From NCBI GenBank assembly GCA_937936705.1, contig CALHCP010000019.1, positions 1-34,957 of the forward strand: 34,957 nucleotides of DNA, in the 5' to 3' direction. Below the pieces are notes generated by a model. It had not been told where the DNA came from and ran no database searches. It saw only the letters and a program-made list of their open reading frames with translations. Of this stretch, positions 1 through 34,957 are shown piece by piece. The translations under genes were made by a program, and so were the position numbers. This DNA comes from an uncultured cyanobacterium (GTDB lineage: Bacteria; Cyanobacteriota; Cyanobacteriia; Gloeomargaritales; Gloeomargaritaceae). The stretch's first letter is position 1. The number at the start of each line of letters is the position of its first letter.

Positions 1-231
1 GGTGGGAAAAACTCAGTAGGCCTTCGGGCGACAACTTTATACAAGCTCCAAGATCATTCATACTTTATTAATTTGGGACAGGCGTTCGCCGGGGCGCAGC
101 CCTAGACTTGATTTCTCCATCAACTCGGCCGGCTCCAATCCTAGTATCCTAATTGAGGGGAGACTCGTACTCTCCGGGAATTCTCCGTCATGTCGGGATG
201 CCGACCGATGGTTATCTGTAAAAGTACCCTT
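1..231. other. Non-coding start of window
   Basis: No convincing gene lies upstream of the first lipoprotein. The stretch holds a small hairpin with a TTCG loop near position 22 and a degenerate copy of the dispersed repeat described at 12396-12513. The short reading frames crossing it do not look like proteins. A promoter for the lipoprotein must lie here or further left, but no clear -35/-10 pair was found. Confidence 0.5.
55..165 (+). repeat. Dispersed MITE-like repeat, copy A (degenerate)
   Basis: Positions 81-130 match the core shared with the other copies: a GCG-TCGCCGGGGCGC block, then ACTTGATTTCTCC, then ATCAACTCGG. The preceding ATTTGGGACA also resembles the segment before the core in the 25111-25232 copy. 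The terminal inverted repeats are no longer recognisable, so the limits are approximate. It sits just upstream of the lipoprotein gene. Confidence 0.55.
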
Positions 232-1086
232 ATGAACCCATTCAAAATTGCGCTGACAAAATTAGGATTATGTACAGTTATTTTTCTGACGCTCACCGGT
301 TGCGAAGGGAGCAGCTTAGAGCGTTCCTTAGCCCCTGACCCCAAACTGACTTCCCCAACCCCGGTCGCCAGTCCCACCCCCGAACTGACCGCGACACCCA
401 GCCCTACCCCAACCCCGGAAGTGGTGGTCACCCCCTCCCCCGTGGCCCTCGCCGATTTGAGTGCCGTGCCGTCGGCCTTGCAACCTTTCGTGCAAGATGT
501 GGTGAATTTGCAGGTGATTCCCGTTGCCGAGATTCAACTCAACCAGCCGGTAACCCGCCGCCAATTTGCCCGTTGGTTGATGAACGTCCAACAACGCCTC
601 TACCAAAACCAAATCGAACGGCAGGTGCGCCCCGCTACCCCCGGCAGTCCCCCCTTGTTTACCGATGTACCCCGTTCCGACCCGGATTTTGCTGCCATTC
701 AGGGGCTGGCGGAAGCGGGTATTATTCCCAGCCGCCTGACCGTGAGTACTAATCCTCCTACCCGGTTTCAACCGGACCAGCCCCTCACCCGGGAAACCCT
801 GGTGGCCTGGAAAGTCAGTCTGGATGTGCCCGGCGCCTTGCCCGCGGCGAGCGGAACGGACGTGAGTCAAGTCTGGGGATTTCAGGATGTGGCAAAAATC
901 AAACCCTGGGCACTGGGGGCGTTGGTCGCCGATGCCGGCCATGAACCCAGTACGGTGCGGCGGGTGTGGGGACGAACCGGCTTGTTTTTACCAGAGAAAC
1001 CCGTCAGTCAAGCCCAAGCCCTGGCCGCCCTTTGGTCCTTTGGCAGTGGCGATACCCTGGTAACTGCCCGGGATAGCCTTAAATAA
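232..1086 (+). CDS. SLH-domain lipoprotein
   Basis: Predicted 284-residue envelope lipoprotein. The ATG at 232 is chosen over the upstream in-frame ATG at 190 because it places a standard signal peptide directly at the N-terminus: charged start, hydrophobic stretch, lipobox LTGC with the lipidated Cys at residue 24. A Pro/Thr/Ser-rich linker follows (about residues 35-80). The rest contains S-layer-homology-like segments: an FTDVP motif, then an AIQGLAEAGII helix and RFQPDQPLTRE. In cyanobacteria SLH domains commonly bind peptidoglycan-linked polysaccharide, so a role in tethering the outer membrane to the wall is inferred. The stop overlaps the end of the convergent ylqD-family gene by 8 bp. 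Exact function unknown. Confidence 0.75.
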   Translation: MNPFKIALTKLGLCTVIFLTLTGCEGSSLERSLAPDPKLTSPTPVASPTPELTATPSPTPTPEVVVTPSPVALADLSAVPSALQPFVQDVVNLQVIPVAEIQLNQPVTRRQFARWLMNVQQRLYQNQIERQVRPATPGSPPLFTDVPRSDPDFAAIQGLAEAGIIPSRLTVSTNPPTRFQPDQPLTRETLVAWKVSLDVPGALPAASGTDVSQVWGFQDVAKIKPWALGALVADAGHEPSTVRRVWGRTGLFLPEKPVSQAQALAALWSFGSGDTLVTARDSLK

Positions 1087-1516
1087 CCCCCCGCATTTCC
1101 TGCACTACCCCGTCCCGGATGACTACTTCCACCTGCATTTTTTCGATCAGATTTTCGCCCACCTTCACCGTGAAATATCCATCCAATTGGCCTTGGTTGA
1201 CCTCCTGTTCCATTTCCAGAGTTTGCACCTGGGTTAATTGGGTCAGGATTTGATTTTTTTGGTCGAGTAATTTACTTTTTTCGTCGTTGGCTTGAAATTG
1301 AATCGAGCTAATTTGCTCGGTGACTTGGGGACTGGCGGGTTGTTTTTTCAGTTCGGTGACCGCCCGTTGCACCTGCATATCAATCTGCTGAGTACGCGCA
1401 TCAATTTGATTGATTTGGGATTGCAAAATTTGCAGAGTTTCTTCTTTCCAACGGGGCGTAACGATAACTTTAATATTCACCGCCCGTTTCAGCACCAATC
1501 CCGTCATGTCTGTCAT
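1079..1516 (-). CDS. YlqD-family coiled-coil protein
   Basis: A 145-residue acidic, Gln-rich protein of the YlqD family (found in Bacillus and cyanobacteria, function unknown). It opens with LVLKRAVNIKVIVTPRWKEE, typical of the cyanobacterial members. A long predicted coiled coil follows (about residues 25-100). The C-terminus is the conserved small domain with GENLIEKMQVEVVIRDG. The ATG at 1516 is preferred because family members begin only a few residues before the LKR motif; 1507 and 1552 are alternatives. It lies 51 bp downstream of the ABC exporter on the same strand, so co-transcription is likely. Its stop overlaps the convergent lipoprotein gene. Confidence 0.75.
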   Translation of the reverse strand: MTDMTGLVLKRAVNIKVIVTPRWKEETLQILQSQINQIDARTQQIDMQVQRAVTELKKQPASPQVTEQISSIQFQANDEKSKLLDQKNQILTQLTQVQTLEMEQEVNQGQLDGYFTVKVGENLIEKMQVEVVIRDGVVQEMRGVI

Positions 1517-1567
1517 ACTTGAACCCGATATGAGATGAACATTTGTGATCATACCCCGGATTGAGAA

Positions 1568-3388
1568 TTATCCAACCCCCAGCCCTTGCAATTGCAGGCG
1601 GTGTAAATGGGCATAAAGCCCCTGCTGACTGAGCAATTCCTGATGAGAACCCGATTCAATCAATTGCCCGGATTTTAATACCAAAATCCGGTCCACCCGG
1701 CGAATGGTGGATAACCGATGGGCAATGATCACCGCCGTTCGTTGCTGTAATAAGGTCTGCAAGGCCGATTGGATCAGGGCTTCGGTACGCACATCCAAAC
1801 TGGCGGTGGCTTCATCCAAAACGAGAATGCGAGGTTGGCGAATGGCGACCCGCGCAAAAGCAATCAACTGTTTTTGCCCGGTGGAGAGATTACTACCCCG
1901 TTGCCGCACCGGCGTGTGGTAGCCCTGGGGCAAATCGGCAATCCATGCGTGCAAATTTAACTGGCGGGTGATGGCCTCGACCGCCTCTAGGGAATAGGAT
2001 TCGCCTAACACGATATTGCTATAAATATCCCCACTAAATAAAAATGGCTCTTGCAGGATCACCCCTACATACCGGCGTAAATCCTTTTGGGCAAGGTGGC
2101 GCAGGTCAATCCCGTCAATCAAAATGCGCCCTTGGTGGGGTTCGTACAAACGACAGAGCAGGCGAATCACCGAACTTTTCCCCGCTCCCGTCGGCCCCAC
2201 CAGCGCCACTTTCTCCCCCGGGCGAATGGTAAAATCTAGGTTTTGGATCGCCAATTCACCGGCTTGATAGCCAAAGGAAACCCGCTCAAACCGAATTTCG
2301 CCTCCCCCCTGTGCCGGTAAAATCAAAGGCTGTACGGGGTCATCAATGCTCACCGGTTGGGCACGAATTTCCCGAATCCGCTCGACCGCCGTTAAACCCG
2401 CCTGAATTAAGGTGAATTTTTCCGCCAATTCCCGCAGGGGGTCGAATAATCTCTGGGCAAACAGAATAAAACTCGCCAACACCCCAAAAGTTAAATAATT
2501 GCCCAACACCAAGTGCCCCCCCACCATCAAGACCACCGCGGTCGCCACCAAAGCAATCCACTCCAGGGTGGCGGATATGGCGGAATCATGGAAAATCGTT
2601 TGATCCACCGCGCGGTTATAACGCCGGTTGATCGTGCGAAACAGGTAGGCATTGTACCGCTCTCTGCCAAAAATTTGCACGATATTCACCCCTTGGATAT
2701 TCTCTTGAATCAAGGTATTGAGTTTGGATAATTCTTCCCGAGATTGGTAATTGGCTCGCCGAAACTGCGCCTGAAAATAAGTAATTAATAACGTGACCGG
2801 TACCAGTAATCCCAGGAGTATTAAGGCCAACACCCACTGTTCCATAAACATAACCACGGCAATGGCCACAATCGTAAAAATATCAATTAAAATACCGACG
2901 GCACCGGTGGCAAACACATCCCCTAGTGCCTCCACATCGCTGGTTAAACGGGTAATCAATTTGCCCACCGGTGTCCGGTCAAAATAGGCCATCGGCAGGG
3001 ATAAAACATGATTGAATAAATCTTGGCGGATGTCCGCGGTGATATTCTGTCCGACTTTTTGAATCAGATAGCTTTGGATGCCCTGCAAACTGAGTCGTAA
3101 GACCACGGTCATTAACAATACCAGCGCGATTAAGCGTAACCCTTGGGTCAGGGATAATGACTCTAAAAATGCGGATACCGGTTCTCGCCGAATCAAGGAA
3201 ATCGCCTGCCCAATTAAGACCGGTTGAATGGCACTGGCAAAAGCCAAGGGCAACAGGAGAATTAAGGCAAGACCTAATAATTTTCGGTAATGAACGGCAT
3301 AACGACCCAAATCTTGGAGTAATTGCCAATCCCCCGCCGGATTACGACCCTCTCGCAAACCTTCCACAACAAACAACTCGGTGATCAA
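1568..3388 (-). CDS. ABC exporter, fused membrane and ATPase domains
   Basis: A 606-residue half-transporter of the MsbA/MdlB-like exporter type. The N-terminal half (about residues 35-330) is a six-helix transmembrane domain. The C-terminal half is the nucleotide-binding domain, with Walker A GPTGAGKSS, a Q-loop in VILQEPFLFSGD, signature LSTGQKQ, Walker B ILVLDEATASLD and the switch histidine in IIAHRLSTI. One fused chain implies a homodimer or a heterodimer with a partner elsewhere. The substrate (lipid, peptide or drug) cannot be read from sequence. It is divergent from tonB with about 95 bp between them, and ylqD follows downstream. Confidence 0.9.
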   Translation of the reverse strand: MITELFVVEGLREGRNPAGDWQLLQDLGRYAVHYRKLLGLALILLLPLAFASAIQPVLIGQAISLIRREPVSAFLESLSLTQGLRLIALVLLMTVVLRLSLQGIQSYLIQKVGQNITADIRQDLFNHVLSLPMAYFDRTPVGKLITRLTSDVEALGDVFATGAVGILIDIFTIVAIAVVMFMEQWVLALILLGLLVPVTLLITYFQAQFRRANYQSREELSKLNTLIQENIQGVNIVQIFGRERYNAYLFRTINRRYNRAVDQTIFHDSAISATLEWIALVATAVVLMVGGHLVLGNYLTFGVLASFILFAQRLFDPLRELAEKFTLIQAGLTAVERIREIRAQPVSIDDPVQPLILPAQGGGEIRFERVSFGYQAGELAIQNLDFTIRPGEKVALVGPTGAGKSSVIRLLCRLYEPHQGRILIDGIDLRHLAQKDLRRYVGVILQEPFLFSGDIYSNIVLGESYSLEAVEAITRQLNLHAWIADLPQGYHTPVRQRGSNLSTGQKQLIAFARVAIRQPRILVLDEATASLDVRTEALIQSALQTLLQQRTAVIIAHRLSTIRRVDRILVLKSGQLIESGSHQELLSQQGLYAHLHRLQLQGLGVG

Positions 3389-3483
3389 CTCTTTCTAGTA
3401 TGAAACAAACGGTGAAGTAATCGCTCTGATGCGGATTTGCTAAACTATAGGGTGAATCGGTTCCTAAAACAGGGTGTGGGGTC

Positions 3484-4587
3484 ATGGTTTTCACGTGGCG
3501 ATGGCGGCGGCGACAACCGGCCAATCTGTGGCTCTACGGCGGACTTTCTCTGGTATTTCATGGGGCAGCCCTGCTGGCGTTGCAATGGGCACATCCACCT
3601 CTAGACCTACCTGACCCGGAAAAACCACCCCCCATCGAAATCGTGGATGCCCCCAAGGTGGCAATAGACGACACGCCACCGCCGGATACCCCCAACCGTG
3701 CTGTCCGTAATACGGTTGAGCAGGGCACGGCACGTCCTGATGCTCCCAGAAATTGGGAAACCACCCAACGGGCGACCCCCAGTTCAGCGACCCAAGCCCC
3801 GCTGCAACCGGAGCCGGAAACCACACCGACACCAATTGCCCAACCCGAACCGGCTCCCAGCCCAATCGCCCAACCCGAACCCGTCCCCAGCCCGGTCGCC
3901 CAACCCGAACCGCAACCGGAACCGTCACCGAGTCCGATCGCGCAACCTCAGCGTAAACCGGAGCCGGTTCCCAGCCCGGTTGCCCGTCCCCAGTTACCCT
4001 TGCCGCCTAAACCGGAGCCGGTACCGATTCCGCCGGCGGCGTCCAGCCCCAGCCCTGCCCCGCCAGCAACCCAACCGGCTCCGGCCGTCACTCGACCCCA
4101 GGCGCCGCCGGCGCCCGCTCCGCCCAAAGTGGCCGCCGCCCCCCCCAAAGGGAATGCCTCTTTGTTGGGAGGCACGCTCAGCAAAGATGCCCGCCAAGCC
4201 AACCTCGACCAAGAGGCCAATTCCACCCGCAATGCCCCCGGCCCAACCCAGTTAGCCGCCCGCCAAGACGTGGATCTCGGCCCTTATCTGGCCAATCTGC
4301 GGCGGCGGGTTCAGCAAAACTGGAACCCCAACACCCCGGATCAGCGGCGGCAGGCGGTGATTGGCTTTACCATCAGCCGCAGCGGGCAAATTTCTAATAT
4401 GCGGATTCTGCAAACTTCCGGTTCTCCCCAAACCGATGCCGAAACCATTTTGGCAATTCAGCGGGCGGCTCCCTTTGGTGCCCTCCCCGAACAATTCCCC
4501 TACAATCAACTGGAAATCGAATTTACGTTTAATATCTATGTCAACAATTCCGTGATTCAAACGCCCCGGAGTTGGTACGGTTTCTAG
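3484..4587 (+). CDS. tonB: TonB-like energy transducer, proline-rich
   Basis: A 367-residue periplasm-spanning protein. A short Arg-rich cytoplasmic start is followed by one transmembrane helix (about residues 16-35). A very long Pro-rich linker (about 50-230) contains imperfect QPEPxPSPxAQPEP repeats. The C-terminal TonB domain (about 270-365) includes YLANLRRRVQQNWNP, GFTISRSG and the AAPFGALPEQF region. Together with exbB and exbD downstream it forms the proton-motive-force-driven complex that powers outer-membrane receptors. The linker is long enough to suggest reach across a thick cyanobacterial envelope (inference). No TonB-dependent receptor is in the window. The gap to exbB is 79 bp. 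Confidence 0.85.
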   Translation: MVFTWRWRRRQPANLWLYGGLSLVFHGAALLALQWAHPPLDLPDPEKPPPIEIVDAPKVAIDDTPPPDTPNRAVRNTVEQGTARPDAPRNWETTQRATPSSATQAPLQPEPETTPTPIAQPEPAPSPIAQPEPVPSPVAQPEPQPEPSPSPIAQPQRKPEPVPSPVARPQLPLPPKPEPVPIPPAASSPSPAPPATQPAPAVTRPQAPPAPAPPKVAAAPPKGNASLLGGTLSKDARQANLDQEANSTRNAPGPTQLAARQDVDLGPYLANLRRRVQQNWNPNTPDQRRQAVIGFTISRSGQISNMRILQTSGSPQTDAETILAIQRAAPFGALPEQFPYNQLEIEFTFNIYVNNSVIQTPRSWYGF

Positions 4588-4666
4588 CCGTCCCCGGAAC
4601 CCCACCGCTTACACTGGGAGAGGTTCCCTTGCATCAGTCGTCAATGTCGTCAACTCTGAGGTCAGG

Positions 4667-5323
4667 ATGGAAGTTGCCAGTCGCTTGTTTGCCGCCGGTG
4701 GCATTGTCATGTGGCCGTTGCTGGGGTTTTCGATCCTGGCATTGGCTTTAGTGCTCGAACGCCTGGTCTTTTGGGTGCGGGTCAGTACCCGGCAGCCCCA
4801 GATCGTTCAGGAGACTCTGTCTCTGTACGAACGCAGTCCCCGCTCCGCCATTATTTTGCTCAAACAAAACAGCCATCTGCCCCTAGCCCGGATTTTTTTA
4901 TCGGCCTTGGAACTGGACCAGCCCAACCCGGAGGAATTTCGCCTTGCCCTCGAAACGGCTGCCCAGGCGGAGTTGCCCCTGATTAAACGGTTTAATACGG
5001 TATTTGAAACCATCATCAGTTTGTCCCCCCTGCTGGGACTGCTGGGCACCGTGTTGGGGTTGATTACCAGCTTGGCAAATCTGCGCTTGGGGGACTTGGG
5101 CGGCACCCAATCCGCCGCCGTCACCGCCGGGATCGGGGAAGCCTTGATTTCGACCGCAGCGGGTCTGGTGGTGGCGATGGCCACTTTACTGTTTGCCAAC
5201 GCCTTCCGGGGGCTATACCAACGGCAAATCGCCCTTATTCAAGAATACGGGGGACAATTGGAACTGATTTACCGGCACATTTACGAAAAAGGAGGCATCC
5301 ATGCGGCTCAACGAGGAGAATGA
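4667..5323 (+). CDS. exbB: ExbB/TolQ/MotA-family proton channel
   Basis: A 218-residue inner-membrane protein with the ExbB/TolQ topology. The first helix is at about residues 13-33. A cytoplasmic segment follows, then two helices (about 118-140 and 160-182) containing SPLLGLLGTVLGLI and GIGEALISTAAGLVVAMATL, which form the family's proton-conducting core. It works with ExbD and TonB. The 3' end overlaps exbD by 23 nt, indicating translational coupling. TolQ is the alternative, but an adjacent TonB-like gene and the lack of tolB/pal favour ExbB. Confidence 0.88.
   Translation: MEVASRLFAAGGIVMWPLLGFSILALALVLERLVFWVRVSTRQPQIVQETLSLYERSPRSAIILLKQNSHLPLARIFLSALELDQPNPEEFRLALETAAQAELPLIKRFNTVFETIISLSPLLGLLGTVLGLITSLANLRLGDLGGTQSAAVTAGIGEALISTAAGLVVAMATLLFANAFRGLYQRQIALIQEYGGQLELIYRHIYEKGGIHAAQRGE
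5291..5295 (+). promoter_or_regulatory. Ribosome binding site of exbD
   Basis: GGAGG lies five bases before the exbD ATG at 5301, inside the end of exbB. It fixes the exbD start and shows that the two genes are read as overlapping frames. Confidence 0.7.
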
Positions 5324-5702
5324 ATCCCCGGCGCAGATCAACATTGTACCGATGATTGATGTAATTTTTGCAATTTTGGTGTATTTTATCGTTAGTACTC
5401 TCTCCCTCACCCGCCTGGAAAGTTTGCCGGTCAATTTGCCAGGAGCCAGCACCGCGCAGGTGCAGGATGCGCCGCCGGTGACCGTCAGTTTAACGCAAGC
5501 CGGAACCGTTGCCGTCAATGAGCAAACGGTGCCGATGGGGGAGGTGCAAAAGCGGGTACGGGCGTTGGTGCCGGCGGGTCAAAAGGCGGTCGTGGTGATT
5601 AATGCGGACCGGGATGCAAACTATGGGCAAGTGGTGGCGATCATGGATCAATTGCGGCAAATTCCGGGGGTACGGATTGCGGTGGCGACTCAGCGTCCTT
5701 AA
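5301..5702 (+). CDS. exbD: ExbD/TolR-family biopolymer transport protein
   Basis: A 133-residue protein with a short cytoplasmic N-terminus and one transmembrane helix (about residues 16-38). The helix carries the family's essential membrane aspartate in VPMIDVIFAILVYF (Asp20). The periplasmic domain ends in the usual GQVVAIMDQLRQIPGVRIAVAT. With ExbB it forms the ion-driven stator that energises TonB. The start overlaps exbB and has a strong ribosome binding site. A small secreted protein begins 1 bp after its stop. Confidence 0.9.
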   Translation: MRLNEENESPAQINIVPMIDVIFAILVYFIVSTLSLTRLESLPVNLPGASTAQVQDAPPVTVSLTQAGTVAVNEQTVPMGEVQKRVRALVPAGQKAVVVINADRDANYGQVVAIMDQLRQIPGVRIAVATQRP

Positions 5703-5703
5703 T

Positions 5704-5982
5704 ATGGCGTTTTTTTGCCTGATGATGGCTCCGGCGGGGCAGGCGCAGGAACCGCAGGGGCGGGCGGCGGATTTACCGACCCGGTCTCGCACCACCGGCA
5801 ATGTGAATTACGGCCAGGGAGGCGCGGCGCAAATTCAACTCCGCCAAGACCGACCGGGGGGGTGGTTTTTACCGTTTGGGGTGCAGGCCAGACCGGGTTT
5901 ATCGGGGGGTGACCCCGGTTCCGGGCCGGCAGGTTATGGTGCCGATGCGATTTTGATTGAAGTCGTTGTCCCTGTGAATTGA
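5704..5982 (+). CDS. Small secreted protein downstream of exbD
   Basis: A 92-residue reading frame with an N-terminal hydrophobic segment ending in AQA-type cleavage context (MAFFCLMMAPAGQA then QEPQGR). The mature part is Gly/Pro-rich. The ATG at 5704 is chosen because it puts the signal-like segment first and lies right after the exbD stop, suggesting coupled translation. A longer upstream in-frame extension would run inside exbD. I recognise no family. Position suggests a periplasmic accessory of the TonB system, which is inference only. It ends 8 bp before the convergent PHP gene. The signal peptide lacks an N-terminal positive charge, which lowers confidence. Confidence 0.5.
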   Translation: MAFFCLMMAPAGQAQEPQGRAADLPTRSRTTGNVNYGQGGAAQIQLRQDRPGGWFLPFGVQARPGLSGGDPGSGPAGYGADAILIEVVVPVN

Positions 5983-5990
5983 GGGACAAC

Positions 5991-6665
5991 CTACAACCGA
6001 CAGCGGATGTTGCGTCCGTGGGTATCGGTGCCCGCCGTTACCCACAAACCATAGACCCGGCTAAGAGTCAGGACGGTGGCGGTTTGTTCCGGGCTGGGTC
6101 GCCAAGGGTCGGGGTTGTGATAGGCGTAGTAGGCTTCCACCCCGTCAATGCCCAGCGCACTGGCCGCCGGGATCAATTCGCTGGCCGGTTTTTTGTACCG
6201 TTCCGGGTGGGCGAGGACGGCCAATCCCCCTGCCCCGTGAATCGCCGCAATCACCGCTGCCGCCGGATAATCATCCCCTAACGGAGTTGTGCCTTGCAGA
6301 TAAGGAGCCATGAGGGGCTGGTCAGGGTCAAACCCATACCCCAGGATATGCACGTCCACTCCCAACAAGTCACAACTGATTTCGACCCCCGACCACAAGG
6401 TGGGTTTATTTTTGCCGGCCAATTCCTGCAAATACTGATCCGCACGCTGATACCCGCGGATACTGTGATGGTCGGTAATCGCTAAACCTTGGAGTCCGTA
6501 ACTCACAGCCTGCTGGATCACCTCTTCCGGTTCTAGGCGGCCATCCGAATGCACCGTATGCAGGTGAAAGTTGTACACATCGGGGCAACTCCGGGCGTGC
6601 AGTCCTGCCCAAGCCTCCTTGAGTCCCTTGATGGTTGCCCTTTGTTCGACTAGCGTGACCGCCAT
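5991..6665 (-). CDS. PHP-domain metal-dependent phosphoesterase
   Basis: A 224-residue PHP-superfamily hydrolase. Metal-binding motifs appear in order: HLHTVHSDG near residue 34, ITDHHS, then GVEIS, AHPERY and a C-terminal GTDTHG. The size and motif order resemble the stand-alone TrpH/YciV branch (nucleoside 3',5'-bisphosphatase or 5'-3' exoribonuclease activity in characterised members). The exact substrate here is not determined. It stands alone, convergent with the exbD cluster and with a 386-bp gap upstream. A possible -10 (TAGAAT on the minus strand at 6701-6706) precedes it. Confidence 0.8.
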   Translation of the reverse strand: MAVTLVEQRATIKGLKEAWAGLHARSCPDVYNFHLHTVHSDGRLEPEEVIQQAVSYGLQGLAITDHHSIRGYQRADQYLQELAGKNKPTLWSGVEISCDLLGVDVHILGYGFDPDQPLMAPYLQGTTPLGDDYPAAAVIAAIHGAGGLAVLAHPERYKKPASELIPAASALGIDGVEAYYAYHNPDPWRPSPEQTATVLTLSRVYGLWVTAGTDTHGRNIRCRL

Positions 6666-7051
6666 GGGTTCCCCCTGCCCAATCGTAAAACTTTGTTAAG
6701 ATTCTACCGTTCCTAGCATAGCACGCCCTTAAAGGGACATTTTCCACAGTGTTGATCAATTCCCGTCAATACCGGTGACAGGGACACCGCCCCGTTTGGG
6801 TTTTAACTCCCCCTTCTGGGGGAGGACAAAGCTGCCCTAACTCCCAACGATAGCAATCCTAAATGAGTTGAGAATGGCGGTCGCCGGGGGCACCCCCCGT
6901 TCTGGGTTCCCCGGAATCGGGACGTTTTGGCAAGATCACTTTTGGCTGCATTGGCCGCCCCGACTTTCTCGGTGGTAGAAGCTCCCAGGAGTTTCACTTA
7001 AGGTTATGCTGAATGTGAGATTAGGCGATGATTGCAGAGGCATAACCGGCC
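6666..7051. other. Divergent intergenic region
   Basis: About 390 bp between the PHP gene and the CRR7 gene, with no credible coding frame. It contains a perfect 7-bp inverted repeat with a TTCT loop (6807-6824, CTCCCCC/GGGGGAG), not followed by a T-run on the plus strand, and a copy of the dispersed repeat near 6845-6965. Promoters for both flanking genes should lie here. No other structure was identified. Confidence 0.5.
6845..6965 (+). repeat. Dispersed MITE-like repeat, copy B (degenerate)
   Basis: Core at 6876-6915: GGCGGTCGCCGGGG, then CACCCCCCG, then TCTGGGTTCCCCGGAAT. This aligns with the cores of copies D and E. The preceding AATGAGTTGAGAATG also resembles the equivalent segment in copy D. 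The ends have decayed, so the borders are set from the distance of the core to the ends in the intact copies. Confidence 0.5.
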
Positions 7052-7327
7052 ATGGCTGACTCCCTTATGTACCACGATGAGCACTATGTCCTGCTCACTC
7101 CCGATGCCCCGGCAGCATTTTGTACGCCGGCCGAACTGCGAGAAAAATTAGCCGGTTTTCTGGCGGAGATGACCGAACTTAGCCCGGAATTAACCGCCTA
7201 TGGGACGACGGCCGAACGGGTCGAGTATTTGCTCAACACGGGTTGTCGCTTGGAACGCAGCGCCGATGATTTTATCGAGTGGTATGTTGTGCGTTTGGAA
7301 AAACCCCCAATGACTCCCCGGCGATGA
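7052..7327 (+). CDS. CRR7-like (DUF3571) protein, NDH-1 related
   Basis: A 91-residue protein matching the chlororespiratory reduction 7 family. It has the LMYHDEHYVLL start, a CTPAELREKL helix, an AERVEYLLNTGCRLE segment and the WYVVRLEK end. In plants CRR7 is needed to accumulate a stromal subcomplex of chloroplast NDH; the role in cyanobacteria is inferred from homology. ndhM elsewhere in the window fits an NDH-1 connection. The stop codon overlaps the plsY start (ATGA), so the two are probably translationally coupled, although their functions are unrelated. A copy of the dispersed repeat lies in its upstream region. Confidence 0.75.
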   Translation: MADSLMYHDEHYVLLTPDAPAAFCTPAELREKLAGFLAEMTELSPELTAYGTTAERVEYLLNTGCRLERSADDFIEWYVVRLEKPPMTPRR

Positions 7328-7968
7328 TAGTGAATGGGTTGTTAACGGTGCTGGCTTATTTGTGCGGTTCCTTCCCCCCCGGCTATGTGGCGGGACGACT
7401 GGCGGGGATCGATATTCGGCAGGTGGGTTCCGGCTCCACCGGGGCAACCAATGTCCTGCGCACCCTGGGGAAATGGCCGGCCTTGTTGGTTTTCAGCCTG
7501 GATGTGGGCAAGGGCATTCTGGCGGTGGCGCTGGCTCGGGGGTTGTGGCAGCAGTTTCCCGACCTCGACCCCGGTGAGCAGCGTCCCTGGTGGGAATTGG
7601 TTTATGCGTTGGCGGCGGTGGTGGGGCACAGCAAATCCCTGTGGATCAACTGGCAGGGGGGCAAATCGGTGGCGACGGGGTTGGGGCTGTTGGCGTTTTT
7701 TGCCTGGCCGGTGGCCGTCGGCGCCTTGGCCATGTTTGGCCTGTTGGTGGCCACCGTGCGGATCGTTTCCGTGGGTTCGATTGGGGCGTGTTTGACGGCA
7801 ACCGGGCTGGCCATCGGTTGGGGCATTCCCCCGGCGTATCAGATGTATGTGTTGTTGGCAACCATTTATATTATTTGGTGTCACCGCAGTAACATCCAAC
7901 GCCTGCTCAAGGGCACAGAACCCCGTTTGGGAGAGGGGAAATCGCCCGGAGAATCGTCGGCGCTGTGA
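7324..7968 (+). CDS. plsY: Glycerol-3-phosphate acyltransferase PlsY
   Basis: A 214-residue polytopic membrane enzyme that transfers acyl groups from acyl-phosphate to glycerol-3-phosphate, the first step of phospholipid and glycolipid synthesis. Family motifs are clear: GSFPPGYVAGRLAGIDIRQ at the N-terminus, VGSGSTGATNVLRTLGK, LDVGKG, and VGHSKSLWINWQGGKSVATGLG. The ATG at 7324 lies in an ATGA overlap with the CRR7 stop and gives the correct length; the longer frame from 7279 runs inside the CRR7 gene. A Pro/Gly/Ser-rich soluble tail ends the protein. Confidence 0.92.
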   Translation: MIVNGLLTVLAYLCGSFPPGYVAGRLAGIDIRQVGSGSTGATNVLRTLGKWPALLVFSLDVGKGILAVALARGLWQQFPDLDPGEQRPWWELVYALAAVVGHSKSLWINWQGGKSVATGLGLLAFFAWPVAVGALAMFGLLVATVRIVSVGSIGACLTATGLAIGWGIPPAYQMYVLLATIYIIWCHRSNIQRLLKGTEPRLGEGKSPGESSAL

Positions 7969-7969
7969 C

Positions 7970-8039
7970 CTGGCATTGAACTTGTAGAAAAAATCCCCAA
8001 AATTCTGTTCCCCCCCCGAAGACCTTGGTAAAATGCCAG
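7970..8039. repeat. Spaced 8-bp inverted repeat
   Basis: CTGGCATT at 7970-7977 is mirrored by AATGCCAG at 8032-8039 in the 103-bp gap between plsY and thyX. It could be a protein binding site or chance. A TAAAAT that could serve as -10 lies next to the right arm. Confidence 0.3.
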
Positions 8040-8071
8040 AACCGGCGATGATTGTAAAAATTGCTTAAGCC

Positions 8072-9028
8072 ATGCTCAACCCCGGTGATGTCCAGATTAA
8101 AGCTGACTCTCGTAATCAGGTCACGGGCGACCGCATGGTAACGGTATTATTAACCCGGTTTCCCTATACGCTTTTGCAGGAATTGGCCACGCACCGCCTG
8201 TTACGCCAAGGGGGATTGGTGGAGATTTTAGGGGATACCAATCCCTTTACGGAAGTGACCAGTCGTTCCAGCGGTTCTTCGCGGGCCATTCCGGTGGAGC
8301 GGGTGATTCAACGCATTGTGGATGACCCCTTTATTCCCCGGTTTAGCCAGCAGCAAAAGGGGATGCAGGGCAGGGAAGTGGACGACCCGCAATTTCAAGC
8401 TGAAAATGAGCGCATTTGGCGCAACGCCTTAGAGCAAAATATAGCCTTAGCACGCCAATTAGCCGCCCAAGGGGTGCATAAACAACACGTCAACGATCTC
8501 CTCAAACCCTTTCTGCGGATTCCCATTTTAATTACGGCGACCGAGTGGGATAATTTCTTTCATTTACGCACCGATAAACCCTGCCGCCCGGAATTTCGCG
8601 CCTGGGCAATCGCCATACAGCAGGCCATCCACCATTCCCAACCGCAGGAATTGTGCCCTGGGGAGTGGCATATTCCCTTTGGGGATCAAATGCCCCCGGA
8701 TTTATCCCTATGGGAACGATTGCAGGTGGCTACCGCCCGCTGTGCCCGCCTCTCCTACGCCACCCACACGGGCAAACGGGATGTTCAAGAAGATGTGCGC
8801 CTGCATGAACAATTACTCAATGACGGGCACATGGGGCCTTTTGAACATAGCGCGGTGGCGGTGGCGGATTATTTCACGGCTCCCCCCAAGATGCCCTGTT
8901 ATGCCTATTTGCCGGGGCAAACCACGCCGGTTTTTACCCGCAATTTCCGCGGTTTTTATAGTTATCGCGCCTGGGTCGAAGACCGGCCTTTATCTAGCAG
9001 TTGTTTACCCACCCATGCACCGGAGTAA
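8072..9028 (+). CDS. thyX: ThyX-like flavin-dependent thymidylate synthase, permuted
   Basis: A 318-residue protein of the long ThyX-like type. The nucleotide and flavin binding motif is near residues 40-74: ATHRLLRQ, then about 20 inserted residues, then SRSSGSSRAIP, in place of the classical RHRxxSxNExSxRY. A WDNFFHLRTDKPCRPEFRAWA segment (about 165-190) matches the ThyX helix with its LR and E-R residues. The ARLSY ... GHMGPFEH block, normally at the ThyX N-terminus, appears after it (about 225-270), so the motif order is circularly permuted. The expected reaction is dUMP to dTMP with methylenetetrahydrofolate and FAD; activity of this variant is inferred. It heads a tight run with dcd, 6 bp from that gene's ATG. 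Confidence 0.75.
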   Translation: MLNPGDVQIKADSRNQVTGDRMVTVLLTRFPYTLLQELATHRLLRQGGLVEILGDTNPFTEVTSRSSGSSRAIPVERVIQRIVDDPFIPRFSQQQKGMQGREVDDPQFQAENERIWRNALEQNIALARQLAAQGVHKQHVNDLLKPFLRIPILITATEWDNFFHLRTDKPCRPEFRAWAIAIQQAIHHSQPQELCPGEWHIPFGDQMPPDLSLWERLQVATARCARLSYATHTGKRDVQEDVRLHEQLLNDGHMGPFEHSAVAVADYFTAPPKMPCYAYLPGQTTPVFTRNFRGFYSYRAWVEDRPLSSSCLPTHAPE

Positions 9029-9034
9029 TTGGCT

Positions 9035-9550
9035 ATGATTTTAACCGACCACGAATTGAATCAACTCTGTCAGGGGAATCCCCCCCTGGTGGAACCGTTT
9101 GATCCGAGTTTGATTAACCCGGCATCGGTGGATATTCGCATCGGTACATCGGGGTTGATCGAACAGGAAGACGGCGACCCGATTCCCATTGATTTTAGCC
9201 CTTATGATGCCAATTCACCCTATATGGTGGAACCGCAGATGTGGCTGTTGGTGGCTTCTTTGGAGATTTTTCACATCCCGGAATTTACCGCCGGGGAGGT
9301 GCGCCTCAAATCCTCCCGCGCCCGTGAGGGGTTTGATCTCTCCTTGGCGCTCTGGCTTGACCCCGGTTGGCAGGGTTCCCACTTGACCATGGCGTTACGC
9401 AACGCCACGCGGTTCCGGCGGCTGGGCATCTATCCGGGGTTGAAAATTGCCCAGGTGATTTTGCATCGGTTATCCAACCGACCCCATCGCAGTTATGCCG
9501 AAACCGGGCGGTATAATTTTGACCGGCAGGTGCAAGGTTCTAAAGGTTAA
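9035..9550 (+). CDS. dcd: dCTP deaminase-like protein, catalytic Glu apparently Ala
   Basis: A 171-residue protein of the dCTP deaminase/dUTPase fold. Motifs seen are NPASVDIRIG, LKSSRAREG, LDPGWQG and a C-terminal TGRYNFDRQ. Such enzymes convert dCTP to dUTP, the precursor of the dUMP used by thymidylate synthase, which suits the adjacent thyX. In Escherichia coli Dcd the catalytic glutamate (Glu138) is in VLEFYN. The aligned segment here reads TMALRN, so the Glu position appears to be Ala. The ATG at 9035 is preferred over an in-frame TTG at 9029. It is unclear whether this protein is a deaminase, a dUTPase-like enzyme or a non-catalytic relative. Confidence 0.75.
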   Translation: MILTDHELNQLCQGNPPLVEPFDPSLINPASVDIRIGTSGLIEQEDGDPIPIDFSPYDANSPYMVEPQMWLLVASLEIFHIPEFTAGEVRLKSSRAREGFDLSLALWLDPGWQGSHLTMALRNATRFRRLGIYPGLKIAQVILHRLSNRPHRSYAETGRYNFDRQVQGSKG

Positions 9551-9556
9551 TTTGCT

Positions 9557-9826
9557 ATGGCGAAATTTGTCGTGACCGGCCACTATTGTGCCGATGTGGC
9601 CAGCAAACGCACCCCCTATCGGCAGGCGCATTTGGCGGGTTTGGCGCAACAAAAAGAGCAGGGGATCCTCATTACTCTGGGGCCGACCCAGGATTTGACC
9701 CGGTTTTTTGGCATTTATGAGGCGGATACGGCCGACCAAGTCAAACAGCTACTTGAGCAAGACCCCTACTGGCAAAACGGCATTTGGACGGATTACGAGG
9801 TCATGGCGTGGATTCAGGCCATTTGA
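9557..9826 (+). CDS. YciI-family protein
   Basis: An 89-residue ferredoxin-like alpha/beta protein. It has the YciI-type opening (KFVVTGHYCADVASKR), a conserved RQAHLAGLAQQKEQGILITLGP segment with the family's His, and a DPYWQNGIWTDYEVMAW end. YciI proteins are small dimeric enzymes or binding domains of mostly unknown chemistry. It lies 6 bp after dcd, and its stop overlaps the start region of ldpA, so it is part of the same transcription unit. Confidence 0.8.
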   Translation: MAKFVVTGHYCADVASKRTPYRQAHLAGLAQQKEQGILITLGPTQDLTRFFGIYEADTADQVKQLLEQDPYWQNGIWTDYEVMAWIQAI

Positions 9827-10806
9827 GGGCACTGGCGCAGCGGTCGTGGTCAAAACTCATCTGCGGTGCCAGCTACCAGGATACGGCCAGCATCGAACCC
9901 CTCAGTTGGATTTTTACCCTGGCTGGGGTGAATTGTATTGATGTGGCTGCCGACCCGGCGGTGGTGCAGGCGGCCTACCGGGGCATCCAACGGGCGGGCA
10001 CGCCGGCTCCCTGGCTGATGGTGAGTTTGAACGACGACACCGACCCCCATTTCCGCAAGGCGCACTTCGACCCGGAACGTTGCCCCGCGGATTGCCCCCG
10101 CCCCTGCGAACGGGTGTGTCCGGTACAGGCGATTAGCCGGGCAGGGGTGGAACTGCCGCGCTGTTACGGCTGTGGCCGCTGTCTGGATGTGTGTCCCTAC
10201 GGTTACATCAGCGCGCGTACCTATGTGCAACGGCCCGGCGCGGTGGTGGAACTCTTGCACCATCAACCGATTGCCGCTGTGGAAATCCATACCCAAGTGG
10301 GGCACCGGGAAGCCTTTCAACGGGTGTGGCAAGAACTGCAACCCTGGGTGACCCGCTTGCCACTACTCGCCATCAGTTGTCAAGACCATGACCAGGTGAT
10401 TCCTTACTTATGGAGTTTGTACGAAATCATAACGCCGCTGCCCTGCGCGTTGATCTGGCAAGCCGATGGTCGTCCCATGAGCGGTGATATTGGCGCGGGC
10501 ACCACCCAGGCGACGGTGCGTTTTGCCCAGAAGATATTAGCTCAGGGGCCGCCGGGGTGGGTGCAGTTGGCGGGGGGCACCAATGCCGCCACCTGGCCGC
10601 TGGTACGACAACTGAACCTGCCCGTTCACGGGGTGGCCTACGGCAGTTATGCCCGCAAACTCCTGCAACCGTATTTACAAAATTTGGACAATGAAGCGGT
10701 TTTAGCGACAGCCGTGACCCTGGCGAAACGGTTAATCCACCCTAAAACACCCGGTGCAGCAGACTGGGCATCTGCCGCCGCACCTGCGCCAACCGTTCCG
10801 GGTTAA
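9808..10806 (+). CDS. ldpA: LdpA, iron-sulfur circadian input protein
   Basis: A 332-residue protein resembling LdpA (light-dependent period). It opens with SKLICGASYQDTASIEPLSWIFTLAG and CIDVAADPAV. It carries two cysteine clusters of 4Fe-4S type: CPADCPRPCERVCP and CYGCGRCLDVCP (about residues 95-135). LdpA in Synechococcus elongatus senses redox state and tunes the KaiABC clock. The GTG at 9808 has a GAGG-like site 7 bases upstream; a TTG at 9823 that overlaps the yciI stop is an alternative. The gene runs 65 bp into the 3' end of the convergent amidase, so its last ~20 residues are encoded antisense to that gene. Confidence 0.85.
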   Translation: MDSGHLRALAQRSWSKLICGASYQDTASIEPLSWIFTLAGVNCIDVAADPAVVQAAYRGIQRAGTPAPWLMVSLNDDTDPHFRKAHFDPERCPADCPRPCERVCPVQAISRAGVELPRCYGCGRCLDVCPYGYISARTYVQRPGAVVELLHHQPIAAVEIHTQVGHREAFQRVWQELQPWVTRLPLLAISCQDHDQVIPYLWSLYEIITPLPCALIWQADGRPMSGDIGAGTTQATVRFAQKILAQGPPGWVQLAGGTNAATWPLVRQLNLPVHGVAYGSYARKLLQPYLQNLDNEAVLATAVTLAKRLIHPKTPGAADWASAAAPAPTVPG

Positions 10807-11554
10807 TCTCGGCAATCGCCAGCCCCGGCTGGTCGCCGGCATCCGCCAGCACCACCCCCCACGGGTCAATAATCATGGCATGGCCGTGGGTTTGGCGGCG
10901 GGGGTAGTGCCAGCCCACCTGCGCCGGTGCCAGCACGTAACAGGTATTCTCAATCGCCCGCGCCTGCAGCAGCACCTGCCAATGGTCTTTGCCCGTGTAG
11001 GCCGTAAACGCCGCCGGAATAAAGAGAATTTCCGCCCCCACCTTGGCCAGATGCCGGTACAGTTCCGGGAAGCGCACATCATAGCAGATGGAGAGGCCGA
11101 TGTGCCCCAACTCCGCCTGGGCATACACCGGTGGCAGATGCACCCCCGCCATCACCGTGCGGGATTCCTGGTAGGTGTTGCCGTCGGGGAGATTCACATC
11201 GAACAGATGCACTTTGTCATAACGGGCGGTGATTTCCCCTTCCGGCGTGACCACCATCGCCCGGTTGACCACCCGCTGCCCATCCACCGGCACCGGCATC
11301 CCCCCCGCCAGCAGCGTCACCTGGAACCGCTGCGCCAAGGTGCGCAGGCATTGCTCCGTCCGTTCGGCAATCTGGACGGCCTGGGCGATTTTCTCCTGCT
11401 CATCCCCCATAAAGGCAAAATTTTCCGGCAGGCCGACCAAGGTGGCACCCCGACGGCAGGCCAAATCCACCCATTCGGCCAACTGAGCCAGATTCTGGTC
11501 AACATCTGGGCCGCTGGTCATTTGCACTGCCGCTGCCAAGTAGGAGTGCATCAT
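10742..11554 (-). CDS. Nit1/Nit2-type carbon-nitrogen hydrolase
   Basis: A 270-residue nitrilase-superfamily amidase. The catalytic triad is visible: Glu44 (LPENFAF), Lys114 (RYDKVHLFDV) and Cys157 (SICYDVRFPE). The YDKVHLFDV signature points to the Nit1/Nit2 branch, whose members hydrolyse deaminated glutathione or omega-amidated 2-oxoacids (metabolite repair). Which substrate applies here is not resolved. The last 65 bp overlap convergent ldpA. The small ribbon-helix-helix gene lies 49 bp upstream on the same strand and may share a transcript. Confidence 0.88.
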   Translation of the reverse strand: MMHSYLAAAVQMTSGPDVDQNLAQLAEWVDLACRRGATLVGLPENFAFMGDEQEKIAQAVQIAERTEQCLRTLAQRFQVTLLAGGMPVPVDGQRVVNRAMVVTPEGEITARYDKVHLFDVNLPDGNTYQESRTVMAGVHLPPVYAQAELGHIGLSICYDVRFPELYRHLAKVGAEILFIPAAFTAYTGKDHWQVLLQARAIENTCYVLAPAQVGWHYPRRQTHGHAMIIDPWGVVLADAGDQPGLAIAEINPERLAQVRRQMPSLLHRVF

Positions 11555-11603
11555 CGGTTCAGGAGCAAAGGGGGTACCATCGGCAGGCAGGTGAAGAGAC
11601 GGG

Positions 11604-11753
11604 TTAATTGTTGCGCAGTTTGCGAATCAGCTCCCGCAGTACATCGGTTTTGGTGCGACCTTTGGCAGCGCAGTAGTTTTCCAATTTGACCAGCTCCTCG
11701 TTGGGTAAGCGGATAGTCAGTACACGATCCGAAGGGGGTTTGGTTCTAGGCAT
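11604..11753 (-). CDS. 49-residue ribbon-helix-helix (CopG/Arc-type) protein
   Basis: A short frame found by reading the minus strand directly. It begins MPRTKPPSDRVLTIRLP: a basic N-terminus followed by an alternating strand, the ribbon of an RHH fold. It continues with NEELVKLENYCAAKGRTKTDVLRELIRKL, which gives two helices separated by the usual Gly-Arg-Thr turn. RHH proteins bind operators as dimers through the strand. As no toxin gene is adjacent, it is more likely a stand-alone regulator than an antitoxin. It lies upstream of the amidase gene on the same strand. No strong ribosome binding site precedes the ATG. Confidence 0.75.
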   Translation of the reverse strand: MPRTKPPSDRVLTIRLPNEELVKLENYCAAKGRTKTDVLRELIRKLRNN

Positions 11754-11942
11754 AGCCGCAAGTACAGATGAGTGACTAAAGAAATGTACCGATCTTGTAG
11801 GGGAGCTTAATTCTGAAAGAAGCGACAGCGTCGTTCTGGTATTGGAGTACCTTAATCAGTCATTAAACTACGTTTCGTGGGGATTGGCAAGGACTTGACA
11901 GCGAGCCGGTCGGTACAAACGCTGGCACATCCCCTGCCGATT
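11754..11942. other. Intergenic region with small inverted repeats
   Basis: About 190 bp between the ribbon-helix-helix gene and the NIL ferredoxin gene, without a coding frame. Two adjacent small dyads stand out: GGTATTGGAGTACC and TTAATCAGTCATTAA (about 11838-11866). They could be operators for the neighbouring ribbon-helix-helix protein or a transcript end for the ferredoxin gene. Neither reading is proven. Confidence 0.3.
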
Positions 11943-12344
11943 TTAGAAATTGGTGGTAATGGCAACGACTGGGCAAGTGGGAATACATTGCTCACATACG
12001 ATACAGCGACTCCGGTGAAAATTCAGCCGAAACTCCCGATCCAGGGTGAGGGCTTGGGTGGGGCAGACCCCCGTACACAAGCCGCAGTCAATGCAGCGTT
12101 CCGTATCGATCAGGATTTCCCGGCTGCTCTGGCCGACCTCAATCCCACTCTCGGTCAGCCATTCCAGGGCGGCGGCCAGTTGATCCATGTCCCCGGCCAG
12201 TTCCACCACCAGTTTGCCGACTTGGTTGGGAGCCACTTGCGCCCGGATGATGTTGGCGGCAATGTTAAAATCCTTCGCCAGGCGGTAGGTGATGGGGATG
12301 TGCACCATCTGGCGGGGAAAGGTCAGGGTAACCCGTTGTTTCAT
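11943..12344 (-). CDS. NIL-domain protein with two 4Fe-4S clusters
   Basis: A 133-residue protein. The N-terminal NIL domain (about residues 1-75: VTLTFPRQMVHIPITYRLAKDF) resembles the substrate-sensing domain found at the end of MetN ABC ATPases. A bacterial-type ferredoxin domain follows, with two complete CxxCxxCxxxCP motifs, CIDCGLCTGVCP and CIVCEQCIPTCP. A small-molecule-responsive (perhaps methionine or sulfur-compound) redox role is inferred from the NIL domain. The ATG at 12344 is preferred over an in-frame TTG at 12359. A copy of the dispersed repeat begins about 50 bp upstream. Confidence 0.82.
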   Translation of the reverse strand: MKQRVTLTFPRQMVHIPITYRLAKDFNIAANIIRAQVAPNQVGKLVVELAGDMDQLAAALEWLTESGIEVGQSSREILIDTERCIDCGLCTGVCPTQALTLDREFRLNFHRSRCIVCEQCIPTCPVVAITTNF

Positions 12345-12395
12345 CGGGGTTGAGGTCAATGGAGGGCTGATGTTTTTAGCATAACCGGAACTTCA

Positions 12396-12513
12396 GGAAA
12401 CCTCTATTCATTCAGAGTGAGCGGGCGCCGGGGGGCATCTCCGCTTGGGTTCTCCGTGATTGGGGCGTTCCGGCCAGAGAATTTCCGCTTGGCTCCCATC
12501 CATAGAGGTGCCC
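12396..12513 (+). mobile_element. MITE-like element, copy C, with inverted ends
   Basis: A 118-bp element. Its left end GGAAACCTCTAT (12396-12407) and right end ATAGAGGTGCCC (12502-12513) are imperfect inverted repeats. It is flanked by TTCA on both sides (12392-12395 and 12514-12517), consistent with a 4-bp target duplication. The interior carries the shared core (GAGCGGGCGCCGGGG ... GGGTTCTCC, 12419-12456). There is no coding capacity, so it would be mobilised in trans by a transposase not in this window. The right end lies 12 bp before the STAS-protein ATG. Confidence 0.65.
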
Positions 12514-12525
12514 TTCAGTTATCCT

Positions 12526-12924
12526 ATGAATGGTCTGCCCATTGGTTTACCTATGGATGTGGTCATTCTCAAGCCGACGACCGAAGAGACCTACGGAGAC
12601 CCCCCGAGGATTCTGACCCTGCCGATTACCCGCCTCGACAGCACTCAAGTCGGCCGTTTTAAGCAACAATACGAAGCCCAGGTGGGCGGTGTTCCTTGCC
12701 ACTTAGGCATTGATTTATCCAGTGTGGAATTTCTGGATAGTGCCGGGTTGGGGGCGTTGGTGGCCTGCCATAAACACGTGCGGGGGTTGGGGGGAACCAC
12801 GGGCTTGATTGCCCCGCGCCACATGATCCTCCGCCTTTTGGAAATGACGGCTTTAGATAAAGTCCTGCCGGTTTATGCCAGTGCCGAGGATTTCACCAAC
12901 AATAGTGGCGTGAGTCGTCCCTAA
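12526..12924 (+). CDS. STAS-domain protein (anti-sigma antagonist type)
   Basis: A 132-residue single-STAS protein. It has the LDSTQVGRFKQQYEA helix, the LGIDLSSVEFLDSAGLGALVACHKH strand-loop-helix with the potential phospho-serine in FLDSAG, and GLIAPRHMILRLLEMTALDKVLPVY. Such proteins switch partners with an HPK/anti-sigma kinase depending on phosphorylation. No kinase or phosphatase partner is nearby. The ATG at 12526 is taken because everything upstream belongs to the MITE-like element; 12553 is an alternative. Transcription probably begins in or beyond the element. The stop overlaps the mutL stop by 4 bp. Confidence 0.82.
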   Translation: MNGLPIGLPMDVVILKPTTEETYGDPPRILTLPITRLDSTQVGRFKQQYEAQVGGVPCHLGIDLSSVEFLDSAGLGALVACHKHVRGLGGTTGLIAPRHMILRLLEMTALDKVLPVYASAEDFTNNSGVSRP

Positions 12925-14507
12925 ATGCCGTAGCTTTTGCCGATCACCCAATGCCTGCGGAAAAAGCGTGCCAGTTGGGTTTCGCCCAAGGTTAAACAAA
13001 TGGGTCGCCCGTGGGGACAGGTGCGGGGGGCACGGGTTGCCTGCCATTGTTCTAACAAAGTCTGCATTTGCATCAGGGTTAATTCGGTGCCGTTGCGGAG
13101 GGCGCTGCGACAGGCCAGATTCACCGTGGCTTGCTCGCGGTCGGTCAAACGGCTTAGCTCAACCAGCGCCGCTGCCCACTCCGCCGGTCGGTCGGCCAGT
13201 ACCTGCGGGATATGGCGGACTGCCCATTGGTGGGGGCCGAAGGGTTCGGGGGGCAGACCGTACTGGCTCAGTTGGGCCACCTGCGCCGGGGTGAGTTGGG
13301 GGAGAATCACCGGCTGTTCGAGGGGCAATACCTGCCAGGCCTGTTGTAACTGTTCATACAAAACTCGTTCATGGGCAATGTGCTGCTCGACGAGGTAGAG
13401 TCCTGCCGGATGTTCGGCCAAGATGTAGGTGCGATGAATCTGCGCCAGGGCTTTTAGGGTGGGACGGGGAGCGTGATAACGGGCGGGGGTTTCCGCTACC
13501 TGCAGGAGTTTTTTAACCCGCGGCGCATCACTTTTACTCGGCGGTGCCATGGCCAGCCCTTGGTCACACTGTTGCAGTAATTGGGTCTGCCAATAGTCGA
13601 GATTTTTTAAGTACAGTTGCAGTTTGGCAGGGTGACGATGCCAGTCCACTTCCTCCGGGGGAATCTGCAAATGGGCAAACAACACCGGGAAGCGCCCGCG
13701 GGGCAGGAGTCGTTGAAAATGTTGGCTGATGGCGGCGGTGAGTTCCGGCAGATGGACGCAGCGACCGTTGACCGCCAGCCAAATCCGGTCGGGGCGGGGG
13801 CGGTGGTACTGATCCGGCAGGGCAACAATTAAACGCATCCCCTCATGTTCACCGGTGTATAGCATCGCCTCGCTCAGGTGGGGAAAATTTTGCCGGAAAC
13901 GGTCGGTCAGGCTGCCCGGCCAAAGCTGGTAGGTTTTCCCCGCCCATTGCACCTGCCAGGTGACGTGGGGATGACAGAGGGCCATCTGCTGCAACCAGAG
14001 TTGGAGGTGCCGGAGTTGTTGCGGCCAACTCGGTAAACTGTGTTGACGCTGCGGCCAGTTGGCAAACAGGCGCTTGACGGTGACCACGGTGCCGGGAGCG
14101 AGGGGGATGATTTGCGGTTGGCGGGCCTGCCCCTGGGTATCGTACTGCACCTGCCACGCCTGGGAGGCGCCGGCACACCGGCTGGCAATGGTCAGGTCGG
14201 CCAGTTGTGCCACGCTGTGGAGGGCTTGCCCCCGAAATCCCAAGGTGCGAATGCGGTGGAAGTCGTCCGGGTGTTGGATTTTGCTGGTGGTGTGAGCCGT
14301 AGCCGCCAGGGTCAGGGTTTCTAAACTCATGCCGTGACCGTTATCGGCTAACCGGACGGCATCGGGTTCCACCCGCAGGTGCAGATGGGTGGCGTGGGCA
14401 TCCAGGGCGTTTTCCACCAATTCCCGCACCACCGCTCCCACCGAGTCGATTACCTCGCCGGCGGCCATCCGTGCAATCAGTGCCGGTGCCAGGCGATGGA
14501 GTGTCAT
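12921..14507 (-). CDS. mutL: DNA mismatch repair protein MutL
   Basis: A 528-residue GHKL ATPase of mismatch repair. N-terminal motifs are IARMAAGEVI, VENALDAHA (Glu32/Asn33), LADNGHGMS, TTSKI and LGFRGQAL. The C-terminal dimerisation domain keeps ACRSALRNG and CPHGRP, parts of the metal site of nicking MutL proteins. The usual DQHAxxExxxxE endonuclease motif reads EQHIAHERVLYE, with Glu for the first Asp and Ile for Ala. The ATG at 14507 puts the conserved N-terminus first; the longer frame to 14606 is non-conserved. No mutS is in the window. It ends in a 4-bp stop overlap with the convergent STAS gene. Confidence 0.92.
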   Translation of the reverse strand: MTLHRLAPALIARMAAGEVIDSVGAVVRELVENALDAHATHLHLRVEPDAVRLADNGHGMSLETLTLAATAHTTSKIQHPDDFHRIRTLGFRGQALHSVAQLADLTIASRCAGASQAWQVQYDTQGQARQPQIIPLAPGTVVTVKRLFANWPQRQHSLPSWPQQLRHLQLWLQQMALCHPHVTWQVQWAGKTYQLWPGSLTDRFRQNFPHLSEAMLYTGEHEGMRLIVALPDQYHRPRPDRIWLAVNGRCVHLPELTAAISQHFQRLLPRGRFPVLFAHLQIPPEEVDWHRHPAKLQLYLKNLDYWQTQLLQQCDQGLAMAPPSKSDAPRVKKLLQVAETPARYHAPRPTLKALAQIHRTYILAEHPAGLYLVEQHIAHERVLYEQLQQAWQVLPLEQPVILPQLTPAQVAQLSQYGLPPEPFGPHQWAVRHIPQVLADRPAEWAAALVELSRLTDREQATVNLACRSALRNGTELTLMQMQTLLEQWQATRAPRTCPHGRPICLTLGETQLARFFRRHWVIGKSYGI

Positions 14508-14689
14508 GGCGTGTTTCCTAGGGTCACCGGCCGGCACATCCCCACCGATGCGGCCCGCCCAGCCGAGAGAGTCCCTTGGGGCATCGTTTGGGCAATTTGG
14601 GGACACCTCATTGCATGGCGCAGATATCCAACCTTGAGTGGCTCGAATGGCGGTGCGGTGATGGAGGAAAAAAATCAGGGTCTAGCCTC

Positions 14690-14815
14690 CTATATCGCCA
14701 CCCCACCGGAATTTAGAATAGCAGTCGCCGGGGCGCCGCCCCCACCTTTGGTTCTCGCTCAATTCGGCATTCTAGCAAGAACATTTTCTACGGGTTCCAA
14801 TCAATATGATGTGTT
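14690..14815 (+). repeat. Dispersed MITE-like repeat, copy D
   Basis: Core at 14721-14768: GCAGTCGCCGGGGCGCCGCC, then CCCACCTTTGGTTCTCGCTC, then AATTCGG. It is nearly identical to copy E read on the minus strand. The flanks also align: ATTTAGAATA before the core, and CCAATCAATATGATGTG near the right end versus CCAATCAATAGAGGTGCC in copy E. The left end (CTCCTATATC) is a decayed form of the inverted terminus. Confidence 0.6.
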
Positions 14816-14909
14816 CATAAAAAAATCTTATAATAAATTGCCGGGCAACCCAGACATTGCCCTATACCTCCTCATGCCTGAAACTCTATTCCTGTAGAGA
14901 TGAAGGTGG

Positions 14910-14915
14910 TACAAT
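14910..14915 (+). promoter_or_regulatory. Extended -10 of the MscS-like gene
   Basis: TACAAT preceded by TGG, which fits an extended -10 element. No convincing -35 is present. It lies about 50 bp before the start codon. Confidence 0.35.
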
Positions 14916-14956
14916 ACGGCTAGCTCTAGGTGCAATTTTGGTGGTCTTCAATTCCC

Positions 14957-14964
14957 GAGGAGGT
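14957..14964 (+). promoter_or_regulatory. Strong ribosome binding site of the MscS-like gene
   Basis: GAGGAGGT ends three bases before the ATG at 14968. It decides the start against the in-frame codon at 14857, which lies upstream of this site. Confidence 0.65.
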
Positions 14965-14967
14965 ATT

Positions 14968-16587
14968 ATGTCTGATATGAGCTGGCTATCATTAATACCA
15001 ATAACGCCGAATTTAGACGGGTTGTTGCCGGAGGCAATGGCGACTACGACGATGCCCCAAGGATGGCTGAATCTCAATCTGGAACTCTTGTTGCCATTTT
15101 TATCCAATTTGCTGGCGGCTCTGAGTGTTTTTATTATTGCTTGGATTGTGGCCAGTATTTTGGCAAAAGTAAGTCAGAATATCAGCAAACGAACCGGGAT
15201 TGACCGACAACTTTCACAGTTGATTTTTGGCACCGATGAATCAGAAGTTTCTGCGGGCAAACTGCTGGCCCAAATTATCTTTTGGTTGGTGCTTTTGCTG
15301 GGGTTGGTCGGTGCGTTGGATGTCCTGAAACTGACGGGGATTTCCCAACCCTTGAACCGCCTGTTGGATGAGATTTTTGCCTACCTGCCCAAATTGTTAG
15401 GGGGGGTTATTCTGGCGGTGATTGCTTGGGGGGTTGCCACCATTACCAAGGTGGTGGTGGTGCGGTTGGCGCATTCCCTACGCCTGGATCAGCCGGTCAG
15501 TTCCCCGCCGACCGCTGAGGGGGAGACAGCCGCCAGGCCGGCAACGGTGGGAGAGACCCTGGGAACGGTTTTGTACTGGTTTGTGTTGCTGTTTTTCCTG
15601 CCCTTGATTTTGGATGCGCTGGAGTTGCAGGGGCCGCTGCGACCGGTGCAAAATCTTTTGAATGATTTATTGCTGGCGCTCCCCCGGATTTTTAAGGCAA
15701 TCCTGATCGGGTTGGCGGGGTGGCTGCTGGCGCGGGTGGTGCGGACGCTGACGACGCAGTTGTTGGTGACGATGGGGGCAGACCGGTTGGGGCAACGGTT
15801 GGGCTTGCCGACCGGGGCAGAGGGACAACCGGTGGTGTCGGGCTTGGGCGGCGCCGTGGTCTATGTGCTGATTTTGATCCCGACGACGGTGGCGGCTTTG
15901 GAGGCTCTGGAGATTCAGGCCATTTCCCAGCCGGCGGTGGCGATGCTCAACACCATTTTGCTGGCGTTGCCCCGGATCGCGACGGCGGTGGTCATTCTGG
16001 TGGCGGCCTATGCGGTGGGGCTGTGGTTGGCCTCCCTGGTCAGCCATCTCCTCACCCGGGCGGGGTTCAACCAATTGGTGCAGGGCTTGGGGCTGCCGGT
16101 GCCGACGGCATCCTCCGCATCCCAGAAAACCCCGGCGGAGGTGGTGGGGCTGATCCTGTGGGGGGGCACCCTGCAACTGGCGACCATTGCGGCGACCGAG
16201 GTGTTGGAAATCCCCACCTTGACGGCGGTGGTGACCGGGCTGTTGGTGATTTTTGGGCAGGTGTTGGTGGGGTTATTGGTGTTGGCGGCGGGGTTGTATT
16301 TGGCTAATCTCGTCTTCCGGTTGATTGCCAATGCGGGGACTGCCCAGGCGCGCTTACTGGCGCACGGTGCCCGCATTGCCACCTTGACCCTGGTGGGGGC
16401 GATGGCCTTACGGCAGATGGGCATTGCCGCCGATATTGTCAACCTGGCCTTTGGCCTGATTTTTGGGGCGATTGCGATTGCGGTGGCGATTGCCTTCGGC
16501 TTGGGCGGCCGTGAGGTGGCGGCGCAACAGTTACAGGAATGGCGCACCCAAATGAAAAACTCGCAAACGCCGGGTGATCAGGGTTAA
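14968..16587 (+). CDS. MscS-related membrane protein with repeated TM helices
   Basis: A 539-residue inner-membrane protein of the cyanobacterial mechanosensitive-channel-like type (conserved TM helix repeats, as in CmpX-like proteins). An N-terminal helix pair is followed by at least three similar units. Each has a LLxx[12 protein letters not shown] stretch leading into a Gly/Ala-rich helix: [57 protein letters not shown]-terminal helix with an ALRQMGIA motif and a [13 protein letters not shown] end recalls the MscS pore helix. A role in osmotic adjustment is inferred. The stop overlaps the sufS stop by 4 bp. Confidence 0.78.
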
Positions 16588-17858
16588 GGGGAAACGGGGG
16601 GGCGAGGCTCCCCCAAAACTCCGGCAAAAAAGTCAATGGTTTCCTGTAAAACCTGGATAAACCGGTCAATTTCTGCCGCAGTATTGTAGAAGTACAAACT
16701 GGCACGGGCGCTCGCGGGTATCTGCAAATAACGGTGCAACGGTTGGGTGCAGTGGTGCCCCGCCCGGATGGCAATACCCGCCTCATCCAACAGGGTGGAT
16801 AAATCGTGGGGATGAATATCCCGCACGGTAAAGGCCACCAAGCCCGCCCGTTCCGGGGGTGCCGGCCCTAATAGACGAATCCCCGGAATCAGTTTTAATT
16901 GCTGCCACAGATGACTGACCAGTTCCTGCTCATAGTCATGGATGGCCTCTAAACCGATATTTTGTAAATAATCCACCGCCGCACCTAACATAATCGCTTC
17001 GGCAATTGCCGGTGTCCCCGCTTCAAATTTATGGGGAATCTCGGCGTAAGTGCTGTGGTCTAAAAACACCTCGGCAATCATTTCGCCGCCGCCCAAAAAG
17101 GGGGCCATTTGCCGCAATAATTCCGGCTTCCCATAGAGGAATCCGGCTCCGGTTGGCCCGCACATTTTATGCCCCGAAGCCACCAACCAATCGCAATCGA
17201 GGGTCTGCACATTCACGACCATGTGGGGCACCGCCTGACAGGCATCCAGTAATACTTTCGCCCCCCAATGATGAGCCAGGCGAATGATTTCCGTGACCGG
17301 GTTGATACAGCCCAAGGTATTGGAAACATAGCTACAGGCGACCAGTTTGGTGCGGTCCGACAACAGGCTTTGATAATGCTCTAAATCCAAGGTTTCTTGG
17401 GGCGTTAAATGCACAAATTTGAGGACGGCACCGGTGCGTTGGGCAACCCATTGCCAAGGCACCAAGTTACTATGATGTTCCATGACCGTGAGGATGATTT
17501 CATCCCCCGGTTGCAGTTGCGTCATCCCCCAACTGTAGGCCACCAAATTAATCGCTTCCGAAGCATTGCGGGTAAACACCAGGGACTCCACCGCAGGCGC
17601 CTGGATCAAATCAGCGCATTTGCGCCGAGCCTCTTCGTAGGCTTGCGTCGCCCGATTGCTCAAGGTATGCACGCCCCGGTGCACATTGGCGTTGGCGAAT
17701 TCATAGTAATCCTGCAAACATTGCAGAACCGAGCGGGGCTTTTGGGACGTCGCCGCATTGTCCAAATAAATCAGCGGCTGGCCGTGAATCTGCTGATGCA
17801 GCAAGGGAAAATCGGCGCGGGTGAGCTGCGCTAAGTTGCGAGCTGGAGTCACCGTCAT
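16584..17858 (-). CDS. sufS: Cysteine desulfurase SufS
   Basis: A 424-residue PLP enzyme that takes sulfur from cysteine for Fe-S cluster assembly. The PLP lysine is Lys231 in [12 protein letters not shown]. The persulfide cysteine is Cys370 in [11 protein letters not shown], the group II (SufS) pattern. The ATG at 17858 overlaps the sufD stop in an ATGA junction, which supports this start over the longer frame to 17933. It is the third gene of sufC-sufD-sufS. No sufE-like partner is adjacent. Confidence 0.95.
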
Positions 17859-19093
17859 GGGTTGACCTCCGCGGACAGGGTTAACTTCTGCATCCACAGG
17901 TGACAGCGTTGCCGCAAGGTCGGGAACGGCCATTCTTGGAGCAACTCCTGGGCAAATCCCGCCACCAAAAGGGAACGAGCCGCCACGGCATCAATCCCCC
18001 GACTTTGCAGATAGAACAGGGCATCGGGGTCTAAATCGCTCACCGTGGCGCCGTGGGTACATTTGACCTGATCCGCCTGAATCTCTAGTTGGGGGCGGGT
18101 ATCCACCTTAGCCTGCTTGGATAACAGCAGATTTTGGTTCAGTTGCCCCGCATCGGTCCATTGCGCCGCCGCTGCCACCCGTACCCTGCCGTGAAACACC
18201 GCCTGCCCCTGCCCGGCCGCCACACACTTCTGAACCTGGCGACTATACCCGTGGGGATGGTGATGGTTAATCACACTGTGCATATCGCTGTGTTGCCGAT
18301 TCCCCACCAACGTCAACCCCCGCAGTTCGGTCACCGTCCCCGGCCCCATTTGCTCAATCACCGGTTCACAGCGGCTCCAGCGCGCCCCCGCACTCACGGT
18401 GCGCAGGGTGTAGTGACTGTCCTGCGCCTGATGCACGACCAGCCGGAGCAAATGAGCCGACTGGAAAGACTCCTGCTGGAGCAGGTAATGCTCTAAATGG
18501 CTGCCCTGACCCAGGTGAATTTCCACCACCCCGTTCAGCCAACCCGTGCCGACACTGAGATATTCCGTCACCAAAGTCAAACGCGCCGCCGGTGCCAAGC
18601 GCACCACCAAGCGGGGGCAGACCAGCAGCGGCGTGCTGTCCGCCTGCAACTGATGGCGCAGGTGTACCGGTTGGGCAGGGGTGTCGCTCACCCGCAGGAG
18701 CACCACTTGGGCAACCGCCGCTTGATTCAAAGCCGTGAAGCCATCGGCAGGCAAACCCCGCCCCAGCGCCGCCTGTTCCGCCGGGGATAAATCCGGCCAA
18801 TCCCCCAAGCTGACCCCGGCGGGTAGTTCCCCGTGATCCACCACCCGGCCATTGACCACCGTGACCGAGCAGGGCAATTCCGGCACCGGCGGCAGTTGTG
18901 TTTCCAGCCGCTCATCCCCGGACGGCAGGTGAAAAGGAGTGGTCAACAGGGATTTCACTTCCGTCCCCCGCCACGCTTCCACATCCAGAGCCGGCCAATT
19001 CGGGTCGTCCAGGGCAATGAGCGCCCGGTCCCGCCAGGCCAAAAATGCCGGCGTCCCCAGGGTCGGCCGCCCCTGCAGCCAATCAGTTACCAT
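17855..19093 (-). CDS. sufD: Fe-S cluster scaffold subunit SufD
   Basis: A 412-residue SufB/SufD-family protein. The C-terminal beta-helix core contains [81 protein letters not shown] and [18 protein letters not shown]. It partners SufB and SufC in the scaffold complex. The ATG at 19093 overlaps the end of sufC by 11 bp and starts the conserved N-terminal region; the longer frame to 19168 lies inside sufC. It ends in an ATGA overlap with sufS. Confidence 0.93.
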
Positions 19094-19877
19094 TGTCGTC
19101 CCCACGCAGCCAGTCGTACCCCCGCGCTTCCAATTCCTGTGCCAACTCGTGCCCCCCGGTGCGGACAATGCGCCCCCCCTCCATCACATGCACAAACTGG
19201 GGCGTAATGTAATCCAACAACCGCTGGTAGTGGGTAATCAAAATCACACTGTTGGTGGGGTTGATCAACTGATTAATGCCCCCGGCGACAATCCGCAAGG
19301 CATCAATATCCAGACCGGAATCGGTTTCGTCCAAAATTGCCAGTTCCGGCTCCAGCAACGCCATCTGCAAAATTTCGTTGCGCTTCTTTTCCCCCCCGGA
19401 AAATCCCTCATTGACACTGCGCGCCAAAAAAGCACTATCCATTTGCACAATCGCTAATTTTTCCTGGATGACATCCTCAAAATCCAGAGCATCCAATTCC
19501 GGTAACCCCTGCGCCTGGCGACGGGTATTATAAGCCAAACGCAAAAAATCGCCATTGGTCACCCCCGGAATTTCCAAAGGATACTGAAACCCCAAAAATA
19601 CCCCCAGCTGGGCGCGCTCTTCCGGAGCCAAAGCCAATAAATCCTGCCCGCGATAACAAATTTCCCCCCCGGTCACCCGGTAATCGGGATGCCCGGCCAA
19701 CACCTTGGAAAGAGTACTTTTGCCGGAACCGTTCGGCCCCATAATGGCATGCACTTCCCCGGTCTTCACCGTTAAATTCACCCCTTTGAGAATGGGAGTG
19801 CCGTCAATTTCTGCGGTTAATTCCCGAATCGTTAACAAAGCCTGGGTGCTAATTTCCGGCGCAACAGCAGTAGTCAT
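19083..19877 (-). CDS. sufC: Fe-S cluster assembly ATPase SufC
   Basis: A 264-residue cytosolic ABC ATPase. Walker A is GPNGSGKST (residues 47-55). [13 protein letters not shown] is the SufC-specific Q-loop region, [15 protein letters not shown] the signature, [14 protein letters not shown] the Walker B/D-loop, and [11 protein letters not shown] holds the H-loop. It energises the SufBCD scaffold. Cyanobacterial suf operons usually read sufB-sufC-sufD-sufS, but here sufC is first and the gene upstream is an M16 peptidase. Confidence 0.96.
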
Positions 19878-20000
19878 GCAAACCCCTAATTCCCATGGTT
19901 AACTTGATTGCAATTGATTTTGAGGCATTTCAACCCGCCGGGAGCCTAATGCCCCCTCTCCCTTAAGCTAACACCTCTACCGACGGGTCGCAAGGAAGGA

Positions 20001-21290
20001 TTAAGCCGGGGGGCGCATCACCACGCTGCCCATGGCCGCCGGCGTCAGATAGGTTTGGGCGGTTTGTTGCAGAACGCCAGCTTGCAGGCTCGCCACCGTG
20101 CCGGGATACCCCAACCCCGGACTAATATCCCCCAGTACCGTTTGGTAATAGCCGTACAACCCCGCCCGTTCCGCCGGCGTTTCGTTGGCAAAGATAAACC
20201 GGCTGGCCACCCGGCGCCGCAGATGCGCCAGTTCCGTCACAGGGATGGGTTCTTCGGCCAACTGCGCCATGTGTTCCTGGATGACCGCCAAGACCGCCGG
20301 CAGATGAGCCGCCGCCGTCTGCACCCCAATCCAAAACAAACCCTGATGGACAAAGCTCATATTTTGTACCGTAATGCCGGTCACCCAACCCCGCTCATGG
20401 CGCAGTTCCCAAACCAAACGGCTGGTGCGACCTTGCCCCAAAATCATCGCCAACGCATCCAGGGCACACACGGTCGGAAAATCGGTCAAGCCGGGAACCC
20501 GCCAGGACAAGACCAGGCGGGCTTGCTGCACATCATCCACCATCTCTTCCCCATGGCGGAGCGGACAGACCGGCTGGGGGAACGGACAAACCGGCGCCGG
20601 GTCGCCGCCCTGCCGCTCCTGCAAACAGGGCACCACCACATCGAGGAGTTTCGTCACCGGTAAATCCCCGACCACCACCGCCGTTAACCGTTCCGGCCCG
20701 TACCATTGCCGGTGAAAATTGTGCATGGCGTCCGGGGTTAAGCGGGTGACCACCTCGGCGGTACCCAACACCGGGCGGGCATAGGGCAAACCCGCAAACG
20801 CCAAGGCCATCACCCGTTGCATCAGACGGCGTTGGGGGACATCCTGCGCCCGGCGAATCTCCTCCAAGACCACCTGCCGTTCCCGCTGAAACTCGGCGGC
20901 AGCCAAACCGGGAGCCAACACCAGGTCAATCAACAGGGGCGCCACGTCCGGGAAATCCTGGGGGGCCGTGGTAACGAAAAACTGGGTATATTCCTGGCTG
21001 GTGGCGGCATTGGTCATGCCCCCCACCCGTTCCACCCGTTGTTCAAACTGCCCCAGGGCAATGCGGTCGTTGCCCTTAAAGACCATGTGTTCCAAAAAAT
21101 GCGCCATGCCATTCTGGTCATCCGGTTCGTGCTGGGAACCACAGCCCATCCAGAGGGAGAAATTCACCGTCGCCCCCGGCATCCGTTGGGCAATCACCGT
21201 TGTACCGTTGGCCAAAACCTGTAGCGTGGGTGGCTGGGTCAAACCGAGGGATTCGTTCTCACGGCTGACCAACTCACTGGGTGCAAACAT
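20001..21290 (-). CDS. M16-family zinc metallopeptidase
   Basis: A 429-residue processing-peptidase-like enzyme. The inverted zinc motif HxxEH is at residues 64-68 (HFLEHMVFKG), with the third ligand expected in VVLEEIRRAQ (about residue 144). The ATG at 21290 is preceded by TGAGGG five bases upstream and is preferred over an in-frame TTG at 21302. Cyanobacteria often carry a second, HxxEH-lacking partner beside such a gene; none is here. It lies 49 bp downstream of the glycosyltransferase on the same strand. Substrate unknown. Confidence 0.88.
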   Translation of the reverse strand: MFAPSELVSRENESLGLTQPPTLQVLANGTTVIAQRMPGATVNFSLWMGCGSQHEPDDQNGMAHFLEHMVFKGNDRIALGQFEQRVERVGGMTNAATSQEYTQFFVTTAPQDFPDVAPLLIDLVLAPGLAAAEFQRERQVVLEEIRRAQDVPQRRLMQRVMALAFAGLPYARPVLGTAEVVTRLTPDAMHNFHRQWYGPERLTAVVVGDLPVTKLLDVVVPCLQERQGGDPAPVCPFPQPVCPLRHGEEMVDDVQQARLVLSWRVPGLTDFPTVCALDALAMILGQGRTSRLVWELRHERGWVTGITVQNMSFVHQGLFWIGVQTAAAHLPAVLAVIQEHMAQLAEEPIPVTELAHLRRRVASRFIFANETPAERAGLYGYYQTVLGDISPGLGYPGTVASLQAGVLQQTAQTYLTPAAMGSVVMRPPA

Positions 21291-21339
21291 GCCAACCCTC
21301 AACGTAACACTCTAACTATCATAGCCTTTCGCTTCCCCC

Positions 21340-22434
21340 TTAAGCATCCCCGGCGGCGGCTGACTGATTGCGACGCAGCCAGGTGGCGACCCGTTCCCCC
21401 CAGGCGGTGAGGGAAAATTCCTGCTCGGCTACCTGCCGACAGCGCCGTCGGTCAATCTGCCCCACCTGGGCTACCGCTGCGGCCAATCCGGCCACATCCC
21501 CGGGGGGCACTAGCCAGCCGGTTTCCCCGGCGCGCACCAGTTCGGCCGGTCCCCCCAAGGCATAGCTCAACACCGGCACCCCACAGGCGAGGGCTTCCAT
21601 CACCACATTGCCAAAGGCTTCCACCCAATGGGGCGTGACCAGGAGGGCTAGACATGACCCAAGCCGTTTTTGCAATTCATGCGTACTCAAAAACCCTTGA
21701 TAGTAATGCGGGGCTTCCGGGAATTGGCGACAAATGTCCTGCCAGTAGTCCGGGTCGGCGATTTTACCCATGATCCGCAGGGGGTAGCCCGTCTGGCGGG
21801 CAACGGCGAGGGCATCCGGTAAGCCTTTTTCGGGGGCAATCCGTCCCACCCACCCTAACACCGGCTGGGGGTCGGGACAAAATTCGTACTGACGCAAATC
21901 CAACCCATTGCCCAGGATCGTCACCTGCTGGGCGATGGTTTCCCCAAAGGTCATGGCCTGGGCGCGGCTGTGCATGGCGACGCGCTGGGGAGCGGTGGCA
22001 CACACCTGCGCCAAGACTTCGTCTAAATAATCCAGCAAGGAACCCATGCTGATCAGATGCAGCACCGGGCGGTCAAAAAACGGGGTCAGATACAAGGGCA
22101 GCCAATCGTAGGCCAAGTTAATCGCCAGATCCCACGGTTGCGCCTGCACCACCTGCCACATGCGGCTCAGGACATTCCCCACCGGTAAGGTGATGGGGGC
22201 ATGGCGGTCTTGATTTTGGGCAATCGGTTGTAAAACCCCCGCCACCTGGATCAGCTCCACGCCCGGCAGGACAGAACCGGCGGGGGCGACCACCGTCACC
22301 CGCTGCCCCTGCTGTTGTAATACGCTGACCAGGTTGGCCAGGGTCAATTCCACGCCGCCCCCCAGCCCGGAACCCAGGGCGCCGACGGGGGTAGAAACAC
22401 AGACAATGTGCAGCGGGGAGGCTAAATGGGGCAC
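21340..22434 (-). CDS. Glycosyltransferase family 4-like protein
   Basis: A 364-residue GT-B enzyme. The N-terminal Rossmann-like domain opens with HIVCVSTPVGALGSGLGGGVE, an acceptor-side glycine loop typical of GT4. The C-terminal donor domain has GWVGRIAPEKGLPDAL, then VTPHWVEAFGNVVMEALACG with the EX7E motif, and VLSYALGGPAELV. It transfers a sugar from a nucleotide donor to an unidentified lipid or glycan. The start is GTG at 22434; no ATG gives a better N-terminus. Divergent from the helical-repeat gene with 89 bp between. Confidence 0.88.
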   Translation of the reverse strand: MPHLASPLHIVCVSTPVGALGSGLGGGVELTLANLVSVLQQQGQRVTVVAPAGSVLPGVELIQVAGVLQPIAQNQDRHAPITLPVGNVLSRMWQVVQAQPWDLAINLAYDWLPLYLTPFFDRPVLHLISMGSLLDYLDEVLAQVCATAPQRVAMHSRAQAMTFGETIAQQVTILGNGLDLRQYEFCPDPQPVLGWVGRIAPEKGLPDALAVARQTGYPLRIMGKIADPDYWQDICRQFPEAPHYYQGFLSTHELQKRLGSCLALLVTPHWVEAFGNVVMEALACGVPVLSYALGGPAELVRAGETGWLVPPGDVAGLAAAVAQVGQIDRRRCRQVAEQEFSLTAWGERVATWLRRNQSAAAGDA

Positions 22435-22523
22435 TTTTTTCGGCGGACGGGGGACAAAATCCAGGTCTTGCTGTCAGAATAATGTAGAGTATGCCCAATG
22501 TGTAGAGCCTGGTTTATGCTGGC

Positions 22524-24374
22524 ATGACCCCCACCCCTGACCCCAAACTGATCACTCCAGAAACTCAGCCGGTGTCGGTGGTTGCCTCTCCTTCTTGGTT
22601 GGATCGCTGGCCCTTGTTGGTGGCGGGTACTGCTTTGGTTTCGGGATTGGTCGGGTTCGGCGCCGTGGTCTTGCTGCTGCGTCTGCCCAGTTTCCCCAAG
22701 TGTAATCATTTGTTTTTACCCACCGCTTCGGTGGCCAACCGTCTGTACTGTGCCCAGGAGGCGGCCAAGAGCAAGGATGTGGCGGGCTTGGAGCGAGCCA
22801 TTGCCCTGATTGCCGATTTACCCGCCGACCACCCCCAGCGGGCGGATATGGACCGCTTTCTCAACAACTGGGCCATGGATTTGCTGGCGCTGGCGAATGA
22901 ACAGGTGCAGGCGGGCAATCTGGAGGCGGCCTTGAGCATTACCCAAAAAATTCCCCCCGGGACGGCGGCGGCGCAACTGGCTCAGGAGGAACTGCGCAAG
23001 TGGCAGATGGGCTGGACGGAAGTGACCCGCATTTATGAGGAGGCAGAAGCGGCTCTGCGTAAGGGGGATTGGCGCACGGCCATGGCGCAGGCCAGTATCT
23101 TGCCCACCATTAACGAATCCTACGCCCAGACCGCCCGCTACCAGGAGTTGAGTCGGATGATTCTCCGCACCCGCCAGGAGGCCACTATTCTGGAGCAGGC
23201 GGAGGGGTTGGCGCAACAGGGGCAAGTGCAGCAACTGTTGGAGGCGATGGCGAAAACGAAAGCAATTCCCCAAAACAGCTATCTCTACGACCAAGCCCAG
23301 GCGAAGTACCAACGCTGGGGACGGGATATTTTGGATGTGGCCGCCCTGCGGGAATTGCGCGCCCGGAATCTGGCCGGTGCTTTGGCGGCGGCGCAACAGG
23401 TGCCGGCGGATCTGAATCTCCAAGAAGAGGTGGCGGATTTTACCCTGCTGGCGCAGGCGGAAGCCCAAACCTGGAATGACACGGTGGCCGGCTACCAAGC
23501 GGCGATTGCCCAGGCCAAGACCCTCAACCCCAGCCGCCCCCTCTACAATCAAGCCCAAATCCAGATTGAAACTTGGCAACAGACGATTGTGGCCTTGAAC
23601 CTGCTCAACCAAGCCCGGCAGGTGGCCAGCGCCCGCACGGTGGCAGCCTGGAACCAAGCCATTGCCTTAGTGCGGCAAATTCCCAGCAACAACCCCCTGT
23701 GGAACCGGGCGCAGGCGGAAGCCGATGGCTGGAGCAATCAAATTCAAATTGCGGAAGATAGCCCAATTTTGGCGCGGGCGGAGGGGTTGGCTGCTGCCGG
23801 TACAATTGCCGCCTACAGCAGTGCCATCGCCGAAGCGCAGCAGATTCGGCCGACCCGTGCCCTCTACTCGCGGGCGCAGGAACGGGTGCGGGAGTGGCAA
23901 ACCCGCCTGGAAACCTTACAGGATCAACCCTATTTAGATGCCGCTCAAGCCGCTGCCGACCGGGGGGATTGGGCGGGGGCGATTAACGAAGCCCGCCGGG
24001 TGAGCGCCGGACGCGCCTTGTATAACCAAGCCCAAAATCAAATCAAGCAATGGCAGGGACGGGTGCAGTTCCAGGATGCGGAAAAACAGGCCGCCCTCAA
24101 CACCCCCGCCGGTTGGGTGCGGGCGATTCAACTGGCGTTGCCGCTGCGGCATCAGGGCGACCTTAAACCCCAGGTGGAGCAACTGCTCATCCAAAGCAGC
24201 AACCGACTTCTGGAACAGGCACGGCAGCAGGAAGCCAGCAATCCCACGGAAGCCCTCAACTGGGCGAGACAGATTCCCGCCGGTACGCCCGCCCACGCCG
24301 GCGCCCAGGAATTGATCCGCAAATTGGCTCCCCCACCTCCTAGTCCTTCACCCCAACCCAGCCCCACTCCCTAA
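22524..24374 (+). CDS. Membrane-anchored helical-repeat protein
   Basis: A 616-residue protein of unknown function. One transmembrane helix (about residues 28-52) follows a short Pro/Thr-rich N-terminus. The rest is alpha-helical with tandem degenerate repeats of about 52-55 residues. Each ends in a PLYxxAQxxIxxW pattern, with tryptophans near residues 265, 351, 403, 458 and 510. The C-terminus is Pro/Ser-rich. The repeats resemble TPR-like solenoids but do not match the TPR consensus closely. A scaffold in the periplasm or cytoplasm is inferred. The HAD-like gene follows 4 bp later, so they are probably co-transcribed. Confidence 0.75.
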   Translation: MTPTPDPKLITPETQPVSVVASPSWLDRWPLLVAGTALVSGLVGFGAVVLLLRLPSFPKCNHLFLPTASVANRLYCAQEAAKSKDVAGLERAIALIADLPADHPQRADMDRFLNNWAMDLLALANEQVQAGNLEAALSITQKIPPGTAAAQLAQEELRKWQMGWTEVTRIYEEAEAALRKGDWRTAMAQASILPTINESYAQTARYQELSRMILRTRQEATILEQAEGLAQQGQVQQLLEAMAKTKAIPQNSYLYDQAQAKYQRWGRDILDVAALRELRARNLAGALAAAQQVPADLNLQEEVADFTLLAQAEAQTWNDTVAGYQAAIAQAKTLNPSRPLYNQAQIQIETWQQTIVALNLLNQARQVASARTVAAWNQAIALVRQIPSNNPLWNRAQAEADGWSNQIQIAEDSPILARAEGLAAAGTIAAYSSAIAEAQQIRPTRALYSRAQERVREWQTRLETLQDQPYLDAAQAAADRGDWAGAINEARRVSAGRALYNQAQNQIKQWQGRVQFQDAEKQAALNTPAGWVRAIQLALPLRHQGDLKPQVEQLLIQSSNRLLEQARQQEASNPTEALNWARQIPAGTPAHAGAQELIRKLAPPPPSPSPQPSPTP

Positions 24375-24378
24375 CCCC

Positions 24379-25002
24379 ATGTTGCCCCCACTGACAACGG
24401 TGGTGTGTCCCCTGTCGGGAGGCTTGTTCGATGACCAAAGGCTGCGGGAACAGGTACTGCAGGAGTTACTGATCAGCGAAAATATCGCCCCGCGCCGACG
24501 ACATCCCTGGTACCGGGGGGGCAGCGACCGGGAATTTCTCAGCATGATTTGGCAAAGTTACCGCCGTTCCCTGAGCGAAGCCTACCTCACCCAATTGGTG
24601 CAGCAGTATCACCGCCGCTATGAACAGAGCTTGAAAAGTTTACCCGAATTACCCTGGGATAGGGCGACCCAAACCTTTCTGCAACAGGCCGGTGCTTACG
24701 GTTATCAAATCGGTCTCTGCACGGAACAAAACTGGTCGGCATTTGTGGCAACGCAGTTACCCATTCAATTTGGGGTGGCCGATTACGCAGCCTTGCCGGA
24801 TCCGGAAACCACCCTGGTCATCGAAACGACCCAACGGGGCATCCAACGGGCGCGGGCAGTGGGCAGTTGGGTGATCGGTGTTGCACAACAAATGCCCTAC
24901 CACTGGATGCAGCGACACGCCCATTGGGCGGTGGATACCCTAGCGGAGTGGGATTGGCAGTGGCTGGGATGGAAGGCGGATAGTTCTACCGGTGACAGTT
25001 AG
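24379..25002 (+). CDS. HAD-like protein lacking catalytic aspartates
   Basis: A 207-residue protein with the fold pattern of beta-phosphoglucomutase-like HAD hydrolases: an N-terminal strand, a helical cap region (about residues 25-95), GYQIGLCTEQNW at the motif II position, and a late TTLVIETTQRGIQRARAVGSWVIGV segment at motif IV. The nucleophile motif should be DxDGTLxD but reads VVCPLSGGLFDD, and motif IV ED is ET. It is therefore probably a pseudoenzyme. It lies 4 bp after the helical-repeat gene, suggesting a shared role. No terminator was seen after it. Confidence 0.7.
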   Translation: MLPPLTTVVCPLSGGLFDDQRLREQVLQELLISENIAPRRRHPWYRGGSDREFLSMIWQSYRRSLSEAYLTQLVQQYHRRYEQSLKSLPELPWDRATQTFLQQAGAYGYQIGLCTEQNWSAFVATQLPIQFGVADYAALPDPETTLVIETTQRGIQRARAVGSWVIGVAQQMPYHWMQRHAHWAVDTLAEWDWQWLGWKADSSTGDS

Positions 25003-25110
25003 GCCATGCCCTCACCCAGAACCGGCAACGGGACTGCAGCCGGCCACCCTTGTTGCGGTAGCGGACGGCGAGCAGGGAACATGACTACCGATGAGCTTGT
25101 CTAAAATTAA

Positions 25111-25232
25111 AGGCACCTCTATTGATTGGCGCCAGCGTCAAATTATTTTGCTGAAATACGGAGTTGATGGAGAACCAAAGTCGGGGGCGGCGCCCCGGCG
25201 ACCGCTGTTCCCTAAATGGGATAGAGGTGCCC
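25111..25232 (-). mobile_element. MITE-like element, copy E, most intact
   Basis: A 122-bp element. Its ends AGGCACCTCTAT (25111-25122) and ATAGAGGTGCCC (25221-25232) match as inverted repeats at 11 of 12 positions. TTAA flanks it on both sides (25107-25110 and 25233-25236). Read on the minus strand, the interior has the consensus core GCGGTCGCCGGGGCGCCGCC, then CCCGACTTTGGTTCTCC, then ATCAACTC. The GGGGCGCCGCCCC part can form a GC hairpin. It has no coding capacity. It ends 26 bp before the start of the secreted-protein gene. Confidence 0.7.
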
Positions 25233-25258
25233 TTAAACCTAAATTGTGGATGGTTGGT

Positions 25259-25789
25259 ATGGCAAAATTTTGGCTCGTCGTTCTGTTGACCTGTATTCCC
25301 CATGTGGCGATGGCACAAACTCCCGTTGAACTCCTCAAACTCAAGGTACAAGCGGATGACCAAGTCGTCCGTGATATTCGCTTTTATGGCACGGATATGG
25401 ACCCGAATACCAGTGCCGTGGATGAACAATTTTCCCTCACCATTGACGGACAAAATGTCCCGATTACGGAACCCTTAGCCCGGCGTTTGGAGAGTCTGCG
25501 GCGCAGTTTTAGCTATGACAGTCTTTCCGGGGGGATTCAGGTCGGGGAACCGGGGGGGCCGATGTGTTTGCTGGCGGGGCCGGCGCGGGGGATGGTGCTA
25601 GAAACCCGCTATCTCACCTATGAGAATGGCCGAATTACCAACAGTGAGATGAAGCCGGTCTTAGCGGTGCCTGAAAATTGCTTGTTTACCGCCAAAATCA
25701 GTCCCCAGCGCCCCGAGGCACGGGAGGACGCCCGGGCGGCGTTGGAAATTTTATTCACCCTGAGTGAAACGTTGCCCCAGCGTTCTTGA
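25259..25789 (+). CDS. Secreted protein of unknown function
   Basis: A 176-residue protein. Its signal peptide MAKFWLVVLLTCIPHVAMAQ ends in an AMA-Q cleavage context. The mature part has no motif I recognise; it is mixed alpha/beta with a Gly-rich GGIQVGEPGGPMCLLAGPARG stretch and two cysteines that could pair. The ATG at 25259 (or 25250, three residues longer) is chosen because the remaining upstream frame lies in the MITE-like element. Export to the periplasm is inferred. ndhM begins 69 bp downstream. Confidence 0.68.
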   Translation: MAKFWLVVLLTCIPHVAMAQTPVELLKLKVQADDQVVRDIRFYGTDMDPNTSAVDEQFSLTIDGQNVPITEPLARRLESLRRSFSYDSLSGGIQVGEPGGPMCLLAGPARGMVLETRYLTYENGRITNSEMKPVLAVPENCLFTAKISPQRPEAREDARAALEILFTLSETLPQRS

Positions 25790-25826
25790 GGGGTCTGCAG
25801 CTCTAGTCTGGGGGTTTGCCTCGGCG

Positions 25827-25832
25827 TACAAT
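25827..25832 (+). promoter_or_regulatory. Possible -10 of ndhM
   Basis: TACAAT in the short gap before ndhM. A start of transcription about seven bases downstream would leave the ATG at 25841 with almost no leader, which favours the ATG at 25859 as the ndhM start. No convincing -35 was found. Confidence 0.3.
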
Positions 25833-25858
25833 GGAAGGAAATGCCCGGAGAACTCGTC

Positions 25859-26203
25859 ATGTTACTCAAAAGTACCACCCGTCATATTCGCATTTTCGCC
25901 GCTACGGTCAAAGAGGGGATGCTCGTCCCTAGTGAAACGGAATTAACCGTGGATGTTGACCCGGATAATGAATTCAACTGGACGGAGGCGACGGTGGCAC
26001 GGGTGCATGAGAAGTTTGCCGAATTGGTGCAGGCGTATAAGGGGGCGGATTTAACCGATTACACCCTGCGGCGGATCGGTTCCGACCTGGAACACCTGAT
26101 CCGGGGGATGCTGCAAAGAGGGGAAATTTCCTACAACTTGAACAGCCGGGTCTTGAATTACAGCATGGGACGCCCCCGTTTGGACACAACGGCGGTTAAT
26201 TAG
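25859..26203 (+). CDS. ndhM: NAD(P)H-quinone oxidoreductase subunit M
   Basis: A 114-residue oxygenic-photosynthesis-specific subunit of the NDH-1 complex, which runs cyclic electron flow, respiration and CO2 uptake at the thylakoid. It matches NdhM through its length: MLLKSTTRHIRIFAATV at the start, the block from LTVDVDPDNEFNWTE, LTDYTLRRIGSDLEHLIRGM and the GEISYNLNSRVLNYSMG end. The ATG at 25859 matches the usual family N-terminus; the in-frame ATG at 25841 would add six residues. A CRR7 homologue near 7 kb is a second NDH-1-related gene here. It ends 7 bp before the convergent small gene. Confidence 0.95.
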   Translation: MLLKSTTRHIRIFAATVKEGMLVPSETELTVDVDPDNEFNWTEATVARVHEKFAELVQAYKGADLTDYTLRRIGSDLEHLIRGMLQRGEISYNLNSRVLNYSMGRPRLDTTAVN

Positions 26204-26210
26204 CGGCTGA

Positions 26211-26414
26211 TTAGCCGTACCAGCGTTGGGCAGAGGTGGTCAGTAACCAGTGGGCAACTTGGGCATCCCCCTCATCCCAGGCCAGGCGTTCGGCGGCAGC
26301 CAGAATTTGACGCATGATTTGGCGGGGGGTCATCACCTGCGCCATTTCGCTGAGAACGGCGGTGGCTGCCTGCATGTCCCGGTGGCGTAACGCCTGGGTC
26401 AAGCGATTCGACAT
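26211..26414 (-). CDS. Small conserved-looking helical protein
   Basis: A 67-residue all-helical protein (MSNRLTQALRHRDMQAATAV, then VMTPRQIMRQILAAAERLAW, then an AHWLLTTSAQRWYG end). I recognise no named family. Composition and codon use match the neighbours. It converges on ndhM with a 7-bp gap and is divergent from murJ. Function unknown. Confidence 0.6.
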   Translation of the reverse strand: MSNRLTQALRHRDMQAATAVLSEMAQVMTPRQIMRQILAAAERLAWDEGDAQVAHWLLTTSAQRWYG

Positions 26415-26565
26415 GGCTTTCTCTCCCCATTGAGTATTTTTTATTTAGCCTGAAATTCGCCGGGTTGGGGGGATAGTTGTCACGAATTTTGCGTTTATTT
26501 AGGTCGGTTCACGCCGGGGGGGATATTTCTTCAAGTCTGTTACAAAGGGATACTTTTGGTGACGA

Positions 26566-26643
26566 ATGGAGCAACAAAAACCGGCGAATTGGCGCTGCAT
26601 TTGGGGTAGTCTGGGTATGTTTGTGGCGGAAAACGTACGATGA
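26566..26643 (+). CDS. Possible 25-codon leader ORF coupled to murJ
   Basis: A short frame beginning MEQQKPANWRCIWGSLGMF. Its TGA overlaps the murJ ATG in an ATGA junction. GGTGA precedes its ATG, and an in-frame TGA two codons upstream shows it starts there. It could couple translation into murJ, or be chance. No motif is visible. Confidence 0.3.
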   Translation: MEQQKPANWRCIWGSLGMFVAENVR

Positions 26644-28223
26644 CCCGTTCCTTGGCACGGATTGCAGGGCTGGTGGCGGTGGCCACTTTTTTGAGTAAGA
26701 TTTTGGGCTTGTTGCGGGAACAGGCGATTGCGGCGGCGTTTGGGGTGGGGGTGGTGGCGGATGCCTACAGTTATGCTTATGTGATTCCGGGATTTTTGCT
26801 GATTCTGTTGGGGGGGATTAATGGGCCGTTTCACAGCGCCATTGTCAGTGTGGTCAGCAAATATGATGAATCGGCAGCGGCGGTGATTGTGGAGACGGTT
26901 TTGACCTGGGTTACGTTATTTTTGCTGGTTTTGAGTGTGGGCATGGTGTGGGGGGCAGAGCCGTTGATCCAGCTGGTGGCGCCGGGGCTGAGTCAGACGG
27001 CGACGGGGGCGGTGACGCAGACGATTGCGGTGACGCAGTTAAAGATTCTGGCGCCCTTGGCGGTGCTGGCGGGGTGGATCGGTATTGGTTTTGGGGTGTT
27101 AACGGCGCGGGATCAGTATTGGCTGCCCACGATTAGCCCGATTTTTTCCAGCGTGAGTGTGCTGGTGGGGCTGGCGGGGGCGTGGCTGTGGCTGGGTAAC
27201 CGCCTGTGGCAACCGGAATTTGCGCCGCTAGGGGGGCAGGTGCTGGCGGGGAGTATTTTGGCCGGGGGGGTGGCGCAATGGTTGGTGCAGTTGCGCCCGC
27301 AGGCCAAGCTGGGGATTGTCTGGGGACGCTTGCGCTGGCAGTGGCGCCATCCGGGGGTGCAATCGGTCCTGAATGTGTTGTTACCGGCGACCTTGGCTTC
27401 GGGGATGCTGCATATCAATGTGTACGTCGATTTACAATTTGCCTCTTATATCCCGGAGGCGGCGGCGGCGTTGGGCTATGCGAATTTGCTGGTGCAGGCT
27501 CCCCTGGGGATTGTATCGAATATGATTTTGGTGCCCTATTTGCCCCTGTTTTCCCGGTTGACCGACCCGCAGGATTGGCCGGAGTTGACCCAGCGGCTGC
27601 GCCAGAGTTTGGTGTTGGTGGCGTTGGTGATGGTGCCGTTGGGAATACTGCTGGCGGTGCTGGCCTTCCCGGTGGTGCGGCTGGTGTACGAACGGTATGC
27701 CTTTGATGTCGCGGCTTCCCGCTTGGTGGGCGGCATTTTGTCTGCCTATGGGGTGGGGATGTTTGTCTATTTGGGGCGGGATGTGCTGGTGCGGGTGTTT
27801 TATGCCCTGGGGGACGGGGAGACCCCTTTTCGGTTGAGTGTGGTGGGAATTGGCTTGAATGCGCTGCTGGATTGGGTTTTGGTGCGGGCGATGGGAGCGC
27901 CGGGGCTGGCGCTGGCGACGGCAGGGGTGAATTTGGTAACCTTTCTGGGTTTGTTTGTACTACTGCATGTCAAATTGCAGGGATTGCCCTGGCGCAGTTG
28001 GTTGGGGGTGTTGGCGCAAATCACCTTTGCCGGTGGGTTGGCCGGGCTGGTCGCCGGGGGCTTGTGGCACTGGGGGGCAGGGGCACTAGGCAGTTTCTGG
28101 GGGTTGCTGACCGCCGGTAGTGCGGGTTTACTGGTCTTTGCGGGGGTAATGCTGCCCTTACGCATCCCCGAAACGGTTCTATTGACGGAGAAAATTTGGG
28201 CGCGCTGGCCGGGTCGCCGCTAA
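26640..28223 (+). CDS. murJ: Lipid II flippase MurJ
   Basis: A 527-residue polytopic protein of the MVF/MATE-like superfamily, with about fourteen hydrophobic helices. MurJ hallmarks include the N-terminal VATFLSKILGLLREQAIAAA, AFGVGVVADAYSYAYVIPGF, an LAPLAVLAG helix, and VYERYAFD between helices in the second half. It moves lipid-linked peptidoglycan precursor across the inner membrane. No other wall gene is adjacent. The 225-bp upstream region contains a GTTACAAAGGGATAC that loosely resembles an RpaB (HLR1) site. The stop overlaps the next convergent gene by 4 bp. Confidence 0.93.
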   Translation: MTRSLARIAGLVAVATFLSKILGLLREQAIAAAFGVGVVADAYSYAYVIPGFLLILLGGINGPFHSAIVSVVSKYDESAAAVIVETVLTWVTLFLLVLSVGMVWGAEPLIQLVAPGLSQTATGAVTQTIAVTQLKILAPLAVLAGWIGIGFGVLTARDQYWLPTISPIFSSVSVLVGLAGAWLWLGNRLWQPEFAPLGGQVLAGSILAGGVAQWLVQLRPQAKLGIVWGRLRWQWRHPGVQSVLNVLLPATLASGMLHINVYVDLQFASYIPEAAAALGYANLLVQAPLGIVSNMILVPYLPLFSRLTDPQDWPELTQRLRQSLVLVALVMVPLGILLAVLAFPVVRLVYERYAFDVAASRLVGGILSAYGVGMFVYLGRDVLVRVFYALGDGETPFRLSVVGIGLNALLDWVLVRAMGAPGLALATAGVNLVTFLGLFVLLHVKLQGLPWRSWLGVLAQITFAGGLAGLVAGGLWHWGAGALGSFWGLLTAGSAGLLVFAGVMLPLRIPETVLLTEKIWARWPGRR

Positions 28224-28768
28224 CCTGGCTGACCGGCAATCCAAGGTTGTAAAACCGCTTGGATCGCCCGTTTCTGTTCCGAGTCGTAGCCCCAGCGCTC
28301 CAGAAAATCCCTGTATTGGCCCGCTTCCCCGCCGGCGTTGCGGTAGAGTTCCTGGGCTTTGGTCACTAATTCCGGGAGGTTGCACCGCTGCATGAACCGT
28401 TGGGTGCGCCGTTGTACCCGCTCCGAACCCTGCGCCAGCAGCTCATCCTGATTGCGGCGGTGGGTGATTGCCATCGCCGTGGACATGGCCAAATTTTTCA
28501 CCAATAACTCACCGACAATGGCAGGAGAACTTTGCAGGGCGTTGATTAAAAACTCATCCGGCCGGTCGGCCAATTCATGCTCCCAGGTTAAATAGGTGAC
28601 AAAAAAGCCCCGCGCCCCGTTTTCACTGGCCACCAAGGCTTGCACCCCTTGGGCAAACTCCTGGGCATTAATTTCCCCATTGATGCGGGCAGTCATTAAC
28701 AACTGGGTCTGGGCAATCGCCTGCTCAAAAGTAATCTCTACCGGAACTGTTAAATTCACTGAAGCCAT
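28220..28768 (-). CDS. Unknown protein in the crtP-crtB unit
   Basis: A 182-residue soluble, helical protein: ITFEQAIAQTQLLMTARING, then INAQEFAQGVQALVASENGA, then WERWGYDSEQKR-like features near the end (it reads LERWGYDSEQKRAIQAVL). I recognise no family. The ATG at 28768 lies 2 bp after the crtB stop, so it is the third gene of the carotenoid unit; the longer frame to 28795 would overlap crtB. A role linked to phytoene synthesis is possible but rests on position only. It converges on murJ with a 4-bp stop overlap. Confidence 0.7.
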   Translation of the reverse strand: MASVNLTVPVEITFEQAIAQTQLLMTARINGEINAQEFAQGVQALVASENGARGFFVTYLTWEHELADRPDEFLINALQSSPAIVGELLVKNLAMSTAMAITHRRNQDELLAQGSERVQRRTQRFMQRCNLPELVTKAQELYRNAGGEAGQYRDFLERWGYDSEQKRAIQAVLQPWIAGQPG

Positions 28769-28770
28769 GA

Positions 28771-29670
28771 TCAAATTCCCCAATAAGAACGCCATAATGC
28801 TTCCGGTAACGCCCGTAACTTTCCCGGCAGCGAGACATACGCCCGCCGGTTAAAGACATCATAATCGTTCCGCTCAATTTGATCCAAAATGCGCCGGTAA
28901 TTCATCAGAGCCGTCCACACTGGCCAACGGGCATCCCGATAGAGTTCTCTGACCCCCGGTTCCGCTTGGCGAAAATAGGCTCTGGCGCGGGCAATTTGAA
29001 ACTGCATCAACCGGCGCCATGCCCCGTTGATCACCCCGTTTTTCAAGTCTTTAATGGAATAACTATAGGCCGTTAAATCCTCAATCGGGAGATAAATCCG
29101 CCCCCGTTGTAAATCCTCACCCACATCCCGGAGAATGTTGGTCAACTGATTGGCAATTCCCAGCGCCACCGCCGCCCGCCGCACTGCCGCCGAATCCTGC
29201 TTTGCCCCCATAATCGCCAGCGACATCAGCCCGACCGTGCCCGCCACCCGATAGCAGTACGTTTCCAACTCCGCAAAGGTCGCATAACGACATTGGCACA
29301 AATCCATCCGCTGCCCGGCAATCATGTCCCGAAAGGGTTGAATTTCCAACGGAAACTCCTGGGTCGCCGCATACAAGGCCAGGTCATAAATGTCCTGCGG
29401 ATGCCCCGCAAAGGTTTTTTCTAATTGGGTTTCCCAGTCCTGCAGCGTGGCCAGCGAGGTTCGGTCACACTGAGGGCCGTCCACCAGCTCATCCGTGCGG
29501 CGACACCAGGCATAAATCGCCCACACCGCCCGCCGTTTGTGGGGAGCCATCAGCAACGTCCCCAGGTAAAAAGTCTTGGCATACTCGGCTGTGACCCGCT
29601 CACACTCGGCATAGGCTCGCGCCACCGCATCAGGCTGGAGTTCTCTGGGAAGGGGAAACGTTACCGCCAT
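28771..29670 (-). CDS. crtB: Phytoene synthase
   Basis: A 299-residue squalene/phytoene synthase that joins two geranylgeranyl diphosphates head to head, committing carbon to carotenoids. Both Asp-rich motifs are present: DELVD (residues 60-64) and DVGED (182-186). YAKTFYLGTLLM and VGLMSLAIMG are also typical. It follows crtP after 5 bp and is followed within 2 bp by an unknown gene, forming a three-gene unit. Confidence 0.96.
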   Translation of the reverse strand: MAVTFPLPRELQPDAVARAYAECERVTAEYAKTFYLGTLLMAPHKRRAVWAIYAWCRRTDELVDGPQCDRTSLATLQDWETQLEKTFAGHPQDIYDLALYAATQEFPLEIQPFRDMIAGQRMDLCQCRYATFAELETYCYRVAGTVGLMSLAIMGAKQDSAAVRRAAVALGIANQLTNILRDVGEDLQRGRIYLPIEDLTAYSYSIKDLKNGVINGAWRRLMQFQIARARAYFRQAEPGVRELYRDARWPVWTALMNYRRILDQIERNDYDVFNRRAYVSLPGKLRALPEALWRSYWGI

Positions 29671-29675
29671 AGGAA

Positions 29676-31091
<1,416 letters not shown>

Positions 31092-31110
31092 CTAGCCGTT
31101 GTTCAACCCC

Positions 31111-31140
31111 AGTATAGGTGATTTTTTCAGGATGTAACAA
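31111..31140 (-). promoter_or_regulatory. Candidate crtP promoter
   Basis: On the minus strand, TTGTTA (31135-31140) and TATACT (31111-31116) are separated by 18 bp, with the -10 about 30 bp before the crtP ATG. Two TTACA direct repeats lie at 31133-31137 and 31144-31148, 11 bp apart, over and just upstream of the -35. They resemble, but do not match in spacing, the 10-bp-period HLR1 sites bound by RpaB. Confidence 0.45.
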
Positions 31141-31153
31141 TTCTGTAATGTTG

Positions 31154-31477
31154 TTACCGCGGGGCAGCGACGGGGGGAACCATAGCGGCCTGCAGGCGCA
31201 GGGCTTGCGCCTGAGACCGGGAGGGAAGCCTGGCCGCCTCAAAAATCCCGTCTAAAACCTGATCCAACCAAGCCACCCCATCGGGAATACAGACACGGCA
31301 ATATTCCCGATTGTTCTGAACAATTTTGAGAATGGTGGCACCAATGGGTAGATTGGCCTGAACACAGTACTGGATTAAACGATGGATTTCCTCGGCCAAA
31401 GCCGCCTGACTCCGCCGCCGTACCGCATCAATAATCGGCGAAGAGTACAAATCGCACTGTTCAAATGACTGTTTCAT
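31154..31477 (-). CDS. Unknown 107-residue protein
   Basis: It starts MKQSFEQCDLYSSPIIDAVR, has a helical middle, then a Cys-containing REYCRVCIPDGVAWLDQVLD stretch and a low-complexity Ala/Arg tail. I recognise no family. A good ribosome binding site (GGAGGT on the minus strand) lies just before the ATG, so it is probably translated. It is upstream of crtP on the same strand, with 71 bp and a separate promoter between. Two CTTAA repeats 11 bp apart lie in its leader region. Confidence 0.65.
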   Translation of the reverse strand: MKQSFEQCDLYSSPIIDAVRRRSQAALAEEIHRLIQYCVQANLPIGATILKIVQNNREYCRVCIPDGVAWLDQVLDGIFEAARLPSRSQAQALRLQAAMVPPVAAPR

Positions 31478-31494
31478 GAATGTAACCTCCGATT

Positions 31495-31510
31495 CCTTAA
31501 GTTTTTCTTA
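31495..31510. promoter_or_regulatory. CTTAA pair with 11-bp period
   Basis: CTTAA at 31495-31499 and again at 31506-31510. The spacing equals that of cyanobacterial Pho-box repeats, and a second, better array lies about 90 bp away. It sits 18 bp upstream of the unknown 107-residue gene. Confidence 0.35.
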
Positions 31511-31583
31511 AACAATCCTGATACCTTTTATTCTGACGAAATCGAAACACGATGCCGGCCAAGCGACAAAACTCGGAACATTT

Positions 31584-31613
31584 ATTAATCTTCCCTTAAT
31601 CTTTTCTTAATGG
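31584..31613. promoter_or_regulatory. Three-repeat Pho-box-like array
   Basis: Three 8-bp units, ATTAATCT, CTTAATCT and CTTAATGG, start at 31584, 31595 and 31606, each followed by a 3-bp spacer. The SphR (PhoB-type) site described in cyanobacteria is tandem PyTTAAPyPy(T/A) with 3-bp spacers. The middle unit fits exactly, the outer two at 7 and 6 of 8 positions. It lies between thrC and the 107-residue gene; which one it serves is open. Confidence 0.45.
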
Positions 31614-31644
31614 TTATGGTTCTCCGGGGGGCGGGTCATCTTGG

Positions 31645-31698
31645 CAGGGGTTTGCCCCTGACTCTGTGGGGGTGTTTATTCCCGACCTTTTTAGTCGG
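31645..31698. repeat. Two small hairpins in the thrC leader region
   Basis: CAGGGG-TTTG-CCCCTG (31645-31660) and CCGAC-7 nt-GTCGG (31682-31698). Both lie upstream of the thrC promoter. Neither is followed by a T-run, so they are not typical terminators. Confidence 0.3.
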
Positions 31699-31705
31699 AT
31701 ATGAT

Positions 31706-31734
31706 TTGACGGGCAGCAAGGGCTTTGTTAGGAT
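31706..31734 (+). promoter_or_regulatory. Candidate sigma-70-type promoter of thrC
   Basis: TTGACG (31706-31711) and TAGGAT (31729-31734) with a 17-bp spacer, about 35 bp before the thrC ATG. This is the clearest -35/-10 pair in the window. Confidence 0.55.
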
Positions 31735-31769
31735 AAGCACAAATTCTCGTATCCCCAGGAAGCGTTCTC

Positions 31770-33059
31770 ATGGTAGTCACCCCGACCCATACCGCCACTT
31801 TTTCCCATCTGCAGTGCAAGGAATGTGGGGCACAGTACCCTTTGGCGGCGATGCACGTCTGCGAGTTGTGTTTTGGCCCTTTGGAGGTGAAGTACGATGT
31901 GGAGGCGGTGCGGGCGCAGGTGAGCCGGGAGGCGATTGCGCGGGGGCCGCATTCCATTTGGCGGTATCGGGCGTTTTTGCCGGTCGAGAGCGAGGACCCG
32001 ATTGAGGTGGGGACGGGCATGACCCCTTTGCTTCGGGCGGAACGGTTGGGGCGGCGGTTGGGGTTACGCAATCTCTGGATCAAGAATGATGCGGTGAATA
32101 TGCCCACCCTGAGTTTCAAAGACCGGGTGGTATCGGTGGCCTTGACCCGGGCGAAGGAGTTGGGCTTTACGACGGTAGGTTGTGCCAGCACGGGAAATCT
32201 GGCCAATTCCACGGCGGCGATTGCGGCTCATGCGGGTTTGGAGTGTTGTGTGTTTATTCCGGCGGATTTGGAGGCGGGCAAAATCCTGGGCACGTTGATT
32301 TATCGCCCCACGGTGATGGCGGTGAAGGGCAATTACGACCAGGTGAATCGTCTCTGTTCGGAGGTGGCCAACAGTCAGGGCTGGGGGTTTGTGAATATCA
32401 ATTTGCGGCCTTACTATTCGGAGGGTTCTAAGACGTTGGGGTTTGAGGTGGCGGAGCAGTTGGGCTGGCAGTTGCCGGATTGTATCGTGGCGCCGCTGGC
32501 GAGCGGTTCCCTGTTCACCAAAATCTACAAAGGGTTTCGGGAGTTTGTCCAGGCGGGGCTGGTGGCGGATAAACCGGTGCAGTGTCACGGTGCCCAAGCC
32601 CAGGGCTGTGCGCCGATTGCCCAGGCGTTTGCCGAGGGACGGGATTTCATTGCGCCGGTGAAGCCCCATACCATTGCCAAATCCATTGCGATTGGCAACC
32701 CCGCCGATGGGGTTTATGCCTTAGATTTAGCCCGCCAAACCGGGGGACAAATTGCCGCCGCCAGTGACCCGGAAATTATTGCCGGTATTCAACTGTTGGC
32801 GGAAACCGAAGGTATTTTCACGGAAACGGCAGGCGGGACAACGGTAGCGGTATTACAAAAACTGGCGCAAAGCGGCCACATTGACCCGGATGCCCTGACG
32901 GTGGTGTACATCACCGGCAACGGCCTGAAAACCCAGGAAGCGGTGCAGGGGGCGATTGGAGAGCCGTTGACGATTGAACCGCAATTGAGCAGTTTCGCCC
33001 GGGCGTGGGAGCGTTCCCAAACCCTAGAGCGGTTGGAGTGGCAACAGGTGTTGGTGTAA
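31770..33059 (+). CDS. thrC: Threonine synthase
   Basis: A 429-residue PLP enzyme making threonine from O-phosphohomoserine. The PLP lysine is Lys117 in LSFKDRVV, and GCASTGNLANSTAA is the phosphate-binding loop. An N-terminal four-cysteine segment (Cys16, 19, 31, 34) could hold zinc, as in some plant and cyanobacterial threonine synthases. A clear promoter precedes it. It stands alone as a transcription unit, followed by a 214-bp convergent gap. Confidence 0.94.
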   Translation: MVVTPTHTATFSHLQCKECGAQYPLAAMHVCELCFGPLEVKYDVEAVRAQVSREAIARGPHSIWRYRAFLPVESEDPIEVGTGMTPLLRAERLGRRLGLRNLWIKNDAVNMPTLSFKDRVVSVALTRAKELGFTTVGCASTGNLANSTAAIAAHAGLECCVFIPADLEAGKILGTLIYRPTVMAVKGNYDQVNRLCSEVANSQGWGFVNINLRPYYSEGSKTLGFEVAEQLGWQLPDCIVAPLASGSLFTKIYKGFREFVQAGLVADKPVQCHGAQAQGCAPIAQAFAEGRDFIAPVKPHTIAKSIAIGNPADGVYALDLARQTGGQIAAASDPEIIAGIQLLAETEGIFTETAGGTTVAVLQKLAQSGHIDPDALTVVYITGNGLKTQEAVQGAIGEPLTIEPQLSSFARAWERSQTLERLEWQQVLV

Positions 33060-33273
33060 GGGGTTCTGAGCCCATCGAATCATCCCATCCACCGTGAGGT
33101 TAGAGATTAAGTTTTGCCTGGGCTACTGCTTCCGATGCCATCGCCAACCCATTGGGGAGGGCGGGCGGACCTTGGTTCTTCGGAATGAATCGTTGTTCTC
33201 CGACCCGGTCAGATGGCCATAGGGCATTGCTTGGGGTTCCCTGCAATTTTCCATCATGCAACGCCCTACGGGT
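33060..33273. other. Convergent intergenic region
   Basis: The only roomy convergent junction in the window (214 bp). No coding frame is convincing. It contains a weakly repeat-like stretch: GCCATCGCC near 33134-33145, GGACCTTGGTTCTTCGG near 33168-33184 and ATGGCCATAGGGC near 33213. This may be a strongly decayed sixth copy of the dispersed repeat. No rho-independent terminator was recognised. Confidence 0.35.
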
Positions 33274-33930
33274 TTATTTCGCCAAACCGTGCTCCAGGGC
33301 AAACCGTACCAATTCGGTGCGGCTATTGGTGCCGGTTTTACTGAACAAGCGGCTCACGTACTTTTCCACATTGCGCACGCTGGTGTCCAACCGGTGGGCA
33401 ATTTCTTTATTCATCAACCCTTGGGCGAGGAGTTCCAAGACACTCTGTTCACGGGGCGTTAAATCCAGGTTCAGGGGTTCTTTGGTGAGGATCCCCCCCT
33501 GTCGAGCCAGTAATGCTTTGATTTCCGCCAATTCCTGCGCCATATCGGTAGTGGGCGGTTCCTGTTTCCGTAGGAGGTTTTCGATCACTGCCACCAATTC
33601 CTCCGGGTCAAAGGGTTTGGGAATGTAGCCATCGACACCGGCGCGGAATCCGGCAATGCGGTCTTTGGTCATGCCGCGCGCTGTCAGGAAAATGACCGGC
33701 AAATGCTGAAATCGGGGGTCATCCCGCAACCGCTTTAGAAATTCATAGCCACTCACTTGGGGCATCATCACATCGGAGACCACTAAATCCGGTTTCTGCT
33801 CTTGCAACAGTTCCCAAGCCACCTGAGCATTGGCCGCCGTGGTTACGTCAAACCCGCTTTCTTCCAGGTAAGCCTGTACCGCCTGCCGCAGCCCCGGTTC
33901 GTCATCAACGAGAAGAATATGATGGCTCAT
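33274..33930 (-). CDS. rre1: NarL-type response regulator, Rre1/Ycf29-like
   Basis: A 218-residue two-component regulator. The receiver domain has Asp9/Asp10, the phospho-acceptor Asp53 (VSDVMMPQVSGYEF), Thr83 (FLTARG) and Lys105 (PKPFDPEE). A linker with AEIKALL leads to a LuxR-type helix-turn-helix (LTPREQSVLELLAQGLMNKE, then DTSVRNVEKYVSRLF). The C-terminus, GTNSRTELVRFALEHGL, is characteristic of cyanobacterial Rre1 (plastid Ycf29), partner of the kinase Hik2 in stress and redox signalling. The ATG at 33930 starts the receiver cleanly; the longer frame to 33990 is unsupported. No kinase gene is adjacent. Confidence 0.85.
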   Translation of the reverse strand: MSHHILLVDDEPGLRQAVQAYLEESGFDVTTAANAQVAWELLQEQKPDLVVSDVMMPQVSGYEFLKRLRDDPRFQHLPVIFLTARGMTKDRIAGFRAGVDGYIPKPFDPEELVAVIENLLRKQEPPTTDMAQELAEIKALLARQGGILTKEPLNLDLTPREQSVLELLAQGLMNKEIAHRLDTSVRNVEKYVSRLFSKTGTNSRTELVRFALEHGLAK

Positions 33931-34106
33931 AAAGTTACGATGGCGAATAATGAGTAGCCTACCATAGAGTTTTATGAACCGGGTTATCAAAATTTTGGGT
34001 CTAAAACCCCGTCCTACCGCTACGGGGGCGCAGGCGAATAGGACGGCTTTTCTTGAGATTAAATGTACTTTTTAAGAACCTCTCAGGGCGCACCGCCAAC
34101 CGTTGA
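33931..34106. other. Non-coding region upstream of rre1
   Basis: It should contain the rre1 promoter, not resolved. It includes a perfect 8-bp inverted repeat, CCGTCCTA (34009-34016) and TAGGACGG (34039-34046), followed on the plus strand by CTTTTCTT. This could be a transcript end for either strand or belong to the adjacent insertion-sequence remnant. Confidence 0.4.
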
Positions 34107-34283
34107 AACCTAGTAGCTGGGACTCCACCCAGCCGCTTTACCGAAAGGCTTGGGGAATACCTACGTATGGGTAGCGGAACCACCCACGACAGGGATGAAA
34201 ATGCTGCTGCTGTAATTGAACAAATCGGGATGGGGCATTGCCAGGACTCTAAATGGACATGGAGAGACTGTAAGAGACTGTAA
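34107..34283 (+). pseudogene. tnpB: Remnant of tnpB 3' end (IS200/IS605)
   Basis: An open stretch encoding SGTTHDRDENAAAVIEQIGM, which matches the end of TnpB around its last RuvC-like motif (DRDxNAA). A serine stands where the last zinc-ribbon cysteine before Gly is expected. The frame closes upstream at a TGA and downstream at a TAA, next to a tandem 10-bp duplication (AGAGACTGTA twice, 34263-34282). The rest of tnpB and any tnpA are missing, so it is a decayed fragment. Confidence 0.65.
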
Positions 34284-34352
34284 GACTGCATCCGCAGCGG
34301 GACTGGTTGAAGTGTCAAGAATCCCCGTCCTTCAGGGCGGGGGAGGATGTCA
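34107..34352 (+). mobile_element. Right end of an IS200/IS605 element
   Basis: The tnpB remnant runs into a hairpin typical of the right end of these elements: CCCCGTCC-TTCA-GGGCGGGG (34323-34342), followed by GAGGATGTCA. In intact elements this region, with the 3' end of tnpB, is transcribed as the guide (omega) RNA scaffold. The left end was not found. The fragment ends 10 bp before the stop of the DUF92 gene and may now serve only as a transcript end. Confidence 0.6.
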
Positions 34353-34362
34353 GCGAGCCGCT

Positions 34363-34957
34363 CTACATCAAGTTACGCAGAACCGCCGCCCCCCAACCAC
34401 TCAATCCGGCTCCCACCAAAGTATTGATGCCGTTGACCCATTCATTGGTCAGCCACGCCCAGCGTCCTTGCCAGGTTGCACCCACCCAGCTTTCCACCCC
34501 GTTCGCCACCAATGCCGCTGCCACACAGATGGGAATTCCCATGAGCGGTACCAGGCCAATCCCATAGGCCACCAGCGTTAACCCACACCCGCCCAACACT
34601 CCCGCCAATGTCCCTTCCAAACTCACTGCCCCTTCTGTGCCGGGCGGAACCCTCTGCCAGGTCGTGACCAAAACGGTGCGCCGGCCGTAGGCTTTGCCGA
34701 TTTCACTGGATACGGTATCGGCCAACTTGGCGGCGAAGCTCCCTACAAACGCCATCTGCAAGGGGAATGTCCAGGCATTTCCCACCAGGGCAATCCCCAC
34801 AGCACACAAAGCCCCCACCGCAGCCGAACCCCAGACGTTTTCCGGCCCCCGCGCCCCGCTGCGTTTTTCGGCAATCCCTTGGGCGGCTTTGTTCTGATAG
34901 CGGATTTTGGTCACCGCCGACCCCACCAGGAAGTACACGATGACGACCAGATAGCCC
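34363..34957 (-). CDS. DUF92 (VTE6-like) membrane protein, 5' end missing
   Basis: A partial gene entering from the right edge; 197 residues are visible and the start lies outside. It is a polytopic membrane protein with the DUF92 signature: SGARGPENVWGSAAVGALCA, FVGSFAAKLADTVSSEIGKAYG, TWQRVPPGTEGAVSLEGTLA and NEWVNGINTLVGAGL. Plant VTE6 and a cyanobacterial homologue have been described as phytyl-phosphate kinases that recycle phytol from chlorophyll into tocopherol. That role is inferred by homology. The stop is 10 bp from the insertion-sequence remnant. Confidence 0.8.
   Translation of the reverse strand, partial: GYLVVIVYFLVGSAVTKIRYQNKAAQGIAEKRSGARGPENVWGSAAVGALCAVGIALVGNAWTFPLQMAFVGSFAAKLADTVSSEIGKAYGRRTVLVTTWQRVPPGTEGAVSLEGTLAGVLGGCGLTLVAYGIGLVPLMGIPICVAAALVANGVESWVGATWQGRWAWLTNEWVNGINTLVGAGLSGWGAAVLRNLM

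What the first reader, a model, noticed from the sequence alone, without database searches (positions are those of the whole stretch)
8072..9028. ThyX-like protein with circularly permuted motif order
In classical ThyX the ARxSY ... GHxxPFEH block precedes the RHRxxS motif, and a helix with LR ... EIR follows. Here the order is HR ... SSRAIP (residues 41-74), then WDNFFHLR ... EFR (about 165-190), then ARLSY ... GHMGPFEH (about 225-270). There are also about 20 extra residues between THR and the serine-rich part. Long ThyX-like proteins with an SSRAIP motif occur in phages and some bacteria; the permutation is my inference from motif order.
Basis: partly seen in the sequence, partly recalled or inferred. 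Interest (0 to 1): 0.6.

Follow-up and report, generated by a model that had tools for sequence, protein, structure and literature searches.

The report
Rearranged ThyX thymidylate synthase in Gloeomargarita
A cyanobacterium of the genus Gloeomargarita appears to make the DNA building block thymidylate with a ThyX enzyme whose two halves are joined in swapped order; about a thousand phage genome records and several other cyanobacteria carry the same rearranged enzyme, which lacks a catalytic tyrosine known from ordinary ThyX.

Summary
ORF 8072-9028 (+, 318 aa) encodes a ThyX-family protein in which the ARxSY...GHxxPFEH block lies after the HR...SSRAIP...NFFHLR block. A profile rotation test confirms a permutation-type rearrangement: against classical ThyX the native order aligns 153 columns (score 82.5); rotating the cut to residues ~200-220 gives 193 columns (score 121, E=2e-17). 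Controls behave as expected. In 113 of 113 relatives where both blocks are found, the order is swapped. AlphaFold2 models hit only ThyX in the PDB list, over the unmoved part. The window belongs to Gloeomargarita. All seven genomes of the genus carry the gene beside dcd, under purifying selection, and lack ThyA, classical ThyX and a convincing thymidine kinase, so it is very probably their thymidylate synthase. The same form is in Pseudanabaena, Thermosynechococcus and ~1,000 phage records (PHROG 85). S88, R90, R174, S30, H53 and E58 of Thermotoga ThyX are kept, but catalytic Y91 is alanine in 133 of 134 relatives. Unresolved: whether strand beta-1 moved too (strict circular permutation) or only helices H1-H3. 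I found no earlier description in the open papers searched. New variant of a known kind; biochemistry untested.

The parts
8072..9028 (+). Permuted-order ThyX-family gene (318 aa)
   Evidence: 83-84% identical in six other Gloeomargarita genomes
8090..8116 (+). N-terminal strand, residues 7-15; possible counterpart of classical beta-1 (unresolved)
   Evidence: AF2 strand E7-15, also E2-10 in phage relative; sequence test inconclusive
8132..8197 (+). Start of the B block: strand beta-2, helix and THR (counterpart of RHR, T. maritima 78-80), residues 21-42
8201..8257 (+). Insert of about 19 residues in the active-site loop (residues 44-62), shared by all seven Gloeomargarita, low model confidence
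8261..8293 (+). SRSSGSSRAIP, residues 64-74: S69=S88, R71=R90, A72 in place of catalytic Y91
   Evidence: profile alignment; counts
8546..8569 (+). WDNFFHLR, residues 159-166: N161=N169, R166=R174 (dUMP activation in T. maritima)
   Evidence: PMC8316439
8660..8686 (+). GEWHIPFGD, residues 197-205: conserved junction between old C-terminus and moved block
   Evidence: H200 134/134, W199 131/134
8708..8848 (+). Moved A block, residues 213-259 (helices H1-H3): ARLSY with S228=S30, GHMGPFEH with H253=H53, E258=E58
8942..8968 (+). C-terminal NFRGFYSYR, residues 291-299, conserved N291/R299
9035..9550 (+). dCTP deaminase family gene (dcd), 6 bases downstream; nucleotide-metabolism neighbour
   Evidence: present downstream in all seven Gloeomargarita
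7279..7968 (+). plsY, upstream housekeeping neighbour (context: not a prophage)

Best explanation
[quoted passage not shown] Inferred mechanism: the protein forms the usual ThyX tetramer, binds FAD, reduced by NAD(P)H, takes a one-carbon unit from methylene-tetrahydrofolate onto flavin N5 and passes it to dUMP to make dTMP. In Gloeomargarita it is very probably the only thymidylate synthase, placed directly before dcd, which supplies dUTP and hence dUMP. Shown here: family membership, the changed order, the conserved residues, the absence of detectable alternatives and purifying selection. Inferred: tetramer, flavin and folate chemistry, and that another group replaces the lost Tyr91.
For: Rotation scan peaks only when the cut lies in residues ~200-220: 193 columns, score 121, E=2e-17, versus 153 columns and 82.5 for native order; repeated with phage member L017: 130 versus 86, while a reversed classical profile scores ~14 and two classical groups align best unrotated. 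Moved block alone 64.7 versus at most 18.6 in 100 shuffles. 113/113 relatives swapped, 0 in classical order. AF2 of the window protein (pLDDT 80, pTM 0.81) and of L017 (pLDDT 94, pTM 0.89): all 50 listed PDB hits of each are ThyX, prob 1.00. S69, R71, R166, S228, H253, E258 (=S88, R90, R174, S30, H53, E58) kept in 133-134 of 134. Among 242 cyanobacterial genomes 40 have the permuted form and 37 of these have no detected ThyA and no other ThyX; no convincing thymidine kinase in the Gloeomargarita genomes (three weak partial hits in 370-381-residue frames). dN/dS about 0.04-0.12 where computable.
Against: Tyr91, whose loss costs T. maritima ThyX two to three orders of magnitude (PMC8316439, PMC11940539), is Ala in 133/134 members; R78 is Thr in 130/134 (though several classical cyanobacterial ThyX also have Thr there). 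No biochemical or genetic test is known to me. Sequence does not place beta-1. The window's genome is only 83% complete; the argument rests on near-complete relatives.
Confidence: 0.88

Rival explanations
1. Segment transposition rather than strict circular permutation: beta-1 stayed at the N-terminus and only helices H1-H3 moved from between beta-1 and beta-2 to the C-terminal end.
For: AF2 shows a nine-residue N-terminal strand directly before beta-2 and only short strands between the last helix and the moved block.
Against: Sequence profiles do not favour beta-1 at the N-terminus over after the B block; both lie within shuffled-control scores. A new, unrelated strand could also have filled the place.
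Confidence: 0.4
2. The protein is ThyX-derived but does something else, such as making a modified pyrimidine nucleotide for phage DNA, and cellular copies are passengers.
For: Catalytic Tyr91 is replaced in the whole family; the family is widespread in phages, some of which modify pyrimidines (own knowledge).
Against: 37 of 40 cyanobacterial genomes with it have no other detected thymidylate synthase; strong purifying selection and a dcd neighbour in Gloeomargarita.
Confidence: 0.07
3. Chance motif resemblance or an assembly, frameshift or prophage artefact.
For: Pfam coverage is partial and the TIGR02170 cut-off is missed.
Against: Same order in seven Gloeomargarita genomes and hundreds of relatives; neighbours are housekeeping genes plsY, dcd, ldpA.
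Confidence: 0.01

Closest known systems
Classical ThyX / flavin-dependent thymidylate synthase (Pfam PF02511 Thy1, TIGR02170; T. maritima TM0449)
   Same: Fold, S88, R90, R174, N169, S30, H53 and E58 counterparts, NFxxLR and GHxxPFEH motifs; probable role as sole thymidylate synthase
   Different: Order of blocks; Tyr91 replaced by Ala; Arg78 by Thr; new conserved GMQ, KQxxN and GEWHIPFGD motifs; longer chain
PHROG 85 (phage 'thymidylate synthase')
   Same: Colinear match over residues 29-303 at E=1.3e-30; same permuted order in relatives; ~1,000 GenBank phage records
   Different: The window copy is chromosomal, with a genus-specific loop insert and a D142/K145 charge swap of the family's R/E pair; most similar viral proteins are about 35-44% identical
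Long tandem ThyX of cyanobacteria (about 550 aa, L221-L224)
   Same: ThyX family; holds the parts A-B-A-B from which B-A could be derived
   Different: Two ThyX-like halves; no special similarity to the permuted family was seen
ThyA (PF00303)
   Same: Same reaction product in the cell
   Different: Unrelated fold; absent from Gloeomargarita and nearly all genomes with permuted ThyX

Membership tests
ThyX / Thy1 (PF02511) | Match to the family profile above curated cut-off | tested here: met
   Pfam 37.6 bits vs cut-off 24.8, in two pieces; 48/48 relatives match at E<=0.1. NCBI's classical-ThyX model TIGR02170 is below cut-off, 31.6 vs 87.9.
ThyX / Thy1 (PF02511) | [R/T]HRx7S signature | tested here: met
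   HRx7S in 125 of 134 relatives; the window copy has THR and the serine, but a 19-residue insert breaks the spacing.
ThyX / Thy1 (PF02511) | ThyX fold | tested here: met
   AF2 plus Foldseek: listed PDB hits all ThyX, prob 1.00, sequential part only.
ThyX / Thy1 (PF02511) | Classical order: ARxSY/GHxxPFEH block before RHR block | tested here: not met
   Order reversed in the window protein and in 113/113 relatives.
ThyX / Thy1 (PF02511) | Catalytic S88, R90, Y91 | tested here: inconclusive
   S and R kept in 134/134; Y91 is Ala in 133/134, while Tyr in 35/35 classical cyanobacterial ThyX.
ThyX / Thy1 (PF02511) | FAD-binding tetramer, dTMP synthesis from dUMP, methylene-THF and NADPH | not testable with these tools
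   Only indirect: sole candidate synthase in the genomes.
PHROG 85 | Full colinear profile match | tested here: met
   E=1.3e-30, residues 29-303 in one stretch.
Strict circular permutation of ThyX | Whole N-terminal part, beta-1 included, moved to the C-terminal side | tested here: inconclusive
   H1-H3 clearly moved; beta-1 not placed by sequence, AF2 hints that it may have stayed.

The most novel reading that the evidence does not exclude
The permuted proteins form a distinct, catalytically rewired class of ThyX: without Tyr91 the acid that helps release water from the flavin carbinolamine comes from elsewhere, for instance from the invariant His200 or Trp199 of the junction motif or the invariant Tyr229 beside Ser30, and this class has replaced the older synthases in several cyanobacterial lineages, perhaps through phages.
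Probability: 0.4. Interest if true: 0.75.

Novelty: new variant of a known kind. Interest (0 to 1): 0.6.

Why it matters
ThyX is an essential enzyme, absent from humans and studied as a drug target, whose mechanism has been worked out almost only on the classical chain order. A natural rearrangement used as the sole synthase by whole cyanobacterial genera, including Gloeomargarita (generally held to be the closest known free-living relatives of plastids; own knowledge), and by about 2% of sequenced phage records shows that the fold tolerates it. A family that does without Tyr91 is a ready-made test of the proposed catalytic roles. Annotation tools that rely on full-length classical models can miss or underrate these enzymes and so wrongly suggest thymidine auxotrophy.

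Tried and rejected
Co-acquisition of thyX and dcd from a phage: the Gloeomargarita-type dcd was not found beside permuted thyX in any of the viral loci; its best phage matches are about 40% identical. DHFR as a discriminator: canonical DHFR is rare in all groups tested, so its absence proves nothing. Single origin of cyanobacterial copies: the quick tree pairs Gloeomargarita with Leptolyngbya PCC 7375 and places Pseudanabaena and Thermosynechococcus among other bacteria, but an AU test does not reject one cyanobacterial clade (p=0.79), so the number of acquisitions and the donor are open. Origin from the tandem ThyX: possible in principle, no specific similarity found. Placing beta-1 by profiles: inconclusive. 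Assigning the counterpart of R147: the two alignments disagree, so left open. Literature: 'ThyX' with 'circular permut' gave two papers; the one opened uses the terms for unrelated things and the other was not opened; other searches found phage and cyanophage ThyX mentions, and the passages read mention no permutation. Subscription papers and preprints were not searchable.

Full report
OBSERVATION. The ORF at 8072-9028 (+) starts with ATG and encodes 318 residues. Pfam Thy1 is found at E=2.5e-9 with profile positions 104-188 on residues 93-189, while TIGR02170 positions 15-60 lie on residues 218-262: the order is reversed relative to the family. phmmer against PDB sequences gives T. maritima ThyX in two pieces, again reversed.

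PERMUTATION TEST. A profile of 134 relatives was aligned to a profile of 35 classical cyanobacterial ThyX (built). Native order: 153 columns, classical 58-214, score 82.5. Rotating the permuted profile step by step gives a single plateau when the cut falls at residues ~200-220: 193 columns, classical 18-214, score 121, E=2e-17. The moved block alone scores 64.7; 100 column shuffles reach at most 18.6, and rotation with a shuffled block falls back to about 83. With phage member L017 as reference the numbers are 86 native and 130 rotated; a reversed classical profile gives about 14; two classical subgroups compared with each other align best unrotated. Rearranging the classical profile to B-A raises the score against the native window profile to 133. 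A classical HMM finds both blocks in 113 relatives, always with A after B.

STRUCTURE. AF2 on the window protein (30 sequences): pLDDT 80, pTM 0.81, with the loop insert poorly modelled. AF2 on phage relative L017 (48 sequences): pLDDT 94, pTM 0.89. Foldseek against the PDB: all 50 listed hits of each are ThyX with probability 1.00, aligned over about 150-220 columns and TM 0.4-0.6 by target length, as expected if a sequence-ordered aligner can match only the unmoved part. Helix order after the last B helix is helix-loop-helix-short helix, as in H1-folate loop-H2-H3 of T. maritima ThyX (PMC11940539). An N-terminal strand precedes beta-2 in both models; whether it is classical beta-1 cannot be told from sequence, so strict circular permutation versus transposition of H1-H3 remains open.

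ACTIVE SITE. From the alignments and counts over 134 relatives: S88=S69 (134), R90=R71 (134), R174=R166 (133), N169=N161 (132), S30=S228 (134), H53=H253 (134), E58=E258 (134). Roles of S88, Y91, R90, R174, H53, S30 and R78 are from PMC8316439 and PMC11940539; those of E58 and N169 are own knowledge. Y91, which is Tyr in all 35 classical proteins, is Ala in 133 of 134 permuted ones; R78 is Thr in 130. The junction motif GEWHIPFGD (His200 134/134) is among the most conserved stretches of the family and has no clear counterpart in the classical profile. Gloeomargarita alone carries D142/K145 where 126 others have R/E, a charge swap that suggests a salt bridge.

GENOME AND DISTRIBUTION. Named relatives at 82% identity are Gloeomargaritales VI4D9 and Gloeomargarita SKYG116, so the window is from that genus. 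All seven genomes of the genus have the gene (83-84% identity to the window) with dcd downstream; dN/dS is about 0.04-0.12 where it could be computed, with synonymous sites often near saturation. In 24 cyanobacterial genomes tested in detail each has exactly one kind of synthase: classical ThyX, tandem ThyX, permuted ThyX or ThyA. In 242 genomes, 40 hold full-length permuted ThyX: 7 Gloeomargarita, 22 of a genus identified as Pseudanabaena by 97% identity to a named record, 10 Thermosynechococcaceae and one other. Only three of the 40 also show ThyA or another ThyX (G231, 6% contaminated; G150; G222). Thymidine kinase is absent apart from weak partial hits in 370-381-residue frames. Outside cyanobacteria the permuted form occurs in scattered bacteria, Acinetobacter plasmids, viral contigs and 1,026 of 50,697 phage records, 998 of them colinear over at least 80% of the Leptolyngbya relative used as query.

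EVOLUTION. Gloeomargarita pairs with Leptolyngbya PCC 7375 (SH-aLRT 99), next to a viral contig; an AU test does not reject one cyanobacterial clade. Acquisition through phages is plausible but not shown. A tandem-duplicated ThyX, the usual route to a permutation, exists in the same class, without evidence that it is the ancestor.

LITERATURE. No paper in the open library was found that describes a permuted ThyX; ThyX is reported in phages of Pseudanabaena and Alteromonas without comment on order in the passages read. Subscription literature was not searchable, so priority is uncertain.

VERDICT. A real, widespread and apparently undescribed rearranged variant of ThyX, very probably the thymidylate synthase of Gloeomargarita. 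The chemistry and the Tyr91 question need experiments.

Noticed in passing
L114, L115 and further cyanobacterial genomes: The ThyA-like proteins of cyanobacteria that lack ThyX are mostly 498-576 residue open frames matching PF00303 only over about positions 90-225; they look like a divergent long ThyA and occur almost only where no ThyX was found.
   Followed up: no
L221-L224 and L102: Tandem ThyX proteins of about 550 residues with two Thy1-like halves in several cyanobacteria; in L102 the gene is split between two frames.
   Followed up: partly
G038, G066, G123, G201: Open frames of 604-706 residues with split PF02511 matches, possibly inteins inside ThyX.
   Followed up: no
window 9035-9550: The dcd protein falls just below NCBI's dCTP deaminase cut-off (89.2 vs 92.8 bits) and matches a phage family (PHROG 1663) better, E=4e-41; closest phage proteins are about 40% identical.
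   Followed up: partly
window 8495-8506 (ThyX residues 142-145): R/E pair of the family is swapped to D/K in all seven Gloeomargarita and nowhere else among 134 relatives.
   Followed up: partly
L031, L187: Inserts of 23-24 residues at the same loop position as the Gloeomargarita insert; L031's (GDIEILEDI) resembles the window's (GLVEILGDT).
   Followed up: no
NZ_CP144253 and 137 other Acinetobacter plasmid records: Permuted ThyX relatives sit on Acinetobacter plasmids (68-118 kb among those listed), beside a ribonucleotide reductase gene in two of the records listed; these may be phage-plasmids.
   Followed up: no
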